64,000 bases of DNA from Blastococcus sp. MG754426 (GTDB taxonomy: Bacteria; Actinomycetota; Actinomycetes; Mycobacteriales; Geodermatophilaceae): assembly GCF_021699055.1 (NCBI RefSeq), contig NZ_SSXC01000002.1, positions 62,001 to 126,000 on the forward strand. The letters run 5' to 3'. This document shows, one piece after another, positions 1 to 64,000 of this stretch (position 1 is the first letter of the stretch; every line of letters begins with the position of its first letter). The notes beneath the pieces are model-generated. The model was not told the DNA's origin and ran no database searches. It saw only the letters and a list, made by a program, of their open reading frames with translations. The translations under genes and the position numbers were made by a program.

Positions 1-176
1 CGGGCAGGTCCCAGCGCTCTCATCGGCGTGGGCCGGGGCCCGCCGAACCCCCTCCCCGGGGAGTCGCGCGGTCCGCGCCACGCCGGGGCGCCTGCGTGCC
101 GCGGGCGGCCGCTCCGGATAACCTCCGGGACCGGGGTCTCGTCCGGGCCCGCCGCGCCGGCTGCAGGAGGTCGCCC
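1..176. other. Leader region upstream of sepH
   Basis: I see no supported gene here. It ends in an AGGAGG ribosome binding site at 165-170, six bases before the sepH ATG. The first bases may belong to a neighbouring gene that lies outside the window. Confidence 0.4.
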
Positions 177-1070
177 ATGCGCACGCTGCGCCTCGTGGCA
201 CTCTCCGACGACGGGAAGAGCCTCGTCCTCGTGGCCGACAGCCCCGACCACCCCGAGGGCGAGCGGTTCGAGCTCCCGATCGACGAGCGCGTGCGCGCGG
301 CCGCCCGGGGCGACGCCCGCCGCCTGACCCAGATCGACGTCGACCTCGGCACCGAGCTGCCGCCGCGGGTGATCCAGTCCCGCATCCGCGCCGGCGAGAC
401 GCCCGAGCAGGTCGCCGCCGCCACCGGCGCCCGGGTCGAGCGCATCATGCGCTTCGCGCACCCCGTGCTCCAGGAGCGCGAGCGGGTGGCCACGCAGGCG
501 CGCGAGGCGCGCGTCCGGCTCACCGAGGGGGCGCCCGGTGCGGCGCTCCAGCAGTTCATGGTCGAGCGGCTGCGGCTCATCGACACCGACATCGACGCCG
601 TCCGGTGGGACGCCTACCGCGACGAGGACGGCACCTGGGTGGTCACCGGCGAGTGGCGCGCGGGGGCGAAGTCGGGCACCGCCCGGTGGAACTTCGACCT
701 CCCCTCCCGCACCGTCGCCCCGCACGACGCCGCGACGACCGACTTCGCCGAGGGCACCCGCCTGGTGCGCGTCGTCCCCGAGGTGCCGGCCGGCCAGCCC
801 GCACCGGCGCCGCGCAGCCGCCCCGTGCAGGTGGTGCGCAGCCCGGAGCCGCCGCCCACCCCGGACGAGGACGCGCACGTGCGCGACGTGCACGCCCCCG
901 ACGGCACCCCGGCCGACGAGGAGTCGATGGCCGCGCTGCTGGACGAGGTCGCCGAGCACGACACCGTGGTGCTCGGCCGGGGCGGCGGGGGCACCGACGA
1001 CGACGAGGACCCGCGCGCCCGCATCCCCGCGTGGGAGGACATCGTCTTCGGGGTCCGCCGCAACCGCTGA
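177..1070 (+). CDS. sepH: SepH, septation protein (DUF3071)
   Basis: Cell-division regulator of Actinomycetota. In Streptomyces and mycobacteria the family binds FtsZ and stimulates its assembly at the septum. The 297-residue protein begins MRTLRLVALSDDGKSLVL and keeps the conserved N-terminal block with the helix-turn-helix-like segment around RIRAGETPEQVAAATG (about residues 65-80). A disordered proline- and acid-rich C-terminal half follows and ends in a short basic tail. The ATG at 177 is chosen over in-frame starts further upstream because AGGAGG lies six bases before it and the family N-terminus begins there. It appears monocistronic. Family assignment is firm; the FtsZ role is by homology. 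Confidence 0.92.
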   Translation: MRTLRLVALSDDGKSLVLVADSPDHPEGERFELPIDERVRAAARGDARRLTQIDVDLGTELPPRVIQSRIRAGETPEQVAAATGARVERIMRFAHPVLQERERVATQAREARVRLTEGAPGAALQQFMVERLRLIDTDIDAVRWDAYRDEDGTWVVTGEWRAGAKSGTARWNFDLPSRTVAPHDAATTDFAEGTRLVRVVPEVPAGQPAPAPRSRPVQVVRSPEPPPTPDEDAHVRDVHAPDGTPADEESMAALLDEVAEHDTVVLGRGGGGTDDDEDPRARIPAWEDIVFGVRRNR

Positions 1071-1116
1071 GCCCCTCCGCGTGGAACACCGGGCCCGGCT
1101 GGGTAGTTGACCCGGC

Positions 1117-1590
1117 ATGAGTGCTTCGGTGTCGATGCCGCTCGGCGGCGTGCAGGTCGGGTCCTACGACAGCTACGAGCAGGCCCAGGCCGCCGTCGAC
1201 TACCTCTCCGACGAGAAGTTCGCGGTCGAGAACGTGACCATCATCGGTACCGACCTGCGCATGGTCGAGACGGTGACCGGTCGCATGACGATGGGGCGCG
1301 CGATCGCGGCCGGCGCGGCGGCGGGTGCCTGGTGGGGTCTGTTCGTCGGGCTCCTGCTCGGCATCTTCGCCCCCGACGGCAGCGGCTGGATCGGCTCGGT
1401 GCTGACCGGCCTGCTGATCGGTCTGGCCTTCGGCGCCGCCTTCGGCGGCATGAGCTACGCCGCCACCCGGGGCAAGCGGGACTTCACCAGCACCAGCAAG
1501 ATCACCGCCAGCCGGTACGACGTGATGTGCCACCCGGCGCACGCCGAGGAGGCCCGCGCGATGCTGGCCCGCTTCTCGCTGCGCGGCTAG
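1117..1590 (+). CDS. General stress protein 17M-like membrane protein
   Basis: A 157-residue protein with an N-terminal YflT-like domain (GSYDSYEQAQAAVDYLSDE, about residues 15-35). A glycine- and alanine-rich pair of membrane segments follows at about residues 62-115, then a short basic C-terminal segment. Proteins of this layout are usually labelled general stress protein, and no biochemical function is established. It is 46 bases after sepH. A TAGTTG hexamer at 1104-1109 lies seven bases before the ATG, so it could have its own leaderless promoter rather than depend on sepH. Confidence 0.8.
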   Translation: MSASVSMPLGGVQVGSYDSYEQAQAAVDYLSDEKFAVENVTIIGTDLRMVETVTGRMTMGRAIAAGAAAGAWWGLFVGLLLGIFAPDGSGWIGSVLTGLLIGLAFGAAFGGMSYAATRGKRDFTSTSKITASRYDVMCHPAHAEEARAMLARFSLRG

Positions 1591-1600
1591 GTCCCGGCCG

Positions 1601-2401
1601 CTAGCGCAGCGTTGCGAACGCGACGGCCGCCGCGGCGGCCACGCCGAGGGAGTCCACCCCGCTGCGCATCGGGATGCGCGCCCGCACCCGAGCGGCGGCC
1701 TGCGCCTCCGGGGTGAGCCCGGGCCCTTCGGCGCCCAGCAGCACGGCGGTGCGCGGGTGCGCCCGCGGGTCGATCTCGCCGAGGTCGACGGCGCCGGCGG
1801 CGGGGGTGAGCGCGACGGTGAGGTACCCCGCGTCGTGCAGCCGCCCGAGCCCGGCCGGCCAGTCGGGCAGCACGGCGAACGGCAGGGCCAGCACGTGCCC
1901 CATCGAGACCCGCACCGAGCGCCGGTACAGCGGGTCGGCGCAGCGCGGGTCCAGCAGCAGGCCGTCGACCCCCAGGGCCACCGCCGAGCGGGCGATCGAG
2001 CCGAGGTTCTCGGCGTCGTTGAGCGCCTCCAGGACGGCCAGCCGCCGGGGCGCGGCCGCGTCGGGCCCGGCGAGCAGCGGGTCCAGCTCGGCGGGCGGAC
2101 GCCGGTCGGCCGAGGCGACGACGCCCCGGGTCAGCCGGAAGCCGATGATCTCGGACAGCACCCACTTGTCCGCCTCGTAGGCCGGGACGTCGTCGGGCAG
2201 CCCCAGCGCGGCCACCCGCCCGGGCACCCCGAGCACCGCCCGCACCCGGTACGGGGAGGACAGCAGCCGCTGCACGGCCGGCACACCCTCCACGATCACC
2301 GTCCCCGTGCCCCGCGGGGTGCCGGCGGGGCGGTCCCCCGCCTTCAGGTCGCGGAAGTCGGCCACCCGCTCGTCGGCCGGGTCGGTGATGGTCTCGGGCA
2401 C
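1601..2401 (-). CDS. TrmH/SpoU-family RNA 2'-O-methyltransferase
   Basis: Predicted SPOUT-class methyltransferase that transfers a methyl group from S-adenosylmethionine to a ribose 2'-OH in rRNA or tRNA. The 266-residue protein shows motif 1 (NDAENLGSIARSA, about residues 150-162), motif 2 (LLGAEGPGLTPEA) and motif 3 (IPMRSGVDSLGVAAAAA) forming the trefoil-knot SAM site. In motif 3 the usual DSLNVA is DSLGVA, so the conserved Asn is replaced by Gly. That could affect cofactor binding or mark a substrate subfamily. The N-terminal part matches the substrate-binding extension of the family. The RNA target cannot be read from sequence. It is divergent from the flavoprotein gene, with 53 bases between the start codons. 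Confidence 0.88.
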   Translation of the reverse strand: MPETITDPADERVADFRDLKAGDRPAGTPRGTGTVIVEGVPAVQRLLSSPYRVRAVLGVPGRVAALGLPDDVPAYEADKWVLSEIIGFRLTRGVVASADRRPPAELDPLLAGPDAAAPRRLAVLEALNDAENLGSIARSAVALGVDGLLLDPRCADPLYRRSVRVSMGHVLALPFAVLPDWPAGLGRLHDAGYLTVALTPAAGAVDLGEIDPRAHPRTAVLLGAEGPGLTPEAQAAARVRARIPMRSGVDSLGVAAAAAVAFATLR

Positions 2402-2454
2402 CCGGTGATTCTGCCGGGCGGGCGACGGCGGGGCGCGACCCCCAGGATCGAGCC

Positions 2455-3408
2455 GTGGCTCCCGACAGCTCCCCCGTGACCGTGATCGGCGCCGGCATCG
2501 CCGGCCTGGCCTGCGCCCGCGTCCTGCGGGACGCCGGCCGCGACGTCCAGGTGCTCGACCGGGGCCGGGCCCCGGGTGGGCGGCTGTCCTCGCGCACGGT
2601 GCGCGGCCGCCCGGTCGACCTCGGCGCCTCCTACCTCACCGCCGGCGAGGGCTCCCCGTTCGCCGCCGTGGTGGCCGACTGGGTGGCGCGCGGGCTGGCC
2701 CGCCCCTGGACCGACACCTTCGCGGTCGCCGGACCGGACGGGCTGCGGGACCGGAAGTCCGGGCCGATGCGGTACGGGACGCCGGGCGGGTCGCGCAGCC
2801 TCGCCACCGACCTCGCCAGCGGCCTGCCCGTCCGGTCCGGGACGACCGTGCGGGAGGTGACCGCCGGCCCGGCCGTCGACGGGCGGGCCGTGCCGGCCGC
2901 CGTCCTCGCGATGCCGGGGCCCCAGGCCGCCCGCCTGCTGGACCCGGCCGGCCCGGCGGGGCGGCTGGCCGCCGCGGAGACCTGGCAGCCGGCCCTGGCC
3001 GTGGTGCTCGGCTGGACCGGGCGCCGGTGGCCGGCCGACCTGCACGGGGCCTTCGTGCACGACGACCCGGCGGTGGAGTGGATCGCCGACGACGGCGACC
3101 GACGCGGGGACGGCGCCCCGGTGCTGGTCGCGCACACCACCGCCGCGCTGGCCGCCGCGCACCTCGAGGACCCCGCCGGCGCCGTGCCGGCCGTGGTCTC
3201 GGCGGTGCGGTCCGCCCTGGGCATCGACGCGGAGCCCGGGTGGACCGACGTCCACCGCTGGACGTTCGCCCGGCCGGCCGCCCCGCGGGAGGAGCCGTTC
3301 GGCCTGGCCGACGGGATCGGGCTCTGCGGCGACGGCTGGCACGCCCCGGCGAAGGTGGAGGGCGCCTGGTCCTCGGGCACGGCACTGGGCCGGGCGCTCA
3401 CCCGTTGA
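2455..3408 (+). CDS. FAD-dependent amine oxidase/renalase-like oxidoreductase
   Basis: A 317-residue flavoprotein with an N-terminal dinucleotide-binding fold (VIGAGIAGLACARVLRDAG, about residues 9-27) and a second FAD contact, RGRAPGGRLSSR. The C-terminal flavin motif is GLCGDGWHAPAKVEGAWSSG. The overall plan is that of renalase-like NAD(P)/FAD oxidoreductases, which oxidise reduced nicotinamide isomers or amines; the substrate here is unknown. The segment between TTVREVTAG and AAVLAMPGPQ is short for the family, so part of the substrate domain may be trimmed. Start is GTG with CAGGAT six bases upstream, compatible with a leaderless transcript. Its stop codon overlaps the -35 of the next operon. 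Confidence 0.82.
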   Translation: MAPDSSPVTVIGAGIAGLACARVLRDAGRDVQVLDRGRAPGGRLSSRTVRGRPVDLGASYLTAGEGSPFAAVVADWVARGLARPWTDTFAVAGPDGLRDRKSGPMRYGTPGGSRSLATDLASGLPVRSGTTVREVTAGPAVDGRAVPAAVLAMPGPQAARLLDPAGPAGRLAAAETWQPALAVVLGWTGRRWPADLHGAFVHDDPAVEWIADDGDRRGDGAPVLVAHTTAALAAAHLEDPAGAVPAVVSAVRSALGIDAEPGWTDVHRWTFARPAAPREEPFGLADGIGLCGDGWHAPAKVEGAWSSGTALGRALTR

Positions 3409-3456
3409 CGGGACGCCGAGAACTCACCTACCGTTGAATTCATCATCCGTTGAATC
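3405..3456 (+). promoter_or_regulatory. Promoter and probable TetR operator of the ABC export operon
   Basis: TTGACG at 3405-3410 and TACCGT at 3429-3434 are separated by 18 bases, a good sigma-A type promoter. CCGTTGAAT occurs twice, at 3431-3439 and 3447-3455, a period of 16 bases. The first copy contains the palindrome TGAATTCA (3435-3442). The repeats cover the -10 and the likely transcription start, where a repressor would act. The third gene of the operon encodes a TetR protein, so autoregulation is the natural inference. Confidence 0.6.
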
Positions 3457-3470
3457 GCGGGAGGCCGGGC

Positions 3471-4193
3471 ATGGACGCCGCCGTCACCGTCACCGATCTC
3501 GTCGTCGACCGCGGGCACCGCCGGGTGCTCGACGGCCTGTCCACCACCGTGCCGCCGGGGCAGGTCACCGGCCTGCTCGGCCCGAGCGGCAGCGGGAAGA
3601 CCACGCTGATGCGGGCCGTCGTCGGCGTGCAGGTGGTCCGCTCGGGCACGGTCACCGTGCTCGGGGAGCCGGCCGGCTCCCCCGCCCTGCGCAGCCGCGT
3701 CGGCTACGTCACCCAGGCGCCCAGCGTCTACGCCGACCTGACCGTGCGCGAGAACGCCCGCTACTTCGCCGCCCTGCACGGCCGGGGCGCGAAGGAGGCC
3801 GACGCCGCCGTCGCCGCCGTCGGCCTCGCCGACGCGTCCGGGCAGCTGGTCGAGGACCTCTCCGGCGGGCAGCGCGGCCGAGCCTCGCTGGCCTGCGCAC
3901 TGGTCGGCGAGCCGGACGTGCTGGTGCTCGACGAGCCCACCGTCGGGCTGGACCCGGTGCTCCGGGTGGAGCTGTGGGAGAGGTTCCACGCCCTGGCCGC
4001 CGCCGGTGCGACGCTGCTGGTCTCCAGCCACGTCATGGACGAGGCGGCCCGCTGCGACCGGCTCCTCCTGCTGCGCGACGGCGCGCTGCTGGCCGACGCC
4101 ACCCCGGCGGAGGTGCGCGCGGAGGCGGGCACCGACGACCTGGAGGACGCCTTCCTCCGGCTCATCCGCGCCCGCGAGGAGGTGGCGGCGTGA
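3471..4193 (+). CDS. ABC transporter ATP-binding protein (drug-export type)
   Basis: Nucleotide-binding subunit of an exporter. The 240-residue protein has Walker A GPSGSGKTT (residues 37-45), Q-loop TQAP, signature LSGGQ (130-134), Walker B LVLDEP (about 151-156) and the H-loop histidine in SSHVMDEA. The start is ATG 3471, preceded by GGGAGG at 3459-3464; an upstream TTG at 3450 lies inside the operator repeat and is unlikely. It overlaps the permease gene by four bases (GTGA), and the cognate TetR gene follows, giving a self-regulated three-gene operon. Substrate unknown; antibiotics or lipids are typical for this class. Confidence 0.92.
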   Translation: MDAAVTVTDLVVDRGHRRVLDGLSTTVPPGQVTGLLGPSGSGKTTLMRAVVGVQVVRSGTVTVLGEPAGSPALRSRVGYVTQAPSVYADLTVRENARYFAALHGRGAKEADAAVAAVGLADASGQLVEDLSGGQRGRASLACALVGEPDVLVLDEPTVGLDPVLRVELWERFHALAAAGATLLVSSHVMDEAARCDRLLLLRDGALLADATPAEVRAEAGTDDLEDAFLRLIRAREEVAA

Positions 4194-4993
4194 CCACCGC
4201 GGCACCCACCCGCACCCCCGACCGGGCCACGGGCCGGCTCAGCCCCCGGCTCACCGCCGCCACGACCGCCCGGGTGCTGCGCCAGCTGCGGCACGACCAC
4301 CGGACGATCGCCATGATGCTGGTGCTGCCCAGCCTGCTGCTGGGCCTGCTCGCGCTGCTGTGGGCCGACGTGCCCGCGCCGCCCGGGCAGCCGAGCACCT
4401 TCGACCGGGTCGGGCTGACGATGCTCGGCATCTTCCCGTTCGTGGTGATGTTCCTGGTCACCAGCATCGCGATGCTCCGCGAGCGCACCTCCGGCACGCT
4501 CGAGCGGCTCCTCACCACGCCGCAGTCGCGGCTGGACCTGCTGCTGGGCTACGGGACGGCGTTCGGGCTGGCCGCCGCCGTGCAGGCGGTGATCACGGTG
4601 ACCGTGGCCGTCACGCTCTACGACCTCGACATCGCCGGGCCCCTGGAGCTGGTCGTGCTCATCGCCGTCGCCGACGCCGTCCTCGGCGTGGCCCTGGGGC
4701 TGCTGGCCAGCGCCTTCGCCCGCAGCGAGTTCCAGGCGGTGCAGTTCATGCCGGTGGTCGTGCTGCCGCAGTTCTTCCTCTGCGGGTTGCTGGTGCCGCG
4801 CGAGCAGATGGCCGGCTGGCTGCAGGCGATCAGCGACGTCCTGCCGCTGACCTACGCGGTCGAGGCCCTGCAGGAGGTCGGGCGGTCGCCGTCGGCGACC
4901 GGCACGATGTGGGTGGACGTCGGGATCGTCGCCGGCGCCGCCCTGCTCGCCCTCGCCCTGGCGGCGGCGACCCTGCGGAGGAGGACCAGCTGA
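4190..4993 (+). CDS. ABC-2 type exporter permease
   Basis: Membrane subunit partnering the ATPase just upstream. The 267-residue protein begins at GTG 4190 inside a GTGA overlap. It has about six hydrophobic segments and the ABC-2 hallmark ERTSGTLERLLTTP after the second helix, where the cytoplasmic ATPase docks. The conserved LVPREQMAGWLQAISDVLPLTYAVEAL segment precedes the final helix, as in DrrB/YhhJ-like permeases; its core is LPLTYAVEAL. The distal end carries an AGGAGG that serves the TetR gene. Transport direction (export) is inferred from the family. Confidence 0.9.
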   Translation: MTTAAPTRTPDRATGRLSPRLTAATTARVLRQLRHDHRTIAMMLVLPSLLLGLLALLWADVPAPPGQPSTFDRVGLTMLGIFPFVVMFLVTSIAMLRERTSGTLERLLTTPQSRLDLLLGYGTAFGLAAAVQAVITVTVAVTLYDLDIAGPLELVVLIAVADAVLGVALGLLASAFARSEFQAVQFMPVVVLPQFFLCGLLVPREQMAGWLQAISDVLPLTYAVEALQEVGRSPSATGTMWVDVGIVAGAALLALALAAATLRRRTS

Positions 4994-5610
4994 GCGCAGC
5001 AGGACCGGCCCGACGACCGGGACGGCGTCCCGGGAACCCCGACACCCGGGACGCCGTCCTGGCCGCGGCCCGGGAGGCGTTCGCCGAGCGGGGTTTCGAC
5101 GGCGCCACCATCCGCGGGATCGCCGGCGCGGCCGGCGTCGACCCGGCGCTGGTGCACCACTACTTCGGCAACAAGGAAAAGCTCTTCCTCGCCGCCATCG
5201 AGGCGCCCGCGAACCCGGCGGAGCTGCTGCCCGAGGTCCTCGCCGGCGGCCACGAGAACCTGGGCGAGAACATCGTGCGGCTGCTGCTGCGCGTCTGGGA
5301 CGGGCCGATGCGCCCGGCGGCGCTGGCCCTGGTCCGCTCCGCCGTCGCCAACGAGTGGACGGCGAAGCTGCTCCGCGAGTTCCTGGTCTCCCAGATCCTG
5401 CGGCGCGTGGTCGGCACGCTGGGGCTGCCCACCGCCGAGCGGGAGGCGCGCGGCTCCCTGGCCGCCTCGCAGCTCATCGGCCTGGTGATGGCCCGCTACG
5501 TGCTGCGGGTGGAGCCGCTGGCCTCCGCAGCGCCGGAGTCGATCGTCGCGGCGGTCGGCCCCACCGTGCAGCGGTACCTCACCGGCGAGGTGGAGCTGCC
5601 GCAGGCCTGA
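4990..5610 (+). CDS. TetR-family repressor, probable CTG start
   Basis: A 206-residue regulator. The N-terminal helix-turn-helix reads TRDAVLAAAREAFAERGF through VDPALVHHYFGNKEKLF (about residues 19-62), the TetR signature. A C-terminal TetR_C-type ligand domain contains VRSAVANEWTAKLLREFL. No ATG, GTG or TTG lies near the N-terminus. CTG at 4990 sits five bases after AGGAGG (4979-4984) and overlaps the permease stop as CTGA. The nearest conventional alternative is GTG 4909, which would add 27 residues and an 84-base overlap. It probably represses this operon through the CCGTTGAAT repeats upstream of the ATPase gene. Confidence 0.85.
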   Translation: MSAAGPARRPGRRPGNPDTRDAVLAAAREAFAERGFDGATIRGIAGAAGVDPALVHHYFGNKEKLFLAAIEAPANPAELLPEVLAGGHENLGENIVRLLLRVWDGPMRPAALALVRSAVANEWTAKLLREFLVSQILRRVVGTLGLPTAEREARGSLAASQLIGLVMARYVLRVEPLASAAPESIVAAVGPTVQRYLTGEVELPQA

Positions 5611-6438
5611 CTACCGCGGCGCGCGCGCCAGCTGCCGGCTCTGCGCGACCAGCCGGCCGGTGGAGTCCCAGATCCGGTACTCCTCGTCCAGCCAGCCGCC
5701 GGCGACCTCGTTGGCCCGGGCCTCGGCCAGGCACCACCCCGGCGCCGGCAGCGCCCGGACGAGCACCTGCAGCTGCACCGTGGGTGCCCAGCCCATGAGC
5801 CCCATCGACCAGCTCGTCGGCGGCAGCACGTCGGCGAACAGCAGCAGCGCCAGCGGGTCGGGCTCGCGGCCGTCGGCGAGCCGCAGCCAGGCACGCATCA
5901 CCGGCTCCCCCGAGGGCTTGCCCAGCGCCCACCCGGCGGTGGCGGGGTCCAGGCGGGTCTCCACGCGGTGCCGCAGGCCGACCGCCGGGACGGGGTGGCC
6001 GCCCATCTGCGCGCCCGGTTCGGCGTCCAGGCACTCCTCCACCGGCGGGACGTCGGGCGCCGGCACCGAGCGCAGCGGGGCCTCCTCGCCGAGCGCCGCC
6101 GTCGTCACCTGGACGCTGAGCGTGGGCCCCGCCGGGCCGCTGAGCACGACGCCGGTGTGCGCCAGCGTCCGGCCCGCCGGGCCCGGCGTGACCGCCAGCG
6201 AGGCCGGGCCGGGCGGGGTGGCGCGCAGGTAGCTGGCCGAGACCGCCACCGGGTGCGGGTGGGGGCTGTCGGCGAGCACGGCCCGCGCGGTGACGGCGAG
6301 CAGGTAGCCGCCGTTGAGGATGCCGGCGCCGACGTCCCAGCCCGGGTGGAGGTCGGCGACGAAGCCGCCGCCCTCGGACCGCTGCACCGTCGTGGCGGCG
6401 TCGAACTCGGAGAGACCCTGGGCATCGTTCTGCGGCAC
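5611..6438 (-). CDS. Acyl-CoA thioesterase-like (TesB-type double hotdog)
   Basis: A 275-residue protein with two hotdog halves. The first carries HPGWDVGAGILNGGYLLA (residues about 27-44), the family motif around the substrate tunnel. The second ends in EEYRIWDSTGRLVAQSRQ, the typical TesB/4HBT_3 closing strand. It probably hydrolyses acyl-CoA, chain length unknown. The start is GTG 6438 (VPQNDAQGL), which leaves 27 bases to the divergent aldo/keto reductase; starts further upstream would run into that gene. It converges on the TetR gene with no gap. Confidence 0.8.
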   Translation of the reverse strand: MPQNDAQGLSEFDAATTVQRSEGGGFVADLHPGWDVGAGILNGGYLLAVTARAVLADSPHPHPVAVSASYLRATPPGPASLAVTPGPAGRTLAHTGVVLSGPAGPTLSVQVTTAALGEEAPLRSVPAPDVPPVEECLDAEPGAQMGGHPVPAVGLRHRVETRLDPATAGWALGKPSGEPVMRAWLRLADGREPDPLALLLFADVLPPTSWSMGLMGWAPTVQLQVLVRALPAPGWCLAEARANEVAGGWLDEEYRIWDSTGRLVAQSRQLARAPR

Positions 6439-6465
6439 GCCGGACAGGGTGCCAGGGTGGCCGGC

Positions 6466-7434
6466 ATGGACTACACCCACCTCGGCCGCAGCGGCCTGAC
6501 GGTGTCCCGGCTGTGCCTGGGGACGATGAACTTCGGCTGGAAGACCGAGGAGGGCGACGCGCACGCGATCCTCGACCGGGCGCTGGCCGAGGGGATCAAC
6601 TTCTTCGACACGGCCAACGTCTACGGCTTCGACGCCGGCAAGGGCCGCACCGAGGAGGTGCTGGGCAGCTGGTTCGCCCAGGGCGGCGGACGGCGCGAGA
6701 AGGCGGTGCTCGCGACCAAGGTCTACGGCGGCATGAGCGACTGGCCCAACGACACGTTCCTGTCCGCCCGCAACATCGTGCGTGCCTGCGAGGCCTCGCT
6801 GCGCCGGATGGGCACCGACTGGATCGACCTCTACCAGTTCCACCACGTCGACCTCGCGACGCCGTGGGAGGAGATCTGGCAGGCCTGCGAGACGCTGGTC
6901 GCCCAGGGCAAGGTGCTCTACGTCGGCTCGTCCAACCACGCCGCCTGGCAGATCGCCGCCGCCAACGAGGCGGCCGCCCGGCGAAACTTTCAGGGCCTGG
7001 TGAGCGAGCAGTCGCACTACAACCTGCTGACCCGGCACGTGGAGCTGGAGGTGCTCCCCGCCGCGCAGCACTACGGCGTCGGCATCATCCCGTGGAGCCC
7101 GCTGGCCGGTGGCCTGCTCGCCGGCGCCCTGGAGAAGGCCGAGGGAGCGCGCCGCGGCGAGGAGCGCACCCGGGAGAGGGTCGAGCGGCACCGGCCGGCG
7201 CTGGAGCGGTACGAGGCGCTGTGCCGGGAGCTGGGGCACGCCCCCGCCGACGTCGGGCTGGCCTGGCTGCTGCACCAGCCGGCCGTCACCGCGCCGATCG
7301 TGGGGCCGCGCACCGTGGAGCAGCTCGAGGGCGGGTTGCGGGCGCTCGGGATCACCCTGGAGGCGGACGCCCTGGCCCGCCTCGACGAGATCTTCCCCGG
7401 CTACCGCGCCGCCCCGATGGAGTACGCCTGGTAG
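6466..7434 (+). CDS. Aldo/keto reductase
   Basis: NADPH-dependent carbonyl reductase with a TIM-barrel fold, 322 residues. The catalytic tetrad is visible: Asp48 and Tyr53 in FFDTANVYG, Lys85 in LATKVYGG and a His at about 126 in YQFHHVD. The cofactor-binding C-terminal region is APIVGPRTVEQLEGGLRAL. The sequence is closest to the YajO/IolS-like group (MNFGWKTEEGDAHAILDRAL). The start is ATG 6466, with CAGGGT seven bases upstream, a leaderless arrangement. The physiological substrate is not deducible. Confidence 0.92.
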   Translation: MDYTHLGRSGLTVSRLCLGTMNFGWKTEEGDAHAILDRALAEGINFFDTANVYGFDAGKGRTEEVLGSWFAQGGGRREKAVLATKVYGGMSDWPNDTFLSARNIVRACEASLRRMGTDWIDLYQFHHVDLATPWEEIWQACETLVAQGKVLYVGSSNHAAWQIAAANEAAARRNFQGLVSEQSHYNLLTRHVELEVLPAAQHYGVGIIPWSPLAGGLLAGALEKAEGARRGEERTRERVERHRPALERYEALCRELGHAPADVGLAWLLHQPAVTAPIVGPRTVEQLEGGLRALGITLEADALARLDEIFPGYRAAPMEYAW

Positions 7435-7510
7435 AAGGACCCCGTCGCCCCCCGACGCCTCGCACGCTCGGCGCGGGCCCCTGCGACCGAGCCGCGTTCC
7501 GCGGAGCAGC

Positions 7511-8080
7511 TCACCTCACGAGGGGCCAGGCGGCGATGACCGTGTACGCGGGGGCCGGTCCGAGGCGGCTCTCCCACAGCCGGATCTCCTGCACCGGCCA
7601 CTCGGGTCCCCGGTAGCCGGCCAGCCGGTCGGGGACGGTGCCGTCGGCGGGCCGGCCGGGGCGCCACCGGCCGAGCGTCAGGTGCGGCCGGAAGGGCCGG
7701 TCCTCCACGGGGAGCCCCAGGGTGCGGGCGACGGCGGCCAGCCGGCCGGCCAGCGCGACCAGCGGCTCGACGTCGCCCTCCAGCCCCGTCCAGGCGACCT
7801 GCGGGCGGCGCAGCGACCCGAACCGCCCTCCCCCGGCCAGCCGCAGCGCCATCGGCGGGGTCGCGGCCACCGCCGGCGCGGCCGAGGCCACCAGACGGGG
7901 CACCACCGGCTCGGGCACCGCGCCCAGGAACAGCAGCGTCAGGTGCCAGCGCTCGGGCCGGCCCCAGCGCGGCGCACCCGGGAGGTCGCGGAGCGGGCCG
8001 AGCGCGCGTTCGAGGTCGCGGCGCGCAGGGTCGGGCGGGTCGACGGCGAAGAACAGCCGACGGGTGGCCCCGGCGGTCAG
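7511..8080 (-). CDS. thpR: RNA 2',3'-cyclic phosphodiesterase ThpR (LigT), CTG start
   Basis: 2H phosphoesterase family enzyme that opens 2',3'-cyclic phosphates on RNA to 2'-phosphates. Both catalytic HxT motifs are present: HLTLLFLG (His46) and HLTLGRW (His133), in a 189-residue protein of usual family length. The first conventional start codon is GTG 7918, which would delete the first catalytic histidine. The core strand RRLFFAVDPP requires a start near 8080. There CTG overlaps the upstream stop as CTGA, with AGGTG just before it. Translation is presumably coupled to the membrane protein gene upstream. Confidence 0.85.
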   Translation of the reverse strand: MTAGATRRLFFAVDPPDPARRDLERALGPLRDLPGAPRWGRPERWHLTLLFLGAVPEPVVPRLVASAAPAVAATPPMALRLAGGGRFGSLRRPQVAWTGLEGDVEPLVALAGRLAAVARTLGLPVEDRPFRPHLTLGRWRPGRPADGTVPDRLAGYRGPEWPVQEIRLWESRLGPAPAYTVIAAWPLVR

Positions 8081-8460
8081 AGGGGCACCTGCAAGCCGGC
8101 GGCGCGCAGCTCCGCGGCCACCCGCAGGCGCTCGACCTCGCGCGCCCGGCCCTCCGGCAGCTCCGCCAGCGCCGAGGCCACGCCGAGCATCCCGGCCGCC
8201 TCACCGAGGACGTCGTCGTAGGCCGCCAGCAGCGCCCGCCGCCGGGCCATGGGCATGCCGGCGGGCACCAGCGCCACCTGGCGGCCGAGCCGGCGCACGT
8301 CCGCGGCGACGACCTGCAGCGACCGCCCGGGCGGCGCCGGGTGGCGGGCCGCGTGGCGGCGGGCCGACCACGCCTCGATCCGCCGGATCAGCGGCCCCAG
8401 GCCGGCGACCAGGCCCGCGAAGGCGGCGAGCAGTGCGATGAGCTGGAGGAGCGCGGCCAT
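8077..8460 (-). CDS. Membrane-anchored protein of unknown function
   Basis: A 127-residue protein starting with an alanine- and leucine-rich membrane helix (about residues 2-24). An arginine-rich juxtamembrane segment RRIEAWSARRHAARH follows, then a soluble helical domain rich in Ala, Arg and Leu. I recognise no known domain. The coding frame is supported by its 4-base overlap with thpR downstream and its own ATG start. The pairing suggests co-translation with ThpR but gives no function. Confidence 0.72.
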   Translation of the reverse strand: MAALLQLIALLAAFAGLVAGLGPLIRRIEAWSARRHAARHPAPPGRSLQVVAADVRRLGRQVALVPAGMPMARRRALLAAYDDVLGEAAGMLGVASALAELPEGRAREVERLRVAAELRAAGLQVPL

Positions 8461-8515
8461 GGTGGTCCTCGGGGCACGGGCGGTACCGGTGCAGCGAACG
8501 GTACGCGCGGAACGC

Positions 8516-9886
8516 TCAGAGCGACTGCTGACCGGGGGCCTTCTGGCTGAGCTGCTCCTCCACCGTGCGCACCTGCGCGGAGGGGACGGTGCGGCGGATG
8601 CGCACCCGCACCGGCGAGCGCTGCACCGTCAGCCGCAGCGAGCCGCGGTGGGCCAGCCAGGCGGCGGCGACGACGCCGGCCACGATGCAGACCCCGCCCC
8701 CGAGGACGAGCCCCCACGGGGCGCCGAAGCGCTCGGCGACCCAGCCGATCAGCGGTGCACCGACCGGCGTGCCGCCCATGAAGCACATGAAGTAGAGCGC
8801 CATCACCCGGCCGCGCATCTGCGGATCGACGCCGAGCTGGACGAAGCTGTTGTTGGCCACGCTGAACACCAGCGCCGCGGCCCCCGTGGGCACCAGCAGC
8901 GCGGCGAACGCCAGGTAGGTCGGCATCAGCCCGGCGACGACGGTGCAGGCGCCGAAGAGCACAGCCGAGCCGACGAGGAACCGCTGCCGTGGCCGCACGC
9001 TGCGCCGGGTGGAGAGCAGCGCGCCGCTCAGCGACCCCACCGCGAAGCACGTCGACAGCAGCCCGAACGCCTCCGCGCCGAGGTCGAAGGTCTCCCGGGC
9101 CATCAGCGCGATGGTCACCTGGTAGTTGAACCCGAAGGTGCCCAGGACGAAGGCGAGGCCCATCGCCAGCAGCAGGTCGGGGTGGGCCCTGGTGTAGGCC
9201 AGCCCCTCGCGCAGCTGGCCCCGGCCCCGGGCGACCGGGGGGCTCGGGGTGAGCTCGTCGGCGCGCATGCCGGCGATCGCGGCGATGGTGAACGCGAAGC
9301 TCGCCGCGTTGAGGAAGAACGCCGGTGCGGTGTTCCCCGAGGCGGCGCCGATGAGCAGCCCGGCCAGGGCGGGGCCGATCAGCCGGGCGCCGTTGAAGAT
9401 CGTCGAGTTGAGGCTCACCGCGTTGGTGATCAGCTCAGGGCCGACCATCTCCGGGACGAACGACTGCCGCACCGGCACGTCGACGGCGGCCACCGACCCG
9501 AGCAGCCCGGCCAGCACGAACACGTGCCACAGCGCGACCGCCCCGGTGGCCACCAGGACGCCCAGCACGAGCGCGAGCAGGCCCATGAGGGCCTGGGCGA
9601 TGATCAGCAGCCGTCGCTTGGGGTAGCGGTCGGCGAGGACACCGCCGTAGGCGCTCAGCAGCAGCGAGGGGCCGAACTGCAGCGCGGTGATCAGCCCGAG
9701 GGCGACGCCGCTGTCGTCGGAGAGCTGCAGCACCAGCCAGTCCTGGCCGATGCGCTGCATCCAGGTACCGGTCAGGCTGAGCAGGTTGGCCGAGGCGTAG
9801 CGGCGGAAGTTGCGCACCCGGAGGGCCCGGAACATGCCGCTCCCCTGCTCGGGCGGCGTCCGCTGGTCAGTGCTCGTCCAGGTCAC
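8516..9886 (-). CDS. MFS transporter (MFS_3/TynTE type)
   Basis: A 456-residue major-facilitator protein with 12 predicted helices. The N-terminus FRALRVRNFRRYASANLLSL and the loop motif GGVLADRYPKRRLL (motif A) place it in the MFS_3 group of enterobactin-exporter-like and drug-efflux proteins. The start is GTG 9886, forming a GTGA overlap with the upstream marR gene; longer versions would run through marR. The cytoplasmic C-terminal tail VRTVEEQLSQKAPGQQSL is extended. Co-translation with a MarR regulator supports a role in export of a toxic small molecule sensed by that regulator. Confidence 0.9.
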   Translation of the reverse strand: MTWTSTDQRTPPEQGSGMFRALRVRNFRRYASANLLSLTGTWMQRIGQDWLVLQLSDDSGVALGLITALQFGPSLLLSAYGGVLADRYPKRRLLIIAQALMGLLALVLGVLVATGAVALWHVFVLAGLLGSVAAVDVPVRQSFVPEMVGPELITNAVSLNSTIFNGARLIGPALAGLLIGAASGNTAPAFFLNAASFAFTIAAIAGMRADELTPSPPVARGRGQLREGLAYTRAHPDLLLAMGLAFVLGTFGFNYQVTIALMARETFDLGAEAFGLLSTCFAVGSLSGALLSTRRSVRPRQRFLVGSAVLFGACTVVAGLMPTYLAFAALLVPTGAAALVFSVANNSFVQLGVDPQMRGRVMALYFMCFMGGTPVGAPLIGWVAERFGAPWGLVLGGGVCIVAGVVAAAWLAHRGSLRLTVQRSPVRVRIRRTVPSAQVRTVEEQLSQKAPGQQSL

Positions 9887-10317
9887 CCACCGGCGAGCTT
9901 GTCCATGATCTCGGCCGCCTCGCGCAGCACCGCCCGCTCCTCGGCGGTGAGCTCCTGCAGCCGGGAGGCCAGCCACGCCTCACGCGCCTGCGCCTCCGCC
10001 GACAGCATCTCCTCGGCGGCCGGGGTGAGCCCGATGATCACCTGGCGGCCGTCGGTGGGGTGCGGCGTGCGGGTGACCAGCCCCGCGTTCTCCAGGGCGA
10101 CGACGACCCGGGTCATCGACGGCGGCTGCACCCGCTCGTGGGCGGCCAGCTCCCCCGGGCTCATCGGGCCGTGCCGCTTGAGCGTCGACAACGCAGCGAG
10201 GTGGGTGAGCGTCACCGACGTGTCCACCCGCTGGTTGCGCAGCCGCCGGGAGAACCGCATGACCGCGAGCCGCAGCTCGTGGGCGAGCGCGGCGGTGTCC
10301 AGCGTCGTCCGGCCCAC
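9883..10317 (-). CDS. MarR-family transcriptional regulator
   Basis: A 144-residue dimeric winged-helix repressor. The DNA-binding core is LTHLAALSTLKRHGPMSPGELA through QPPSMTRVVVALENAGLVTR, and the beta-wing is HPTDGRQVIIGLT (about residues 84-96). It overlaps the MFS gene by four bases, the classic efflux-pump/MarR pair. A perfect palindrome (GTTAGCCTAAC) lies five bases before the start codon and is a likely self-operator. Ligand unknown. Confidence 0.93.
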   Translation of the reverse strand: MGRTTLDTAALAHELRLAVMRFSRRLRNQRVDTSVTLTHLAALSTLKRHGPMSPGELAAHERVQPPSMTRVVVALENAGLVTRTPHPTDGRQVIIGLTPAAEEMLSAEAQAREAWLASRLQELTAEERAVLREAAEIMDKLAGG

Positions 10318-10321
10318 GGTC

Positions 10322-10332
10322 GTTAGCCTAAC
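10322..10332 (-). promoter_or_regulatory. Candidate MarR operator palindrome
   Basis: GTTAGCCTAAC is a perfect 11-base palindrome, with its edge five bases upstream of the marR GTG. MarR proteins bind short AT-flanked palindromes of this kind and usually repress their own promoter. On the minus strand the sequence reads TTAGGCTAA, and TAGGCT can double as a -10 hexamer, so binding would block RNA polymerase. Confidence 0.6.
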
Positions 10333-10343
10333 TCAGCGCCTGG

Positions 10344-11903
10344 TCAGAACAGCTGCTGCAGCGGCTCGAGCGCGAAGTAGACCAGGAAGAGCAGGGCCAC
10401 CACCCACATGAGCGGGTGGATCTCCCGGCGTCGCCCGACGGCCACGCGCAGCAGCACGAAGCTGATGACGCCGGCCCCGATGCCGTTGGTGATCGAGTAG
10501 GTGAACGGCATCAGCGCGATGGTCAGGAACGCCGGGATGACCAGGGACATGTCGTCCCAGGTGAGGTTCTTGATCTGGCTGATCATCAGCGCGCCGACGA
10601 TCACCAGCGCGGGGGCCGCCGCCTCGGCGGGCACGACCGCCACCAGGGGGGTGAAGAACACCGCGACCAGGAACAGCAGGCCGGTGACGATGCTGGCCAG
10701 CCCGGTGCGGGCGCCGTCGGCCACCCCGGCGGTGCTCTCGATGTAGGTGGTGTTCGACGAGACGCTGCCCGCGCCACCCGCGGCGGCGGCCAGCGAGTCG
10801 ACGAGCAGGACCGGCTGCGACTTCGGCAGGTTGCGGTTCTCGTCCAGCAGGTCGCCCTCGGCGCCGACCGCGGTGACCGTGCCGACGGTGTCGAAGAAGT
10901 CGGCGATCATGATGGAGAAGACGATCAGCAGGGCGGCGATGACGCCGATGCGCTCGAACCCGCCGAACAGGGAGAAGTTGCCGAGCAGGGAGAAGTCGGG
11001 GGTGCCGACGACGTCGTCGGGCAGCTCGGGCACCTGCAGCCACCACCCGCGGGGGTTCTCGCCGTCCTCGCCGAAGCGCGGGCCGACGCCGGCGACGGCC
11101 TCGACGACGATCGCCAGCACCGTCGTCGCCACGATGCCGATGAGCAGCGCGCCCTTGACCCGGCGGACCACCAGCAGGCTCATGAGCAGCAGGCCGACGA
11201 CGAAGGTGAGCATCGGCCAGCCGGCGAGCTGGCCGCCCACACCGAAGCTGATCAGCGGGTTGCCCGGCCGGATGATGCCGGCGTCGGCCAGCCCGATGAT
11301 CGCCAGGAAAAAGCCGATGCCGACGGCGATCGCGATCTTGAGCTGGGCCGGGATCGCCTCGAAGACCGCCTTGCGGAAGCCGGTGAGCACCAGCACGGTG
11401 ATCAGCAGGCCCTCCAGCACGACCAGGCCCATGATCTCGGGCCAGGTCAGCTGGGTGGCCGCGAAGACGGCGACGATCGCGTTGATGCCCAGGCCGGTGG
11501 CGAGCGCGAACGGGTAGCGCCCGACGATGCCCATCAGCAGCGTCAGCGCACCGGCGAGCAGCGCGGTGACGGCCGCGATCGAGCCGAACGGCAGGACCGT
11601 CCCCTCGACGTCGGCACCCGGTGTGCCGTCCGGACCGGCGATGCTGGTCAGGATGATCGGGTTGAGCACCACGATGTAGGCCATCGTGAAGAAGGTGGTG
11701 ATCCCACCGCGCACCTCGCGGCTGACCGTCGAGCGGCGGGCGCTGATCTCGAAGTACCGGTCCAGACCGTTCTTCGGGCGGACCCGCGGCCCCTCGCTGC
11801 GGCGCGGCGTGGTCGGCGGCCGCCCCGCCGAGACGTCGGCGGGGGTGCTGCCGTCGGCGGCCGAGGCGCTGGCGCCACCGGAGGGACGGGACTTCTGCGG
11901 CAT
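10344..11903 (-). CDS. NCS2-family purine permease (AzgA/GhxP-like)
   Basis: Proton-coupled uptake of hypoxanthine, guanine or adenine. The 519-residue polytopic protein has FTMAYIVVLNPIIL in helix 1, the NCS2 signature SVSSNTTYIESTAGVADG, and FFDTVGTVTAVGAEG in the AzgA-specific helix. The C-terminal helices read IALMPFTYSITNGIGAGV. The start is ATG 11903 (MPQKSRP), with GGAG eight bases upstream; in-frame ATGs at 11933 and 11954 exist but lack a ribosome site. The N-terminus has a long disordered Ser/Pro/Arg-rich tail of about 50 residues. The substrate class is firm, the exact base is not. Confidence 0.92.
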   Translation of the reverse strand: MPQKSRPSGGASASAADGSTPADVSAGRPPTTPRRSEGPRVRPKNGLDRYFEISARRSTVSREVRGGITTFFTMAYIVVLNPIILTSIAGPDGTPGADVEGTVLPFGSIAAVTALLAGALTLLMGIVGRYPFALATGLGINAIVAVFAATQLTWPEIMGLVVLEGLLITVLVLTGFRKAVFEAIPAQLKIAIAVGIGFFLAIIGLADAGIIRPGNPLISFGVGGQLAGWPMLTFVVGLLLMSLLVVRRVKGALLIGIVATTVLAIVVEAVAGVGPRFGEDGENPRGWWLQVPELPDDVVGTPDFSLLGNFSLFGGFERIGVIAALLIVFSIMIADFFDTVGTVTAVGAEGDLLDENRNLPKSQPVLLVDSLAAAAGGAGSVSSNTTYIESTAGVADGARTGLASIVTGLLFLVAVFFTPLVAVVPAEAAAPALVIVGALMISQIKNLTWDDMSLVIPAFLTIALMPFTYSITNGIGAGVISFVLLRVAVGRRREIHPLMWVVALLFLVYFALEPLQQLF

Positions 11904-11996
11904 GCGGGTTCTCCGGGCGGTGCGGGTGGCCATCGAGCGGCGCCAGCGTGCCACATGCAGGGACCGGCACCGTCGCCCCGTGACCAGGATGGGATC

Positions 11997-12008
11997 TAAG
12001 GTGCCGTC
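11997..12008 (+). promoter_or_regulatory. Leaderless -10 of the DUF2530 gene
   Basis: TAAGGT at 11997-12002 ends six bases before the GTG at 12009. With transcription starting about seven bases after the -10, the mRNA would begin at or next to the start codon. Confidence 0.5.
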
Positions 12009-12236
12009 GTGCCCCGTCCCGTCAAGCAGGCTCCCCCGCCGTTGCAGGTCGACACCGCGCGCGTGGTGATCGCCGGCATCGCCGTGTGGGCGGTGGCGCT
12101 GGTCGTGCTCCTGCTACTGGGCGACCGGGTGGACCGCATGTGGACCTGGACCTGCGTGGCCGCCATCGGGCTGGCGGTGCTCGGCCTCGGCGTCATGAAG
12201 CTGCAGGGGCAGCTGGGCCCCCGCGACCGCGGCTGA
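12009..12236 (+). CDS. DUF2530 membrane protein
   Basis: A 75-residue protein with two closely spaced transmembrane helices (about residues 18-37 and 45-62). The loop is GDRVDRMWTWTC and the C-terminus MKLQGQLGPRDRG, matching the small actinobacterial DUF2530 family. Function is unknown. It is convergent with the DUF3027 gene, six bases apart. The start is GTG 12009 with no Shine-Dalgarno sequence, consistent with leaderless translation. Confidence 0.85.
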   Translation: MPRPVKQAPPPLQVDTARVVIAGIAVWAVALVVLLLLGDRVDRMWTWTCVAAIGLAVLGLGVMKLQGQLGPRDRG

Positions 12237-12242
12237 GCGCGG

Positions 12243-13043
12243 TCAGTCCGCCAGGACGTCGTACTCCGAGGTGTCGTAGCGCGCCGAGGTGACCACCTCG
12301 GTGTCCTGGACGACGACGAGCGTGGCCTGGCTGTGCGCGCCGCAGCCGTAGTCGGCGGCCACGACCCGCCCGTCACCGGGTGCGTAGGCGTTGCCGCAGG
12401 CGCCGACCATCCCGCGGAGCGAGCCGGCCAGCGGGAGCCAGAAGCCGCAGGTCGCGCAGGGGCCGGGGGCCTGACGGGCCATCGGTGAGGTCGGGCCGAA
12501 CTCCCCCGACGACCAGCGGGCCACGGCCTCGGCACGCCCCTCGCGGGACATGACCCGCTCCCGGCCCAGCCCGATCTCTCGGGCGACGACGCGCCCCTCG
12601 GCGTCGTCGGCGGAGTCGTCGTCGACCGTGTAGGCCGGTACCAGGCGGGGGTCGTCCTCGGTGGCCGGCAGGACGTCGCCCACCGAGAGGTCCCCCGGGC
12701 GCAGCCGCTCGTGCCACGGCACCCACGCCGGCGCGAGCAGCGCCTGGTCGCCCGGCAGCAGGACGACCTCGTCGACGGTCACCCGCTCCTCGCCGGGCAC
12801 CCGGGCGATCGTGACCGCCCAGTGCCAGCCCACGTACCCGGGCAGCCGGCTGGCGAAGGTGTGGGTGAGCACCTCGCCGAGCTCCGCGGGCCCCACGGCC
12901 TCCGCCGTCGCGCCCAGGTGCTCGCCCACCAGGTCGGCGGCCCCGGCCGTCTCGACGGCGGCCGCCCGGGCCGGCTCCACCGCGGCGGTCAGCGGCTCGG
13001 CCGGGGACGGGACGGGCGGGGTGGAGGCGGGCACGCCCCCCAT
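12243..13043 (-). CDS. DUF3027 protein with a C-terminal Cys-rich zinc-ribbon-like region
   Basis: A 266-residue actinobacterial protein. The middle carries the DUF3027 block GYVGWHWAVTIARVPG and WVPWHERLRPGDLSVGD. The C-terminal third holds four cysteines in CATCGF, CGNAY and YGCGAHS, likely a metal site. The ATG at 13043 is used because the protein family begins shortly after it and longer forms would run into the divergent MFS gene. Molecular function is unknown. The divergent start-to-start gap is only 56 bases and contains a 16-base palindrome. Confidence 0.85.
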   Translation of the reverse strand: MGGVPASTPPVPSPAEPLTAAVEPARAAAVETAGAADLVGEHLGATAEAVGPAELGEVLTHTFASRLPGYVGWHWAVTIARVPGEERVTVDEVVLLPGDQALLAPAWVPWHERLRPGDLSVGDVLPATEDDPRLVPAYTVDDDSADDAEGRVVAREIGLGRERVMSREGRAEAVARWSSGEFGPTSPMARQAPGPCATCGFWLPLAGSLRGMVGACGNAYAPGDGRVVAADYGCGAHSQATLVVVQDTEVVTSARYDTSEYDVLAD

Positions 13044-13080
13044 TGTGGCTGACGGCCGGCCCGGCGTCTCCGACCGCACC

Positions 13081-13096
13081 GCCGCACCGGTGCGGC
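13081..13096. promoter_or_regulatory. 16-base perfect palindrome before the MFS start codon
   Basis: GCCGCACC followed directly by GGTGCGGC forms a perfect inverted repeat that ends three bases before the ATG at 13100. It could be a protein operator shared by the divergent DUF3027 and MFS genes, or a hairpin that blocks ribosome entry on the MFS mRNA. No separate Shine-Dalgarno is visible. Confidence 0.5.
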
Positions 13097-13099
13097 ACC

Positions 13100-14617
13100 A
13101 TGGGCGGCGTGCGCTCCTCGCCCCGCCCCGCCGGTGCTCGCCGCTGGCCGCGGACGGGCGGGCAGGAGCCGGCGCCGTCGGTGGACACGACCCCGCTCGG
13201 CGTCCCCCGGCCGCAGACGCGGCCGCTGCCCGCGCCAGGGCCCGGGCCGGCGCCCGCACCTGCCCCGCCGAGGGTCACCGTCACCCGGGTCGCCGCCGCC
13301 CGCAGCCGCGAGCTGACGGTCGCGGCCGCGCGCCGGGTCCGCACGGCGAGCCGGGCCGACGGCGCCGGCGACAGCGGGCTGACCCACCTGCTGTGGGTGA
13401 ACGCCCTGCACATGGCCGGCGACGCGATGATCGCCGTCTCCCTGGCCGGGACGCTGTTCTTCGCCGCCACCGCCGACGCCCAGCGCGGCAACGTCGCGCT
13501 CTACCTGCTGGTCACCATGGCGCCGTTCGCACTGCTGGCCCCGGTCATCGGCCCGGCGCTGGACCGGCTCCAGCGCGGCCGCCGGTGGGCGCTGGCGGTC
13601 TCGCTGGGCGGGCGGGCGGTGCTCGCGCTGGTCATGGCCCGGCACTTCGACGACCTGTGGCTCTACCCGGCGGCGCTGGGCGTGCTGGTGCTCTCCAAGG
13701 CGCACAACGTGCTGCGGGCCGCGGTCGTCCCGCGCGTGCTGCCCGGGCCGATGTCGCTGACGTCGGCGAACGCCCGGCTGTCGGTGTTCGGCCTGGTCAC
13801 GGCCGGCGTCGCCGGGGGGCTGGGCGCCGGGGTGGCCGCGCTGCTCGGCTTCGACTGGGAGCTGTGGGCGACGGCGGCGGTCTTCGTGGCCGGCGCGGTG
13901 CTCGCCGTGCGGCTCCCCCGGCACGTCGACGTCCCCACCGGCGAGGAGCCGGCCGACGTGCTCACCACCGCCGAGATCCCGCTGCCCGGCCGCCGGCGGC
14001 GGGTCTCCCCGCACGTGGTGCTGGCGCTGCGGGCCAACGCGGCGCTGCGCGGGCTGGGCGGGTTCCTCACCATCTTCGCCGCGTTCCTCGTGCAGGCGAC
14101 GTTCGCCGACGGATGGTCGGCGACCCTCGCCCTGGGCGCGCTGGCCGCCGCGGCGGGGCTGGGCAGCTTCACGGGGACCGCGGTCGGGTCGCGGATGCAC
14201 TCCGCCGCCCCCGACCGGCTGGTGCTGCACGCCGCGTCCGCCGCCGCGGTGGTGACGGTGCTGGCCGCGGTCTTCTACGGGTTCGGCATGGCGGTGCTGG
14301 TCGCCGGCGTCTCCGCCGTGGCCAACGCGCTGGGCAAGGTCTCGCTCGACGCGATCATCCAGCGCGAGGTGCCCGAGAGCCTGCGCGCCTCGGCGTTCGC
14401 CCGCTCCGAGACGGTGCTGCAGCTGGCCTGGGTCGCCGGCGGGGCGCTGGGCATCGCGCTGCCGCCCACCGGCTGGATCGGGTTCACCGTCGCCGCGGCG
14501 CTGCTCGTGCTGGCGGTGGCGCTGATCCTGTGGAGCCTCTACCGCAGCCGCCCCGCGCCGGGGACGGCGGGGGCCCCGGACGCACCGACGACGCCGGTGG
14601 GACCGTCGTGGTCGTGA
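13100..14617 (+). CDS. MFS-type membrane transporter, actinobacterial
   Basis: A 505-residue protein. The first about 90 residues are Pro/Arg-rich and cytoplasmic (PLPAPGPGPAPAPAPP). About 12 membrane segments follow, with the motif-A-like loop GPALDRLQRGRRWALAVS and the second-half feature SSRMHS-like VGSRMHSAAPDRLV. A comparable MFS gene sits next to a DUF2771 lipoprotein gene in mycobacteria. Here the two are coupled by a GTGA overlap, so they probably act together at the envelope. Substrate unknown. The start is ATG 13100; GTG 13109 is possible. Confidence 0.85.
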   Translation: MGGVRSSPRPAGARRWPRTGGQEPAPSVDTTPLGVPRPQTRPLPAPGPGPAPAPAPPRVTVTRVAAARSRELTVAAARRVRTASRADGAGDSGLTHLLWVNALHMAGDAMIAVSLAGTLFFAATADAQRGNVALYLLVTMAPFALLAPVIGPALDRLQRGRRWALAVSLGGRAVLALVMARHFDDLWLYPAALGVLVLSKAHNVLRAAVVPRVLPGPMSLTSANARLSVFGLVTAGVAGGLGAGVAALLGFDWELWATAAVFVAGAVLAVRLPRHVDVPTGEEPADVLTTAEIPLPGRRRRVSPHVVLALRANAALRGLGGFLTIFAAFLVQATFADGWSATLALGALAAAAGLGSFTGTAVGSRMHSAAPDRLVLHAASAAAVVTVLAAVFYGFGMAVLVAGVSAVANALGKVSLDAIIQREVPESLRASAFARSETVLQLAWVAGGALGIALPPTGWIGFTVAAALLVLAVALILWSLYRSRPAPGTAGAPDAPTTPVGPSWS

Positions 14618-15078
14618 GAACGCCCCGCACCGCCCTGCTGCTCGCCCTCTGCACCGCCGGGTCGCTGACCGCCTGCGCCGGTGAGCCCGCGACCCCGCAG
14701 GACCTGCGGGTGCAGGCCGGCAGCCAGGACGTCACCGCCGCGCCGACCCAGTACTGCCTGGACGGCGAGGGGCAGCGCTACAGCACCCGTCCCCCGGTCG
14801 TCGAGGTCTCCCCGGACACCACGATCGCGCTGACCGTGCCGGAGGCGATCGCCGAGCGCGGGTGGCAGGTGCAGGTGTTCGACGAGTCGCTGGAGCAGCT
14901 GATCGGCGAGGTCGACGTCCCCACGGGCACCGAGACCTTCGAGGGGATCAGCTCCTCCGACGTCGTCCCACCCGCCTTCTACCTGGTGGTCGTCGAGGAC
15001 GCCGGCGGCGACTGCGGCGAGTTCACCGCGGCCTGGCCGGTCGGCTTCCTGCGCGCCGGCGGCGACCTGGGGAGCTGA
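14614..15078 (+). CDS. DUF2771 lipoprotein
   Basis: A 154-residue secreted lipoprotein. The signal peptide VRTPRTALLLALCTAGS leads to a lipobox LTAC with Cys21 as the predicted lipidated residue. The mature part has two cysteines (YCLDGEG and DCGEF) that may form a disulfide. It adopts a beta-rich DUF2771 pattern (VSPDTTIALTVPEAIAERGW). The start is GTG 14614 overlapping the MFS stop; GTG 14608 is an alternative. Likely an accessory subunit of the adjacent membrane transporter, by coupling only. Confidence 0.86.
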   Translation: MRTPRTALLLALCTAGSLTACAGEPATPQDLRVQAGSQDVTAAPTQYCLDGEGQRYSTRPPVVEVSPDTTIALTVPEAIAERGWQVQVFDESLEQLIGEVDVPTGTETFEGISSSDVVPPAFYLVVVEDAGGDCGEFTAAWPVGFLRAGGDLGS

Positions 15079-15085
15079 GCGGCGC

Positions 15086-15478
15086 TCAGCCCTCCAGGTC
15101 GGTGGCGACCGCGCGCAGCACGGCGGCCACCTTCCGGGCATGGCCCCGGTCGGGGTAGCGGCCGTGCCGCAGCCCCTCGGAGACGTCGTCGAGCAGCTTG
15201 ATCAGGTCCTCGACGATCGGGACCAGCTCGTCGGGCTTCTTCCGCGCGGCCGCGGCGACGGTGGCCGCCACCGACGGCAGCGGGTCGAGCAGGCGCACCT
15301 GCAGCGCCTGGTCGCCGCGGCGGCCGGCGACGATCCCGAACTCCACCCGCTGGCCGGGCTTGAGGTCGGTGCCGGCCGGGAGCGCGTCCTTGTGCACGAA
15401 GACGTCGGGACCGTCCTCGCGGGACAGGAAGCCGAAGCCCTTCTCCGCGTTGAACCACTTCACTCTGCCGGTGGGCAC
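15086..15478 (-). CDS. CspB-type cold-shock protein with C-terminal helical extension
   Basis: A 130-residue protein. The N-terminal cold-shock domain (residues 2-68) has RNP1 KGFGFL and RNP2 VFVHKD for single-stranded nucleic acid binding. An about 60-residue alpha-helical extension follows ([21 protein letters not shown]), as in mycobacterial CspB of about 135 residues. It is presumably an RNA chaperone. The start is GTG 15478 with GAGGG upstream; an in-frame start at 15628 would add 50 unrelated residues. It is divergent from the DUF202 pair. Confidence 0.9.
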
Positions 15479-15604
15479 GGTGGATCCCTCAGTTCCTCGC
15501 TGTGGCGCGGCGCGCTGGCCGGACGGTCGACGCGGCGGGACGCCGCTGCTGGACAGGTTAGCCGCCGCGGCGCCGCCCCGACCTGCCGATTCCGGGCGGG
15601 TCCC

Positions 15605-15616
15605 TACGCTGGGCCG
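15605..15616 (+). promoter_or_regulatory. Leaderless -10 of the DUF202 pair
   Basis: TACGCT at 15605-15610 ends six bases before the GTG at 15617, the same spacing seen in front of many genes in this window. Confidence 0.5.
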
Positions 15617-15958
15617 GTGCCCGACCACCCCGACTACCGCTTCACGCTCGCCAACGAGCGCACGCTGCTGGCCTGGCTGCGGACGGGGCTGGCGCTGGTC
15701 GCCGGCGGGGTGGCCGTCGCCACCTACGCCCCCGACCTCGGGGTGCGCTGGGGCAGCGCCGCGGTCGCGCTCGCGCTGGTCCTCATCGGGCTGGGCATCG
15801 CGCTGGCCGGCTACCGCCGCTGGCAGGCCAACGAGGCGGCGATCGGGGCCGGGCGCGCCCTGCCGGCCAGCCGGCTCGTCCCTGCCGCGGTCGCGGCCGT
15901 GGCGGCGGTGGTGGTCGTCGTCGGCGTGCTCGTGGGCGTGGAGGTGCTGCGCGGGTGA
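15617..15958 (+). CDS. YidH-like DUF202 membrane protein
   Basis: A 113-residue inner-membrane protein. The N-terminal soluble signature [20 protein letters not shown] defines DUF202. Three transmembrane segments follow, with the inter-helix motif [12 protein letters not shown]. The family's biochemical role is unknown. It overlaps the next DUF202 gene by four bases (GTGA), forming the common tandem YidH/YidG arrangement. Start is GTG with no Shine-Dalgarno; a leaderless -10 is present. Confidence 0.9.
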
Positions 15959-16275
15959 GCGGGCCGGTGGAGACCCAGCCCGAGCGCACGGTGCTGGCCT
16001 GGCAGCGCACCGGCCTGGGGCTGCTGGCCGTGGCCGGCCTGGTCGGGCACCGGGCGGTCCACCTCGGCCGACCGGCCCTGCTGGTCGTCGCGGGCGTCGC
16101 CGCGCTCCTCGGCATCGGGGTGCTCGGCGGGCTGGGGCCGGCCCGCTACCACCGGGTGCAGCAGCGGGTCGCCACCGGGCGCCCCGTCGGGGACCGGGCG
16201 GCCGCGCTGGCCGCGACGGCGGCCGTCGTCCTCACCGCCCTCGCCGCGGCGGTCGCGGTGCTCATCCCCGGCTGA
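15955..16275 (+). CDS. Second DUF202 membrane protein (YidG-like)
   Basis: A 106-residue paralogue-like partner of the preceding gene, beginning [19 protein letters not shown] (the DUF202 motif) with three predicted helices. It is co-translated through a GTGA overlap at 15955. Its 3' end overlaps the convergent nucleotidyltransferase gene by 14 bases, so antisense transcription between the two is unavoidable unless terminated inside the genes. Function unknown. Confidence 0.88.
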
Positions 16276-16828
16276 TGCCCGGCACGATCCCCAGCCGGTC
16301 CAGCAGGTGCAGGAAGGCGACGGCGAAGTCGTTCCCCGCCACCTCGCCGGCCACCCGGGCCCAGTCGACCTGCTCGCGCAGCGCCCGGGCCACCGGCAGC
16401 AGCCGCGCGAAGTCGCAGTAGTGCTCGTCCAGCGCCATGAGCTTGGAGACGACGATGTCGGTCGGCGCCATGACCGGCATCTGCACCGACAGCACCGGCA
16501 GCACCTCCGCCCGGTCGACCAGGTCGGTCTCCACCGGCCGCCCGCAGGTGCGCCAGATGACGTCGACGAAGACGTCGTCCCGTTCCACCTTCAGCAGCCA
16601 GTCCTCCGCCGGGTCGACGACCTGCAGACCGGCGTCGGCCAGCGCCTTCGCCGCCCGCTCCGCCTCAGCCGCCGGCACCAGGAAGTCGGCGTCGTGGTCG
16701 GGCTCGGGGGCGCCGCGCACCCAGGCGGCGTAACCGCCGCAGAGCGCGAACGGCACGTCGGCCTGCTTCAGCGCGACGGCGGTGCGCTTGAGCAGGTCGC
16801 GCACCTGCTCGCGGGGGGACGTCTGCAC
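16262..16828 (-). CDS. Nucleotidyltransferase-fold protein (MNT/AbiEii-like)
   Basis: A 188-residue protein with the minimal nucleotidyltransferase core. CGGYAAWVRGAPEP is followed by DHDADFLV, where the paired aspartates bind metal, and VFVDVIWRT carries the third acidic residue. Such domains transfer nucleotides to protein, RNA or antibiotic substrates, or serve as antitoxin/toxin partners. No HEPN or AbiEi partner gene is adjacent, so a toxin-antitoxin role is not supported. The start is GTG 16828; the upstream ribosome site is weak. Confidence 0.78.
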   Translation of the reverse strand: MQTSPREQVRDLLKRTAVALKQADVPFALCGGYAAWVRGAPEPDHDADFLVPAAEAERAAKALADAGLQVVDPAEDWLLKVERDDVFVDVIWRTCGRPVETDLVDRAEVLPVLSVQMPVMAPTDIVVSKLMALDEHYCDFARLLPVARALREQVDWARVAGEVAGNDFAVAFLHLLDRLGIVPGISRG

Positions 16829-16903
16829 CCAGCGCCTGCTACCCGCGCGCGCCGCGGGCACACGGAGGGGTAGATCCCCGGGGCAGCGGGGCACAGGGAC
16901 CGG

Positions 16904-17671
16904 GTGCGCATCGCGACCTTCAACATCCTGCACGGACGCTCGCTCGACGACGGCCGGGTCGACGTCGACCGGCTGGCCGCGGCGGTGAAGACCCTGGACG
17001 CCGATGTGCTCGGCCTGCAGGAGGTCGACCGCGACCAGCCGCGCTCGCTCGGCGCGGACCTGACCGCCGTCGCCGCCGAGGCGATGGGGGCGGTCGACTC
17101 GCAGTTCGTCGCGGCCCTCGACGGGACCCCCGGCGGCACCTGGATGGCGGCGACCGGCGAGGAGCAGCCCGGCTCGGCGAGCTACGGGATCTCGCTCCTG
17201 TCGCGCCACCCCGTCGTCTCCTGGCGGGTGGTGCGGATGGCCCCCCTGCGGGTGAGCGTGCCGCTGTGGTCCCCGCAGTCCCGGCGTCCCTTCCTGGCCC
17301 GCGACGAGCCGCGGGTCGCCGTCGCCGCCGTCGTCGACGGCCCGGCCGGGCGGTTCACCGTGTGCAACACCCACCTGTCGTTCATCCCGCGGTGGAACGG
17401 CCACCAGTTGCGGAGCCTGGTGCGGTCGCTCGAGGGCACCGTGGAGCCGCTGGTGCTCATGGGCGACCTGAACATGCCGCCGCGGGCCGCCGCCCGGCAC
17501 AGCGGGCTCACCCCGATCGCGGAGGCCCCCACCTTCCCGGCACCGCGGCCGTCGCGGCAGCTGGACCACGTCCTGGTGCGCGGCGGCCTGCGCGCGGACG
17601 GCCCGGCCGAGGCCGTGCGGCTGCCCCTGTCGGACCACCGGGCGCTCGTCGTCCGGGTCGCGGCCGCCTGA
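16904..17671 (+). CDS. Endonuclease/exonuclease/phosphatase (EEP) family protein
   Basis: A 255-residue metal-dependent phosphodiesterase fold related to exonuclease III and DNase I. Visible motifs are RIATFNILHG (residues 2-11), LGLQEVD (metal-binding Glu), FTVCNTHLSF, LMGDLNMPP (Asp and Asn), RQLDHVLV and the catalytic LSDHRALV. It lacks a signal peptide, so it should act in the cytosol. Substrate unknown; family members act on DNA, phosphoinositides or sphingomyelin. It starts at GTG 16904 and is divergent from the nucleotidyltransferase gene. Confidence 0.88.
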   Translation: MRIATFNILHGRSLDDGRVDVDRLAAAVKTLDADVLGLQEVDRDQPRSLGADLTAVAAEAMGAVDSQFVAALDGTPGGTWMAATGEEQPGSASYGISLLSRHPVVSWRVVRMAPLRVSVPLWSPQSRRPFLARDEPRVAVAAVVDGPAGRFTVCNTHLSFIPRWNGHQLRSLVRSLEGTVEPLVLMGDLNMPPRAAARHSGLTPIAEAPTFPAPRPSRQLDHVLVRGGLRADGPAEAVRLPLSDHRALVVRVAAA

Positions 17672-17717
17672 GCGGGGAGCGGTCGCGGTGGCGCACCGTG
17701 CAGTGGATCATGACCGC

Positions 17718-18032
17718 ATGCCCGGAGCCGGTCGCATCCTGACGCTGGTCGCCTCGATCGTGCGCACGGTGTTCGCGGTGATCGCCGCGGTCATCGTCGT
17801 CCACGCGGTCTTCGTGCTGTTCGAGGCCAACCCGGGCAACGTCCTCGTGCAGTTCGCGGCCGACTGGCGCGAGACGTTCGGCTGGTTCACCCGCGACCTG
17901 TTCACGCCGTCGGACCCGGAGGTCGCCGAGGCGGTCAACGCGGCGCTCGCCGCGCTGATCTGGGTGGTCGCGGGCTCGCTGCTGTCGAAGCTGGTCGTCC
18001 GGCTGGCGCCCAGCAGCACCGCCGGCGTCTAG
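17718..18032 (+). CDS. Small membrane protein of unknown function
   Basis: A 104-residue protein with a transmembrane helix at about residues 7-32. A conserved-looking loop follows ([25 protein letters not shown]), its core being [14 protein letters not shown] second helix lies near residues 70-92. This layout recurs in hypothetical proteins of Actinobacteria, but I cannot name a family. The start is ATG 17718; an ATG-less extension to 17688 is unlikely. The stop TAG is shared palindromically (CTAG) with the stop of the convergent acyl-CoA ligase gene. Confidence 0.75.
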
Positions 18033-19684
18033 GCGTTCCGCACCGCGGCGGCGGACTCCAGTCCCAGCTCGGCGACGGCGACCCGGCGCATCTCCACCTT
18101 GCGCACCTTGCCGGTGACCGTCATCGGGAACTCGTCGACGACCTTCACGTACCGCGGCACCTTGAAGTGGGCGAGCCGGCCGGCGCAGAACTCCCGCAGC
18201 GCCTCGGCGGTGAGCGGCTCGGCGCCCTCGCGCAGCCGCACCCAAGCCATGAGCTCCTCGCCGTACCGCTCGTCGGGGACGCCGATGACCTGGGCGTCGA
18301 CGACGTCGGGGTGGGTGTAGAGGAACTCCTCGATCTCCCGCGGGTACACGTTCTCCCCGCCGCGGATGACCATGTCCTTGATGCGGCCGACGATGTTCAG
18401 GTAGCCGGCGTCGTCCATGACCGCGAGGTCGCCGGTGTGCATCCAGCGCGCGGCGTCGATCGCCTCCGCTGTCTTCTCCGGCTCGTCCCAGTAGCCGAGC
18501 ATCACCGAGTAGCCGCGGGTGCAGAACTCCCCGGGCGTGCCGCGTGGGACGGTGAGCCCGGTGACCGGGTCCACGACCTTGACCTCGAGGTGCGGGTGCA
18601 CCCGGCCGACCGTGGAGGTGCGGCGGTCGAGGTCGTCGTCGGCGCCGGTCTGGGTGGAGACCGGCGAGGTCTCGGTCATGCCGTAGCAGATGGTCACCTC
18701 GGTCATGCCCATCTCGGCGACGACCCGCTTCATCACCTCCACCGGGCACGGGGAGCCGGCCATGATGCCGGTGCGCAGGGTGGAGAGGTCGTAGCTCGCG
18801 AAGTCGGGCAGCGCGAGCTCCGCGATGAACATCGTCGGGACGCCGTACAGCGAGGTGCAGCGCTCCTCCTGGACCGCGCGCAGGGTCAGCGCGGGGTCGA
18901 AGCCGGGCGCGGGGATGACCATCGTCGCGCCGTGGCTGGTGGCCGCCAGGTTGCCCATGCCCATGCCGAAGCAGTGGTAGTAGGGCACCGGGATGCAGAT
19001 GCGGTCGGCCTCGGTGTAGCCGCAGCCCTCGCCCACGAAGAACCCGTTGTTGAGCAGGTTGTGGTGGGTGAGCGTGGCGCCCTTGGGGAAGCCCGTCGTC
19101 CCCGAGGTGTACTGGATGTTGATCGGGTCGTCGGCCGAGAGCTCGGCGGCCCGCTGGGCCAGCCGGCCCCGGTCGCCGGCGCGACCGGCGTCCACCAGCC
19201 GCTCCCACTCGGGGGAGCCCAGGAAGACCACCTCGCGCAGCGCCGGGCAGTCGCCCCGGACCTCGGCGACCATCGCGCGGTAGTCGCTGGTCCTGAACTC
19301 CGGTGCGCTCACCAGCACCGAGATGCCGGCCTGCTGCAGCACGTAGGCGAGCTCGTGGGTGCGGTAGGCCGGGTTGATGTTGACCAGGATCGCGCCGAGC
19401 TTCGCCGTGGCGTACTGGACGAAGACCCACTCGGCGCAGTTGGGCGCCCAGATGCCGACCCGGTCACCCTTGCCGACGCCGAGGGCGTCGAGCCCGAGGG
19501 CGCAGGCGTCGACGTCGTCGACGAGCTGCGGGTAGGTCCAGCGGCGGCCCGAGGCGCACTCGACGAGCGCTTCGTGGTCGCCCACCCGCGCTGCCGTCCG
19601 ATCCAGGTTCGCCCCGATCGTGTCGCCCAGCAGGGGGACCGTGGAGGTCCCGCTGCTGTAGGACGGCAGCGCGGGCGCGGTCAC
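18029..19684 (-). CDS. FadD-family acyl-CoA ligase (AMP-binding)
   Basis: ANL-superfamily enzyme that activates a carboxylic acid with ATP and ligates it to CoA. The 551-residue protein has the P-loop [11 protein letters not shown], the A5 motif [10 protein letters not shown]7 [10 protein letters not shown]8 [20 protein letters not shown] (hinge) and the C-terminal catalytic lysine region TVTGKVRK. The loop [13 protein letters not shown] and the overall sequence match medium/long-chain FadD proteins. Start is GTG, overlapping the stop of the small gene upstream by four bases. The acid substrate is unknown. Confidence 0.92.
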
Positions 19685-19908
19685 CGCCGCCGGCCCTCGG
19701 GGGTCTGGACGCCGGCCCGGTTGGGCTTGTCCGTCGGGTGGGCGTAGCGCAGCCGGTCGGCCGGGAGCGGGAAGCCGTGGTCCTCGCCGAACGGCGACAG
19801 GCCGCCGGCGACCGAGGCGGAGAGCTCGGTGATCGGCGGGCCGCCGCCGTCGGACTCGCCCCAGGTGGGTTCCACCAGGTGGGCGTGCTTCTCGTTGCGC
19901 TTGGCCAT
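19681..19908 (-). CDS. Small hydrophilic protein coupled to the acyl-CoA ligase
   Basis: A 75-residue protein, [18 protein letters not shown] and onward, with no membrane segment and no domain I know. The frame is supported by an ATG with a purine-rich upstream segment and by the GTGA overlap with the acyl-CoA ligase, an operon-like arrangement. It may be a conserved actinobacterial small protein. Function unknown. Confidence 0.68.
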
Positions 19909-20023
19909 GACGCCTCCGTGTGCGGTAGCGGGTGCACCGCGCGGTGCACTCTTGCCGACATCTTCCCCCGACCGCCCCGCCGGCCGCGCGCCACCGCCCC
20001 CCGTGGCGGCGGTGGTGTCGCGG

Positions 20024-20536
20024 TCAGCGCCCCCGGGTGACGGCCCGGGCCCCGTAGAGGGTGCCCGCTCCCTCCGCGGTGAACACCCACTGCCCCGACC
20101 CCACCGGGGCGGCGAGCACGGCGGCACCGTCGAGGGCCTGCACCGCGCGGGTGCGCCAGATCGCTGTGCTCAGCAGCCGCAGCTGCACCGCCTCGTCCCC
20201 GCCGTCGGGCTCGAAGGCCAGCACCGCGGGCCCGGCGACGTAGAGCCGCCCGGGGCGCCACGTCGTGCCGGCCAGCGCGCGCCGCCAGCGGCTGGTGCGC
20301 AGCAGCGCCCCGCCGCCGACGACGACGGCGGCCAGCCCGCCCAGGACGAGCGCGAGGACGACGAGCCCGGCGCCGGGTACCCGACGGCCCTCCTCCCCGG
20401 CCATCGACACGGTGGCGGCGCCGAGCAGGACCCCGAGGACGACGGCGATGGCGCCGCCGCCCAGCCAGCGCAGCGCCCCGACCTGGAGGGCGGCCAGGGC
20501 GGTCCGGGTGCCGGGGTCGTCACTCGCCGGGTGCAT
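20024..20536 (-). CDS. Two-helix membrane protein, unknown
   Basis: A 170-residue protein. Two adjacent membrane helices (about residues 25-45 and 57-78) are followed by a cytoplasmic beta-rich domain, GTTWRPGRLYVAGPAVLAFEPDGGDEAVQLRLL. That domain resembles the small PH-like domains seen in bacterial membrane proteins, but the match is by pattern only. The start is ATG 20536; GTG 20542 is possible. It is divergent from the helicase-associated gene, 52 bases apart. Confidence 0.7.
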   Translation of the reverse strand: MHPASDDPGTRTALAALQVGALRWLGGGAIAVVLGVLLGAATVSMAGEEGRRVPGAGLVVLALVLGGLAAVVVGGGALLRTSRWRRALAGTTWRPGRLYVAGPAVLAFEPDGGDEAVQLRLLSTAIWRTRAVQALDGAAVLAAPVGSGQWVFTAEGAGTLYGARAVTRGR

Positions 20537-20575
20537 GGGCACATGCTGGCAGCAGCGTCCGCCGGGACGGCGACG

Positions 20576-20588
20576 TAGCGTGGACCGG
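20576..20588 (+). promoter_or_regulatory. Leaderless -10 of the helicase-associated gene
   Basis: TAGCGT at 20576-20581 ends seven bases before the ATG at 20589. No Shine-Dalgarno sequence is visible, consistent with a leaderless transcript. Confidence 0.5.
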
Positions 20589-22832
20589 ATGTCCACGGAA
20601 GCCCCCGCGACGCTCGCCGCCTGGTTGCGCACCCGCAGCGACGAGCAGCTGCGCGCGTTGCTGGCGGCCCGGCCCGACGTCGCCCGCCCCGCACCCTCCG
20701 ACGTCGTCGCGCTGGCCAGCCGGCTGGCCGTGCCGGTGTCGGTCGACCGCGCCCTCGACGAGCTCGACGCCGCCACCCTGCAGGTGCTCGACGTGGTCCT
20801 GCTGGCGCCCACCGACGGGCTGCCGCCCGACGCGCTGGTGGCCGCGCTGCCCGAGGTGCCCGACGAGGTGGTCGAGGCCGCGGTGGAGGCGCTGACCACG
20901 CGGGCGCTGCTGTGGGGCGACGACGTCCTGCACGCCCCCGACCCGGTGCGCCGCGCCGTCCGCCACCCCGCCGGGCTGGGCCGCCGGGCGGTCGACCTGC
21001 GGCTGCAGCTACCCGCGGACCTGCCGGCCGCCGTCGGCGAGCTCGACCCCGAGGAGCGCGCCGTCCTGGAGCGGCTGGCCGGCGACCGCCCGGTCGGCCA
21101 CCTCCCGGAGGCGCCCAACGGCGGCGCCACCCCGGCGCGGCGGCTGCTGCAGCGGGGCCTGCTGGCCCGCATCGACGCGCTGAACGTCGAGCTGCCCCGC
21201 GAGCTGGGGCTGCTGCTGCGCGGCGACCGCCCCTACGGCCCGCCGCGGCGGCGCCCCGAGCCCGCCGTCGTCGCCCGTGACCCGCAGGTGGTGGACCGGC
21301 AGGCCGCCGGTGCGGCGCTGGAGCAGGTCGGGCGGGTCGGCGAGCTGCTGGCGCTGCTGGAGGAGGAGCCGGCCGGGCTGCTGCGCAGCGGCGGGGTGGG
21401 GGTCCGTGACCAGAAGCGGCTGGCGAAGGCGCTCAAGGTGGCCGAGCCGGACGCCGCCTGGCTGCTGGAGCTGGCGCACGCGGCGGGGCTGCTCGACGTC
21501 GGCGGCCCGCACCGCGACGAGTGGCTGCCCACCCGCGCCTACGACGTCTGGCGGGAGCAGGACCTCGCCGACCGGTGGGCGGTGCTGGCGGCCGGGTGGC
21601 TGGGCGCCGTCCGCCTCCCCTCCCTGGTGGGCGTGCGCGACATGGCCGGCAAGGCCGCCAACCCGCTCTCCCCCGACCTCGTGCGGCACACCGCGCCGGC
21701 CATCCGCCGGTCGGCGCTGGCGGTGCTCACCGAGCAGCCGCCCGGGTCCGGGCTGGGGGCCGACGAGCTGACCGCGCTGCTGCGCTGGCGCACCCCGCGC
21801 CGGGCCGACCGGCTGGCGCCGGTGCCGGACGTGCTGGCCGAGGCCGCCCGGCTGGGCGTGGTCGTGGGCGGGGTGCTCTCCACCGGTGGCCGCGGCCTGC
21901 TCGCCGCCGGGGAGGACGGCGCCGCCGACGGCGTGCGCGGGCTGCTGCCCGAGCCGGTCGACCACGTCCTCGCCCAGCCGGACCTGTCGCTGATCGCCCC
22001 GGGGCCGCTGGTGGCCGAGCTGGCCGACACCCTGTCGGTCGTCGCCGACGTCGAGTCCTCCGGTGGCGCGACGGTGTTCCGGGTGTCGGACTCCTCGGTC
22101 CGGCGGGCGCTGGACGCCGGCTGGTCGGCCGCCGACCTGCACGACTTCTTCGCGAAGGCGTCCCGCACCCCGGTCCCCCAGGCGCTGGACTACCTGGTCG
22201 ACGACGTCGCCCGGCAGCACGGGCGGCTGCGGGTGGGGGCGATCGAGTCCTACGTCCGCTCGGACGACCACGGGCTGCTCTCCCAGGTGCTGAGCGACCG
22301 GCGCACCGCCGCCGCGGAACTGCGCCGGCTGGCCCCGGGCGTGCTGGTGAGCGGGCTGGGGGCCGACGAGGTGCTCACCGTGCTGCGCGAGGCCGGCTAC
22401 GCCCCGGCCGGCGAGCACCCGGGCGGTGCGGTGCTCACCCGGCCCCCGGCCCGGCCACGCGCCGCCGGCCGCCGCGGGACCGAGCCGGCGGCCGCGCCCC
22501 GTCCGCTGACCGCGGCCGACCTGGAGACGACGGTGCGGGAGATCCGCGCCGGGGATGCGGCGCTGGCCGCGCGCCGCGGCGAGGCGGTGCGCCAGGTGCC
22601 GGGGGTGACGACGGCGTCGACGCTGGAACTGCTGTCGCGCGCGGTCCGGGAGGGCGTGCCGGTGTGGTTGGGCTACGTGGACGCCCAGGGCAGCGGCAGC
22701 CAGCGCGTGGTGCAGCCGGTCTCGCTGGCCGGGGGCTTCCTGCAGGGGTACGACGAGCGACGCGGGGAGAGCCGCACCTTCGCCGTCCACCGGATCACGT
22801 CGGTGGCGCTGGTGGAGGACGACGGCGACTGA
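20589..22832 (+). CDS. Helicase-associated (XPB N-terminal-like) protein with WYL-like C-terminus
   Basis: A 747-residue protein without Walker motifs, so not itself an ATPase. The N-terminal part is helical repeats (LAAWLRTRSDEQLRALLAARP) of the helicase-C_3 type. The central region carries the XPB/Ssl2 N-terminal-like fold (VLAQPDLSLIAPGPL, DSSVRRALDAGWSAADLHDFF). The last about 70 residues resemble a WYL sensor (GYVDAQGSGSQRVVQPVSLAGGFLQGYDERRGE); its core is LAGGFLQGYDERRGE. In mycobacteria the homologous gene neighbours the XPB helicase gene, and here XPB lies three genes downstream. A partner or regulatory subunit for XPB is the inference. Confidence 0.83.
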   Translation: MSTEAPATLAAWLRTRSDEQLRALLAARPDVARPAPSDVVALASRLAVPVSVDRALDELDAATLQVLDVVLLAPTDGLPPDALVAALPEVPDEVVEAAVEALTTRALLWGDDVLHAPDPVRRAVRHPAGLGRRAVDLRLQLPADLPAAVGELDPEERAVLERLAGDRPVGHLPEAPNGGATPARRLLQRGLLARIDALNVELPRELGLLLRGDRPYGPPRRRPEPAVVARDPQVVDRQAAGAALEQVGRVGELLALLEEEPAGLLRSGGVGVRDQKRLAKALKVAEPDAAWLLELAHAAGLLDVGGPHRDEWLPTRAYDVWREQDLADRWAVLAAGWLGAVRLPSLVGVRDMAGKAANPLSPDLVRHTAPAIRRSALAVLTEQPPGSGLGADELTALLRWRTPRRADRLAPVPDVLAEAARLGVVVGGVLSTGGRGLLAAGEDGAADGVRGLLPEPVDHVLAQPDLSLIAPGPLVAELADTLSVVADVESSGGATVFRVSDSSVRRALDAGWSAADLHDFFAKASRTPVPQALDYLVDDVARQHGRLRVGAIESYVRSDDHGLLSQVLSDRRTAAAELRRLAPGVLVSGLGADEVLTVLREAGYAPAGEHPGGAVLTRPPARPRAAGRRGTEPAAAPRPLTAADLETTVREIRAGDAALAARRGEAVRQVPGVTTASTLELLSRAVREGVPVWLGYVDAQGSGSQRVVQPVSLAGGFLQGYDERRGESRTFAVHRITSVALVEDDGD

Positions 22833-22860
22833 CCCGCGCCGTTCCGTCGGGGGGGCGGCC

Positions 22861-22872
22861 TACCGTGCCGCC
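22861..22872 (+). promoter_or_regulatory. Leaderless -10 of the DUF1905 gene
   Basis: TACCGT at 22861-22866 is followed by six bases and then the GTG start at 22873. Confidence 0.5.
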
Positions 22873-23190
22873 GTGACCGAGACGTTCACCGCCGTCCTCT
22901 GGGTGCACGACGGCCCGGCCGGGTGGCACTTCCTCACCCTGCCGCCCGAGGTCGCCGACGACGTGCGCGAGGCCGGCGCGGCCGTCCGCGCCGGGTTCGG
23001 GTCGGTGCGGGTCACCGCCACGGTGGGCGGCACCTCGTGGCGGACGTCGGTGTTCCCGGACGCGCGCAGCGGCTCCTACCTGCTGCCGGTGAAGAGGCCG
23101 GTGCGGGCGGCGGAGGGGCTGCGCGCCGGTGACCGGGTGGTGGTCCAGCTCGCCGTCAGCCGGGATCCGGCACCGCGACGCGGCGGGTGA
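22873..23190 (+). CDS. DUF1905 domain protein
   Basis: A 105-residue beta-barrel-type protein. FTAVLWVHDGPAGWHFLTLPPEVADDVRE opens the DUF1905 fold, with GWHFLTLPPEVADDV as the most diagnostic part. GSVRVTATVGGTSWRTSVFPD and YLLPVKRPVRAAEGLRAGD follow and complete it. The family's function is unknown. The start is GTG with a leaderless -10 rather than a ribosome site. It stands alone between the helicase-associated and hotdog genes. Confidence 0.88.
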   Translation: MTETFTAVLWVHDGPAGWHFLTLPPEVADDVREAGAAVRAGFGSVRVTATVGGTSWRTSVFPDARSGSYLLPVKRPVRAAEGLRAGDRVVVQLAVSRDPAPRRGG

Positions 23191-23269
23191 GCATCCGGCC
23201 CAGGACGACCTACCTGTCGGCGCCGGCCCCTGGATCGGGGCGCGGCTGCGGGCCGGGCATGCTGCCCGG

Positions 23270-23731
23270 GTGATCGACGGCCCCCCGAGCATCCAGGAAC
23301 GACTGGTCCCCACGCTGACGTGCTTCGGCTGCGGCCCGGCCAACGAGCGCGGCCTCGGGCTGCGCAGCCACCCCGGCGGGGACGCCGTCACCGCGACCTT
23401 CACGCCGTGGCCCGAGCCCGACAACGGCCTGGGGTACCTCAACGGCGGCATCATCTCCACGCTCCTGGACTGCCACAGCGCCGCTGCCGTGCTGCACGAG
23501 GCCGACGTGCGCGGCTGGGGGCCGCTGCCGGGAGCGGCGCTCGCGTACGTGACCGCGGGGCTGGACGTGCGGTACCTGCGCCCGGCCCCGCTCACCGAGC
23601 CGGTGGAGCTGCGGGCGGTGGTCACCGAGGCGGGCCAGGGGCAGATGACCGTCGACGTCGGGCTGCACTGGGACGGCAAGCCGCGGGCCACCGCGGTCGC
23701 GCTGTGGAAGCGCTGGCGGCCCCGCGCCTGA
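23270..23731 (+). CDS. PaaI-type hotdog thioesterase
   Basis: A 153-residue single-hotdog enzyme. TCFGCGPANERGLGL (about residues 14-28) and the active-site helix YLNGGIISTLLDCHS (about residues 55-69, with Asn/Gly and Asp in the usual places) indicate PaaI-like acyl-CoA hydrolase activity. It probably removes CoA from aromatic or short acyl thioesters. The start is GTG 23270, with CATGCT six bases upstream. No paa pathway genes are nearby, so the pathway is open. Confidence 0.85.
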   Translation: MIDGPPSIQERLVPTLTCFGCGPANERGLGLRSHPGGDAVTATFTPWPEPDNGLGYLNGGIISTLLDCHSAAAVLHEADVRGWGPLPGAALAYVTAGLDVRYLRPAPLTEPVELRAVVTEAGQGQMTVDVGLHWDGKPRATAVALWKRWRPRA

Positions 23732-23857
23732 GCGCCGGCGTCTCCGTGCCGCCGTCGTCTCGATCCGGGACGGAAGGACCCGTCGTCCCCCGGCGTTACC
23801 GTGGAGAGTCCGGCGCGCCCGCCCGCGCCGCAGTTCCCGAGCGAAGGATGCGTGCGC

Positions 23858-25543
23858 GTGCCTGACGGCCCCCTGATCGTCCAGTCGGACAAGACGCTGC
23901 TGCTGGAGGTCGACCACCCGCTGGCCCGCGACTGCCGCGCCGCGATCGCCCCGTTCGCGGAGCTGGAGCGCTCCCCGGAGCACGTGCACACCTACCGGGT
24001 GACGCCGCTGGCGCTGTGGAACGCGCGCGCCGCCGGGCACGACGCCGAGCAGGTCGTCGACGCGCTGGTGCGCTACTCGCGCTACCCGGTGCCGCACGCG
24101 CTGCTGGTCGACGTCGCCGACACGATGGACCGCTTCGGCCGGCTGACCCTGCAGAACAACCCGGTCCACGGCCTGGTGCTCACCAGCTCCGACCGCGCGG
24201 TGCTGGAGGAGGTCATCCGCTCGAAGAAGGTCGCCCCGATGCTGGGCGCCCGGCTCGACGCCGACAGCGTCGTCGTCCACCCCTCGGAGCGGGGCCGGCT
24301 GAAGCAGGCGCTGCTCAAGGTGGGCTGGCCGGCGGAGGACCTGGCCGGCTACGTCGACGGGCAGGCGCACCCGATCTTCCTGGAGCAGGACGGCTGGCAC
24401 CTGCGTGACTACCAGCAGGAGGCGGTCGACGGCTTCTGGGCCGGCGGCTCGGGCGTCGTCGTCCTCCCCTGCGGCGCCGGCAAGACGCTGGTGGGCGCCG
24501 CGGCGATGGCCGAGGCGAAGGCGACCACGCTGATCCTGGTGACCAACACCGTCTCCGGGCGGCAGTGGAAGCGCGAGCTGCTGGCCCGCACCACGCTGAC
24601 CGAGGACGAGATCGGCGAGTACTCCGGCGAGCGCAAGGAGATCCGGCCGGTCACGATCGCGACCTACCAGGTGATCACCACCCGCCGGAAGGGCGAGTAC
24701 CGGCACCTGGACCTGTTCGACGCGCAGGACTGGGGCCTGATCGTCTACGACGAGGTGCACCTGCTGCCGGCGCCGATCTTCCGGCTGACCGCCGACCTGC
24801 AGTCCCGGCGCCGGCTGGGGCTGACCGCGACGCTGGTGCGCGAGGACGGGCGGGAGGACGACGTCTTCTCGCTCATCGGGCCCAAGCGCTACGACGCCCC
24901 GTGGAAGGACATCGAGTCCCAGGGCTACATCGCGCCGGCCGAGTGCGTCGAGGTGCGGGTCGCGCTCGACGACGAGGAGCGGATGACCTACGCCGTCGCC
25001 GAGCCCGAGGAGCGGTACCGGATCGCGGCGACGGCGAAGTCCAAGCTGCCGGTGATCCGCCGGGTGCTGGACCGGCACCCCGACGAGCAGAAGCTCGTGA
25101 TCGGCGCCTACCTCGACCAGCTCGAGGAGCTGGGTCAGGCGCTGGACGCCCCGGTGATCCAGGGCTCGACGACCAACCGGGAGCGGGAGAAGCTGTTCGA
25201 CGCCTTCCGCGCCGGCGAGGTGAAGACGCTGGTGGTCTCGAAGGTCGCGAACTTCTCCATCGACCTGCCCGAGGCTGCCGTCGCGGTGCAGGTGTCGGGC
25301 ACGTTCGGGTCGCGCCAGGAGGAGGCGCAGCGTCTCGGCCGGGTGCTGCGGCCCAAGGCCGACGGGCGGCAGGCGCACTTCTACACCGTGGTCAGCCGCG
25401 ACACCCTCGACAGCGAGTACGCCGCCCACCGGCAGCGCTTCCTCGCCGAGCAGGGCTACGCGTACACGATCGTCGACGCCGGTGACCTGGCCGGCCCGGG
25501 CGAGGTCAACGGCCCCGACTGGGTGGACGAACCGGCCGACTGA
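23858..25543 (+). CDS. XPB/ERCC3-type DNA repair helicase
   Basis: SF2 3'-5' DNA helicase, 561 residues, highly similar in pattern to the bacterial XPB of mycobacteria. The N-terminal damage-recognition domain covers residues 1-175. Motif I is LPCGAGKT (203-210), the Walker B box DEVH (298-301), the RED motif GLTATLVRED (321-330) and motif VI QRLGRVLRPKADG. The start is GTG 23858 (VPDGPLIVQSDK), which aligns with the known family N-terminus and has AAGGA nine bases upstream. Expected to unwind DNA in repair. It is convergent with the HNH gene; its likely helper is encoded upstream at 20.6 kb. Confidence 0.95.
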   Translation: MPDGPLIVQSDKTLLLEVDHPLARDCRAAIAPFAELERSPEHVHTYRVTPLALWNARAAGHDAEQVVDALVRYSRYPVPHALLVDVADTMDRFGRLTLQNNPVHGLVLTSSDRAVLEEVIRSKKVAPMLGARLDADSVVVHPSERGRLKQALLKVGWPAEDLAGYVDGQAHPIFLEQDGWHLRDYQQEAVDGFWAGGSGVVVLPCGAGKTLVGAAAMAEAKATTLILVTNTVSGRQWKRELLARTTLTEDEIGEYSGERKEIRPVTIATYQVITTRRKGEYRHLDLFDAQDWGLIVYDEVHLLPAPIFRLTADLQSRRRLGLTATLVREDGREDDVFSLIGPKRYDAPWKDIESQGYIAPAECVEVRVALDDEERMTYAVAEPEERYRIAATAKSKLPVIRRVLDRHPDEQKLVIGAYLDQLEELGQALDAPVIQGSTTNREREKLFDAFRAGEVKTLVVSKVANFSIDLPEAAVAVQVSGTFGSRQEEAQRLGRVLRPKADGRQAHFYTVVSRDTLDSEYAAHRQRFLAEQGYAYTIVDAGDLAGPGEVNGPDWVDEPAD

Positions 25544-25584
25544 GCGCTGAGCACCGGCCGACCTGCCGACCCGCACCCGAGACG

Positions 25585-27804
25585 TCAGTACGGCGGTGGC
25601 GTCGTCGAGGCCGCCAGACCGCTGGGCGTGGTCACGGTGAGGGTGCCGTCGGGAGCGAGGTGGTGCTGGCAGCCCGGGGCCTGGTGCTTGCCCCGGTGGT
25701 GCGGGGTGCAGTAGCCGACCAGGTTGGCCGCGCTCGTCTCGCCCTCGGGCCAGGGGCGATCGTGGTCCAGTTCGCCGCGCCTGGGGACCGGTCGACGGCA
25801 GCCGGGTTGCCGGCACCGGCGGTCGCGGGCGCGCAGGAACCGGTCGAGCCGCGCGCCCGGCCGGTACCCGTCGGTCGGCGGCGGAGCGCCCAGGCCCGGT
25901 AGGCCGCTCAGGTCGTGGGTGCAGCTCGCCCCGGCCCGCCGGCACGCGCTGTCGCCGCACCGGGAGCGCCGACGGAGCTCGTCGGCGTCGGTGAGCGCCA
26001 CCAGCGCGCCGGTCAACTCGTCGACCAGGGCGATCCGCGGGCGGTCGACCAGTCCCCCGCCACCGGTCCGGTCGAGCAGCTCGGCAAGCGCGCGCCGCTG
26101 GGCGTCGGTCGCGGCACCGAGCGCGCCGAGCGCGTCCGGCGCCGAGGAGGACCGCCCCGCCGAGCTGTCCCGCCGGGCCGCCTCGTCGGTCGAGTCGGCC
26201 ACCTCGGCGGCGTCCACGGCGCGGCGCGCCTTCCCCACCGCCCGCTCCAGGTCGAGCAGGACCGCTCCTGCGGCCTCGATCGCGCGGTCGGCCGCCGCCC
26301 ACGAGCCGGGCTCGGGCGCGGGGGCGTCGGCGAGCGCACGCCCGGAAGCGGGAGCGGGCGGACGCCCGCCCGCATGGGCGTCCTCGAGCTCGGGGGATGG
26401 TCCGGGTTCCGGTTCGAGCCAGGGTTCGGGTTCGGGACCGGGCTCCGTCCACGGGCCGTCGTCGGCACACCAGGCCGGCTCCACCCACGGGAGCAGATCG
26501 ATCTCAGCCGGCATCGCGTTCCAGCGCGCCGACTCCGCCAAGAACCTTACCTGAACCTCCGGCGGCGGGTCCTCCTCGCCGCCCCACTCCTGCAGGACGA
26601 GGGCCTCGGTGGCCGCCCACCAGTCGGCGAGCTGCTCCTCCTCGCTCGGGTACCAGTCCGCAGCACGCGCGCCTGGGGACACCGTCGGCTCGGCATCAGG
26701 GGCGTTGCCCCCGGCGGGCGCCACGGTGGGGCCACCGGTCGTGCCCGCAGCGGGAACCGGATCGCTTTCCGAGGGAGTGGTCGCATCCGCAGCGGTGTCT
26801 GCGTCCGCGGCGGGGGAAGGTTCCGGCGCGGCGGGAGAAGGTTCCGGCGGAACGGCCACCTCCGGAGCCGGGACGTCGGGGACGAGGCCGAATGCGCGAG
26901 CCAGGGCCCGCACCATCTCGGCCGGCACCACCTGGCCGTTGACCTCCCCCGGCTGGTCGCCACCGAGCAGGGTGCGCACGCCCGCCACCAGGGCGAGCTG
27001 GGCCTGCACGGGCGGCAGGCCGTTCTCGCCCGGCCGCAGCACCAGGTCGAGCAGGCAGTCGGCCATCTTCTGACCGCGGGTGCGCTGGTCGTCGGGCGTG
27101 GTCTCCAGGGCGTCGGCATAGCGGCCGAGCGCGTCGAGGAGCGCCTGGGCCTCCGGCACGGAGAGCAGCGCGCTGAGCACCGCCGTCCCGTCGGTGGTGC
27201 CTGGCCGGACCGAGATCCCGCGCTCGCGGAGCGCGCGGGTCAGCCGGCCGGCGGCGTCCCGGGCATCCCGGCGGAGCACCACCCGGCGGGCCTTGTCGCC
27301 CAGCTGGGCGGGGGTGGTGACCCGCCCGGCCGCCCAGGCGAGCAGCTCGGCCTCCACCTCGGCGCGGATCTTGGCGTCGGCGATCGGCGCGACGGTGCCG
27401 AGCATCGGCCACAGGTGCCCCTCGTGCAGCAGCCCTGCCTCGAGCGCGTCCAGCGTCCGCGGCAACCGGTGCACCAGCGTGAGGGACCGGGTGAGCAGCG
27501 CCTCGGCCGCCTGCGAGGTGCGGGACAGGCCGAGGACGAGCTCCTGCGTCGCCCACTCGCTGACGCCGGACAGCACCTCCGCACGCGACGCCCGGCGGTC
27601 GGCGCTCATGGCGCCCGGTTCGCCGGGCTGGCGGTCAGCTGAGGAGGGCCGGGTCGCGGCGAACTCGGCGATCGCCCGCGCGCGCAGCGCGGTCTGACGG
27701 GCGATCTGGCGGTCGGCGGCCTGGACCACCGCCAGCGGGCCGGTGGCCCACCCGGCCGCCGGCGCCACTGGCTCCGTGACCCCTGCCCGCTCCTCATCCA
27801 CCAT
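25585..27804 (-). CDS. DUF222/HNH endonuclease (13E12 repeat family)
   Basis: A 739-residue protein. The N-terminal DUF222 domain occupies about residues 25-330. A low-complexity Pro/Glu/Ala linker with EPSPAAPEPSPAADAD and EPGPEPEPWLEPEPG segments follows. The C-terminal HNH nuclease has CRQPGCRRPVPR, ELDHDRPWPEGE and LVGYCTPHHRGKH (about residues 650-695), with all expected His, Asn and Cys residues. This family is multicopy and often SOS-induced in Actinobacteria. Here a LexA-like box lies four bases before the ATG. The target DNA and biological role are unknown. The intact length argues for a functional copy. Confidence 0.92.
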   Translation of the reverse strand: MVDEERAGVTEPVAPAAGWATGPLAVVQAADRQIARQTALRARAIAEFAATRPSSADRQPGEPGAMSADRRASRAEVLSGVSEWATQELVLGLSRTSQAAEALLTRSLTLVHRLPRTLDALEAGLLHEGHLWPMLGTVAPIADAKIRAEVEAELLAWAAGRVTTPAQLGDKARRVVLRRDARDAAGRLTRALRERGISVRPGTTDGTAVLSALLSVPEAQALLDALGRYADALETTPDDQRTRGQKMADCLLDLVLRPGENGLPPVQAQLALVAGVRTLLGGDQPGEVNGQVVPAEMVRALARAFGLVPDVPAPEVAVPPEPSPAAPEPSPAADADTAADATTPSESDPVPAAGTTGGPTVAPAGGNAPDAEPTVSPGARAADWYPSEEEQLADWWAATEALVLQEWGGEEDPPPEVQVRFLAESARWNAMPAEIDLLPWVEPAWCADDGPWTEPGPEPEPWLEPEPGPSPELEDAHAGGRPPAPASGRALADAPAPEPGSWAAADRAIEAAGAVLLDLERAVGKARRAVDAAEVADSTDEAARRDSSAGRSSSAPDALGALGAATDAQRRALAELLDRTGGGGLVDRPRIALVDELTGALVALTDADELRRRSRCGDSACRRAGASCTHDLSGLPGLGAPPPTDGYRPGARLDRFLRARDRRCRQPGCRRPVPRRGELDHDRPWPEGETSAANLVGYCTPHHRGKHQAPGCQHHLAPDGTLTVTTPSGLAASTTPPPY

Positions 27805-27807
27805 GGA

Positions 27808-27823
27808 TCGAACATACGTTTGA
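27808..27823 (-). promoter_or_regulatory. LexA (SOS) box upstream of the HNH gene
   Basis: TCGAAC-ATAC-GTTTGA matches the actinobacterial SOS box TCGAAC-N4-GTTCGA at 11 of 12 positions and ends four bases before the start codon. Genes of the 13E12 family in mycobacteria are known LexA targets, which supports the call. Confidence 0.75.
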
Positions 27824-27841
27824 CCTCTGACAGTTCCGGCG

Positions 27842-28381
27842 TCAGCGAGCCCGCAGGTCCAGCCCCATCAGCACCTCGTCCCGGCGGTCGTCCACGCCGA
27901 TCTGGAGCGCACCGGGCCAGCACCCGGTCACGGTCCACCCGTGACGGCCGTAGAACGACTCCAGGCCCATCCCGCCCCGCACCTCGAGCCGCAGCGCGTC
28001 CAGACCGAGGTCGTCCCGTGCCGCACGGGCCACCTCGCCCATCAGCGCGCCACCGACCCCCGACCCCCGGGCGGCCGGCGACGTCTGGACGTGCGTCACC
28101 CGGGCCCAGTGCGCGGCGACCGGGTCGGCGTTGCCCGTGAGGACCAGCCAGCCGGCCACCCCGCCGTCGCTGAGCGCGACGAGGAGCCTGCGCAGCCGCG
28201 GGTCGAGCCCGGAGCCCAGGCGGTCGACCACCGGCGCGACGACGTCGTCGTCCACCGGGACCTGCCGGGCGAAGCCGACCGCTCCCCCGCCGTTGACCAC
28301 GTCCCGCCAGCAGCTGACCAGGTCCGCCCGCAGGGACGGGCTCACCTGGTCCGGCGCGGTCAGCCAGCGGAGCGGGGGCAC
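27842..28381 (-). CDS. GNAT-family N-acetyltransferase
   Basis: A 179-residue acetyltransferase. The acetyl-CoA binding motif A is VQTSPAARGSGVGGALM (about residues 98-114), followed by LRLEVRGGMGLESFYGRHGW, the usual beta5-alpha4 segment ending in the FYxxxGF-like FYGRHGW. The N-terminal half is helical and probably binds substrate. GTG start. It lies directly upstream of the HNH gene on the same strand, but the HNH SOS box falls between them. Acceptor substrate unknown. Confidence 0.88.
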   Translation of the reverse strand: MPPLRWLTAPDQVSPSLRADLVSCWRDVVNGGGAVGFARQVPVDDDVVAPVVDRLGSGLDPRLRRLLVALSDGGVAGWLVLTGNADPVAAHWARVTHVQTSPAARGSGVGGALMGEVARAARDDLGLDALRLEVRGGMGLESFYGRHGWTVTGCWPGALQIGVDDRRDEVLMGLDLRAR

Positions 28382-28606
28382 CGGCGGCGACTGTCAAGCC
28401 CTCACGATGCGGCCGGGGGCGCCTGGGGACACCGGGGCCCGCGGGAGTGACGAGCCGGTCCGTTCGGGCCATGACAGTCACCACAGCAGCCGGACCGCGG
28501 TCCACGAAAGCGCTGGTCAACGGCCCACCGGGAGGCCGCCATACGTGGCGACGGCGGGGGCGCGCCGGAGGGGCCCGTTGGGCGTGTTGCCCGGCCGCCG
28601 ATCAGA

Positions 28607-30394
28607 ATGGGCCCCGACATGGCGACTGCAGCAGCAGCGGCGGCCCGGGCCCCGCAGACGACCAGCCGACCGCTCCGGGCATGGCAGCAGGCCGCCCTCG
28701 CGCAGTACGAGGAGGCCGCCCCCAAGGACTTCCTCGTCACCGCTACGCCGGGCGCCGGGAAGACGACGTTCGCCCTGACGCTGGCCGCCCGGTTGCTCTC
28801 GCGGCGGGAGGTCGCCCGCGTGGTCGTCGTCGCCCCCACCGACCACCTGCGGCTGCAGTGGGCCGAAGCCGCCGATGCGATGGGCATCGTCCTCGACCCG
28901 AACCTCACCAACGCCGTCGGCCCGGTGCGCGCCGGCACCCAGGGGTACGTGACCACCTACGCCCAGGTGGCCGGCAAGCCGATGCTGCACGCCGCCCGCG
29001 CCACCGCCGTGAAGTCGCTGGTGATCCTCGACGAGGTGCACCACGCCGGCGACGGCCTCTCCTGGGGCGAGGCGGTCGAGGAGGCCTACGGCATGGCCGC
29101 GCGCCGGCTGTGCCTCACCGGGACGCCGTTCCGCACCAAGCCCGACGAGCGCATCCCCTTCGTCCGGTACGAGGAGGACACCTTCGAGGGCGAGGCCGGC
29201 GGCCTGGTCAGCCGCGCCGACTACACCTACGGCTACAAGGAGGCGCTGGCCGACAACGTCGTCCGCCCGGTCGTCTTCGCCGCCTACACCGGCACCTCGC
29301 GCTGGCGGAACTCCGCCGGGGAGGTCGTCGCCGCGTCGCTGAGCGAGGCCGGTACCAAGTCGGTGGAGATGCAGGCCTGGCGCACCGCGCTGGACCCCAG
29401 GGGCCAGTGGGTGCCGCACGTCATCGCCGCGATGGACGACCGGATCACCCACCTGCGCGAGGAGGGCGGCATGCCGGACGCGGCCGGGCTGATCCTCGCC
29501 AGCGACCAGGACGACGCCCGCGACTACGCGAAGATCGTGCGGCGGGTGACCGGCAAGGCGCCGGAGCTGATCCTCTCGGACGACCCGAAGGCGTCGAAGA
29601 AGATCGAGCGGTTCGCGACCGGCTCGGCCCGCATCGCCGTCTGCGTCCGCATGATCTCCGAGGGCGTCGACGTGCCGCGCGCCGCCGTCCTCGCGTGGAT
29701 GACCTCCTACCGGACGCCGCTGTTCTTCGCGCAGGCGGTCGGCCGCGTCGTCCGGTCCCGCTCCCCGCACGAGTCGGCGACGGTGTTCCTCCCCGCGGTG
29801 CGCCCGCTGCTGACGCTGGCCGCCTCCATGGAGGAGCAGCGCAACCACGTCATGCCGCCGCCGAAGACGGTCCAGGGCGACGAGCTCGACCTCGAGCCGC
29901 TGCCGCCCAAGGAGAAGGACCCCGACGGCATGAAGCAGTGGGAGGCCCTGGAGGCCGACGCCCGCTTCGCGCACGTCCTCCACGGGGGGACGGCACACAC
30001 CGGCGAGGGCCGCGCGGCGACCGTCGTCGCACCCGAGGAGGAGGACTTCCTCGGCATCCCGGGCCTGCTCACCCCCGAGCAGACGGCGTCGCTGCTGGCC
30101 AAGCGGGACGAGGAGCTGCGGCTGCGCATCGCGCAGAGCCACCGGGACGACGCCGACGACTTCATGGTCGTCGAGGACCACCCCGACGAGGACGACGCCG
30201 GCCGCTCCTGGCGCGATGCGGCGGAGCTGCGCCGGGAGATCAACAAGCTGGTCAACCGCGTGGCGGCGCGCACCTCGCAGCCGCAGGCCGTGGTGCACAC
30301 GCAGCTGCGCCAGCAGGTCCCCGGCCCCCCGTCGGCGTCCGCGTCGGTGGATGTCCTCCGAGCCCGCCGGGAGCGCCTCCGCACGATGCTCTGA
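28607..30394 (+). CDS. DEAD/DEAH-box SF2 helicase
   Basis: A 595-residue helicase with motif I TATPGAGKTT (about 45-54), motif Ia VVVAPTDHLRLQW, motif II DEVHH (142-146) and motif III LTGTPFR. The C-terminal RecA domain carries MISEGVDVPRAAVLAWM and motif VI QAVGRVVRSRSP. An acidic linker and a basic C-terminal coil (LRARRERLRTML) follow. The sequence is unlike XPB or UvrB and matches a widespread actinobacterial group of unassigned helicases. ATG 28607 and ATG 28619 are both possible. It sits close to the SOS-linked HNH gene and XPB. Confidence 0.88.
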   Translation: MGPDMATAAAAAARAPQTTSRPLRAWQQAALAQYEEAAPKDFLVTATPGAGKTTFALTLAARLLSRREVARVVVVAPTDHLRLQWAEAADAMGIVLDPNLTNAVGPVRAGTQGYVTTYAQVAGKPMLHAARATAVKSLVILDEVHHAGDGLSWGEAVEEAYGMAARRLCLTGTPFRTKPDERIPFVRYEEDTFEGEAGGLVSRADYTYGYKEALADNVVRPVVFAAYTGTSRWRNSAGEVVAASLSEAGTKSVEMQAWRTALDPRGQWVPHVIAAMDDRITHLREEGGMPDAAGLILASDQDDARDYAKIVRRVTGKAPELILSDDPKASKKIERFATGSARIAVCVRMISEGVDVPRAAVLAWMTSYRTPLFFAQAVGRVVRSRSPHESATVFLPAVRPLLTLAASMEEQRNHVMPPPKTVQGDELDLEPLPPKEKDPDGMKQWEALEADARFAHVLHGGTAHTGEGRAATVVAPEEEDFLGIPGLLTPEQTASLLAKRDEELRLRIAQSHRDDADDFMVVEDHPDEDDAGRSWRDAAELRREINKLVNRVAARTSQPQAVVHTQLRQQVPGPPSASASVDVLRARRERLRTML

Positions 30395-30500
30395 CCGAGG
30401 TGTGGGCGGTAGCTGCCCGACGGGCCTCCTGATCTGCGGTCACCGCTCAAGGGCCACCGCTCGGGTCCGCCGGCGCTTCGGGCCGGAGGCACACCGGGAG

Positions 30501-30512
30501 TACCGTCTCCCG
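30501..30512 (+). promoter_or_regulatory. Leaderless -10 of the alpha/beta hydrolase
   Basis: TACCGT at 30501-30506 ends six bases before the ATG at 30513. GAGTACCGTCTC is also a partial inverted repeat. Confidence 0.5.
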
Positions 30513-31301
30513 ATGGAGACGGTAGAGGTGCACGGCCTCCGCCTGGCATACCGCCGTACCGGCCACGGGCCAGCCGTGGTGTTCGTCCACGGCGGCGCCG
30601 AGGACGGTCGCGCCTGGACACCGCAGCTCGACGCGCTCTCCCGCGAGTTCACGGTGATCGCCTGGGACGAACCCGGCGCCGGGCGATCCGAGGACATGCC
30701 GGACCAGTTCGGCCTCTCCGACTACGCCGACTGCCTCGCGGGGATGATCCGCGCGCTCGGGGTCTCGCCCACCTCGCTCGTCGGCCTCTCATGGGGCACG
30801 ACCGTGATCCTCGAGCTGTACCGACGGCACCCCGCGGTGATCCGGAGCATGGTGCTGGCTGACGGATACGCCGGGTGGCGGGGTTCGCTGGGCGCCGAGG
30901 AGGCCGACGCCAGGTTGGCCCTCGTGCGCGCCGCGCTGACCGAGCCGGCTGAGGCATTCGATCCGACCCTGCCCGGGCTCTTCGCGGGTGATCCACCCCC
31001 GCCTTTCGTGCCGCTCCTGAACGCGATGGCGGCGGACGTCAGACGCCGCAGCATGTTGATCGCCCTCACCGCTATGGCACGGGCCGATCTCACCGACGTC
31101 CTGCCGACCGTCCAGGTGCCCACCCAGTTGATCTGGGGCGCCCTCGATGCGCGGTCGCCGCTGTCGGTGGCACGCGAGTTCGAGCGCCGGATCCCTGGAG
31201 CTCGCCTGGCGGTCATCCCCGATTGCGGACACGTCAGCAACCTCGAGGCACCGCACCTCTTCAACGAGATCGTTCGCGGCTTCCTCGACAGCCAGCGCTG
31301 A
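30513..31301 (+). CDS. Alpha/beta-fold hydrolase
   Basis: A 262-residue serine hydrolase. The oxyanion loop VVFVHGGAEDGRAW comes first, then the nucleophile elbow GLSWGTT. The acid is in LIWGALDARSPLSVA and the catalytic histidine in IPDCGHVSNLEAP. Composition is slightly less GC-rich and codon use less extreme than in its neighbours, hinting at later acquisition, though weakly. It lacks a signal peptide. Substrate unknown; the family includes esterases, haloperoxidase-like and lactone hydrolases. Confidence 0.9.
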   Translation: METVEVHGLRLAYRRTGHGPAVVFVHGGAEDGRAWTPQLDALSREFTVIAWDEPGAGRSEDMPDQFGLSDYADCLAGMIRALGVSPTSLVGLSWGTTVILELYRRHPAVIRSMVLADGYAGWRGSLGAEEADARLALVRAALTEPAEAFDPTLPGLFAGDPPPPFVPLLNAMAADVRRRSMLIALTAMARADLTDVLPTVQVPTQLIWGALDARSPLSVAREFERRIPGARLAVIPDCGHVSNLEAPHLFNEIVRGFLDSQR

Positions 31302-31441
31302 CGGCCGAGCCGCCGGGCAGGGGGGCGCGATGGGGGGCACGCCCGGTGACACCGCGCGCACCGCAGCCAGGTGGCGTCCGCTGTGCCGCGAAGCCGCTGC
31401 GTCGCGCTCGCGCCCCTCCGAGGTCCGCTCGCCGCGATCGG

Positions 31442-34432
31442 TCAGGGCACCGGCAAGAGCCCGCGCTGGGCGGCGATGGCCACGGCCTCGGTGCGGCCGT
31501 TCGCGCCCAGCTTCGCCAGGATGTTGCTGACGTGCACGCTGGCGGTCTTCTCGCTGATGTAGAGCTCCGCGCCGATCTGCCGGTTGGTGCGGCCCTTCGC
31601 CAGCAGCGCCAGCACCGACTGCTCCCGCGGGGTCAGCACCGCGGCCGGGTCGACCAACCGCACCCCGGGCAGGTCGACGTCGAGCCGGCCCCGGCGGACC
31701 AGCGCCTCGACCGCCTCGCGCAGCGGCGTGGCACCCAGCCGGACGGCGACCTCGTGCGCCGCGCGGGCCTCCACCGCGGCGCCGGCCCGGTCGTCGGTGG
31801 CCAGCAGCGCCTCGGCCAGCCGCCGCCGCGACCGCGCCTGCTCGTAGACGTGGCCGTAGCCGAACGCCTCGGCGGCGGCCTGCCACAGCTCGGGCGCGGC
31901 CTTCCCGGCCAGGCGGGCGTGCTCGGCGTCGACCCGCGCCCGCCACGCGAGGCCCTCGACACCCATCCCGCCGACCGACCGCTCGAACACCTCGACGGCC
32001 GACCGGGCGATCTCCACGAGCTCCTCGCCGCGGTGCACCCACCCGTCCGCCGTCACGCGGTCCCCCACCAGCCGGGCGGCGGCCGCGGCATCGGCAACCG
32101 CGCCCAGCGCCGTGGCGACCAGCCGCAGCACGCCCAGGTGGTCGAACCGCCACACCTCGCGCAGCCGGGCGCTGGTCGCGATCGCGACGTCCACCGCCCG
32201 CGCCGCGTCGCCCGCCCAGGCGGCCAGGTCGATCTCCGCCGCGCCGGTGACCAGCGAGAGCAGGTAGTGGGCGTTGACCCGCTCGACCAGCGACCGCGCC
32301 CAGGCCAGCCGGTCCCGTGCCGCCGGGTCACCCCGGCCGACCAGCACGAGCAGCGCGGCGGCGCGCACGTGCGCCGCCATCTCGGGCACCCGCGCCAGCG
32401 CGTCGGCCTCGGCCAGGCTCGCGTCCCACTCCCCCACCGTGTACAGCGCCGTCACCCGCAGGTGCCGCAGCCCGGCCGGGTAGGTGGCCCACTCGACGCC
32501 CAGCGCCCGGGCCCGCTCGGTCGCCTCCCCGGTGAGGGCCACCGCGCCCGGCACGTCCCCGGCCTCGAACCGGTCGACGGCGAGGTTGAACCAGGCCCGC
32601 ATCTCGACGTCGACGTCGCCCGAGCGCCGCCCCCGCTCCAACGCCTCGCCCAGCCGACGCCGCACCCCCTCCACGTCCGCGGCCGGCCGGGACCGCACCT
32701 GCGAGACGGCGGTGTCCGACCACGCGGCGTCCAGGCCGAGGACGTCGGCCGCCGCGAGCGCCTCCTCCGCGGCCGCGTCGCCCTCGGCGAGGAGGTTGAG
32801 GCTGAAGCACATGCGCGCGTGCGTGGCCGCCGCCCACGTGCGCAGCTCCGACGGCGGCTCGGCCGGGACCAGCGCCATCGCCGCGCTGCTCTCCCGGTAG
32901 CCGCCGGTGTGGTCCTCGATACGCACCAGGGCCTGGGCGAGCGTGTAGTGCAGCCGCGCCCGGGTCCCCGGGTCGCCGTCGGGCCCCACCAGCTCCAGCG
33001 CGGCGCGCAGCAGCCCCGCGGCGCGGTGCAGCTCGCCCGACGTGCGGGCCGCGGCGGCCGTCTCCACCAGCAACGCCACCTGGTCGCGGCCGGCCCGCCC
33101 GGCCGCGTCGGGCACCGCCGGCCACAGTGCGAGCGCTGCCTCGAGGTGCTGCAGCTGCTCGGCGGGCGCGCCGACGGCGCACGCGTCGGACGCCGCCTCC
33201 AGCGAGGCGCTGAACGCGCCCGGCAGGTCGTTGCTCTCCCGCGCGTGGTGCGCCCGCTCGGCGGCGGTGCCGGCGTCGGCGTGCGCGGCCAGGTAGCCGG
33301 CGATCGCCGCGTGCAGCCGCACCCGCTCGCCGGGCAGCAGGTCGGTCAGCACGGCCTCCCGCAGCAGCGCGTGCCGGAAGCGGTAGCGGCCGTCGTCGGA
33401 GACGACGAGGAGGTGGTGGTGCACCACCTCGGCGAGCGCCCGCTCCAGCTCGTCGGGCGCCAGCTCACCGATGGCGGCGACCAGCTCGTGGCGCACCCGC
33501 CGCCCCGCCACCGCGGCCACCCGCAGCACCCGCTGGGCGGCCGGGGAGCGCTGCTCCACCCGCGCCAGCAGGACGTCGGCCAGCGCGAGCGGTAGCGCCT
33601 CGCCCTGCAGCCCGGCGGCCAGCAGCTCCTCGGCGTAGAAGGCGTTGCCCTCGGCGCGGGCGACGACGTCCTCCACGGCGCTCTGCGGGAGGTCGGCGCT
33701 CGCCAGCCCGCGGACCAGGTCGCCGACGGCCGCGTCGGGCAGCGGCGCGAGGTCGAGGCGCTCGACGCCCGGCAGCCGCACCAGCTCGGCCAGCAGCGGG
33801 CGCAGCGGGTGCCGGCGGTGCAGGTCGTCGGCGCGGTAGGAGGCGACGACGGCGACCGGCTCGTCGACCAGCCGGGCCAGCAGGTAGCGCAGCAGGTCGC
33901 GGCTGGACCGGTCGGCCCAGTGCACGTCCTCGAGGACGACGAGCAGCGGGCCTGCGGCGGCGAGCTCGCACAGCAGCGCGGCGACCGACTCGAACAGCTG
34001 CAGCCGCCCGTCGTCGACCGGCTGCGGCGCGGCCCGGTGCGGCAGCGGGCGGCCGAGGTCCAGTCCCTCGCCCGGCGGCGGCACGGGGACGACCGCGCCC
34101 GGGTGGCCGGCGAGGAAGCCGGTCAGGACCGGGTTCGCCCGGGCCGCCGGCACCAGCTCGGGGTCGGCGGCGAGCGGGCGGAGGAGGTCGACGAAGGGCA
34201 GGTAGGGCAGCCCGACGTCGCCGAGGTCCACGCAGTGCCCGGTGAGCACCCGCAGCCCGCGCGCGGCCGCCTCCCGGCCCAGCTCGTCGAGCAGGCGGGT
34301 CTTGCCGACGCCGGCGTCGCCGGCCAGCAGCGTCGCGCACGCCCGGCCGGCGGCGGCCCGCTCCACCTGCGCGAGCAGGCGGGCGAGCTCCTCGGCCCGG
34401 CCCACCAGCGGGGCGTCGTCCCAGCGTGACAC
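31442..34432 (-). CDS. Large ATP-binding LuxR-family (LAL/MalT-like) regulator
   Basis: A 996-residue STAND-type regulator. The N-terminal AAA-like ATPase has Walker A GDAGVGKT (residues 38-45) and Walker B LLVVLEDVHWAD. A long helical TPR-like region spans about 400-920. The C-terminal LuxR helix-turn-helix is LTPREQSVLALLAKGRTNRQIG through KTASVHVSNILAKLG. Such proteins bind an inducer, oligomerise with ATP and activate promoters. The start is GTG 34432; longer forms have no family support. An inverted repeat with 7-base arms spans the start codon and may be an autoregulatory site. Target genes are not evident. Confidence 0.92.
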   Translation of the reverse strand: MSRWDDAPLVGRAEELARLLAQVERAAAGRACATLLAGDAGVGKTRLLDELGREAAARGLRVLTGHCVDLGDVGLPYLPFVDLLRPLAADPELVPAARANPVLTGFLAGHPGAVVPVPPPGEGLDLGRPLPHRAAPQPVDDGRLQLFESVAALLCELAAAGPLLVVLEDVHWADRSSRDLLRYLLARLVDEPVAVVASYRADDLHRRHPLRPLLAELVRLPGVERLDLAPLPDAAVGDLVRGLASADLPQSAVEDVVARAEGNAFYAEELLAAGLQGEALPLALADVLLARVEQRSPAAQRVLRVAAVAGRRVRHELVAAIGELAPDELERALAEVVHHHLLVVSDDGRYRFRHALLREAVLTDLLPGERVRLHAAIAGYLAAHADAGTAAERAHHARESNDLPGAFSASLEAASDACAVGAPAEQLQHLEAALALWPAVPDAAGRAGRDQVALLVETAAAARTSGELHRAAGLLRAALELVGPDGDPGTRARLHYTLAQALVRIEDHTGGYRESSAAMALVPAEPPSELRTWAAATHARMCFSLNLLAEGDAAAEEALAAADVLGLDAAWSDTAVSQVRSRPAADVEGVRRRLGEALERGRRSGDVDVEMRAWFNLAVDRFEAGDVPGAVALTGEATERARALGVEWATYPAGLRHLRVTALYTVGEWDASLAEADALARVPEMAAHVRAAALLVLVGRGDPAARDRLAWARSLVERVNAHYLLSLVTGAAEIDLAAWAGDAARAVDVAIATSARLREVWRFDHLGVLRLVATALGAVADAAAAARLVGDRVTADGWVHRGEELVEIARSAVEVFERSVGGMGVEGLAWRARVDAEHARLAGKAAPELWQAAAEAFGYGHVYEQARSRRRLAEALLATDDRAGAAVEARAAHEVAVRLGATPLREAVEALVRRGRLDVDLPGVRLVDPAAVLTPREQSVLALLAKGRTNRQIGAELYISEKTASVHVSNILAKLGANGRTEAVAIAAQRGLLPVP

Positions 34433-34440
34433 GGCTGGGA
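34419..34440. promoter_or_regulatory. Inverted repeat spanning the LAL regulator start codon
   Basis: TCCCAGC at 34419-34425 and GCTGGGA at 34434-34440 are perfect 7-base arms around an 8-base spacer that contains the start codon. It could be an operator or an mRNA hairpin that hides the start. Confidence 0.45.
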
Positions 34441-34494
34441 TCGTGGCACGCGGGGGTGACCGATCGCGGCCGGTCCCACCCGGCCGGGGTGCGC

Positions 34495-34620
34495 TCAGCG
34501 CGAACGCCGGTGCCGGCGGAGCCAGGAACCCCGCCGGGTGCCGGTGGTGCGGCCGATCCCCTGGAGGACCTCGCGGCGGTAGGCGAGCTCGGCCTCGAGG
34601 CCGGGGTTGGGGTAGGTCAT
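34495..34620 (-). CDS. Small basic 41-residue protein
   Basis: Begins MTYPNPGLEAELAYRREVL and ends in a basic run WLRRHRRSR. AGGGA lies six bases before the ATG at 34620, which favours it over starts further upstream. Short proteins with an aromatic N-terminus, a charged helix and an Arg-rich tail are common but uncharacterised in this group of organisms. It lies just upstream of the LAL regulator on the same strand, 62 bases away. Confidence 0.55.
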   Translation of the reverse strand: MTYPNPGLEAELAYRREVLQGIGRTTGTRRGSWLRRHRRSR

Positions 34621-34846
34621 CGTCGTCCCTCTCTCGTCGGTGGTGACACGAGGAACGGTCGTGCTGAGGCCGGGGGCCGGGCATCGGGCGGTCACGCCGT
34701 CCGCGGTGGGGACGCACACCTAAGGGGCCCTCAGCCGCCACCCGTCAGGGTGACACCGGGGCCGGGACGCGGTTGACCGGCCGGCTCGCGGGAACCGCTG
34801 CCCTCGCGAGCCGGCGCCCCGCCGGCCGCCACCGGAGGAGTTCGTC

Positions 34847-35092
34847 ATGCGACTCGGAACCGCCATCGTGCTGCTCGCCCTCGGCGCGATCCTCACCTTC
34901 GCCCTGCGCGTGGACGTCAGCGGCGTCGACCTGCAGGTCGTGGCCTGGATCCTGATGATCGTCGGAGCGCTCGGGATCGTCCTCGAGCTCGCCGTCTGGG
35001 GGCCGCGCCAGCGCCGGGTGACCCGGACCGACGCCTACGGCGACCCGGGTGGTGCACCGGCCCGCCGGAGCACCACGGAGGAGACCTACTGA
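34847..35092 (+). CDS. DUF6458 small membrane protein
   Basis: An 81-residue protein with two transmembrane helices (about residues 3-20 and 29-50). The C-terminus is basic and polar, with VWGPRQRRVTRTDAYGD. The pattern matches the DUF6458 family found across Actinobacteria, function unknown. GGAGGAG lies seven bases before the ATG, a strong ribosome site. It is followed 12 bases later by a strong hairpin terminator, so this is a single-gene unit. Confidence 0.85.
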   Translation: MRLGTAIVLLALGAILTFALRVDVSGVDLQVVAWILMIVGALGIVLELAVWGPRQRRVTRTDAYGDPGGAPARRSTTEETY

Positions 35093-35104
35093 GCGACGCG
35101 CGGA

Positions 35105-35145
35105 CGACGAGAGCCCCCGCCCGGGCAGGGCGGGGGCTCTCGTCG
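35105..35145 (+). terminator. Strong hairpin terminator after the DUF6458 gene
   Basis: An 18-base perfect stem (35105-35122 with 35128-35145) and a five-base loop GGGCA. It carries no U-run, typical of actinobacterial terminators. Confidence 0.8.
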
Positions 35146-35400
35146 GTTCAGGTCCGGACCGGATGACGGCCGCCTCGCGGCGATAAGCACAACACGGCTC
35201 CAGGCCCCCGACCGAGGTCGGGGCGGTAGTCCGTGAAGGCGTAACCAAATGGCACCCGGGGGCACGATGCACCCGGCCCGGACTCGTCCCACCGTACGCG
35301 CCGGACGTACCGGCGTCATGTCGCGGGACGTGGCCGTGGACACGGGCTCAGCGCCGGTGGGGACGGCACCTGGCCGCGGTGCGACGCGGAGCGTCGCGGG
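35146..35400 (+). other. Gene-free region with possible structured RNA
   Basis: No credible coding sequence. It holds GGTCCGGACC (10-base palindrome), a GCCGC/GCGGC hairpin at 35169-35181 and a hairpin CCCCGACC/GGTCGGGG at 35206-35223. The outer CACGG and CCGTG segments could enclose the latter. The pieces between are unusually A-rich (GATAAGCACAACA, GTAACCAAAT). I could not match this to a known riboswitch or small RNA. It lies between two convergent genes. Confidence 0.4.
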
Positions 35401-36123
35401 TCAGTTGAACCCGCGCTCGTCCTGCTTGAGGGCCGTGTCGACGGTCAGCGCCGCGGCGATGACCATGCTCGCCAGCGGCTCGGGCAGGCGGTAGTGCACC
35501 AGGACGACGTAGCGGTCGGCCGTGGTGAACATGATGCGGGCCAGGCCCTCCCACTTCTTGGTGATCCGGGCGATCTCGACACCGGCGGCGTCGGTGATGG
35601 CGAAGTCCCACGCCCGCCAGTTCTCCGCCTGGATCGCCCCGACCAGCGCCCCGTCGGCCACCAGGTCGAAGCGGATCCTCCCGAAGACGTTGGCCTGCAC
35701 GATCTCGCCGACCGGCGCCCCGTCGGGTCGCTCGACCACCACCCGCGACCTCACCAGCTTCGCCGGCCGGGTGAGCACCAGCACCGGCCCGCGGGCGTCG
35801 CGCACCTCCAGCCGGTGGGTCAGGAACTGGTCGAGGTTCGAGACGAAGCGGACGGCCTTGCGGAGCCCGCTCTGCCCGACCTGGACGACGGCACCGATCT
35901 GCTGCCCGTTCCCGTCGAGGACGGCGTACTCGTTGGTGAGCTCGACGAGCTTGGTCCTCTGGTTCACCAGGAGGACCGGCTGGTCGTACAGCGACGGCCC
36001 GGCCGCCGGCGGCGGCGCCGCGGGCTGCTGCACGTGCTCGCTCCAGCCCTGGCCGTCCCACCACCGGGTGCCGGGGCCGCCGGCGGGATCGGGGTACCAA
36101 CCGGGCGGCGGGGGCTGCGTCAC
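35401..36123 (-). CDS. DUF2510 plus scramblase-like (LURP-one-related) protein
   Basis: A 240-residue protein. The N-terminal DUF2510 motif is PPPPGWYPDPAGGPGTRWWDG (core GWYPDPAGGPGTRWWDG), then a proline linker. A phospholipid-scramblase/LURP-one fold runs from about residue 45 (LLVNQRTKLVELTNEYAVLDGNGQQIG) to the end. These folds resemble Tubby domains and bind membranes or lipids; activity in bacteria is unproven. GTG start. It is divergent from the M20 peptidase gene, 62 bases between starts. Confidence 0.85.
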   Translation of the reverse strand: MTQPPPPGWYPDPAGGPGTRWWDGQGWSEHVQQPAAPPPAAGPSLYDQPVLLVNQRTKLVELTNEYAVLDGNGQQIGAVVQVGQSGLRKAVRFVSNLDQFLTHRLEVRDARGPVLVLTRPAKLVRSRVVVERPDGAPVGEIVQANVFGRIRFDLVADGALVGAIQAENWRAWDFAITDAAGVEIARITKKWEGLARIMFTTADRYVVLVHYRLPEPLASMVIAAALTVDTALKQDERGFN

Positions 36124-36185
36124 GGCGGTGAACCTAGCGCCGCTGCCCCGCGGGGCCGCGCGGCCGGCGTGCCAGACTCCGAACC

Positions 36186-37451
36186 GTGGCCGAGCTGACC
36201 GACGTGGAGGCCCGCGTCCTCTCCGCCGTCGACGAGCAGTGGGCGGTGGACCGGCTCGCGGCGATGATCGCCGTCCCGTCGGTGGGCGGCTCGGCGGCCG
36301 AGAGCGAGGTGCAGCACCTGCTCGCGGGCTGGCTGGACGAGCTGGGCTGCGACGTCGACTGCTGGCCGGTCGACCTCGCGGAGGCGGCGACCGCCGCCGA
36401 CGCCCCCGGCCAGGAGGTCGTGCGCACCGAGGCGTGGGGCGTGGTCGGCACCACCGGCGGCGAGGGCACCCCGGCGCTGGTGCTCTCCGGGCACACCGAC
36501 GTCGTCCCGGCCGGCGACCCGGGCCTGTGGGCCGGCGACCCCTTCGTCCCCCGGTTCGCCGACGGCGCGGTGCACGGACGCGGGGCCTGCGACATGAAGG
36601 CCGGCGTCGTCGCCACGCTCGCCGCCGTGCACGCCCTGCGGACGGCGGGGGTGCGGCTGGCCCGGCCGCTGGCCGTGCACGGCGTCGTCGGCGAGGAGGA
36701 CGGCGGCCTGGGCGCCTGGGCCACCCTGCGCCGTGGCCACACCGGCGAGCTGTGCGTGATCCCGGAGCCGACGGCGCAGGCCGTGGTGACCGCGCACGCC
36801 GGCGCGCTCACCTTCCGGCTGGAGGTCACCGGCCGCGCCGCGCACGCCGCCATGCGCGACCGCGGGGTGAGCGCCGTCGAGCTGTTCGCGCACGTGCACG
36901 CCGCGCTGCGGGAGCTGGAGGCGGAGCGGCAGCGCGACGCCGACCCGCGCTTCGGCGACGCCCGCTTCCCGTACGGCATCTCCATCGGCCGGGTCCGGGC
37001 CGGCGACTGGGCGAGCTCGGTGCCCGACCGGCTGGTGGCCGAGGGGCGGTACGGGGTACGCATCGGCGAGCCGGTGGAGGCGGCGCGCGCGGCACTGGAG
37101 ACCCGGCTGGCGGAGGTCTCGGCGGCGCACCCGTGGCTGGCCGGGCACCCGGTGCGGCTGACGTGGGTCGGCGGCGCGTTCGCCAGCGGTCAGCTGCCGG
37201 CCGGGCACCCGCTGCTGCCCGCCGTGCGGGCCGCGGTCGTCGACGCCGGCGGGCCGCCACCGGTCGAACGCGCCCTGCCCGCGGGCACCGACCTGCGGCT
37301 CTACGCCGCCAGGGGCGTCCCGACGCTGCACTACGGGCCGGGTGACCTCCACCTGGCGCACGGCCCGCAGGAGCAGGTGCCGGTCGCCGAGCTGGTCACC
37401 GCTGCCCGGGCGTTCGCGCTGCTCGCCCTGCGCACCTGCGGGGTCCGGTGA
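36186..37451 (+). CDS. M20-family (ArgE/DapE) metallopeptidase/deacylase
   Basis: A 421-residue dizinc hydrolase. Metal ligands are visible in SGHTDVVPAG (His), GRGACDMKAG (bridging Asp), VVGEEDGG (catalytic Glu-Glu), VIPEPT and the C-terminal HLAHGPQE (His). The dimerisation lid starts at AVVTAHAGALTFRLEVTGRAAHAA. It probably deacylates an N-acyl amino acid or cleaves a dipeptide; it is not specifically ArgE or DapE by context. Start is GTG. It overlaps the HD-domain gene by four bases (GTGA), so they are co-translated. Confidence 0.88.
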   Translation: MAELTDVEARVLSAVDEQWAVDRLAAMIAVPSVGGSAAESEVQHLLAGWLDELGCDVDCWPVDLAEAATAADAPGQEVVRTEAWGVVGTTGGEGTPALVLSGHTDVVPAGDPGLWAGDPFVPRFADGAVHGRGACDMKAGVVATLAAVHALRTAGVRLARPLAVHGVVGEEDGGLGAWATLRRGHTGELCVIPEPTAQAVVTAHAGALTFRLEVTGRAAHAAMRDRGVSAVELFAHVHAALRELEAERQRDADPRFGDARFPYGISIGRVRAGDWASSVPDRLVAEGRYGVRIGEPVEAARAALETRLAEVSAAHPWLAGHPVRLTWVGGAFASGQLPAGHPLLPAVRAAVVDAGGPPPVERALPAGTDLRLYAARGVPTLHYGPGDLHLAHGPQEQVPVAELVTAARAFALLALRTCGVR

Positions 37452-38089
37452 GCGGCCCGGTCGGGTTCGAGGCCTGGGCCGCGCTGGCCGGGGACTCCCC
37501 CATCTCGCGCACCGAGTGGGCCGCCGTCGTCGCCGCCTGGAGCGAGCCGCACCGCCGCTACCACGACCTCGCGCACCTGGCGGCCGTGCTCGGGCTGGTC
37601 GAGCGGCTCTCCGCCGACGCGCCGGACCCGGCCGCCGTCGCCCTGGCCGCCTGGTACCACGACGTCGTCTACGACCCGCTGCGCGCCGACAACGAGCAGG
37701 TCAGCGCCGACCGCGCCCGGGCCGGGCTGCGTGGCCTCGTGCCGGAGGAGCGGGTGGAGGAGGTCGCCCGCCTGGTGCTGCTCACCGCCGCGCACGACCC
37801 CGAGCCGGGCGACGTGAACGGTGCGGCGCTGTGCGACGCCGACCTCGCCGTCCTCGCCGCGCCCCCGGCCGCGTACGCGGGCTACGCCTCCGCGGTGCGC
37901 GCGGAGTACGGGCACCTCTCCGACGAGGACTTCACCGCCGGGCGGATCGCGGTCCTGGAGCGGCTGCTCGAGCTGCCCCGCCTCTACCGGCTGCCCGCGG
38001 CCGCGGAGTGGGAGCAGCCGGCGCGCGCGAACCTGACCGCGGAGATCACCCTGCTGAGGCAGCGGGCCGGCGAGGCTTCCGGAGCCTGA
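37448..38089 (+). CDS. HD-domain phosphohydrolase-like protein
   Basis: A 213-residue protein of the predicted metal-dependent HD superfamily. RRYHDLAHLAAVLGLV supplies the first His/Asp pair and AAWYHDVVYDPLRADNE (about residues 67-83) the HD doublet. YHNxxH-type proteins of this size act on nucleotides, but no substrate is known. It is coupled to the M20 gene by a GTGA overlap. Its 3' end overlaps the convergent DUF4031 gene by 44 bases. Confidence 0.85.
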   Translation: MSGPVGFEAWAALAGDSPISRTEWAAVVAAWSEPHRRYHDLAHLAAVLGLVERLSADAPDPAAVALAAWYHDVVYDPLRADNEQVSADRARAGLRGLVPEERVEEVARLVLLTAAHDPEPGDVNGAALCDADLAVLAAPPAAYAGYASAVRAEYGHLSDEDFTAGRIAVLERLLELPRLYRLPAAAEWEQPARANLTAEITLLRQRAGEASGA

Positions 38090-38330
38090 GCCCCGCCGCG
38101 AGCAGCCGCTGCAGCAGCTCCCGGGAACCCACCGGCAGCGCCCCCGCGGCGACCGCGACCTCGTAGAGGTCCGCGGGGACGTCGTAGTGGTCGCCCTGGA
38201 ACGCCCGGCGCGGGATGCCCAGCTCCACGGCGACGAAGGCGTGCAGCTCCTCGTAGGAGACGTCGCTGACCAGGTGCGACCACATCCGCCCCCGCCACGG
38301 CCACACCGGGGAGTCGATCAGCACCGCCAC
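38046..38330 (-). CDS. DUF4031 protein
   Basis: A 94-residue protein with the full DUF4031 signature: VLIDSPVWPWRGRMWSHLVSD, of which WPWRGRMWSHLVSD is the core, then YEELHAFV and GIPRRAFQGDHYDVP. The tryptophan/arginine/histidine cluster suggests a small enzymatic or nucleotide-binding fold, but the function is unknown. The 3' 44 bases are antisense to the HD gene. The start is ATG 38330 on the minus strand, 38 bases from the divergent oxidoreductase. Confidence 0.88.
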   Translation of the reverse strand: MAVLIDSPVWPWRGRMWSHLVSDVSYEELHAFVAVELGIPRRAFQGDHYDVPADLYEVAVAAGALPVGSRELLQRLLAAGLRLRKPRRPAASAG

Positions 38331-38355
38331 GGCGAGCAGTGTGCCGGGCCGCGAC

Positions 38356-38368
38356 TAGCGTCTGCCCG
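38356..38368 (+). promoter_or_regulatory. Leaderless -10 of the Gfo/Idh/MocA gene
   Basis: TAGCGT at 38356-38361 ends seven bases before the GTG start at 38369. Confidence 0.5.
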
Positions 38369-39364
38369 GTGAGTGCAGAGATCCGCTGGGGAATCGTCGG
38401 GCCGGGCCGCATCGCGGAGAAGGTGGTGGAGGACTTCGCGGTCGTCGACGGCGCCCGCGCGGTCGCCGTCGCCTCCCGGTCGCAGGAGCGCGCCGACGGG
38501 TTCGCCGCGCGGCACGGCCTGGAGCGGGCCTACGGCTCCTACGGCGAGATCCTGGCCGACCCCGACGTCGACGTCCTCTACGTCGCCACCCCGCACCCGC
38601 ACCACCACCAGTTCGCGCTGGCCGCGCTGCGCGCGGGCAAGGCGCTGCTGGTGGAGAAGGCGTTCACCGCCACCACCGCCGGGGCCGCCGAGGTGGTCGA
38701 CCTCGCCCGGGAGAGCGGCACCTTCGTCATGGAGGCGATGTGGACCCGGTTCCAGCCGGCCGTCGCCAGGCTGAACGAGCTCGTGGCCGACGGCGCGATC
38801 GGCGAGGTGCGCTCGGTGCAGGCCGACCTCGGCGTCTCCCGCGAGTACGACCCGGTCGACCGGCTGTTCGCGCTGGAGCTCGGCGGCGGAGCCCTGCTCG
38901 ACCTGGGGGTCTACGTCGTCTCCTTCGCCCAGATGCTGCTGGGCACGCCCGACCGCGTGGTCGCCACCGGCTCGCTGTTCCCGTCAGGAGCCGACGCGGA
39001 GGCGGCGATCCTGCTGGGCTGGGAGGACGGCCGCAACGCCGCGCTCACCACCTCGCTGAAGTACGCCCTGCCCGGGACGGCCCGCGTGGTGGGGACGACG
39101 GGCTGGATCGACGTCGTCCCCCGCTTCCACCACCCGCAGACGATCGTGCTGCACCGCGACGGCGCCGAGCCCGAGGAGATCACCCGCCCGCAGACCGGCG
39201 CCGGATACGCGCACGAGCTGGCCGAGGTGACCGGGTGCCTGCGCGCCGGCCGCACCGAGAGCCCTGCGATGCCGCTGGCCGACACGCTGGTGGTGCAGGA
39301 TGTGCTCGGGCAGGCCGCCGACCAGCTCGGGGTGCGGCACGCCGAGGCGGTCGACGTCCTGTGA
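38369..39364 (+). CDS. Gfo/Idh/MocA-family oxidoreductase
   Basis: A 331-residue NAD(P)-dependent dehydrogenase. The Rossmann motif IRWGIVGPGRIAEKVVEDF (glycines at the nucleotide loop) comes first. YVATPHPHHHQFALAALRAGKALLVEKAF contains the conserved EKP-like segment, here EKAF with Ala in place of Pro. The substrate domain starts around GEVRSVQADLGV. Substrates of the family are sugars or inositols, or trans-dihydrodiols for this subgroup (MWTRFQPAV). It overlaps the NmrA gene by four bases. Confidence 0.9.
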   Translation: MSAEIRWGIVGPGRIAEKVVEDFAVVDGARAVAVASRSQERADGFAARHGLERAYGSYGEILADPDVDVLYVATPHPHHHQFALAALRAGKALLVEKAFTATTAGAAEVVDLARESGTFVMEAMWTRFQPAVARLNELVADGAIGEVRSVQADLGVSREYDPVDRLFALELGGGALLDLGVYVVSFAQMLLGTPDRVVATGSLFPSGADAEAAILLGWEDGRNAALTTSLKYALPGTARVVGTTGWIDVVPRFHHPQTIVLHRDGAEPEEITRPQTGAGYAHELAEVTGCLRAGRTESPAMPLADTLVVQDVLGQAADQLGVRHAEAVDVL

Positions 39365-40197
39365 TCGTGGTGACCGCGGCCGGCGGGTCCACCGGCACCG
39401 CCGCCGTCCGGGCCCTGCTGGCGCGCGGCGAGCAGGTGCGCGCCGTCGTGCCGTCGCGGAAGCCGCGGCCGGAGCTGGACACGCTCGGCGCCGAGGTGGT
39501 CGTGGGTGACCTCACCGGCGACCTGTCGGACGCGCTGGCCGGTGCGGACGCCCTGTACCTGATCTGGCCGAACTTCGACCCGGGCGAGGCCGCCGGGGCC
39601 GCCGCCGTGCTCACCGCGGCCGCCCGCGCAGGGGTGCCCCGGCTCGTCTACCACTCGGTGCTGCGCCCGCAGGCCCGCGCGATGCCGCACCACGCCGCCA
39701 AGGACCTCGTCGAGGAGGCGCTCGACGAGGCCGTCGCGGGCACCGGGGCGCGGTGGCGGGTGCTGCAGCCCTGCGCGTACGCCGACAACCTCGACGGGCA
39801 GCTGCCCGGGGCGGTCGACAGCGGAGAGCTGCGCAGCCCGTGGGGCCTGGAGCGGGCGCAGTCCTTCGTCGACCTCCGCGACGTCGCCGAGGCGGCGGCC
39901 GTGCTGCTCACCGAGGACGGGCTGGACAGCGGCACCTTCGAGGCAGTGGGCCCCGAGGCGCTCACCGCCCCGGACGTCGCCGCGCTGCTCGGCGAGCGGG
40001 CCGGCCGGCCGGTCACCGCGGTCGACGTCCACGCCGAGGACGACGGGACCTACGCCGGCCGCTGCCGCACCACCATGTTCGACTGGTACCGGGCGCACGG
40101 CTTCACCGGCAGCCCGCGCGTGCTCGCCGCGCTGCTCGGCCGGGCGCCGCGCACGTTCGCCGAGCACCTCGCCGAGCGGGTCCCGGCGGGCGCCTGA
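39361..40197 (+). CDS. NmrA/SDR-like NAD(P)H-binding protein
   Basis: A 278-residue atypical short-chain dehydrogenase-like protein beginning VIVVTAAGGSTGTAAVRALL (glycine-rich loop). ALYLIWPNFDPGEAAGAAAVL and YHSVLRPQARAMPHHAAKDLVEEAL follow; the usual YxxxK is degenerate, as in NmrA-type redox sensors. FVDLRDVAEAAAVLL is conserved in the family. It is coupled by a GTGA overlap to the Gfo/Idh/MocA oxidoreductase, suggesting a shared pathway that I cannot name. Confidence 0.88.
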   Translation: MIVVTAAGGSTGTAAVRALLARGEQVRAVVPSRKPRPELDTLGAEVVVGDLTGDLSDALAGADALYLIWPNFDPGEAAGAAAVLTAAARAGVPRLVYHSVLRPQARAMPHHAAKDLVEEALDEAVAGTGARWRVLQPCAYADNLDGQLPGAVDSGELRSPWGLERAQSFVDLRDVAEAAAVLLTEDGLDSGTFEAVGPEALTAPDVAALLGERAGRPVTAVDVHAEDDGTYAGRCRTTMFDWYRAHGFTGSPRVLAALLGRAPRTFAEHLAERVPAGA

Positions 40198-40300
40198 CCG
40201 TCCCCCGACCGGGTGGCTCGCCTGCAGCTGCCACCGCCACCTGCCGATGGGGAACGGGAACGGCCGTACCGACGGCCATCCTCCCGAGGGGACGACACCC

Positions 40301-40963
40301 ATGGCACTGCTCGAAGGTCTGGCCGCGCTGGCGGCGAAGTTCGCCGGCGCGAGCACGGTCGCCCAGGTGGCGACCGGCGTCGGCATCGCCACCGCCGGCG
40401 TCACCGGCGCCGGCGCCGTCGGCGTCCTGCCGACGCCGGTGCAGGACGCCGTCGCCGGCACGGTGGAGACGGTGACGCCGTTCGAGCTCCCGAGCTCGGA
40501 CGACGACGCCACGACCGACGGCGCCACGGACGTCGACGTGGAGGCGACCGAGGACACCGCCGACCCGGAGGTCGTCGACGACGGGGACACCGAGGACGGC
40601 GCGCCCGAGGACGGGACCACCGAGGACGGGACCACCGAGGACGGCGCGCCCGAGGACGAGACCACCGAGGACGAGACCAGCGCGGAGGAGACCGGGCTCC
40701 GCGGCCTGGACAACGCCATCGCGCACGCCGACGAGCACGCCCAGGGAGCACTGGCGGCGGCTCAGGCCCGCCAGGCGGCCCACGACACGGAGAAGGCCGC
40801 GCGGGACGCGGCCCGGGAGGCGGAGAAGGCCGCCCGCGACGCGGCGAAGGCCACCCGCGGCGTCCCCACCCCGGTCGAGGAGCCGGTCGAGCAGGCCGAC
40901 GGCGCCGGCACCGCGCAGCCCGCCGACCAGGGCCGGGGCAAGCAGGGGCGCGGCGGCAACTGA
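40301..40963 (+). CDS. Low-complexity acidic/coiled protein with pentapeptide repeats
   Basis: A 220-residue protein. A hydrophobic Ala/Gly-rich N-terminal segment (ALLEGLAALAAKFAGAS, then GVGIATAGVTGAGAVG) resembles the small membrane-proximal part of actinobacterial cell-surface proteins. Residues about 65-130 are strongly acidic and end in an EDGxx repeat. The C-terminal part is a charged helix (EKAARDAAREAEKAARDAAK). Function unknown. The start is ATG 40301, with GAGGGG upstream. It converges with the DUF72 gene. Confidence 0.68.
   Translation: MALLEGLAALAAKFAGASTVAQVATGVGIATAGVTGAGAVGVLPTPVQDAVAGTVETVTPFELPSSDDDATTDGATDVDVEATEDTADPEVVDDGDTEDGAPEDGTTEDGTTEDGAPEDETTEDETSAEETGLRGLDNAIAHADEHAQGALAAAQARQAAHDTEKAARDAAREAEKAARDAAKATRGVPTPVEEPVEQADGAGTAQPADQGRGKQGRGGN
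40592..40681 (+). repeat. Six 15-base tandem repeats inside the acidic protein gene
   Basis: Units of 15 bases begin GAGGACG and end GCGCCC or ACCACC (last unit ACCAGC). They encode EDGAP, EDGTT, EDGTT, EDGAP, EDETT and EDETS. Copies 1 and 4, and copies 2 and 3, are identical, pointing to recent slippage. Confidence 0.85.
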
Positions 40964-40972
40964 CCGGCCGGG

Positions 40973-41770
40973 TCAGCCCGGGGGGACCTCCACCGGTGCC
41001 CATGCCAGGCCCGTCGCCTCGGCGGCCGTGGGCACGCGGGTGGGCGTCCCCCCGGCGCGGCGCACCGCCTCGGCAAAACGCACCGCGTCGATGACCGCGG
41101 CGCAGCCGGGGTCGTTGTTGAAGTAGACGAGGACGTCGTCGTCCCCGTAGGCGGCCACCAGCCGGTCGGCCCACAGCTGCAGCGTCTGCGGGCGGTACCC
41201 CCAGCCCTCGAACCCGTGGTGCAGCCGCAGGTAGCCCCAGCCGGCGGTCCGCCAGAGCGGCGCCACCGGCTGCTCGTCGCGGTCGGCCCAGCACAGCGCC
41301 GCGCCGTAGCGCTCCAGCAGGGCGCGCACCTCGTCGGTCCACCAGGACTCGTGCCGCGGCTCGACCGCCACCCGGGCGCCGGCCGGGAACTGCGCCAGGC
41401 AGTCGCGCAGCAGCTCCGGGTCGGCCTTCAGCGTGGGCGGCAGCTGCAGCAGGACCGTGTCCAGCTTGGGCCCGAGCCCCTCGGCGCGGCCCATCAGGCG
41501 GGCGACCGGCTCCTCGGGCTCGCGCAGCCGCTTGATGTGGGTGAGGAAGCGGCTGGCCTTGACCGCCCACCGGAAGTCCGGCGGGGTGCGCTCGCGCCAC
41601 TTCTCGAACGTCTCCCGCTCGGGCAGCCGGTAGAACGCGTTGTTGCTCTCGACCGTGGCGAAGTGCTGGACGTAGTGCTCCAGCCAGAGGCGCTGGGGCA
41701 GCTTGGGCGGGTAGAAGGCGCCGCGCCAGTCGCGGTACTGCCACCCCGAGGTCCCGATGATCACCGCCAT
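40973..41770 (-). CDS. DUF72 protein (YecE family)
   Basis: A 265-residue TIM-barrel protein starting VIIGTSGWQYRDWRGAFYPP, the DUF72 signature. It also has FATVESNNAFYRLP, FRWAVKASRFLTHIKRL, VAVEPRHESWW and VYFNNDPGCAAV, all conserved family strands. The function is unproven; the barrel and its metal-like cluster suggest a hydrolase. It starts at ATG 41770. No operon partner. Confidence 0.92.
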   Translation of the reverse strand: MAVIIGTSGWQYRDWRGAFYPPKLPQRLWLEHYVQHFATVESNNAFYRLPERETFEKWRERTPPDFRWAVKASRFLTHIKRLREPEEPVARLMGRAEGLGPKLDTVLLQLPPTLKADPELLRDCLAQFPAGARVAVEPRHESWWTDEVRALLERYGAALCWADRDEQPVAPLWRTAGWGYLRLHHGFEGWGYRPQTLQLWADRLVAAYGDDDVLVYFNNDPGCAAVIDAVRFAEAVRRAGGTPTRVPTAAEATGLAWAPVEVPPG

Positions 41771-41820
41771 CCCCCGCCGCTACCCCGCGCCGCGGTGACT
41801 GACGCGGCACCGACCCGCGC

Positions 41821-41834
41821 CCCCGTATTGGGGG
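41821..41834 (+). promoter_or_regulatory. Shared upstream element of the first secreted protein gene
   Basis: CCCC-GTATT-GGGGG lies 111 bases before the start codon, with ACCCCTC at 41843-41849. A similar C4-TTTT-G6 element with ACCCCTC precedes the second paralogue, so it is a candidate common regulatory site. Confidence 0.4.
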
Positions 41835-41944
41835 ACGGGCGCACCCCTCTGCTCGGGTGCTCCTCCCCCGGGATACGGACGACCGTGGCCCGCACCAGAC
41901 CTGCCCGCGACGGGGTGGGCACGGCGGGAACAGCGGAGCGCGCG

Positions 41945-44077
41945 ATGATGACTACACGACCGACCCGGAACCCTGGTCGCGGAGGAGCGCACCGAGCCGC
42001 GCCACTCCCCGGCCCTCGAACGACGCGGAGGCGTCTGTTGGCCGGGGGGCTCGGCGCCGCCCTGACCACCAGTGCGATCGTCACGCTGGCCGCCACGGCC
42101 GAGGCGGGCACACCACCGCTGGGCCCGGGGAACATCGAGGCGTTCCCGGCCCGGGACATGGTGGCGATCGACGGCTACGCCGAGCAGGCCGGCCAGACGG
42201 CCACCGTCACCGCGACCCGCGACGGTCAGGTGATCGGCCGCGGCACCGGCACCGTGGACGCCAACGGCTTCCTCGAGTTCAACCACGCGGGCGCCGCGTG
42301 CTGGGGCCCGCTCGACCCCAGCGACCCGAGCACCGCTGTCACCCCCGACCTCAGGGGTGGCGACCGGATCGACGTGTCCTTCAGCGACACCGCGTTCAGC
42401 GACGGCATGGTGATCGCTTCCTCGGTCATCACGGGGTACACGACCACCGGACCGGACGCCTCGGGCGCCTACTCCGTCACCATCGAAGGGACCTACGGCG
42501 CCGACGTCGATCTCAACCGCTTCATGGTCGAGGTCGTCAACCCGGACATGCGCGAGGAGCCCGGCGGCATCGAGGACCGGGCCATCTCCTGGGATCCGAC
42601 CCTGGCCGACGGCGAGACCAACGGCGGCAGGGGGTACACCGCCGTGGGGACGGCGGCGGACGGCGCATTCTCGGCCACCTTCGGCGGGCTGTCCGAGGCC
42701 GACCAGCAGCACGTGGCCGCCGGTGAGCACGTCGTCCTGAGCTGGATGGCGGACCACCCGACCGTGGAGCAGCAGCTCGGCCTCACCCTGTGGGAGAGCG
42801 GTCAGGTCAACGGCCCCGGCGACCCGTCGTGCCCGCCCGGGGCGGCCGACGGCATGCCGGTGCCTCCCACCACGGCCGACGTGACCGGCCTGTCCGCGGG
42901 CGGGACCGGGTTCACCGTCACCTGGCCCGTTCCCCAGCAGCCGGTCGACGCCCCCGCCGTCAGCCAGTACCGGGTATCGGCCTACGACGCCGCGACCGGT
43001 CAGGAGGCCGCGATCCGCACCACCGGCACCACGGCCACGTTCCAAGGACTGGACGGGTCCAAGAGCTACGAGCTGCTCATCGAGGCGTTCAGCGGCACCG
43101 TCGTCCCGTTCGACGGCCGGTGGAGCGAGCCGGCCCCGCTCGGTTCGGTGGACCTCGCCACAGGGGCGTACACGCCGCGGACCTCACCGGGCGCCGGGGA
43201 CGGTGGTACGGGTGGGGAGACCCCGCCGCCCACGTCCGCGGAACCGACCGGCGTGACCGCCACGGCCACCGGGACGACCTCGGTGGACGTGAGCTGGACG
43301 GCCGCGCTCGACGCCGTCTCCTACGACGTGAGCCTGACTCCGCCCACCGGTGACGCCGTCACCCAGACGGGCATCACCACCACGACCGCCTCGTTCGCCG
43401 GGCTCACAGCGGGCACCACGTACGGCGTCTCGGTCACCGCGGTCGACAGCGCCGGAACCCGCACCACCTCGACCGAGACGGTGTCGGCGACCACGCTGAG
43501 CGACGCACCGAGCAGCACGACGGTGACCCGCGTCGTCGGTGGCCACGAGCGCGTCACGATGGAATGGCTCGCGGCCACCGCGGGCAACCCGGCTGCTCCG
43601 GTGACCGGCTACGAGCTCTCGGCCACCCCGGTCAACGCAAACGGCACGCTCGGGACGCCGGTCACGGCCACGGTCGGCGCCGTCACCACCGGCACGATCA
43701 CCGGCCTGAGCAACGGCACCACGTACGACCTCGACGTGGTGGCGCTCGCCGGGGAGTCGAGGGGCTCGGCGGCGACCTTCGCCGACGGCCACCCCGGGAC
43801 GGTGGTGCCGAACGACGTCCTCACCGTCGGCCGGGCCCAGTTCCGGGACGACCGGAACGAGTACCGGATCACCGGCACTGCCCAGGACACCACCGCCAAC
43901 ACCGTGACAGTGCGGCTCAGCACCGGTGAGCTGGTCGCGCAGAACGTGGCGGTCACGGCCGACGGCGCCTGGTCGATCAGCACCCGCAACGGCCCGCAGG
44001 CCACGCCGACGGCGACGCTGACGGTGACCTCGTCCTCCGGGGGGAACCTGACCGGGGTGCCGATGGAACGCCGCTGA
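41945..44077 (+). CDS. Secreted multidomain Fn3 protein, first of a tandem pair
   Basis: A 710-residue exported protein. A Tat-like signal peptide has RRRLLAGGLGAAL (residues 28-40) and cleavage near residue 54. A paralogue-conserved N-terminal domain covers about 55-300, with NIEAFPARDMVAIDGY and two cysteines, Cys119 and Cys296, likely a disulfide. Fibronectin-III-like modules lie at about 310-405, 433-518 and 520-615, followed by a C-terminal Ig-like domain at about 620-710. No LPXTG or membrane anchor is present, so it should be released or wall-associated non-covalently. Probably a surface adhesion or matrix protein. The start is ATG 41945 or 41948. Confidence 0.82.
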   Translation: MMTTRPTRNPGRGGAHRAAPLPGPRTTRRRLLAGGLGAALTTSAIVTLAATAEAGTPPLGPGNIEAFPARDMVAIDGYAEQAGQTATVTATRDGQVIGRGTGTVDANGFLEFNHAGAACWGPLDPSDPSTAVTPDLRGGDRIDVSFSDTAFSDGMVIASSVITGYTTTGPDASGAYSVTIEGTYGADVDLNRFMVEVVNPDMREEPGGIEDRAISWDPTLADGETNGGRGYTAVGTAADGAFSATFGGLSEADQQHVAAGEHVVLSWMADHPTVEQQLGLTLWESGQVNGPGDPSCPPGAADGMPVPPTTADVTGLSAGGTGFTVTWPVPQQPVDAPAVSQYRVSAYDAATGQEAAIRTTGTTATFQGLDGSKSYELLIEAFSGTVVPFDGRWSEPAPLGSVDLATGAYTPRTSPGAGDGGTGGETPPPTSAEPTGVTATATGTTSVDVSWTAALDAVSYDVSLTPPTGDAVTQTGITTTTASFAGLTAGTTYGVSVTAVDSAGTRTTSTETVSATTLSDAPSSTTVTRVVGGHERVTMEWLAATAGNPAAPVTGYELSATPVNANGTLGTPVTATVGAVTTGTITGLSNGTTYDLDVVALAGESRGSAATFADGHPGTVVPNDVLTVGRAQFRDDRNEYRITGTAQDTTANTVTVRLSTGELVAQNVAVTADGAWSISTRNGPQATPTATLTVTSSSGGNLTGVPMERR

Positions 44078-44118
44078 GCACCGCGGTCGCGGCAACTGCC
44101 GCGGCCACGAGCGGGCAC

Positions 44119-44155
44119 CCGAGGGCCCGTCACCACACCGGTGGCGGGCCCTCGG
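44119..44155 (+). terminator. Terminator of the first secreted protein gene
   Basis: A 16-base stem (44119-44134 with 44140-44155, one G-U pair) and a five-base loop ACACC. Its core GGGCCCGTCACC with GGTGGCGGGCCC is nearly identical to the terminator after the second paralogue. Confidence 0.85.
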
Positions 44156-44202
44156 CGCGTCCACGCCTGCTGCCACCGCGACCGGCAGGACGCCGTCGCC
44201 CT

Positions 44203-44216
44203 CCCCTTTTGGGGGG
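44203..44216 (+). promoter_or_regulatory. Shared upstream element of the second secreted protein gene
   Basis: CCCC-TTTT-GGGGGG lies about 100 bases before the start, and ACCCCTC follows at 44229-44235. It parallels the element in front of the first paralogue. Confidence 0.4.
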
Positions 44217-44316
44217 TGCCCGGCCCCCACCCCTCGGCTGCCTCGCGCCACCCGGCTCCACAACCGTGAGCACGTTCCCTCGACCGAGGCGACCACTGCT
44301 CACTGCGGAGACAGCC

Positions 44317-46449
44317 ATGACCAGGACAGGACCGACCACCGAGCGTGGTCGCGGAGGAGGGACCGGACCGGTGTCCTCCTCCGCGGCCGGAGCGCTCCGC
44401 ACCCCCACCACCAGAGCCCGCCGCGCCGCGCTGGCGGGCGGCCTCGCCGTCGTCACCGCCGCGGGGGTCGTGACGACCCTCGCCGGTGTGGCGAGCGCCG
44501 GCACGCCGCCGACCGGGCCGGGCAACATCGAGGTCTTCCCCGATCGGGACATGATCGCGATCGAGGGCTACACCGCCCAGGCCGGCCAGACCGCGACCGT
44601 CACCGTCCGGCGCGGCGGCCAGGTCGTCGGGACCGCCACCGGCGAGGTCGACAACACCGGCTTCCGGGAGTGGAACCACGACTCGGCGAGCTGCTTCACC
44701 GACGTCACGCCCGACCTGCAGGCCGGTGACGAGGTGTCGGTGTCCTTCAGCGGGTCCCCCCTGGTCGACGGCATGACGGTCAGCTCGGCGCAGATCACCG
44801 AGATCACCGCCAGCGACCCGGTCGAGGGCAACGCCAACTCCGTGACGATCAGCGGCACCTACGGCCCCGAGGTCAGCCTCGACCGCTTCGCCGTCGAGGT
44901 GGTCAACCCGACCATGCGGGACGAGGGCGCCATCGGCGAGCGGGCCATCGGCTGGAGCCCCAACGAGGTGCCCGACGAGGTCCCCACCGGCTACACGGTC
45001 TCCGGCACCGCGGCGAACGGCGAGTTCTCCGTGACGTTCGCCGACATGTCGGCCTCGGACCAGCAGCTGGTGTTCGAGGGCCAGGCGGTCGCGCTGAGCT
45101 GGATGGCCGACGCCACCACGGTCGAGCAGCAGCTGGGCCTGACCCTCTCCGAGTACGGCCTGGCCAGCGGCGGTGCCCCCGGCTGCCCGCCCGGACCGGA
45201 CGGCGCGAAGCCCCCGGTCAGCGAGTACTCCACGGTGTGGAACGCCGACGGGACCGCGGCCACGGTCACCTGGGCCGCCGCGACGCCGGTCCTCGGTGGC
45301 GACGCGGTCACCGGCTACAGCGTGACCGCCGTCGACCAGGCCACCCAGCGGCAGGAGGGCTACCGCGTGGGTGCTGACGCCACCCAGGTCGTCCTGGACG
45401 GGCTCACCGGCGGCGCGCTGTACGACATCGAGGTCCGCTCGATGGTCGGCACCGAGATGGGCGCTCCCTTCGCCCTCGCCGGCACCACCTCGCCGCCGCC
45501 CCCGGACGGCGGGACCGACACCACCCCACCCGTGCTGACCACCGACCCGGTGCTCGACCCGGCCACCGCGGTGATCGCGCCCAACCGGACCCTGACCCTG
45601 TCCGCGGACGAGGGCACGATCTACTACACGGTCGACGGTTCGGCGGTCACCACGGAGGAAGGCGGCAACGTGCCGTCCTCCACGGCGGTGCTGTACCAGC
45701 AGCCGATCCCGATCACGGCCGACAACACCGCCGTCGCCATCGCGGTGATCGACGCCGCCGGCAACGCCACGCACGCCTCCGGCCTCGTGTCGCCCGCCCC
45801 GGTCGCCGAGGCGGTCACGCCCACGGGCTTGGCCATCACCAGCACCAGCGGCGCGGGTCCCGACCCGGCCGCACCGCAGGGCCGGGTCAGCCTCGGCTGG
45901 AACCCCGTTCCGGACGCGGTGTCCTACCGGGTGCGGGTGTTCCTGCGCACCGATGCGACGGCCACGACGGCACTCACGGTCACGCCGATGCCCGAGCACG
46001 ACGTCATCGTCACGGGCACCACGGCGGACGTCACCGGCCTGGCCAAGAGCGCGGACGGCCAGCGGTACCTGTTCCGGGTGCAGTCCCGCACCGGGACGAC
46101 GACGCCGTACAGCACCTTGTCGGCGCCGGTGAACCACCGGGTCGTCGGTGACGACATCGCGATCGGGCTGGCCCAGTTCCGGACCGGCGACGAGTTCCGG
46201 ATCGACGGGTCGGGCACCGTGCCCGGCGCGACGATCACGGTGCACCGCACCAACACCGCGGGCACCGGGCCGGCGCTCAACCCGATCGCCGGGTACCCGA
46301 CCGGTGTCGTCGGTCCGATCGAGGCCCCCGAGGCCGTCGGCGCCTGGGCGATCACCGTCGACCCGGCTCCGGCGACCGCGCCGACCGAGATCTGGGTCAA
46401 GTCGAGCGAGGGCGGGGTCTCCGGCCCCTTCCCGGTCGAGGTGCGCTGA
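44317..46449 (+). CDS. Secreted multidomain protein, second of a tandem pair
   Basis: A 710-residue paralogue of the preceding gene. The signal segment (about residues 34-61) has a weaker arginine pair, RARRAALAGGLAVV. The shared N-terminal domain at 62-300 has NIEVFPDRDMIAIEGY and keeps both cysteines (Cys126 and Cys290). An Fn3-like module at 300-390 follows. Unlike its sister it then has a chitobiase-type C-terminal module with GTIYYTVDGSAVTTEEGG (about 415-490), another Fn3 at 500-605 and the C-terminal Ig-like domain with LAQFRTGDEFRIDGSG. GGAG lies seven bases before the ATG. Confidence 0.82.
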   Translation: MTRTGPTTERGRGGGTGPVSSSAAGALRTPTTRARRAALAGGLAVVTAAGVVTTLAGVASAGTPPTGPGNIEVFPDRDMIAIEGYTAQAGQTATVTVRRGGQVVGTATGEVDNTGFREWNHDSASCFTDVTPDLQAGDEVSVSFSGSPLVDGMTVSSAQITEITASDPVEGNANSVTISGTYGPEVSLDRFAVEVVNPTMRDEGAIGERAIGWSPNEVPDEVPTGYTVSGTAANGEFSVTFADMSASDQQLVFEGQAVALSWMADATTVEQQLGLTLSEYGLASGGAPGCPPGPDGAKPPVSEYSTVWNADGTAATVTWAAATPVLGGDAVTGYSVTAVDQATQRQEGYRVGADATQVVLDGLTGGALYDIEVRSMVGTEMGAPFALAGTTSPPPPDGGTDTTPPVLTTDPVLDPATAVIAPNRTLTLSADEGTIYYTVDGSAVTTEEGGNVPSSTAVLYQQPIPITADNTAVAIAVIDAAGNATHASGLVSPAPVAEAVTPTGLAITSTSGAGPDPAAPQGRVSLGWNPVPDAVSYRVRVFLRTDATATTALTVTPMPEHDVIVTGTTADVTGLAKSADGQRYLFRVQSRTGTTTPYSTLSAPVNHRVVGDDIAIGLAQFRTGDEFRIDGSGTVPGATITVHRTNTAGTGPALNPIAGYPTGVVGPIEAPEAVGAWAITVDPAPATAPTEIWVKSSEGGVSGPFPVEVR

Positions 46450-46462
46450 CCCGTCGCACATC

Positions 46463-46498
46463 CCGGGGGCCCGTCACCACACGGTGGCGGGCCCCCGG
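46463..46498 (+). terminator. Terminator of the second secreted protein gene
   Basis: A 16-base perfect stem (46463-46478 with 46483-46498) and loop ACAC, a near copy of the terminator at 44119. Confidence 0.85.
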
Positions 46499-46601
46499 CC
46501 TTGTGCTGGGGTGACCACGAGCTGCGGCACATCGGGCTCCGACGCCTCGTGCGCCGACCGATCTGGCGCCTCTCGTGCGGCGGCCGCCCCGAAGACGCCG
46601 A

Positions 46602-46635
46602 CAGGGGCCGGCCCGCTCGCGCGGACCGGCCCCTG
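46602..46635 (-). terminator. groEL terminator
   Basis: A 15-base stem with one C-A mismatch (46602-46616 with 46621-46635) and a four-base loop, 27 bases after the groEL stop codon. Confidence 0.8.
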
Positions 46636-46661
46636 CCGGAGGTGGTGCCAGGTGGTCGGAC

Positions 46662-48435
<1,774 letters not shown>

Positions 48436-48445
48436 GGCCCGAGTC

Positions 48446-48470
48446 TGGCACTCGGGGCGGGTGAGTGCAA
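48446..48470 (-). promoter_or_regulatory. CIRCE operator 2 (HrcA site) of groEL
   Basis: TGGCACTC, nine bases, GAGTGCAA: a second CIRCE whose outer two bases are imperfect. It starts 35 bases from the start of CIRCE 1, about three and a third helical turns. TTGCAC on the minus strand could serve as a -35. Confidence 0.88.
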
Positions 48471-48478
48471 GGAACGCC

Positions 48479-48514
48479 GGAGGCCCGGCCCCCCGCTGGG
48501 GGGACCGGGCCTCC
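48479..48514 (-). terminator. Terminator of the small cold-shock gene
   Basis: GGAGGCCCGG and CCCCCC pair with GGGGGG and CCGGGCCTCC around a GCT loop with a single A bulge, a 16-base stem. It lies between the csp stop and the groEL operators. Confidence 0.85.
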
Positions 48515-48536
48515 GATCGGTGCTGCTGGGTGGTCC

Positions 48537-48737
48537 TCAGGCGCTGCGGACGGCGTCGGCCTGGGGGCCCTTGGCACCCTGGACGACCTCGAACTCGACG
48601 CGCTGACCCTCGTCGAGGCTCTTGTACCCGTCCATCTGGATGGCCGAGTAGTGGACGAAGACGTCCTGGCCGCCGTCGACGGCGATGAAGCCGAAGCCCT
48701 TCTCGGCGTTGAACCACTTCACGGTGCCCTGTGCCAC
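48537..48737 (-). CDS. Cold-shock protein, CspA type
   Basis: A 66-residue single-domain cold-shock protein and RNA chaperone. RNP1 is KGFGFI and RNP2 VFVHYS, with the usual [13 protein letters not shown] opening and an ADAVRSA end. The start is GTG 48737, five to six bases after GGGAG; ATG 48749 would add four residues, MGAH. About 175 bases of gene-free sequence upstream may form a cold-responsive 5' leader. It has its own strong terminator, so it is a single-gene unit. Confidence 0.95.
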
Positions 48738-48912
48738 GTGTGCTCCCACGTTTCGTGCGTGCGGACGGTCCCTCTGGATCGGGAGACCGGGCCTAGCTCT
48801 TCCGCCCGCATATCACGAACATGGAACTGGATCCGCGCGAGAAGGTACATCAGCGGCGGCCGGGCGCAAGAGCTTCCCCGCCATCGTGTTGCCGGATCGG
48901 GCGACCGCGGCC
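48738..48912 (-). other. Leader and promoter region of the cold-shock gene
   Basis: No gene. It contains the AT-richer segment CATGTTCGTGATATGC at about 48812-48827, plausible as the promoter core, which would leave a 5' leader of about 75 bases. Confidence 0.4.
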
Positions 48913-50214
48913 TCAGCCGATGAGCCCGGCGGCCCGCACCGACCTGAGGGAGGGCTCCACCCGGTGCGTCGGGCCGACGACGGGCTCGAGCGGGTCGAGG
49001 GTCTTCAGCCCCTCCCCCGTGTTGAGGACGACGGTCTCCTTCGCCGGGTCGAGCCGCCCGCTCTCGACCAGCGTGCGGAGCACCGCGACGGTCACCCCGC
49101 CGGCGGTCTCGGCGAAGATGCCGGTGGTGCGGGCCAGGTCGCGGATGCCCTGGACGATCTCGTCGTCGCCCACCCGCGCGACCGCGCCGCCGGTGCGCCG
49201 GATCGCGTCGAGCGCGTAGGGGCCGTCGGCGGGGTTGCCGATGTTGAGCGACTTCGCGATCCCGGTGGGCTTCACCGGCTTGACGACGTCCCAGCCGTTG
49301 TCGAACGCGGTGGCGATCGGGTCGCAGCCGGCCGACTGCGCGCCGAAGATCGTCCACTCGGTGGCCTCGACGATGCCGGCCGCCGCCAGCTCGCGGAACG
49401 CCTTGTCCACCTTGGTGAGCAGCGAGCCGGAGGCCATCGGGATGACCACCTGGGCCGGGATGCGCCAGCCCAGCTGCTCGGCGATCTCGTAACCCATCGT
49501 CTTGGAGCCCTCGGCGTAGTAGGGCCGGACGTTCTGGTTGACGAAGGCGGTGTCCTCGAACTCGTCGGTCTCGCCGAGCTCGCTGGTCAGCCGGTTGACG
49601 TCGTCGTAGGAGCCGTCGACGGCGACCAGCGTCTGCCCGTAGACCGCCGACTGCACGACCTTGCCGGGCTCCAGGTCGCTCGGGATGAAGACGAACGAGG
49701 GCAGGCCGACGCGGGCGGCGTGCGCGGCCACGGAGTTGGCCAGGTTGCCGGTGGAGGCGGCGGCGATCTTCTTGTAGCCAAGGCCCTTGGCGGCGGTCGC
49801 GGCGAGGCTGACGACGCGGTCCTTGAAGGAGTGGGTGGGGTTGGCCGAGTCGTCCTTGACCCAGAGCCCGCCGGTGAGGCCGAGCTCGGCGGCGAGGCGG
49901 TCGGCGCGAACCAGCGGGGTCATCCCCGGGTCGAGCGAGACGCGGTCGGCCGGGTCCTGGCCCACGGGCAGCAGGGCCACGTACCGCCAGATGTTCTGCG
50001 GGCCGGCCTCGATCTGCTCGCGGGTGACGGCCTTCATCAGCTCGGGGTCGTAGTCGACCTCCAGCGGGCCGAAGCACTCGGCGCAGGCGTGCTGGGCGAT
50101 GAGCCCGAACGTGGCGCCGCAGTTGCGGCAGACCAGCCCGCGCGCGGGACAGGGGGGCACCGGGCCGCCGGCAGCGGAGTCGGCCTGGAGCGATCCGGGA
50201 GCGGTGAGGGTCAT
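48913..50214 (-). CDS. thrC: Threonine synthase
   Basis: Pyridoxal-phosphate enzyme converting O-phosphohomoserine to threonine and phosphate. The 433-residue protein has an N-terminal zinc-ribbon-like motif, CRNC and CAEC (Cys29, 32, 44, 47). The cofactor lysine Lys131 lies in NPTHSFKDR, with AASTGNLANSVAAHAARVG for phosphate binding and NTGEGLKTLDPLEPV near the C-terminus. It is the ThrC type common in plants and Actinobacteria. A class-I SAM riboswitch covers its leader, so translation should fall when SAM is plentiful. Start ATG with AGGAGG upstream. Confidence 0.95.
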   Translation of the reverse strand: MTLTAPGSLQADSAAGGPVPPCPARGLVCRNCGATFGLIAQHACAECFGPLEVDYDPELMKAVTREQIEAGPQNIWRYVALLPVGQDPADRVSLDPGMTPLVRADRLAAELGLTGGLWVKDDSANPTHSFKDRVVSLAATAAKGLGYKKIAAASTGNLANSVAAHAARVGLPSFVFIPSDLEPGKVVQSAVYGQTLVAVDGSYDDVNRLTSELGETDEFEDTAFVNQNVRPYYAEGSKTMGYEIAEQLGWRIPAQVVIPMASGSLLTKVDKAFRELAAAGIVEATEWTIFGAQSAGCDPIATAFDNGWDVVKPVKPTGIAKSLNIGNPADGPYALDAIRRTGGAVARVGDDEIVQGIRDLARTTGIFAETAGGVTVAVLRTLVESGRLDPAKETVVLNTGEGLKTLDPLEPVVGPTHRVEPSLRSVRAAGLIG

Positions 50215-50228
50215 GCGACGACTACCTC

Positions 50229-50359
50229 CTCATCTTCCCCGCTGCGGGCCGTCGAGCCGCGCGGGACGGAATTGGCACCTCCCGCCCGTCGCGCGGAGCG
50301 CGGCAGGCGGCGGTTGCCGGGGCTTCGTCGGGCCGTGTCCCTCTGCCCCTCTGGATGAG
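50229..50359 (-). ncRNA. SAM-I (S-box) riboswitch controlling thrC
   Basis: On the minus strand: the P1 5' strand CTCATCC, then CAGAGGGGCAGAGGGAC, GGCCCGACGAAGCCC, CGGCAACC and GGTGCCAATTCC, all S-box core motifs in order. The P1 3' strand GATGAG closes at 50234-50229. It runs straight into GAGG of the ribosome site, and the ATG follows 14 bases later, which points to translational control by hiding the ribosome site. Confidence 0.95.
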
Positions 50360-50407
50360 TGAACGGGGTGGACTCTACCCAGTCGCGGCGCGCGCCCGGC
50401 GGCGGGA

Positions 50408-50419
50408 CAGGATGGGCCG
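50408..50419 (+). promoter_or_regulatory. Leaderless -10 of the HAD gene
   Basis: CAGGAT at 50408-50413 ends six bases before the GTG at 50420. Confidence 0.4.
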
Positions 50420-51241
50420 GTGAGCGCGCGCGTCGTCTACACCGACCTCGACGGCACGATGGTGGGCCCGCGGGGCTCCTTCTGGCACACGGCGGGACGG
50501 GACCTCACCGACGGGCCGGCCGGCGCGCTGCTGGACCTGCACCGGGCGGGGACGGCGTTGGTGCTGGTCAGCGGCCGCACCTACGAGCAGGTGGTCGAGG
50601 CCGCGCGGATCTTCGCCGCCGACGGCGCCATCGCCGAGCTGGGCGCCACCATCGGCTGGGGCTCCGGGCGGAACACCCACCGGCTGCGGGGCGCGCTGCC
50701 CGAGGAGTACGGGGAGCGCACCCCGATGGACGTCATGGCCGAGCTCGGCGTCGTCGAGGACCTGGTCGCCGCGCACCCCGGGCGGCTGGAGTGGCACGCG
50801 CCGTGGCACGCCACCCACGCCACCGACGCGCTGCTCCGCGGCCGGGTGGACGCGCTCGCCGTGGACGCGTGGCTGGCCGAGCGCGGGGCCGGCTGGCTGA
50901 CGCTCAAGGACAACGGCGCGATCCCCGCCGCACCGTGGATGGGGCTGGCCGAGGAGGCCGCCCCGCCGCGGGTCTACCACCTGATGCCGCGCGGCATCTC
51001 CAAGGGCGCGGCGATCGCCTGGGACCTGGAGCGCCGCGGCCTCTCCCCCGACGACGCCGTGGCCATCGGGGACAGCGTCAGCGACCTGGACATGGCGCCG
51101 GCGGTGGGCCGGCTGTGGATCACCGCGAACGGGGCCGCCGTCGACGGCATGGCCGAGGCGCTGGCCGCCGTCCCCAACGCCTCGGTGACCGCCGGGGCCA
51201 TGGGCGAGGGCTGGGCCCAGGCGGTGCGCGCGTCGCTGTGA
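50420..51241 (+). CDS. HAD-superfamily hydrolase, type IIB
   Basis: A 273-residue phosphatase. Motif I is VVYTDLDGTMVG (nucleophile and acid Asp), motif II VLVSGRTYEQV, motif III lysine GISKGAAIAW and motif IV AIGDSVSDLDMA. A IIB cap domain lies between. Similar to the mannosyl-3-phosphoglycerate and sucrose-phosphate phosphatase group, but the substrate is open. It is divergent from thrC, and its promoter lies next to the riboswitch 5' end. Confidence 0.88.
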   Translation: MSARVVYTDLDGTMVGPRGSFWHTAGRDLTDGPAGALLDLHRAGTALVLVSGRTYEQVVEAARIFAADGAIAELGATIGWGSGRNTHRLRGALPEEYGERTPMDVMAELGVVEDLVAAHPGRLEWHAPWHATHATDALLRGRVDALAVDAWLAERGAGWLTLKDNGAIPAAPWMGLAEEAAPPRVYHLMPRGISKGAAIAWDLERRGLSPDDAVAIGDSVSDLDMAPAVGRLWITANGAAVDGMAEALAAVPNASVTAGAMGEGWAQAVRASL

Positions 51242-51287
51242 GCGGGCCGCCGCCGGGCCTGGAGCCAGGGGTGACCCGGCCCCAGCA

Positions 51288-51318
51288 GCGCTCTGCCCAC
51301 TCCGGCGGGGCAGAGCGC
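51288..51318. terminator. Bidirectional terminator between HAD and ABC genes
   Basis: An 11-base perfect stem GCGCTCTGCCC/GGGCAGAGCGC (51288-51298 with 51308-51318) and a nine-base loop, between two convergent genes. Confidence 0.7.
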
Positions 51319-51419
51319 CACTCCCGCGGGGAGGACACCCGGCGGGGAGAGGCCGTCAGCCGGCCCGGGGCTCGCGGCCCGGCCGCGCGCAGGGACGGTG
51401 TCGCCCGGTGGGGCGGCAG

Positions 51420-52298
51420 CTACGACGTGACGTCGCGGCGGGCGAAGTGGCGGAAGCCCAGGGCGGTGAAGACGGCGGCGTAGACCAGCGCCTGCACCAC
51501 CCCGCGGAACAGGTCCCCGGAGTCCACCGGCGTCTGCAGCAGGTCGGTCCACGCGTAGGCCTCCGCGAGCGGGAACCAGTCGCGGATCGCGCCGAGCTGC
51601 TCCACCTCGTCGAGGATCGCGAAGACGACGACGGTGAACACGGCGCCACCGACGGCGGCCAGGGGCGCGTCGGTGATCGTGGAGAACCAGAAGGCCAGCG
51701 CGCCGACGGTGAGCAGGTGCACCGCCAGGTAGCCCAGCATGCCGGCCAGCCGCAGCATGCCCTCGCCCTGGTCGATGCCGACGCCGACCGGTGTGGTGAT
51801 GTCGCCGAAGCCGAACGCGATGCCCCCGGCCACCACCGAGACCACCGCGAGCGTCAGCAGCGCGCCGACCGCCTGCACGAACGCGGCGAGCCACTTCTGC
51901 CGGAGCAGCCGCGCCCTCGGGACCGGGGTGGCCAGCGCGTACCGCAGCGACCCCCACTGCGCCTCGCTGGCGACGGTGTCGCCGAAGACGAGCGCGTAGA
52001 CGACGACGAGGAAGAAGCCCGTGGTCGCGAAGAGCACGAACAGCGTGAAGTTCAGCCCGCTCGCCGTCGCGACGTCGACGAGGTTGATCCGCGCGTTCTC
52101 CGCGGCCTCCTCGTCGGCCCCCAGCTGCAGGGCGGCGATCAGGACCAGCGGCAGCGCGGCCATCAGCGCGAAGACGCCCAGGGTGCGCCGGCGCTTGAAC
52201 TGCCGGCGCAGCTCGACCGGGAGCCGCAGGGTCCGCTCCGGCCGGTACCCGGCGACCGCCCCGGTCGGCTGCACGTGCTGCTCGGTGCCCGTCGTCAT
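51420..52298 (-). CDS. ABC-2 permease partner of the hydrolase-ABC fusion
   Basis: A 292-residue membrane protein with six predicted helices. The ABC-2 coupling region is ASEAQWGSLRYALATPVPRARLLRQKW, of which GSLRYALATPVPR is diagnostic. A large extracytoplasmic segment (GADEEAAENARINLVDVA) lies between helices 1 and 2. The start is ATG 52298, overlapping the fusion gene stop (ATGA). Co-translation makes it the obvious membrane channel for the ATPase domain of that gene. The direction of transport is probably outward. Confidence 0.9.
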   Translation of the reverse strand: MTTGTEQHVQPTGAVAGYRPERTLRLPVELRRQFKRRRTLGVFALMAALPLVLIAALQLGADEEAAENARINLVDVATASGLNFTLFVLFATTGFFLVVVYALVFGDTVASEAQWGSLRYALATPVPRARLLRQKWLAAFVQAVGALLTLAVVSVVAGGIAFGFGDITTPVGVGIDQGEGMLRLAGMLGYLAVHLLTVGALAFWFSTITDAPLAAVGGAVFTVVVFAILDEVEQLGAIRDWFPLAEAYAWTDLLQTPVDSGDLFRGVVQALVYAAVFTALGFRHFARRDVTS

Positions 52299-55189
52299 GA
52301 CTCCCCCACCAGCGCCAGGAAGGCGTCCTCCAGCCGGCGACGCGGCGTGAACTGCTCCACGGCGACGCCCGCCGAGACCAGCGCCTGCAGCACGTCGGCC
52401 CGCCGCACGCCGTCGAGCTCGGCCACCAGGCCGTCGTCCGTGCGGCCGGCGGTCACGCCGGGCAGGCCCGACAGGACGGCGACCGCCCGGTCGGTGTCGG
52501 CGTCGTCGGCCAGGCCGACCAGCACGGAACCGCCGGCACCGACGATCTCCTCGACGGTGCCCTGGGCGATCTTCTGCCCCTTGGCCATCACGACGACGTG
52601 GCTGCAGGTCTGCTCGATCTCGCTCAGCAGGTGGCTGGAGACGATGACCGTGCGGCCGGTGGCGGCGTAGTTGCGCAGCACCTCGCGCATGGCGTGGATC
52701 TGCGGCGGGTCGAGCCCGTTGGTCGGCTCGTCGAGCACCAGGAGGTCGGGCAGGCCGAGCATCGCCTGGGCGATCGCGACCCGCTGGCGCATGCCCTGGC
52801 TGTACCGGCGCACCGGCCGGTCGATCGCCGCGCCGAGGCCGGCGACCTCGATCGCCTCCTCCATGTGCGCGTCCTCGGCCGGGCGGCCGGTGGCGGCCCA
52901 GTAGAGCGTCAGGTTGTCCCGGCCGGAGAGGTGCGGTTGCAGGCCGGTGCCCTCCACGAACGAGCCCAGCCGGGACAGCACCGGGGCACCGGGGCCGGCG
53001 GCGTGCCCGAAGATGCTGATCCGGCCGTCGGTGGGCCGGATCAACCCCATGAGCATGCGCAACGACGTCGTCTTCCCGGCCCCGTTGGGCCCGAGCAGGC
53101 CGAGCACCTGGCCGCGCCGCACCTCGAAGGAGAGGTCGCGGACGGCGACGAAGCCGTCCTTGTACGCCTTGGTCACGCCGGTGAAGCGCAGGGGGACGTC
53201 CTCCCCGTCGGGCTCCACCTGCGAGATCCGCCGGTCGCGGCGCCTGCCCCACCAGCGGGCGGACAGCCAGCCCAGCAGCCCGAGGCCGGCGAGGACGGCC
53301 AGCAGCACCCACCAGCGGGAGGCGCCGGTCGGGGCCTCGCTGCGGCCTTCCACTTCGGGGGCGGCCAGCGTCGCCTCACCCGCGGAGACGCCGTTGGGGG
53401 CGGTGTCCGAGGCCAGCCCGACCGAGTAGACCGCCGCCTCGGCCGGCAGCGCGAAGGCCTGGTCGGTGGAGGAGACCAGCACGCGCATGGTGTGCCCGGT
53501 CTCGAAGCGGTGCACGATGCCCGGCAGCGTGACGCTGACCCGCGTCGGGGCGGTCGGGTCGGTGGAGACGCCGGTGAGCGCGAGCGGCGCCACCAGCCCG
53601 CCGGGCAGCGTGGTCGCGCCGTCCGGGCCGACGTCGTAGAGCTTGGCGAAGAGGGTGGCGCTGCCGCTGGGCGAGGCCACCGCGAGGTCGATCGTCGAGG
53701 CGCCGACGACCTCGACCGGGGCCTCCAGCGGGGCGCTGTCGAACGCGGCGAACTGGCCGGGGATCTCCGCGGTGCTGCCGCCGAGCGCGGAGGTCAGCGC
53801 CCCGAGCCCGGGCAGCGTGGTGAGCGCGGCGGGCGTGCCACCGGCGGGGGTGACGACGGGCTGGACGGGGCCGGAGACGGTCACCGCCCGGCGGGTGGCC
53901 GGCTCGGCGCCGTCCAGCCCGGGGTAGACCTCGGCCGCGACGGCCCGGCCGCCGCCCTGGACCCGCCCGACCGTGGTGCCCAGGCCGGTGGGGGCGGGGA
54001 ACTCGAACCCCGTGCCGGGGTCCTCGCCCTGCCCCCGCAGGTGCCAGTCGAACCAGCCGGCGACGTGGTCGCGCAGGTCCTGCACCTGCCCGTCCGACGA
54101 CGAGGCGTCGTGGCCGCCGGCGAACCAGACCACCTTGACCGGGGTCCCGTCCGCGGCGATCCCCCGCGCGTTCGCGTCGGCCTGGCCCAGCCCGAACAGC
54201 GAGTCCTGGGTGCCCTGCACCAGCAGCGTCGGCACGTCGATCCGGTCGAGGACGCCGGCCGGGCTGCTGCGGTCGAGCACCGCGGCGACCTCCGGCGTCA
54301 GCGTGCCGGTGGAGGCGGCCGCCTGGTAGGCCTCGCACACCTCGAGGCGGAAGCGGCCGCAGGTGAGCAGCAGCTCGGCGGCCTCCGGGTCCGCGGCGGC
54401 CTGCTCGAGCAGCCGCTCGGGCAGGCCGGCGGGCAGCGCGCCACCGCCGGCCCCACCGGCCCCGCCGCCGAGGGCGTCCAGCAGGCCGCCCGAGGCCGAG
54501 CCGATCCCGAAGAACAGCCCGGACCACAGCTGCTTGTAGACGCCGGCCGCCTCCGTCTGCGGCACCGCGGCGACCGTGTCCGCGACGAGGTCGCCGGTCT
54601 GGGACGGGAAGAGCGACGCGGTCAGCGAGTGCCAGGTGATCTGCGGCGCGATGGCGTCGACCCGCTCGTCGTAGGCCGCGCCGAGCAGGGCGAGCGCCCC
54701 GCCGTACGAGCCGCCGGCCACCCCCACCCGCGGGTCGCCCTCGGCGTCGAGCTCGACCTCCTCGCGCTCGGCCAGCAGGTCGAGCAGCGTGGAGAGATCG
54801 GCGATCTCGTAGCGCGGGTCGTTGAGCCCGATCCGCCCGGTGCTCTCCCCGAAGCCGCGGGCCGAGTAGGTGAGGACGACGTACCCGCGGTCGGCCAGGT
54901 CCGCCGCGTCGTCGGCGACCGAGCGCTTGCTGCCGCCGAAGCCGTGCGCGAGCACCACCGCCGGCGCGGGCTCGTCGGTGCCGGGCAGGTACAGGGTGGT
55001 GTCGAGCTCGACGGCGTCCTCGCCGGAGCCCGAGGGCACCCGGGCCTCCTCCGTGCGCACCTCGGCGGCGCCCGCCGGGGGCGCGAGCGCGAGCAGGCCG
55101 GCCGGCAGGGCGAGGGCGAGCAGGGCGGCGGCCGCGGCGCGCGCACCGGGGCGCGGGCGGGGACGCACGAGCCCGCGGAGGGAACGCAC
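52295..55189 (-). CDS. S15-like hydrolase fused through the membrane to an ABC ATPase
   Basis: A 964-residue single chain. A signal/anchor sequence covers residues 1-42. The alpha/beta hydrolase of the CocE/X-Pro peptidase class has AHGFGGSKRS, the nucleophile Ser161 in GGSYGG, Asp329 in GTQDS and His360 in GGHDAS. A beta-sandwich (about 405-600) like the PepX C-terminal domain follows, then a transmembrane helix at about 626-643 and basic stop-transfer residues WWGRRRDRR. The cytoplasmic ABC ATPase (about 666-964) has Walker A GPNGAGKTT (700-708), signature YSQGM, Walker B LLVLDEPTNGLDP and H-loop SSH. All catalytic residues are intact. It couples an outside hydrolase to a transporter whose permease overlaps downstream. 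Confidence 0.9.
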   Translation of the reverse strand: MRSLRGLVRPRPRPGARAAAAALLALALPAGLLALAPPAGAAEVRTEEARVPSGSGEDAVELDTTLYLPGTDEPAPAVVLAHGFGGSKRSVADDAADLADRGYVVLTYSARGFGESTGRIGLNDPRYEIADLSTLLDLLAEREEVELDAEGDPRVGVAGGSYGGALALLGAAYDERVDAIAPQITWHSLTASLFPSQTGDLVADTVAAVPQTEAAGVYKQLWSGLFFGIGSASGGLLDALGGGAGGAGGGALPAGLPERLLEQAAADPEAAELLLTCGRFRLEVCEAYQAAASTGTLTPEVAAVLDRSSPAGVLDRIDVPTLLVQGTQDSLFGLGQADANARGIAADGTPVKVVWFAGGHDASSSDGQVQDLRDHVAGWFDWHLRGQGEDPGTGFEFPAPTGLGTTVGRVQGGGRAVAAEVYPGLDGAEPATRRAVTVSGPVQPVVTPAGGTPAALTTLPGLGALTSALGGSTAEIPGQFAAFDSAPLEAPVEVVGASTIDLAVASPSGSATLFAKLYDVGPDGATTLPGGLVAPLALTGVSTDPTAPTRVSVTLPGIVHRFETGHTMRVLVSSTDQAFALPAEAAVYSVGLASDTAPNGVSAGEATLAAPEVEGRSEAPTGASRWWVLLAVLAGLGLLGWLSARWWGRRRDRRISQVEPDGEDVPLRFTGVTKAYKDGFVAVRDLSFEVRRGQVLGLLGPNGAGKTTSLRMLMGLIRPTDGRISIFGHAAGPGAPVLSRLGSFVEGTGLQPHLSGRDNLTLYWAATGRPAEDAHMEEAIEVAGLGAAIDRPVRRYSQGMRQRVAIAQAMLGLPDLLVLDEPTNGLDPPQIHAMREVLRNYAATGRTVIVSSHLLSEIEQTCSHVVVMAKGQKIAQGTVEEIVGAGGSVLVGLADDADTDRAVAVLSGLPGVTAGRTDDGLVAELDGVRRADVLQALVSAGVAVEQFTPRRRLEDAFLALVGES

Positions 55190-55245
55190 GACGGGCCCAA
55201 CGGCCGGGGGCCGTCCGGTGTTCCGGGGAGCGGCCCCGGCCCGGG

Positions 55246-56622
55246 TCAGGGCTGCCAGTTGCCCGTGGCGACGATGACCAGCCCCGGCGCCGGGACGTCG
55301 GCCACCTCGAAGAAGCGCGGCGCGGGGCCGGCGAGCTCGGGGAACTGCTCGATCAGCTGCAGCGCCGCCTGGCGCTGCTGCTCGTCGCCCTCGGTGAAGT
55401 ACACGGTCGTCGCCGAGACGTCGGTGCCCGGGTAGGCGCCGACACCGGGCGACTCCCAGCCACCGGCGACGACGGCGCCGGAGATCTTGGCGGCGAGGCC
55501 GGTGATTCTCGTGGCGTTGAGGACGGTGACCGGGACCCGCACCGGGGTGGTGATCGCCGGCTCGACGACCACGGGGCTCTCCGGCAGCGGCGGGAGGGCG
55601 GCGGTCGGGACGGCGACGGTCGGGACGCTGGCGGGAGCGGGCGCGGCCGCGGCGGCCTCCTCCTTCTCCGGCGCGGTGACCGTGTAGACACCGAGGACCG
55701 CGCCGGCGACGACGGCCATGGCGACCAGACCCTTGAGCACGCGGCGCGGCTTGCGCTCGGGCTCGTCGTCGAAGAGCACCTCGGGGGTGCCGTTGCGCCT
55801 GGCCGCCTTGCGGCGCGCGGCGTCGGCAGCCTGCCGCTCGGCGCGGTAGGCGGCGCGGCCGCCCTTGACCTCCGCCCCGCCCGGCGCGGGAGCCGCCACC
55901 TCGGCGTCGAGGTCGTAGCCGTCGTCGTCGTGGCCGTCGTCGTCGTGGCCGTCGTGGCCGAGGTCGTCGTCGGAGGCGGCGTCGGCCCGCCGCGCGCTGA
56001 TGTCCCGCTCGGGGATCGCCGTCGTGGCCGGCGACTCGAGGACCGCCGGCGCGAGCCGCGAGCGGCCGGTGTCGTCGGTGCGCGAGGGCTTGGTCCAGTC
56101 GCCGTAGGAGGACGACGGCGCGCCGGACGGGGTGGTCTGCCGGGGCACGCGGGGGACGCGCGGCACGGGGGCGCTGCGGCCCGACCCACGGGTCGGGCCC
56201 GTGGTGGCCAGCGGCTCGTCGTCGACCAGCAGCGCCGTCGGGCCCGCGGGAGAAGCGGCCGGTGCCGGGGCGGGCGAGGGCACCGCGCGGAACGGGGCGG
56301 CGCTGGTCTGCGGGCCCGGGACGCCCGCGGCGCGGGGGGTGACCGGCGCGGGACCGGCGGCGGCACGCGCGGCGGCCGGCACGGGCGGCAGCGGCAGCCG
56401 GGAGCGGGAGACCTGGTGCCCCGCCTCGCCGGGAGCACCGGCCACGACGTCGCGCCGGGGGCCGCGGCGATCGCGCCCGGGGGCAGTGGGGTGGTCGCTC
56501 AGGCCGGCACCGGGGAGGGAGCCGTCCGGGGCGTCGGTGCGGCGCCGCCCGGCGGGCGGCGACACGTGCCCCTGCGCCACTCCGTCACTGCCTGACGCCG
56601 CGTGCCTGCCCACGGTGAGCAA
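55246..56622 (-). CDS. LytR C-terminal domain (LytR_C) membrane protein
   Basis: A 458-residue protein. A long disordered Pro/Ala/Arg-rich cytoplasmic segment contains an acidic GHDDDGHDDDGYD repeat. A basic patch follows, then one transmembrane helix (RRVLKGLVAMAVVAGAVLGV, about residue 315) and an outer LytR_C domain with VTVLNATRITGLAAKISGAV and TVYFTEGDEQQRQAAL. Probably a cell-wall-associated protein related to the envelope LCP system, but it lacks the catalytic LCP domain. The start is uncertain: TTG 56622 is two bases after the DUF3263 stop, and GTG 56613 is also possible. Confidence 0.82.
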   Translation of the reverse strand: MLTVGRHAASGSDGVAQGHVSPPAGRRRTDAPDGSLPGAGLSDHPTAPGRDRRGPRRDVVAGAPGEAGHQVSRSRLPLPPVPAAARAAAGPAPVTPRAAGVPGPQTSAAPFRAVPSPAPAPAASPAGPTALLVDDEPLATTGPTRGSGRSAPVPRVPRVPRQTTPSGAPSSSYGDWTKPSRTDDTGRSRLAPAVLESPATTAIPERDISARRADAASDDDLGHDGHDDDGHDDDGYDLDAEVAAPAPGGAEVKGGRAAYRAERQAADAARRKAARRNGTPEVLFDDEPERKPRRVLKGLVAMAVVAGAVLGVYTVTAPEKEEAAAAAPAPASVPTVAVPTAALPPLPESPVVVEPAITTPVRVPVTVLNATRITGLAAKISGAVVAGGWESPGVGAYPGTDVSATTVYFTEGDEQQRQAALQLIEQFPELAGPAPRFFEVADVPAPGLVIVATGNWQP

Positions 56623-56624
56623 AT

Positions 56625-56963
56625 CTAATCCATGTCATTCCCGTTGCCCAGGATCTGCGGCGAGCGCGTCCGACGCCGCGCCGTCCGCAGCCGGCGCAGG
56701 CGCCGGACCAGGAGCGGGTCGGCCGCCAGCGCCTCCGGCCGGTCGACCAGGGCGTTGAGCGCCTGGTAGTACCGGGTCGGCGTCGTGTCGAACAGGTCGC
56801 GGATCGCCGTCTCCTTGGCCCCGGCGCGCCGCCACCACTGGCGCTCGAAACCGAGCATCTCGTGCTCCCGCCGCGACAGGCCGGCGGCGCCGGCCGGCAC
56901 GGGCCTGTCCCCTGACCCGTCGACCCGGGGCGGGGAGACCACGGGGGCTGGGTCGCTGTGCAT
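56625..56963 (-). CDS. DUF3263 protein
   Basis: A 112-residue actinobacterial protein. The DUF3263 core is LSRREHEMLGFERQWWRRAGAKE (with EHEMLGFERQWWRRAG as the core) then IRDLFDTTPTRYYQALNALVDRP and ADPLLVRRLRRLR. The helical arrangement with a conserved TRYYQALN segment resembles a DNA-binding domain, but this is pattern-level only. The start is ATG 56963, with GGAG about ten bases upstream. It is next to the LytR_C gene on the same strand, two bases apart, so they are co-expressed. This pairing is seen in several Actinobacteria. Confidence 0.9.
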   Translation of the reverse strand: MHSDPAPVVSPPRVDGSGDRPVPAGAAGLSRREHEMLGFERQWWRRAGAKETAIRDLFDTTPTRYYQALNALVDRPEALAADPLLVRRLRRLRTARRRTRSPQILGNGNDMD

Positions 56964-57081
56964 CGTCGGACCATCTCCTGAGCTGCTCCGCCGGCCGGGC
57001 GCTCCCGGCGGCTCGGGCACGACGGTAGCGCCGTCCACCGACGTTCCCGGCCCACGCGCCGCGGCGGACCCGGCAGCGCCG

Positions 57082-57999
57082 TCAGGGGGTGGCGACCACC
57101 GCGTCGCGGGCCGCCCGGCGCGCCCCTGCCCGGGCGTGCCGCCACGTGTCGGCGGTGAAGACCGCCAGCGCCACCCAGACGATGACGAAGCCGGCCAGCC
57201 GGGCCGGCGGCATGGGTTCGTCGTAGACGAAGACGCCGATCGCCAGCTGCATCAGCGGGGTCAGGTACTGCAGCAGCCCCACCGTCGAGAGCGGGATGCG
57301 CCGGGCCGCTGCGGCGAACAGCAGCAGCGGCACCGCCGTCGCCACCCCGGCGCTGGCCAGCAGGAAGGCGTGCCCGGTGCCGGCGTTGGCGAACGTGCCC
57401 GTGCCCCCGGCGTGCAGCACGGCGAGGACGGCGCCGGCCGGGATCGCCACCAGCGTCGTCTCCAGGAACAGCCCCGGAGCCGCCTCGATGCGGACGAGCT
57501 TCTTCATCAGCCCGTACAGGCCGAAGGAGAGCGCCAGGCCGAGGGCGATCCACGGGGGGCGCCCGTAGTCGACGGTGAGGACCACGACGGCGACGGCGGC
57601 GATGCCGACGGCGACCCACTGGAGGGGCCGCAGCCGCTCGGCGAACACCACCACGCCCAGGAGCACGCTCACCAGCGGGTTGATGAAGTAGCCGAGCGAG
57701 GTCTCCACGACCTGGCCGGAGTTGACCCCGTAGACGTAGATCAGCCAGTTGGTCGCGATCAGCACCGCCGCGCCGGCCAGGACGAGGAGCGTGCGCGGGC
57801 TGGCGACGGCGGCGCGCACGTGCCCCCACCGGCGGACGGCGGTCAGCAGCAATGCCACGAACAGCAGCGACCAGAGCACCCGGTGGGCCACGATCTCCAG
57901 GCCGCCGGCGGGCTCCAGGAGCGGGAAGTACAGCGGGAAGATGCCCCAGAGGGCGTAGGCGCCGAGGCCGGAGACCACCCCCAGGCGACGCTCGTCCAC
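57082..57999 (-). CDS. rarD: RarD, EamA-family permease
   Basis: A 305-residue ten-helix drug/metabolite transporter superfamily protein. The EamA N-terminal repeat has GLGAYALWGIFPLYFPLL, and GYFINPLVSVLLGVVVFAERL matches RarD specifically. The second half is GLLQYLTPLMQLAIGVFVYDEPMPP. It likely exports or imports a small metabolite; the original rarD link to chloramphenicol is unproven. It is the last gene on the minus strand of this cluster and starts 64 bases from the divergent DUF5313 gene. Confidence 0.92.
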   Translation of the reverse strand: MDERRLGVVSGLGAYALWGIFPLYFPLLEPAGGLEIVAHRVLWSLLFVALLLTAVRRWGHVRAAVASPRTLLVLAGAAVLIATNWLIYVYGVNSGQVVETSLGYFINPLVSVLLGVVVFAERLRPLQWVAVGIAAVAVVVLTVDYGRPPWIALGLALSFGLYGLMKKLVRIEAAPGLFLETTLVAIPAGAVLAVLHAGGTGTFANAGTGHAFLLASAGVATAVPLLLFAAAARRIPLSTVGLLQYLTPLMQLAIGVFVYDEPMPPARLAGFVIVWVALAVFTADTWRHARAGARRAARDAVVATP

Positions 58000-58051
58000 G
58001 GCGGCACCGTACGCCCGCGCCCGGGACCGGCCGCAGCCGACCGGACGGGCC

Positions 58052-58063
58052 TACCGTTTCAGC
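58052..58063 (+). promoter_or_regulatory. Leaderless -10 of the DUF5313 gene
   Basis: TACCGT at 58052-58057 is followed by six bases and the GTG at 58064. Confidence 0.5.
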
Positions 58064-58462
58064 GTGAGCTCTCAGCGCCCCGGCCCCCTGCAGTGGGTCT
58101 GGTACGCGTACGGCGGTGGGTTGCCCCGCGAGCTGGCGCCGTGGGTCCTGGAGGACACCACCCGCAGCACCTGGGTGTGGCGGCAGCTGGCCCGGGCGGT
58201 GGTGCAGCTGCTGCCCCTGATCGTGGTCTGCCTGCTGCTGGTCCCCGTCCCGCTGGCCTACCGGGTCGCCGCGGCCGGCGGCGGGCTGCTGCTCGGCCTG
58301 CTGTTCTCGCTGGCCTACATGGTCGAGACCACCGAGCACCGGGTGGTGAAGGCCGGCTACCCGCCGGGGACGGCGGGGCGCCTGCGCGCGGAGCGGGCCG
58401 AGCGGGCGCGGGTGGAGCGGCTCTCCCCCTACCGGCGCGACGGCGCGGGGAGCTTCGACTGA
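58064..58462 (+). CDS. DUF5313 membrane protein
   Basis: A 132-residue protein. WVWYAYGGGLPRELAPWVLEDTT at the N-terminus (core YAYGGGLPRELAPWV) is the DUF5313 signature. Two transmembrane helices follow at about residues 45-62 and 66-88, then a charged tail ERAERARVERLSPYRRD. Function unknown, restricted to Actinobacteria. Its TGA overlaps the last base of the convergent tRNA-Thr gene by one base. Confidence 0.88.
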   Translation: MSSQRPGPLQWVWYAYGGGLPRELAPWVLEDTTRSTWVWRQLARAVVQLLPLIVVCLLLVPVPLAYRVAAAGGGLLLGLLFSLAYMVETTEHRVVKAGYPPGTAGRLRAERAERARVERLSPYRRDGAGSFD

Positions 58463-58534
58463 GCCGACGAGGGGACTCGAACCCCTAACCGCCCGATTAC
58501 AAGTCGGGTGCGCTACCAGTTGCGCCACGCCGGC
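58462..58534 (-). tRNA. tRNA-Thr (anticodon UGU)
   Basis: A 73-base cloverleaf. The acceptor GCCGGCG pairs with CGTCGGC (one G-U), the D-arm has GCGC stems, and the anticodon stem CCCGA/TCGGG holds loop CTTGTAA, so the anticodon is TGT reading ACA. The T-arm is AGGGG-TTCGAGT-CCCCT with discriminator U73. CCA is not encoded. The 3' end touches the stop codon of the DUF5313 gene on the other strand. Confidence 0.95.
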
Positions 58535-58818
<284 letters not shown>

Positions 58819-59271
58819 GTGCAGGACGTGGTGGTCCGCCGGCACGTGGCCGCGCCGGTGCAGCAGGTCTGGCAGGTGGCGACCGACCTGACGGGTTCGC
58901 CGCAGGTGCTCCGCGGGGTCGACGCCGTGGAGGTGCTCACCCCGGGCCCCTTCGACGTCGGGACGCGGTGGCGGGAGACCCGCACGATGATGGGCCGGTC
59001 GGCGACCGAGGAGATGACCGTGACCGCGGTGGAGCCGCAGCGCTCCTACCGGGTCGAGGCGGCGGGCCGGGGCGCCCACTACGTCTCGACCCTCGCGTTC
59101 GCCCCGTCCGCCGACGGGGGCACGGACGTGACGATGACCTTCGGCGGCCGGCCCACGAGCACCGTGGCGCGGGTGCTCGGCGCGGTCACCGCGCCGCTGG
59201 GACGCCGGGCCGTGGCCAAGGCGCTGCAGCAGGACCTCGACGACATCGCGGCGGCCGCCGAGCGGGCCTGA
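58819..59271 (+). CDS. SRPBCC-family (START-like) protein
   Basis: A 150-residue protein with the polyketide-cyclase/dehydrase-type helix-grip fold. VVVRRHVAAPVQQVWQVATDL opens it, with RRHVAAPVQQVWQV as the most typical part. VGTRWRETRTMMGRSATEEM, VEAAGRGAHYVSTLAF and a long C-terminal helix follow. The fold binds hydrophobic ligands. The start is GTG 58819, with GGGAGG five bases upstream. No pathway partner is adjacent. Confidence 0.85.
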   Translation: MQDVVVRRHVAAPVQQVWQVATDLTGSPQVLRGVDAVEVLTPGPFDVGTRWRETRTMMGRSATEEMTVTAVEPQRSYRVEAAGRGAHYVSTLAFAPSADGGTDVTMTFGGRPTSTVARVLGAVTAPLGRRAVAKALQQDLDDIAAAAERA

Positions 59272-59324
59272 CCCGGCTCACCCCCGGGCCCGGCCGTCCT
59301 CCCGGTGGTCGGGCAACCCGAGGG

Positions 59325-59987
59325 TCAGGCCGCCTCGGTCTCCGTGCTGGGGTCGGCGCGCGGCGGGGTGCCGCGGACGAAGCCGGTCGGGTCGACGCTG
59401 CCCAGCGGCCCGGCGGCCAGCCAGCGGGCGAAGCCGTCCGGGTCGCGGCGCTCCAGCTCGTCGAGCACCTGCGCCCGGCGGGCCACCAGCCGCTGCCGCA
59501 CCGCCGGGGTCAGCGGCCGCTGCAGCTCCGCACCGGTGCGCCGCCACTCCTCCCCGAGGGTCGCCGTCGACGCCCCGCCCACGGGCCCGGCCACCGCGCC
59601 CAGCGGGGGCACCGCGCGCAATGCGGCCTCGCGCCGGTCGCGCGCCCACCGGAGAGCCGCCCAGCCGGCCGCACCGAGCCCGAGCAGCAGCAGCGCCACG
59701 CCCCCGCCGGCGAGCACCGCCGTCCCGCTCACCACCAGCAGCGCCCCGATCGTGACGGCCGCCGCCTGGCCGGCCGACTCGAGCACCGACCGGCGGCCCG
59801 GCCGCGGCGCCTCGCGCGCCACCCCGGCCGCCACGCACCCCGCGAGCGCGCCGGAGACGCAGACCGCCACCAGGCCCGGGCCCCGGAGCGCGATGCCGCC
59901 GACGACCGCCAGCACGGCCGCGCAGGCCAGGCCGACGCCGATGAGGAACCGGACGAGAGGACCACGGACGGGCACGGACAGCTCCAC
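59325..59987 (-). CDS. Four-helix membrane protein, unknown
   Basis: A 220-residue protein with four predicted membrane helices in its first 130 residues. A cytoplasmic helical region follows with EEWRRTGAELQRPLTPAVRQRLVARRAQVLDELERRDPDGF; its core LDELERRDPDGFARWL is a motif often found at the C-terminus of actinobacterial membrane proteins. I cannot name a family. The start is uncertain (GTG 59987 or GTG 59975). It is divergent from the UPF0014 gene. Confidence 0.7.
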   Translation of the reverse strand: MELSVPVRGPLVRFLIGVGLACAAVLAVVGGIALRGPGLVAVCVSGALAGCVAAGVAREAPRPGRRSVLESAGQAAAVTIGALLVVSGTAVLAGGGVALLLLGLGAAGWAALRWARDRREAALRAVPPLGAVAGPVGGASTATLGEEWRRTGAELQRPLTPAVRQRLVARRAQVLDELERRDPDGFARWLAAGPLGSVDPTGFVRGTPPRADPSTETEAA

Positions 59988-60134
59988 GGGGCCGACGGGA
60001 CGGGCAGCGGGCCACGGTGCGGAGCCCGGCCCGGGACCGCCCACTACCCGCCCCGGGCCGCCGCTGCACACGGAGTTCCGCGGACGGCACCCCGCCCCGC
60101 CGAGCGCCCCGGTGACCAGGCAGGATCGGGCGCC

Positions 60135-60908
60135 GTGGGCTCCTCGGTGGTCGACGTCGACCTCCGCCTGGGTGCGGTGCTCGTCGCGCTGACCGCGCTG
60201 GCCGCGGTGAGCGGGCGGGTGTCCGGGCTGGGCGAGGACCGGCCGGTGCTCGTCGCGGCGGCGCGCGCCACGGCGCAGCTCACCGTCGTCTCGGCCCTGC
60301 TCCTGGTCGTCGTCCGGTCGCTCTGGCTCTCCGCCGCCTTCGTCCTCCTCATGGTGTCGGTGGCCACCGCCACCGCGGCCGGGCGCGCCACCGGCCGGCC
60401 GCTGCGCTCACCCGGGGCCGTCGCCCGGCTGGCGGCCATCGCCGTCCCGGTGGTCGGCGGCGCCGCCCCCGTGGTCGCCCTCGTGCTGGCCAGCGGCACC
60501 GTGCCGCTCCGCGGCGAGGCGGTCATCCCCATCGCCGGCATCCTGATCGGCGGCGCCATGACCGCCACCTCCCTCGCGGGCCGGCGCCTGCGCGAGGAGC
60601 TCGCGCAGCGGCGCGGCGAGGTGGAGGCCGCGCTCGCGGTCGGGCTGCTCCCCCGCGACGCGGTGCTGCTGGTCGGCCGCCCGGTCGCCGGGACCGCGCT
60701 CGTGCCGCCGCTCGACCAGACCCGCACGGTCGGGCTGGTCACCCTGCCCGGCGCCTTCGTGGGCGTGCTGCTCGGCGGCGGCAGCCCGCTCGAAGCGGGG
60801 GCGGCGCAGCTGCTGGTCCTGGTCGGGCTGCTGGCCGCCGAGGTGCTGGCCGTGTGGGCGGTCACCGAGCTCGTCGCCCGCGGCCGGGTGCTGCCCGTCC
60901 CGCGCTGA
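60135..60908 (+). CDS. UPF0014/FetB-family permease
   Basis: A 257-residue seven-helix membrane protein. The conserved loop RGEAVIPIAGILIGGAMTATSLAGRR (core PIAGILIGGAMTATSLAGRR) and LVPPLDQTRTVGLVTLPGAFVGVLLGG (core DQTRTVGLVTLPGAFVG) are the UPF0014 hallmarks. In E. coli, FetB pairs with the ATPase FetA to export iron. Here no ATPase gene is adjacent, so it is an orphan locally and may use an ATPase encoded elsewhere. GTG start, with CAGGAT eight bases upstream. Confidence 0.88.
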   Translation: MGSSVVDVDLRLGAVLVALTALAAVSGRVSGLGEDRPVLVAAARATAQLTVVSALLLVVVRSLWLSAAFVLLMVSVATATAAGRATGRPLRSPGAVARLAAIAVPVVGGAAPVVALVLASGTVPLRGEAVIPIAGILIGGAMTATSLAGRRLREELAQRRGEVEAALAVGLLPRDAVLLVGRPVAGTALVPPLDQTRTVGLVTLPGAFVGVLLGGGSPLEAGAAQLLVLVGLLAAEVLAVWAVTELVARGRVLPVPR

Positions 60909-61016
60909 CCACGGCGTCCAGGAAGCTCACAGCACCCCTCCAGCGTTGCGCCAGTGGAAGGGCCGACAGTGGGTTCCGACGCAGCAGCCGCACGGCTGCG
61001 AGGAGAGGAACGACGC

Positions 61017-62270
61017 GTGACCGAGCACCAGCACCAGCACCACGGCGCGGGGCAGCAGTTCGCCTGGCAGCCGCCGGCGGCGCCGCAGCCGACCACCCCC
61101 CAGCCCCTGCTGACGCCGGGCTACCCCGGTTACGGCGGGCTGCCGGCGCCGGCCGAGCAGCGCACCCCGCGCCGCGGGAGCCGGCTGCGCATCGGGCTGG
61201 CCGGCCTGGTCGCCGGGGCGGTGATCGGCGGTGGGGCCGGAGCCGGCGTCGTAGCCCTGGTCGACGAGCCGGCCGCCGGTACCGGGTCGCCGGCCTCCGC
61301 GCAGAGCGTGACCATCGAGAACCCCGACCGGGCGACCACCGCCACGGCCGCCGCGGCCAAGGCCGCACCGAGCGTCGTCACCGTGTACGTGAGCAGCGGC
61401 TCCGGCGCGGGCAGCGGCTCCGGGGTCGTCCTGACCGCCGACGGCTACGTGCTCACCAACAACCACGTCATCGCCGAGGGGGCGAGCGGGGCCGGCGCCG
61501 TCCAGGTGCGCACCGCCGACGGCACCCTCTACGACGCCGAGATCGTGGGCACCGACCCCGCCTCCGACCTCGCCGTCCTCCGCCTCGACGGCGCGGAGGA
61601 CCTGGTCGCGGCCACGTTCGCCGACTCCGACGAGGTGCAGATCGGTGACGTCGCCGTCGCCATCGGCGCCCCGCTGGGCCTGTCCAACACCGTGACCGAC
61701 GGGATCATCAGCGCCACGGGCCGCGCCGTCGCCACCGGCTCCACGCAGGACGACGCCACCGTCCTCGACGCCATCCAGACCGACGCGGCCATCAACCCCG
61801 GCAACTCCGGTGGTGCGCTGGTCGACGGCGCCGGCGAGGTGATCGGCATCAACACCGCGATCGCCACCGTCGCCTCGGGCCTGCCCGGCGGGCAGGGGCA
61901 GAGCGGCAACATCGGCGTCGGCTTCGCGATCCCCGCCAACACCGCGCAGCGCGTCGCCCAGCAGATCATCGAGACCGGTGACGCCACCCGCGCCTACCTC
62001 GGGGTCCGCGCCAGCACCGCCGCCGACGACCAGAACCGCGAGGTCGGCACCGGCGCCGAGGTGGCGCTGGTGGAGCCGGGCAGCGCGGCCGAGGAGGGCG
62101 GGCTGCGGGTCGGCGACGTCGTGACCGCCGTCGGCGAGCGCCCGGTCACGACCTCCACGGAGCTGACCGCCGCGATCCGCAGCGAGGCGCCGGGCGACAC
62201 GGTCGAGCTGACCGTGCGCCGCGGCGGCGACACCCGCACCGTCGAGGTCGTCCTGGGCGAGACCGACTAG
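61017..62270 (+). CDS. HtrA/DegP-type S1C serine protease with PDZ domain
   Basis: A 417-residue membrane-anchored protease. The cytoplasmic tail (residues 1-55) is His/Gln/Pro-rich with EHQHQHHG. One transmembrane helix (about 58-80) leads to a trypsin-like domain with the triad His150 (TNNHVI), Asp184 (PASDLAVL) and Ser264 (NPGNSGG). The PDZ domain is at about 325-410 (VEPGSAAEEGGLRVGDVV). It should degrade or refold misfolded proteins outside the membrane. The start is GTG 61017, with AGGAGAGGA upstream. It resembles mycobacterial PepD-type proteins. Confidence 0.93.
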   Translation: MTEHQHQHHGAGQQFAWQPPAAPQPTTPQPLLTPGYPGYGGLPAPAEQRTPRRGSRLRIGLAGLVAGAVIGGGAGAGVVALVDEPAAGTGSPASAQSVTIENPDRATTATAAAAKAAPSVVTVYVSSGSGAGSGSGVVLTADGYVLTNNHVIAEGASGAGAVQVRTADGTLYDAEIVGTDPASDLAVLRLDGAEDLVAATFADSDEVQIGDVAVAIGAPLGLSNTVTDGIISATGRAVATGSTQDDATVLDAIQTDAAINPGNSGGALVDGAGEVIGINTAIATVASGLPGGQGQSGNIGVGFAIPANTAQRVAQQIIETGDATRAYLGVRASTAADDQNREVGTGAEVALVEPGSAAEEGGLRVGDVVTAVGERPVTTSTELTAAIRSEAPGDTVELTVRRGGDTRTVEVVLGETD

Positions 62271-62299
62271 GACCCCGGCGACCGCCCGGCCCGGCTCCC

Positions 62300-62312
62300 T
62301 AGGCTGGGCCGG
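62300..62312 (+). promoter_or_regulatory. Leaderless -10 of the DUF445 gene
   Basis: TAGGCT at 62300-62305 ends seven bases before the GTG at 62313. Confidence 0.5.
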
Positions 62313-63593
62313 GTGGCCGCCCCCCGATTGACCGCCCCGCTGGCCGGCTCGCTCGACGACCCGGCCCGGGCCCGGGACCTGACCCGGATGAAGCGGCTGG
62401 CGACCGGGCTGTTCCTGCTCGCCGCGGTCGTCTTCCTCGGCTGCGTGCTGCTGGGCGAGGAGGCCGGCGCGTGGGTCGGCTACGTCCGGGCGACGGCGGA
62501 GGCCTCCATGGTCGGGGCGCTGGCGGACTGGTTCGCCGTCACCGCGCTCTTCCGGCACCCGCTGCGGCTGCCCATCCCGCACACCGCGATCATCCCGCGC
62601 AAGAAGGACCAGATCGGCGAGAGCCTCGGCACCTTCGTGCAGGAGAACTTCCTGACCCGCGCCGTCGTCGCGGAGAAGCTCGCCACCATCGACGTCCCCG
62701 GCCGGCTCGGCGCCTTCCTGGCCGCCCCCGGGCGGGCCGAGCGCCTCGGTGGCGACGCCGCCACCGCGCTGACCGGCCTCACCCAGCTGGTCAAGGACGA
62801 CGACCTGCAGCCCGCCGTCGCCGCGCTCGTCGCGCGCAAGCTGCACGACACCCCCGCCGCCCCCGCGCTGGCCCGGGTGCTCGAGCTCGTGGTCGACGGC
62901 GACCGCCACCAGGAGGTGCTGTCCGCGGCCATGCGCCTCATGGCCCGGTTCCTCGACGAGAACCGGCTGGTGTTCCGGGCGCAGCTCGGCGACGCCTCCC
63001 CCGCCTGGGTGCCCGACTGGGTCGACGACCGGGTCTTCGACCGGGCCTTCGCGGGGGTGCACCGCTTCCTCGCCGAGGTCGCCGCCGACCCCCGCCACGA
63101 GCTGCGCCGCGCCTACGACGCCCGGCTGCGCGCCTACGTGCACGCCCTGCGGACCGACCCGGCCACCGCCGCGCGGGTGGAGGAGTTCAAGCACGAGGTG
63201 CTGGCCCACCCCGCCGTGCGCGACTGGTCCGGCTCGCTCTGGACGACGGCGAAGGACGCGGTGCTGACCGCCGCGGCCGACCCGGCGTCCCCCCTGCGCG
63301 CCCGCGTGACCGCGCTCATCCTCGACGGGGCGCGGCTGCTGCGCACCGACCCCACCGTGCGGGAGCTGGTGCAGCGGCACAGCGGCCAGGTGGCGGGCTA
63401 CGTCGCCGAGCGCTTCTCCGGCGACCTCGCCGACCTGGTCAGCAGCACCGTCGCCCGGTGGGACACCGAGGAGACCAGCCGGCGGATCGAGCTGCAGGTG
63501 GGCCGTGACCTGCAGTGGATCCGGGTGAACGGCACCGTCGTCGGCGGCCTCGCGGGCCTGGTCATCTACACCGTCGCCCAGCTCCTGGGCTGA
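62313..63593 (+). CDS. DUF445 (YjiN-like) membrane protein
   Basis: A 426-residue protein with an N-terminal transmembrane helix (LATGLFLLAAVVFLGCVLL, about residues 30-48). The DUF445 signature is ASMVGALADWFAVTALFRHPLRLPIPHTAIIP, with GALADWFAVTALFRHPL and IPHTAIIPRKKDQIGESLG as the core parts. A long helical domain and a C-terminal helix GTVVGGLAGLVIYTVAQLL follow. Function unknown. It is convergent with the CBS gene, seven bases apart. Confidence 0.9.
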   Translation: MAAPRLTAPLAGSLDDPARARDLTRMKRLATGLFLLAAVVFLGCVLLGEEAGAWVGYVRATAEASMVGALADWFAVTALFRHPLRLPIPHTAIIPRKKDQIGESLGTFVQENFLTRAVVAEKLATIDVPGRLGAFLAAPGRAERLGGDAATALTGLTQLVKDDDLQPAVAALVARKLHDTPAAPALARVLELVVDGDRHQEVLSAAMRLMARFLDENRLVFRAQLGDASPAWVPDWVDDRVFDRAFAGVHRFLAEVAADPRHELRRAYDARLRAYVHALRTDPATAARVEEFKHEVLAHPAVRDWSGSLWTTAKDAVLTAAADPASPLRARVTALILDGARLLRTDPTVRELVQRHSGQVAGYVAERFSGDLADLVSSTVARWDTEETSRRIELQVGRDLQWIRVNGTVVGGLAGLVIYTVAQLLG

Positions 63594-63600
63594 GCGGGCG

Positions 63601-64000
63601 TCAGGTCTGGATGTAGGCGACCAGCTGCTGGCGCTCCGCCTCCAGCTCGTCCAGCCGCGCCTTGACGACGTCGCCGATCGAGACGATGCCGACCAGGACG
63701 CCCTCGGCGACGACGGGCACGTGCCGCACCCGGTGGTCGGTCATCGTCCGCGCGAGGCCGTCCACGGTGGCGTCCGGGGGGCAGACGTGCACCTCGGTCG
63801 TCATCACACTGGACACCGGCTGGCCGAGCAGGTCGCTCCCCCGCTCGTGCAGCCCCCGCGCGACGTCCCGCTCGGAGACGATCCCCTCCACCCGGCGGCC
63901 GTCGGGCGACACGACGAGGGCTCCGACCTCCCTCTCCGCCAGCAGCTGGAGGGCCGACCGGATGCTCGCGGACGCCTCGACGGTGGCCACGTCGGAGCCC
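63601..64000 (-). CDS. Paired CBS-domain protein, 5' end outside the window
   Basis: Two CBS modules: VGALVVSPDGRRVEGIVSERDVARGL (about the first 55 residues seen) and MTTEVHVCPPDATVDGLARTMTDHRVRHVPVV then LVGIVSIGDVV. These bind adenine nucleotides and usually regulate a partner protein. The reading frame stays open to the window edge (GSDVATVEAS), and the family normally has several more residues upstream. The GTG at 63990 is therefore probably not the true start and the gene is cut here. Confidence 0.85.
   Translation of the reverse strand, partial: GSDVATVEASASIRSALQLLAEREVGALVVSPDGRRVEGIVSERDVARGLHERGSDLLGQPVSSVMTTEVHVCPPDATVDGLARTMTDHRVRHVPVVAEGVLVGIVSIGDVVKARLDELEAERQQLVAYIQT

Follow-up and report, generated by a model that had tools for sequence, protein, structure and literature searches.

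TagGH of B. subtilis is a type V ABC transporter whose ATPase subunit also includes a transmembrane (TM) helix followed by an extracellular domain (PMC11466899). In M. tuberculosis, the lipid esterase/transferase-like protein Rv1215c is encoded with the Rv1218c/Rv1217c pump, and modification of exported lipids has been proposed by its authors (PMC4155686). On the enzyme side, the secreted lipase PaL (Pseudomonas alcaligenes lipase) hydrolyses L-menthyl propionate (PMC9902596); solved PaL and CocE, unlike the protein described here, are fused to neither a membrane helix nor an ATPase.

NosDFY and FtsEX (the latter with wall hydrolases) work mechanically, and NosD of NosDFY is a separate extracytoplasmic protein that is not a hydrolase.

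Here, we describe a gene pair from Blastococcus in which a secreted-type hydrolase and an ABC ATPase form one chain, followed by an ABC-2 permease gene; positions refer to the window, the whole 64,000-nucleotide stretch of DNA that was analysed. The fusion shares the ATPase–TM helix–extracellular domain link with TagGH/TarGH, the wall teichoic acid exporter, but its order is reversed and its outside part is a hydrolase rather than the SH3b-like binding domain of TagGH. An earlier note on this DNA, which knew of no characterised system of this layout, was therefore too strong on this point. As in the Rv1215c case, an esterase-like protein goes with an ABC pump, and Rv1218c is among the PDB matches of the fusion ATPase; that likeness is drawn from gene pairing, and the M. 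tuberculosis proteins, unlike the fusion, are encoded by separate genes. NosDFY shares the ATPase fold with its C-terminal domain and a single small permease, although the similarity of our permease to NosY was not significant (E 0.13). We found no description of the fusion–permease pair in the open-access literature, which leaves out most subscription papers, and the pair is a real, widespread, and apparently unstudied variant of the type V ABC system.

Architecture of the fusion and permease genes

The fusion gene is a single uninterrupted 964-codon frame on the minus strand, with a GTG start at 55189 and a stop at 52295-52297. The ATG of the 292-codon permease gene overlaps this stop as ATGA (gagtcATGAcg), as had been read from the sequence before, and the permease frame extends down to 51420. 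The features are as follows.

52295..55189, minus strand: fusion gene encoding signal sequence, S15/CocE/PaL-type hydrolase, jelly roll, TM helix, and ABC ATPase, 964 aa (frame, Pfam, model, 142 homologues)
55061..55189, minus strand: signal sequence, residues 1-43 (model helix 14-35; hydrophobic core in 137/139 homologues)
54035..55060, minus strand: alpha/beta-hydrolase domain with cap, residues 44-385, with S161, D329, H360 and C277/C285 (Pfam S15, model pLDDT 89)
53330..54034, minus strand: jelly-roll (PepX_C-type) domain, residues 386-620 (Pfam, model, fold match)
53219..53323, minus strand: single TM helix and basic stop-transfer run, about residues 623-657 (model helix 623-654, hydropathy)
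52298..53209, minus strand: ABC ATPase and C-terminal accessory domain, residues 661-964 (Pfam, NosF-like fold, motifs)
51420..52298, minus strand: ABC-2 (ABC2_membrane_2) permease, 292 aa (Pfam; adjoins the fusion in 139/142)

Pfam searches of the fusion detected Peptidase_S15 at residues 58-332 (71.2 bits, cut-off 23), PepX_C at 479-583 (51 bits, cut-off 22.5), and ABC_tran at 684-824 (104 bits, cut-off 25), and the permease matched ABC2_membrane_2 (53.2 bits, cut-off 27.2). In the model of the full fusion, helix 14-35 (signal) was followed by the hydrolase, the jelly roll, helix 623-654, and then directly by the ATPase, which carries Walker A (G703-K706-T707), signature (S797-x-G-M-x-Q), D820-E821, and H853. 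Frame, Pfam, and model agreed on the single-chain layout of signal sequence, hydrolase, beta-sandwich, TM helix, and ABC ATPase claimed in the earlier note, whose coordinates and residue numbers were right, and we regard this anatomy as close to certain. The fusion is single-copy within its own genome. A sigma-70 promoter scan detected none at the locus, a scan that is uninformative at such G+C.

Topology and conservation

The homologue set consisted of 142 distinct in-frame fusions, 140 of which were aligned for the triad counts. The triad proposed earlier (Ser161, Asp329, and His360) was intact and invariant in 140/140 sequences. On the ATPase side, Lys706, Thr707, and Gly703 were present in 142/142 fusions, and 138-141 fusions kept the signature, Walker B, and H-loop. 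Within the genus, dN/dS was 0.17-0.28 for the hydrolase, 0.18-0.26 for the jelly roll, 0.06-0.12 for the ATPase, and 0.06-0.26 for the permease; every folded domain stayed below 0.3, compared with 0.3-0.6 for the helix region. The invariant triad and the low dN/dS argue that the hydrolase, the ATPase, and the permease all work.

The TM segment of the window's fusion is a hydrophobic run with arginines behind it. Its hydropathy was at least 1.6 in 141/142 fusions, and the median net charge flanking the helix among fusion homologues was +4 inside versus 0 outside. The signal sequence, the single helix, and this charge bias support the predicted topology, also put forward in the earlier note, of a hydrolase outside and an ATPase inside. 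Cys277 and Cys285 were both kept in 138/140 aligned fusions and probably form a disulfide, which would in turn suggest an outside location of the hydrolase. An AxA signal-peptidase motif occurred in 133/139 homologues versus 125 expected by shuffling and was uninformative.

Distribution and co-inheritance of the pair

The permease gene lay directly downstream on the same strand in 139/142 distinct fusions, and its start codon overlapped the fusion stop in 119 of these 139 pairs; the three fusions without a neighbouring permease were explained by contig ends (two) and by a frame broken inside the ATPase (L062). The domain order and the permease that follows it, which the earlier note had proposed to look for in protein databases, are thus recurrent. 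PF12679 was found in 36/36 permease homologues. Full-length relatives occurred in most families of the window organism's order (50-96% identity), in 6/7 Streptomyces-like genomes (large genomes of a single genus in the same class), and in further classes of the phylum. The 80 named loci comprised 78 fusions, one lone hydrolase, and one locus that ran off its contig; none held the two halves as a split pair. The genera represented were Blastococcus, Geodermatophilus, Klenkia, Pseudonocardia, Actinokineospora, Saccharothrix, Amycolatopsis, Micromonospora, Salinispora, Actinoplanes, Streptomyces, Kitasatospora, Planotetraspora, and others. Frame breaks were isolated and confined to a few draft genomes (L046/G058, L062/G012, and L215/G090). 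Neither a split frame nor halves that are always separate, the outcomes named beforehand as counting against the fusion, describes this set of one-frame homologues.

When the same 100 genomes were searched for the permease, strong orthologues (E<1e-50) were found only where the fusion occurs. Two genomes of the window's genus (G019 and G020) had neither gene, and in G090, an apparent case of a permease without a fusion, the fusion was present with broken frames. Pairwise distances correlated at 0.87-0.93 among the three parts (hydrolase, ATPase, and permease), values that shared species history by itself makes high as well. The pair is a common membrane machine found in many soil actinobacteria; Streptomyces, Micromonospora, and Amycolatopsis are among the genera that carry it. 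It is easily missed when annotation names the front half only: the RefSeq label of one fusion homologue (L083) reads just 'alpha/beta fold hydrolase'. That homologue lies on a Tsukamurella tyrosinosolvens plasmid (NZ_LR134452.1), where the fusion–permease pair stands beside sulfur-acquisition genes.

The hydrolase is predicted to prefer ester substrates

The model of the hydrolase and jelly roll (mean pLDDT 89) matched PaL lipase best (Z 32.5, 452 residues, 2.9 A), followed by cocaine esterase (Z 27.5), amino-acid ester hydrolase (26.1), and X-Pro dipeptidyl peptidase (25.6); PaL and CocE share the whole hydrolase and jelly-roll fold with the fusion. PaL was also the best solved sequence in a profile search, with both domains matched (E 4e-40). 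The S15 and PepX_C scores above cut-off, the triad, and the fold matches at Z 25-32 place the enzyme in the Peptidase S15/CocE-NonD superfamily. The N-terminal domain of PepX (~180 residues) is absent, with only the signal sequence preceding the catalytic domain in the fusion, and the alignment to the X-Pro peptidase 6nff begins at 6nff residue 182 and at the catalytic domain of the model. Since PaL is the best match and acts on an ester, and since the PepX front domain is missing, the fusion hydrolase would be expected to favour ester over Xaa-Pro substrates. The S15/CocE identity read from the sequence earlier was therefore upheld by Pfam, triad, and fold, whereas its Xaa-Pro side lost ground, the enzyme being nearer to PaL and the CocE esterases. 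The residue three past the nucleophile is Gly164, near-invariant among homologues; the corresponding residue in the A. turbidans alpha-amino acid ester hydrolase is presumably an Asp that is part of the carboxylate cluster by which such enzymes bind the alpha-amino group.

Affinities and evolution of the transporter parts

The nearest matches of the ATPase were NosF, TM_1403, ABCA lipid transporters, and Rv1218c, and its best full-length structural matches among ABC proteins included NosF, the NosDFY ATPase (31% identity, C-terminal domain included). NCBIfam models of the DrrA type and for gallidermin protection scored 174 bits (cut-off 312) and 165 bits (cut-off 310), respectively, which leaves the ATPase outside both families. 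With full ATPase motifs and an ABC2_membrane permease, the pair is, as judged from sequence, a type V ABC (ABC-2) system with its own tethered ecto-hydrolase, and transport is predicted. In nine fusions (L040, L042, L043, L059, L060, L083, L116, L127, and L160), the ATPase was shorter or its match ended early; the C-terminal accessory domain has been shortened, has diverged, or has been lost there and may be dispensable.

In the ATPase tree, the fused ATPases came together in a single supported group, separate from the 24 other ABC ATPases taken from the same genomes or from related ones. In or beside this group stood L078 and L079, unfused ATPase–permease pairs from other classes that lack the hydrolase and belong to the same ATPase clan, and the long-branched L203. 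The ATPase tree makes a single fusion event likely; three fusions of another class branched apart in the hydrolase tree, and a single event is therefore short of proven. Most lone secreted hydrolases fell outside the main fusion group. The following TM-anchored hydrolases without an ATPase keep the triad.

L047:3932-5872: TM-anchored ATPase-less hydrolase
L048:148-2052: TM-anchored ATPase-less hydrolase
L049:151-2202: TM-anchored ATPase-less hydrolase
L053:4522-6387: TM-anchored ATPase-less hydrolase

All four nest inside the fusions of the window organism's family, and their genomes, which belong to that family, also carry the fusion. These copies appear to be duplicates from which the motor (ATPase and permease) has been lost. 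A stepwise origin of the fusion from a TM-anchored ATPase-less ancestor was rejected on this nesting, which looks like secondary loss. That these copies keep the triad speaks against catalysis being strictly dependent on ATP and shows that the enzyme can persist without the motor.

A working model and its alternatives

In the reading that we favour, two copies of the fusion would contribute a pair of ATPase domains on the inside and a pair of tethered hydrolases on the outside, and two permease copies would form the membrane channel. ATP use would drive the export, or the extraction from the outer leaflet, of an amphiphile that carries an ester or acyl group. As this molecule emerges, the serine hydrolase of CocE/PaL type tethered there would cleave or transfer its acyl group, making its release one-way. 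We infer the stoichiometry, the direction of transport, the ester/acyl substrate, and the action of the enzyme on the cargo. What supports this reading is the domain order, the single-helix topology signals, the motifs and triad, the permease pairing, the co-inheritance, and the purifying selection, together with the PaL match of the enzyme, the ATPase matches that include ABCA lipid transporters and Rv1218c, and the separate-gene parallel of Rv1215c. Counting against it are the anchored paralogues that keep the triad without an ATPase, the L078 and L079 pairs that lack a hydrolase, and neighbouring genes that point to no cargo. Coupled export or extraction and ester processing is, in our estimate, a serious possibility that falls somewhat short of probable. 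The earlier proposal that the hydrolase processes the transported cargo fits the conserved link and the purifying selection on both catalytic sites, which stop short of proving it; the companion proposal, that one activity gates the other, was weakened by the TM-anchored paralogues that keep the triad without an ATPase and a permease. If enzyme and pump are coupled, hydrolysis outside would be wired covalently to ATP use inside, providing a natural model for ABC-motor control of an enzyme across the membrane, and point mutants in the triad and the Walker motifs, both conserved, could put the coupling to the test.

By analogy with NosDFY and FtsEX, no cargo might cross at all, the ATP-driven motion of the ABC-2 core instead opening and closing the outside hydrolase. 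The match of the ATPase to NosF, C-terminal domain included, agrees with this, and the covalent helix of the model could act as a direct lever; however, the permease matches NosY only weakly, the hydrolase resembles active free-standing lipases, and the anchored paralogues without an ATPase domain keep the triad, leaving such mechanical drive unlikely. The further-reaching claim of a new class of energised ecto-enzyme, in which an ABC motor drives or gates an outside esterase via one covalent TM helix while moving no substrate, seems quite improbable. Self-protection, in which the transporter would clear the outer leaflet of membrane-active antibiotics (esters or lactones) and the tethered hydrolase would destroy them, would suit the occurrence of the fusion in antibiotic-rich genera and the good scores with drug-resistance and lantibiotic models, but those scores lie below the curated cut-offs and the gene is single-copy, with stable surroundings that include thrC and DUF3263, and lies outside resistance islands; we consider it improbable. 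There is likewise little likelihood that the transporter merely anchors the hydrolase through an accident of fusion, with both acting independently: ATPase-less homologues, both secreted and TM-anchored, do exist, but the fusion persists over several classes with no split halves among the named loci. An artefact of assembly or reading frame that merely made two genes look like one was rejected as having virtually no chance of being right, because the same frame, which high G+C (~76%) might produce by chance, recurs in 142 distinct sequences with conserved residues on both sides and synonymous-biased divergence (dN/dS).

Genomic neighbourhood

Clustering of neighbouring genes revealed no dedicated third partner, only housekeeping synteny (thrC, DUF3263, LytR_C, uvrB, and TerC), and the surroundings of the fusion–permease genes showed neither a biosynthetic cluster nor any other dedicated partner, so the neighbourhood points to no cargo. 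DUF3263 recurred in 21/91 long loci and thrC in 24, and the pair therefore occupies a part of the chromosome that is old and stable. Genes for a LytR_C-domain envelope protein and DUF3263 (55246-57038, minus strand) lie immediately upstream of the fusion in the same orientation, an order that we take to be that of Rv0430-Rv0431 (VirR) in M. tuberculosis; a cell-envelope link of the fusion through these neighbours is possible. Three further features were noted in the window.

48913-50214, minus strand: threonine synthase-like gene, with a SAM riboswitch directly upstream
50227-50361, minus strand: the SAM (S-box) riboswitch of this gene (60.5 bits, cut-off 44.4)
58461-58534, minus strand: tRNA-Thr (TGT)
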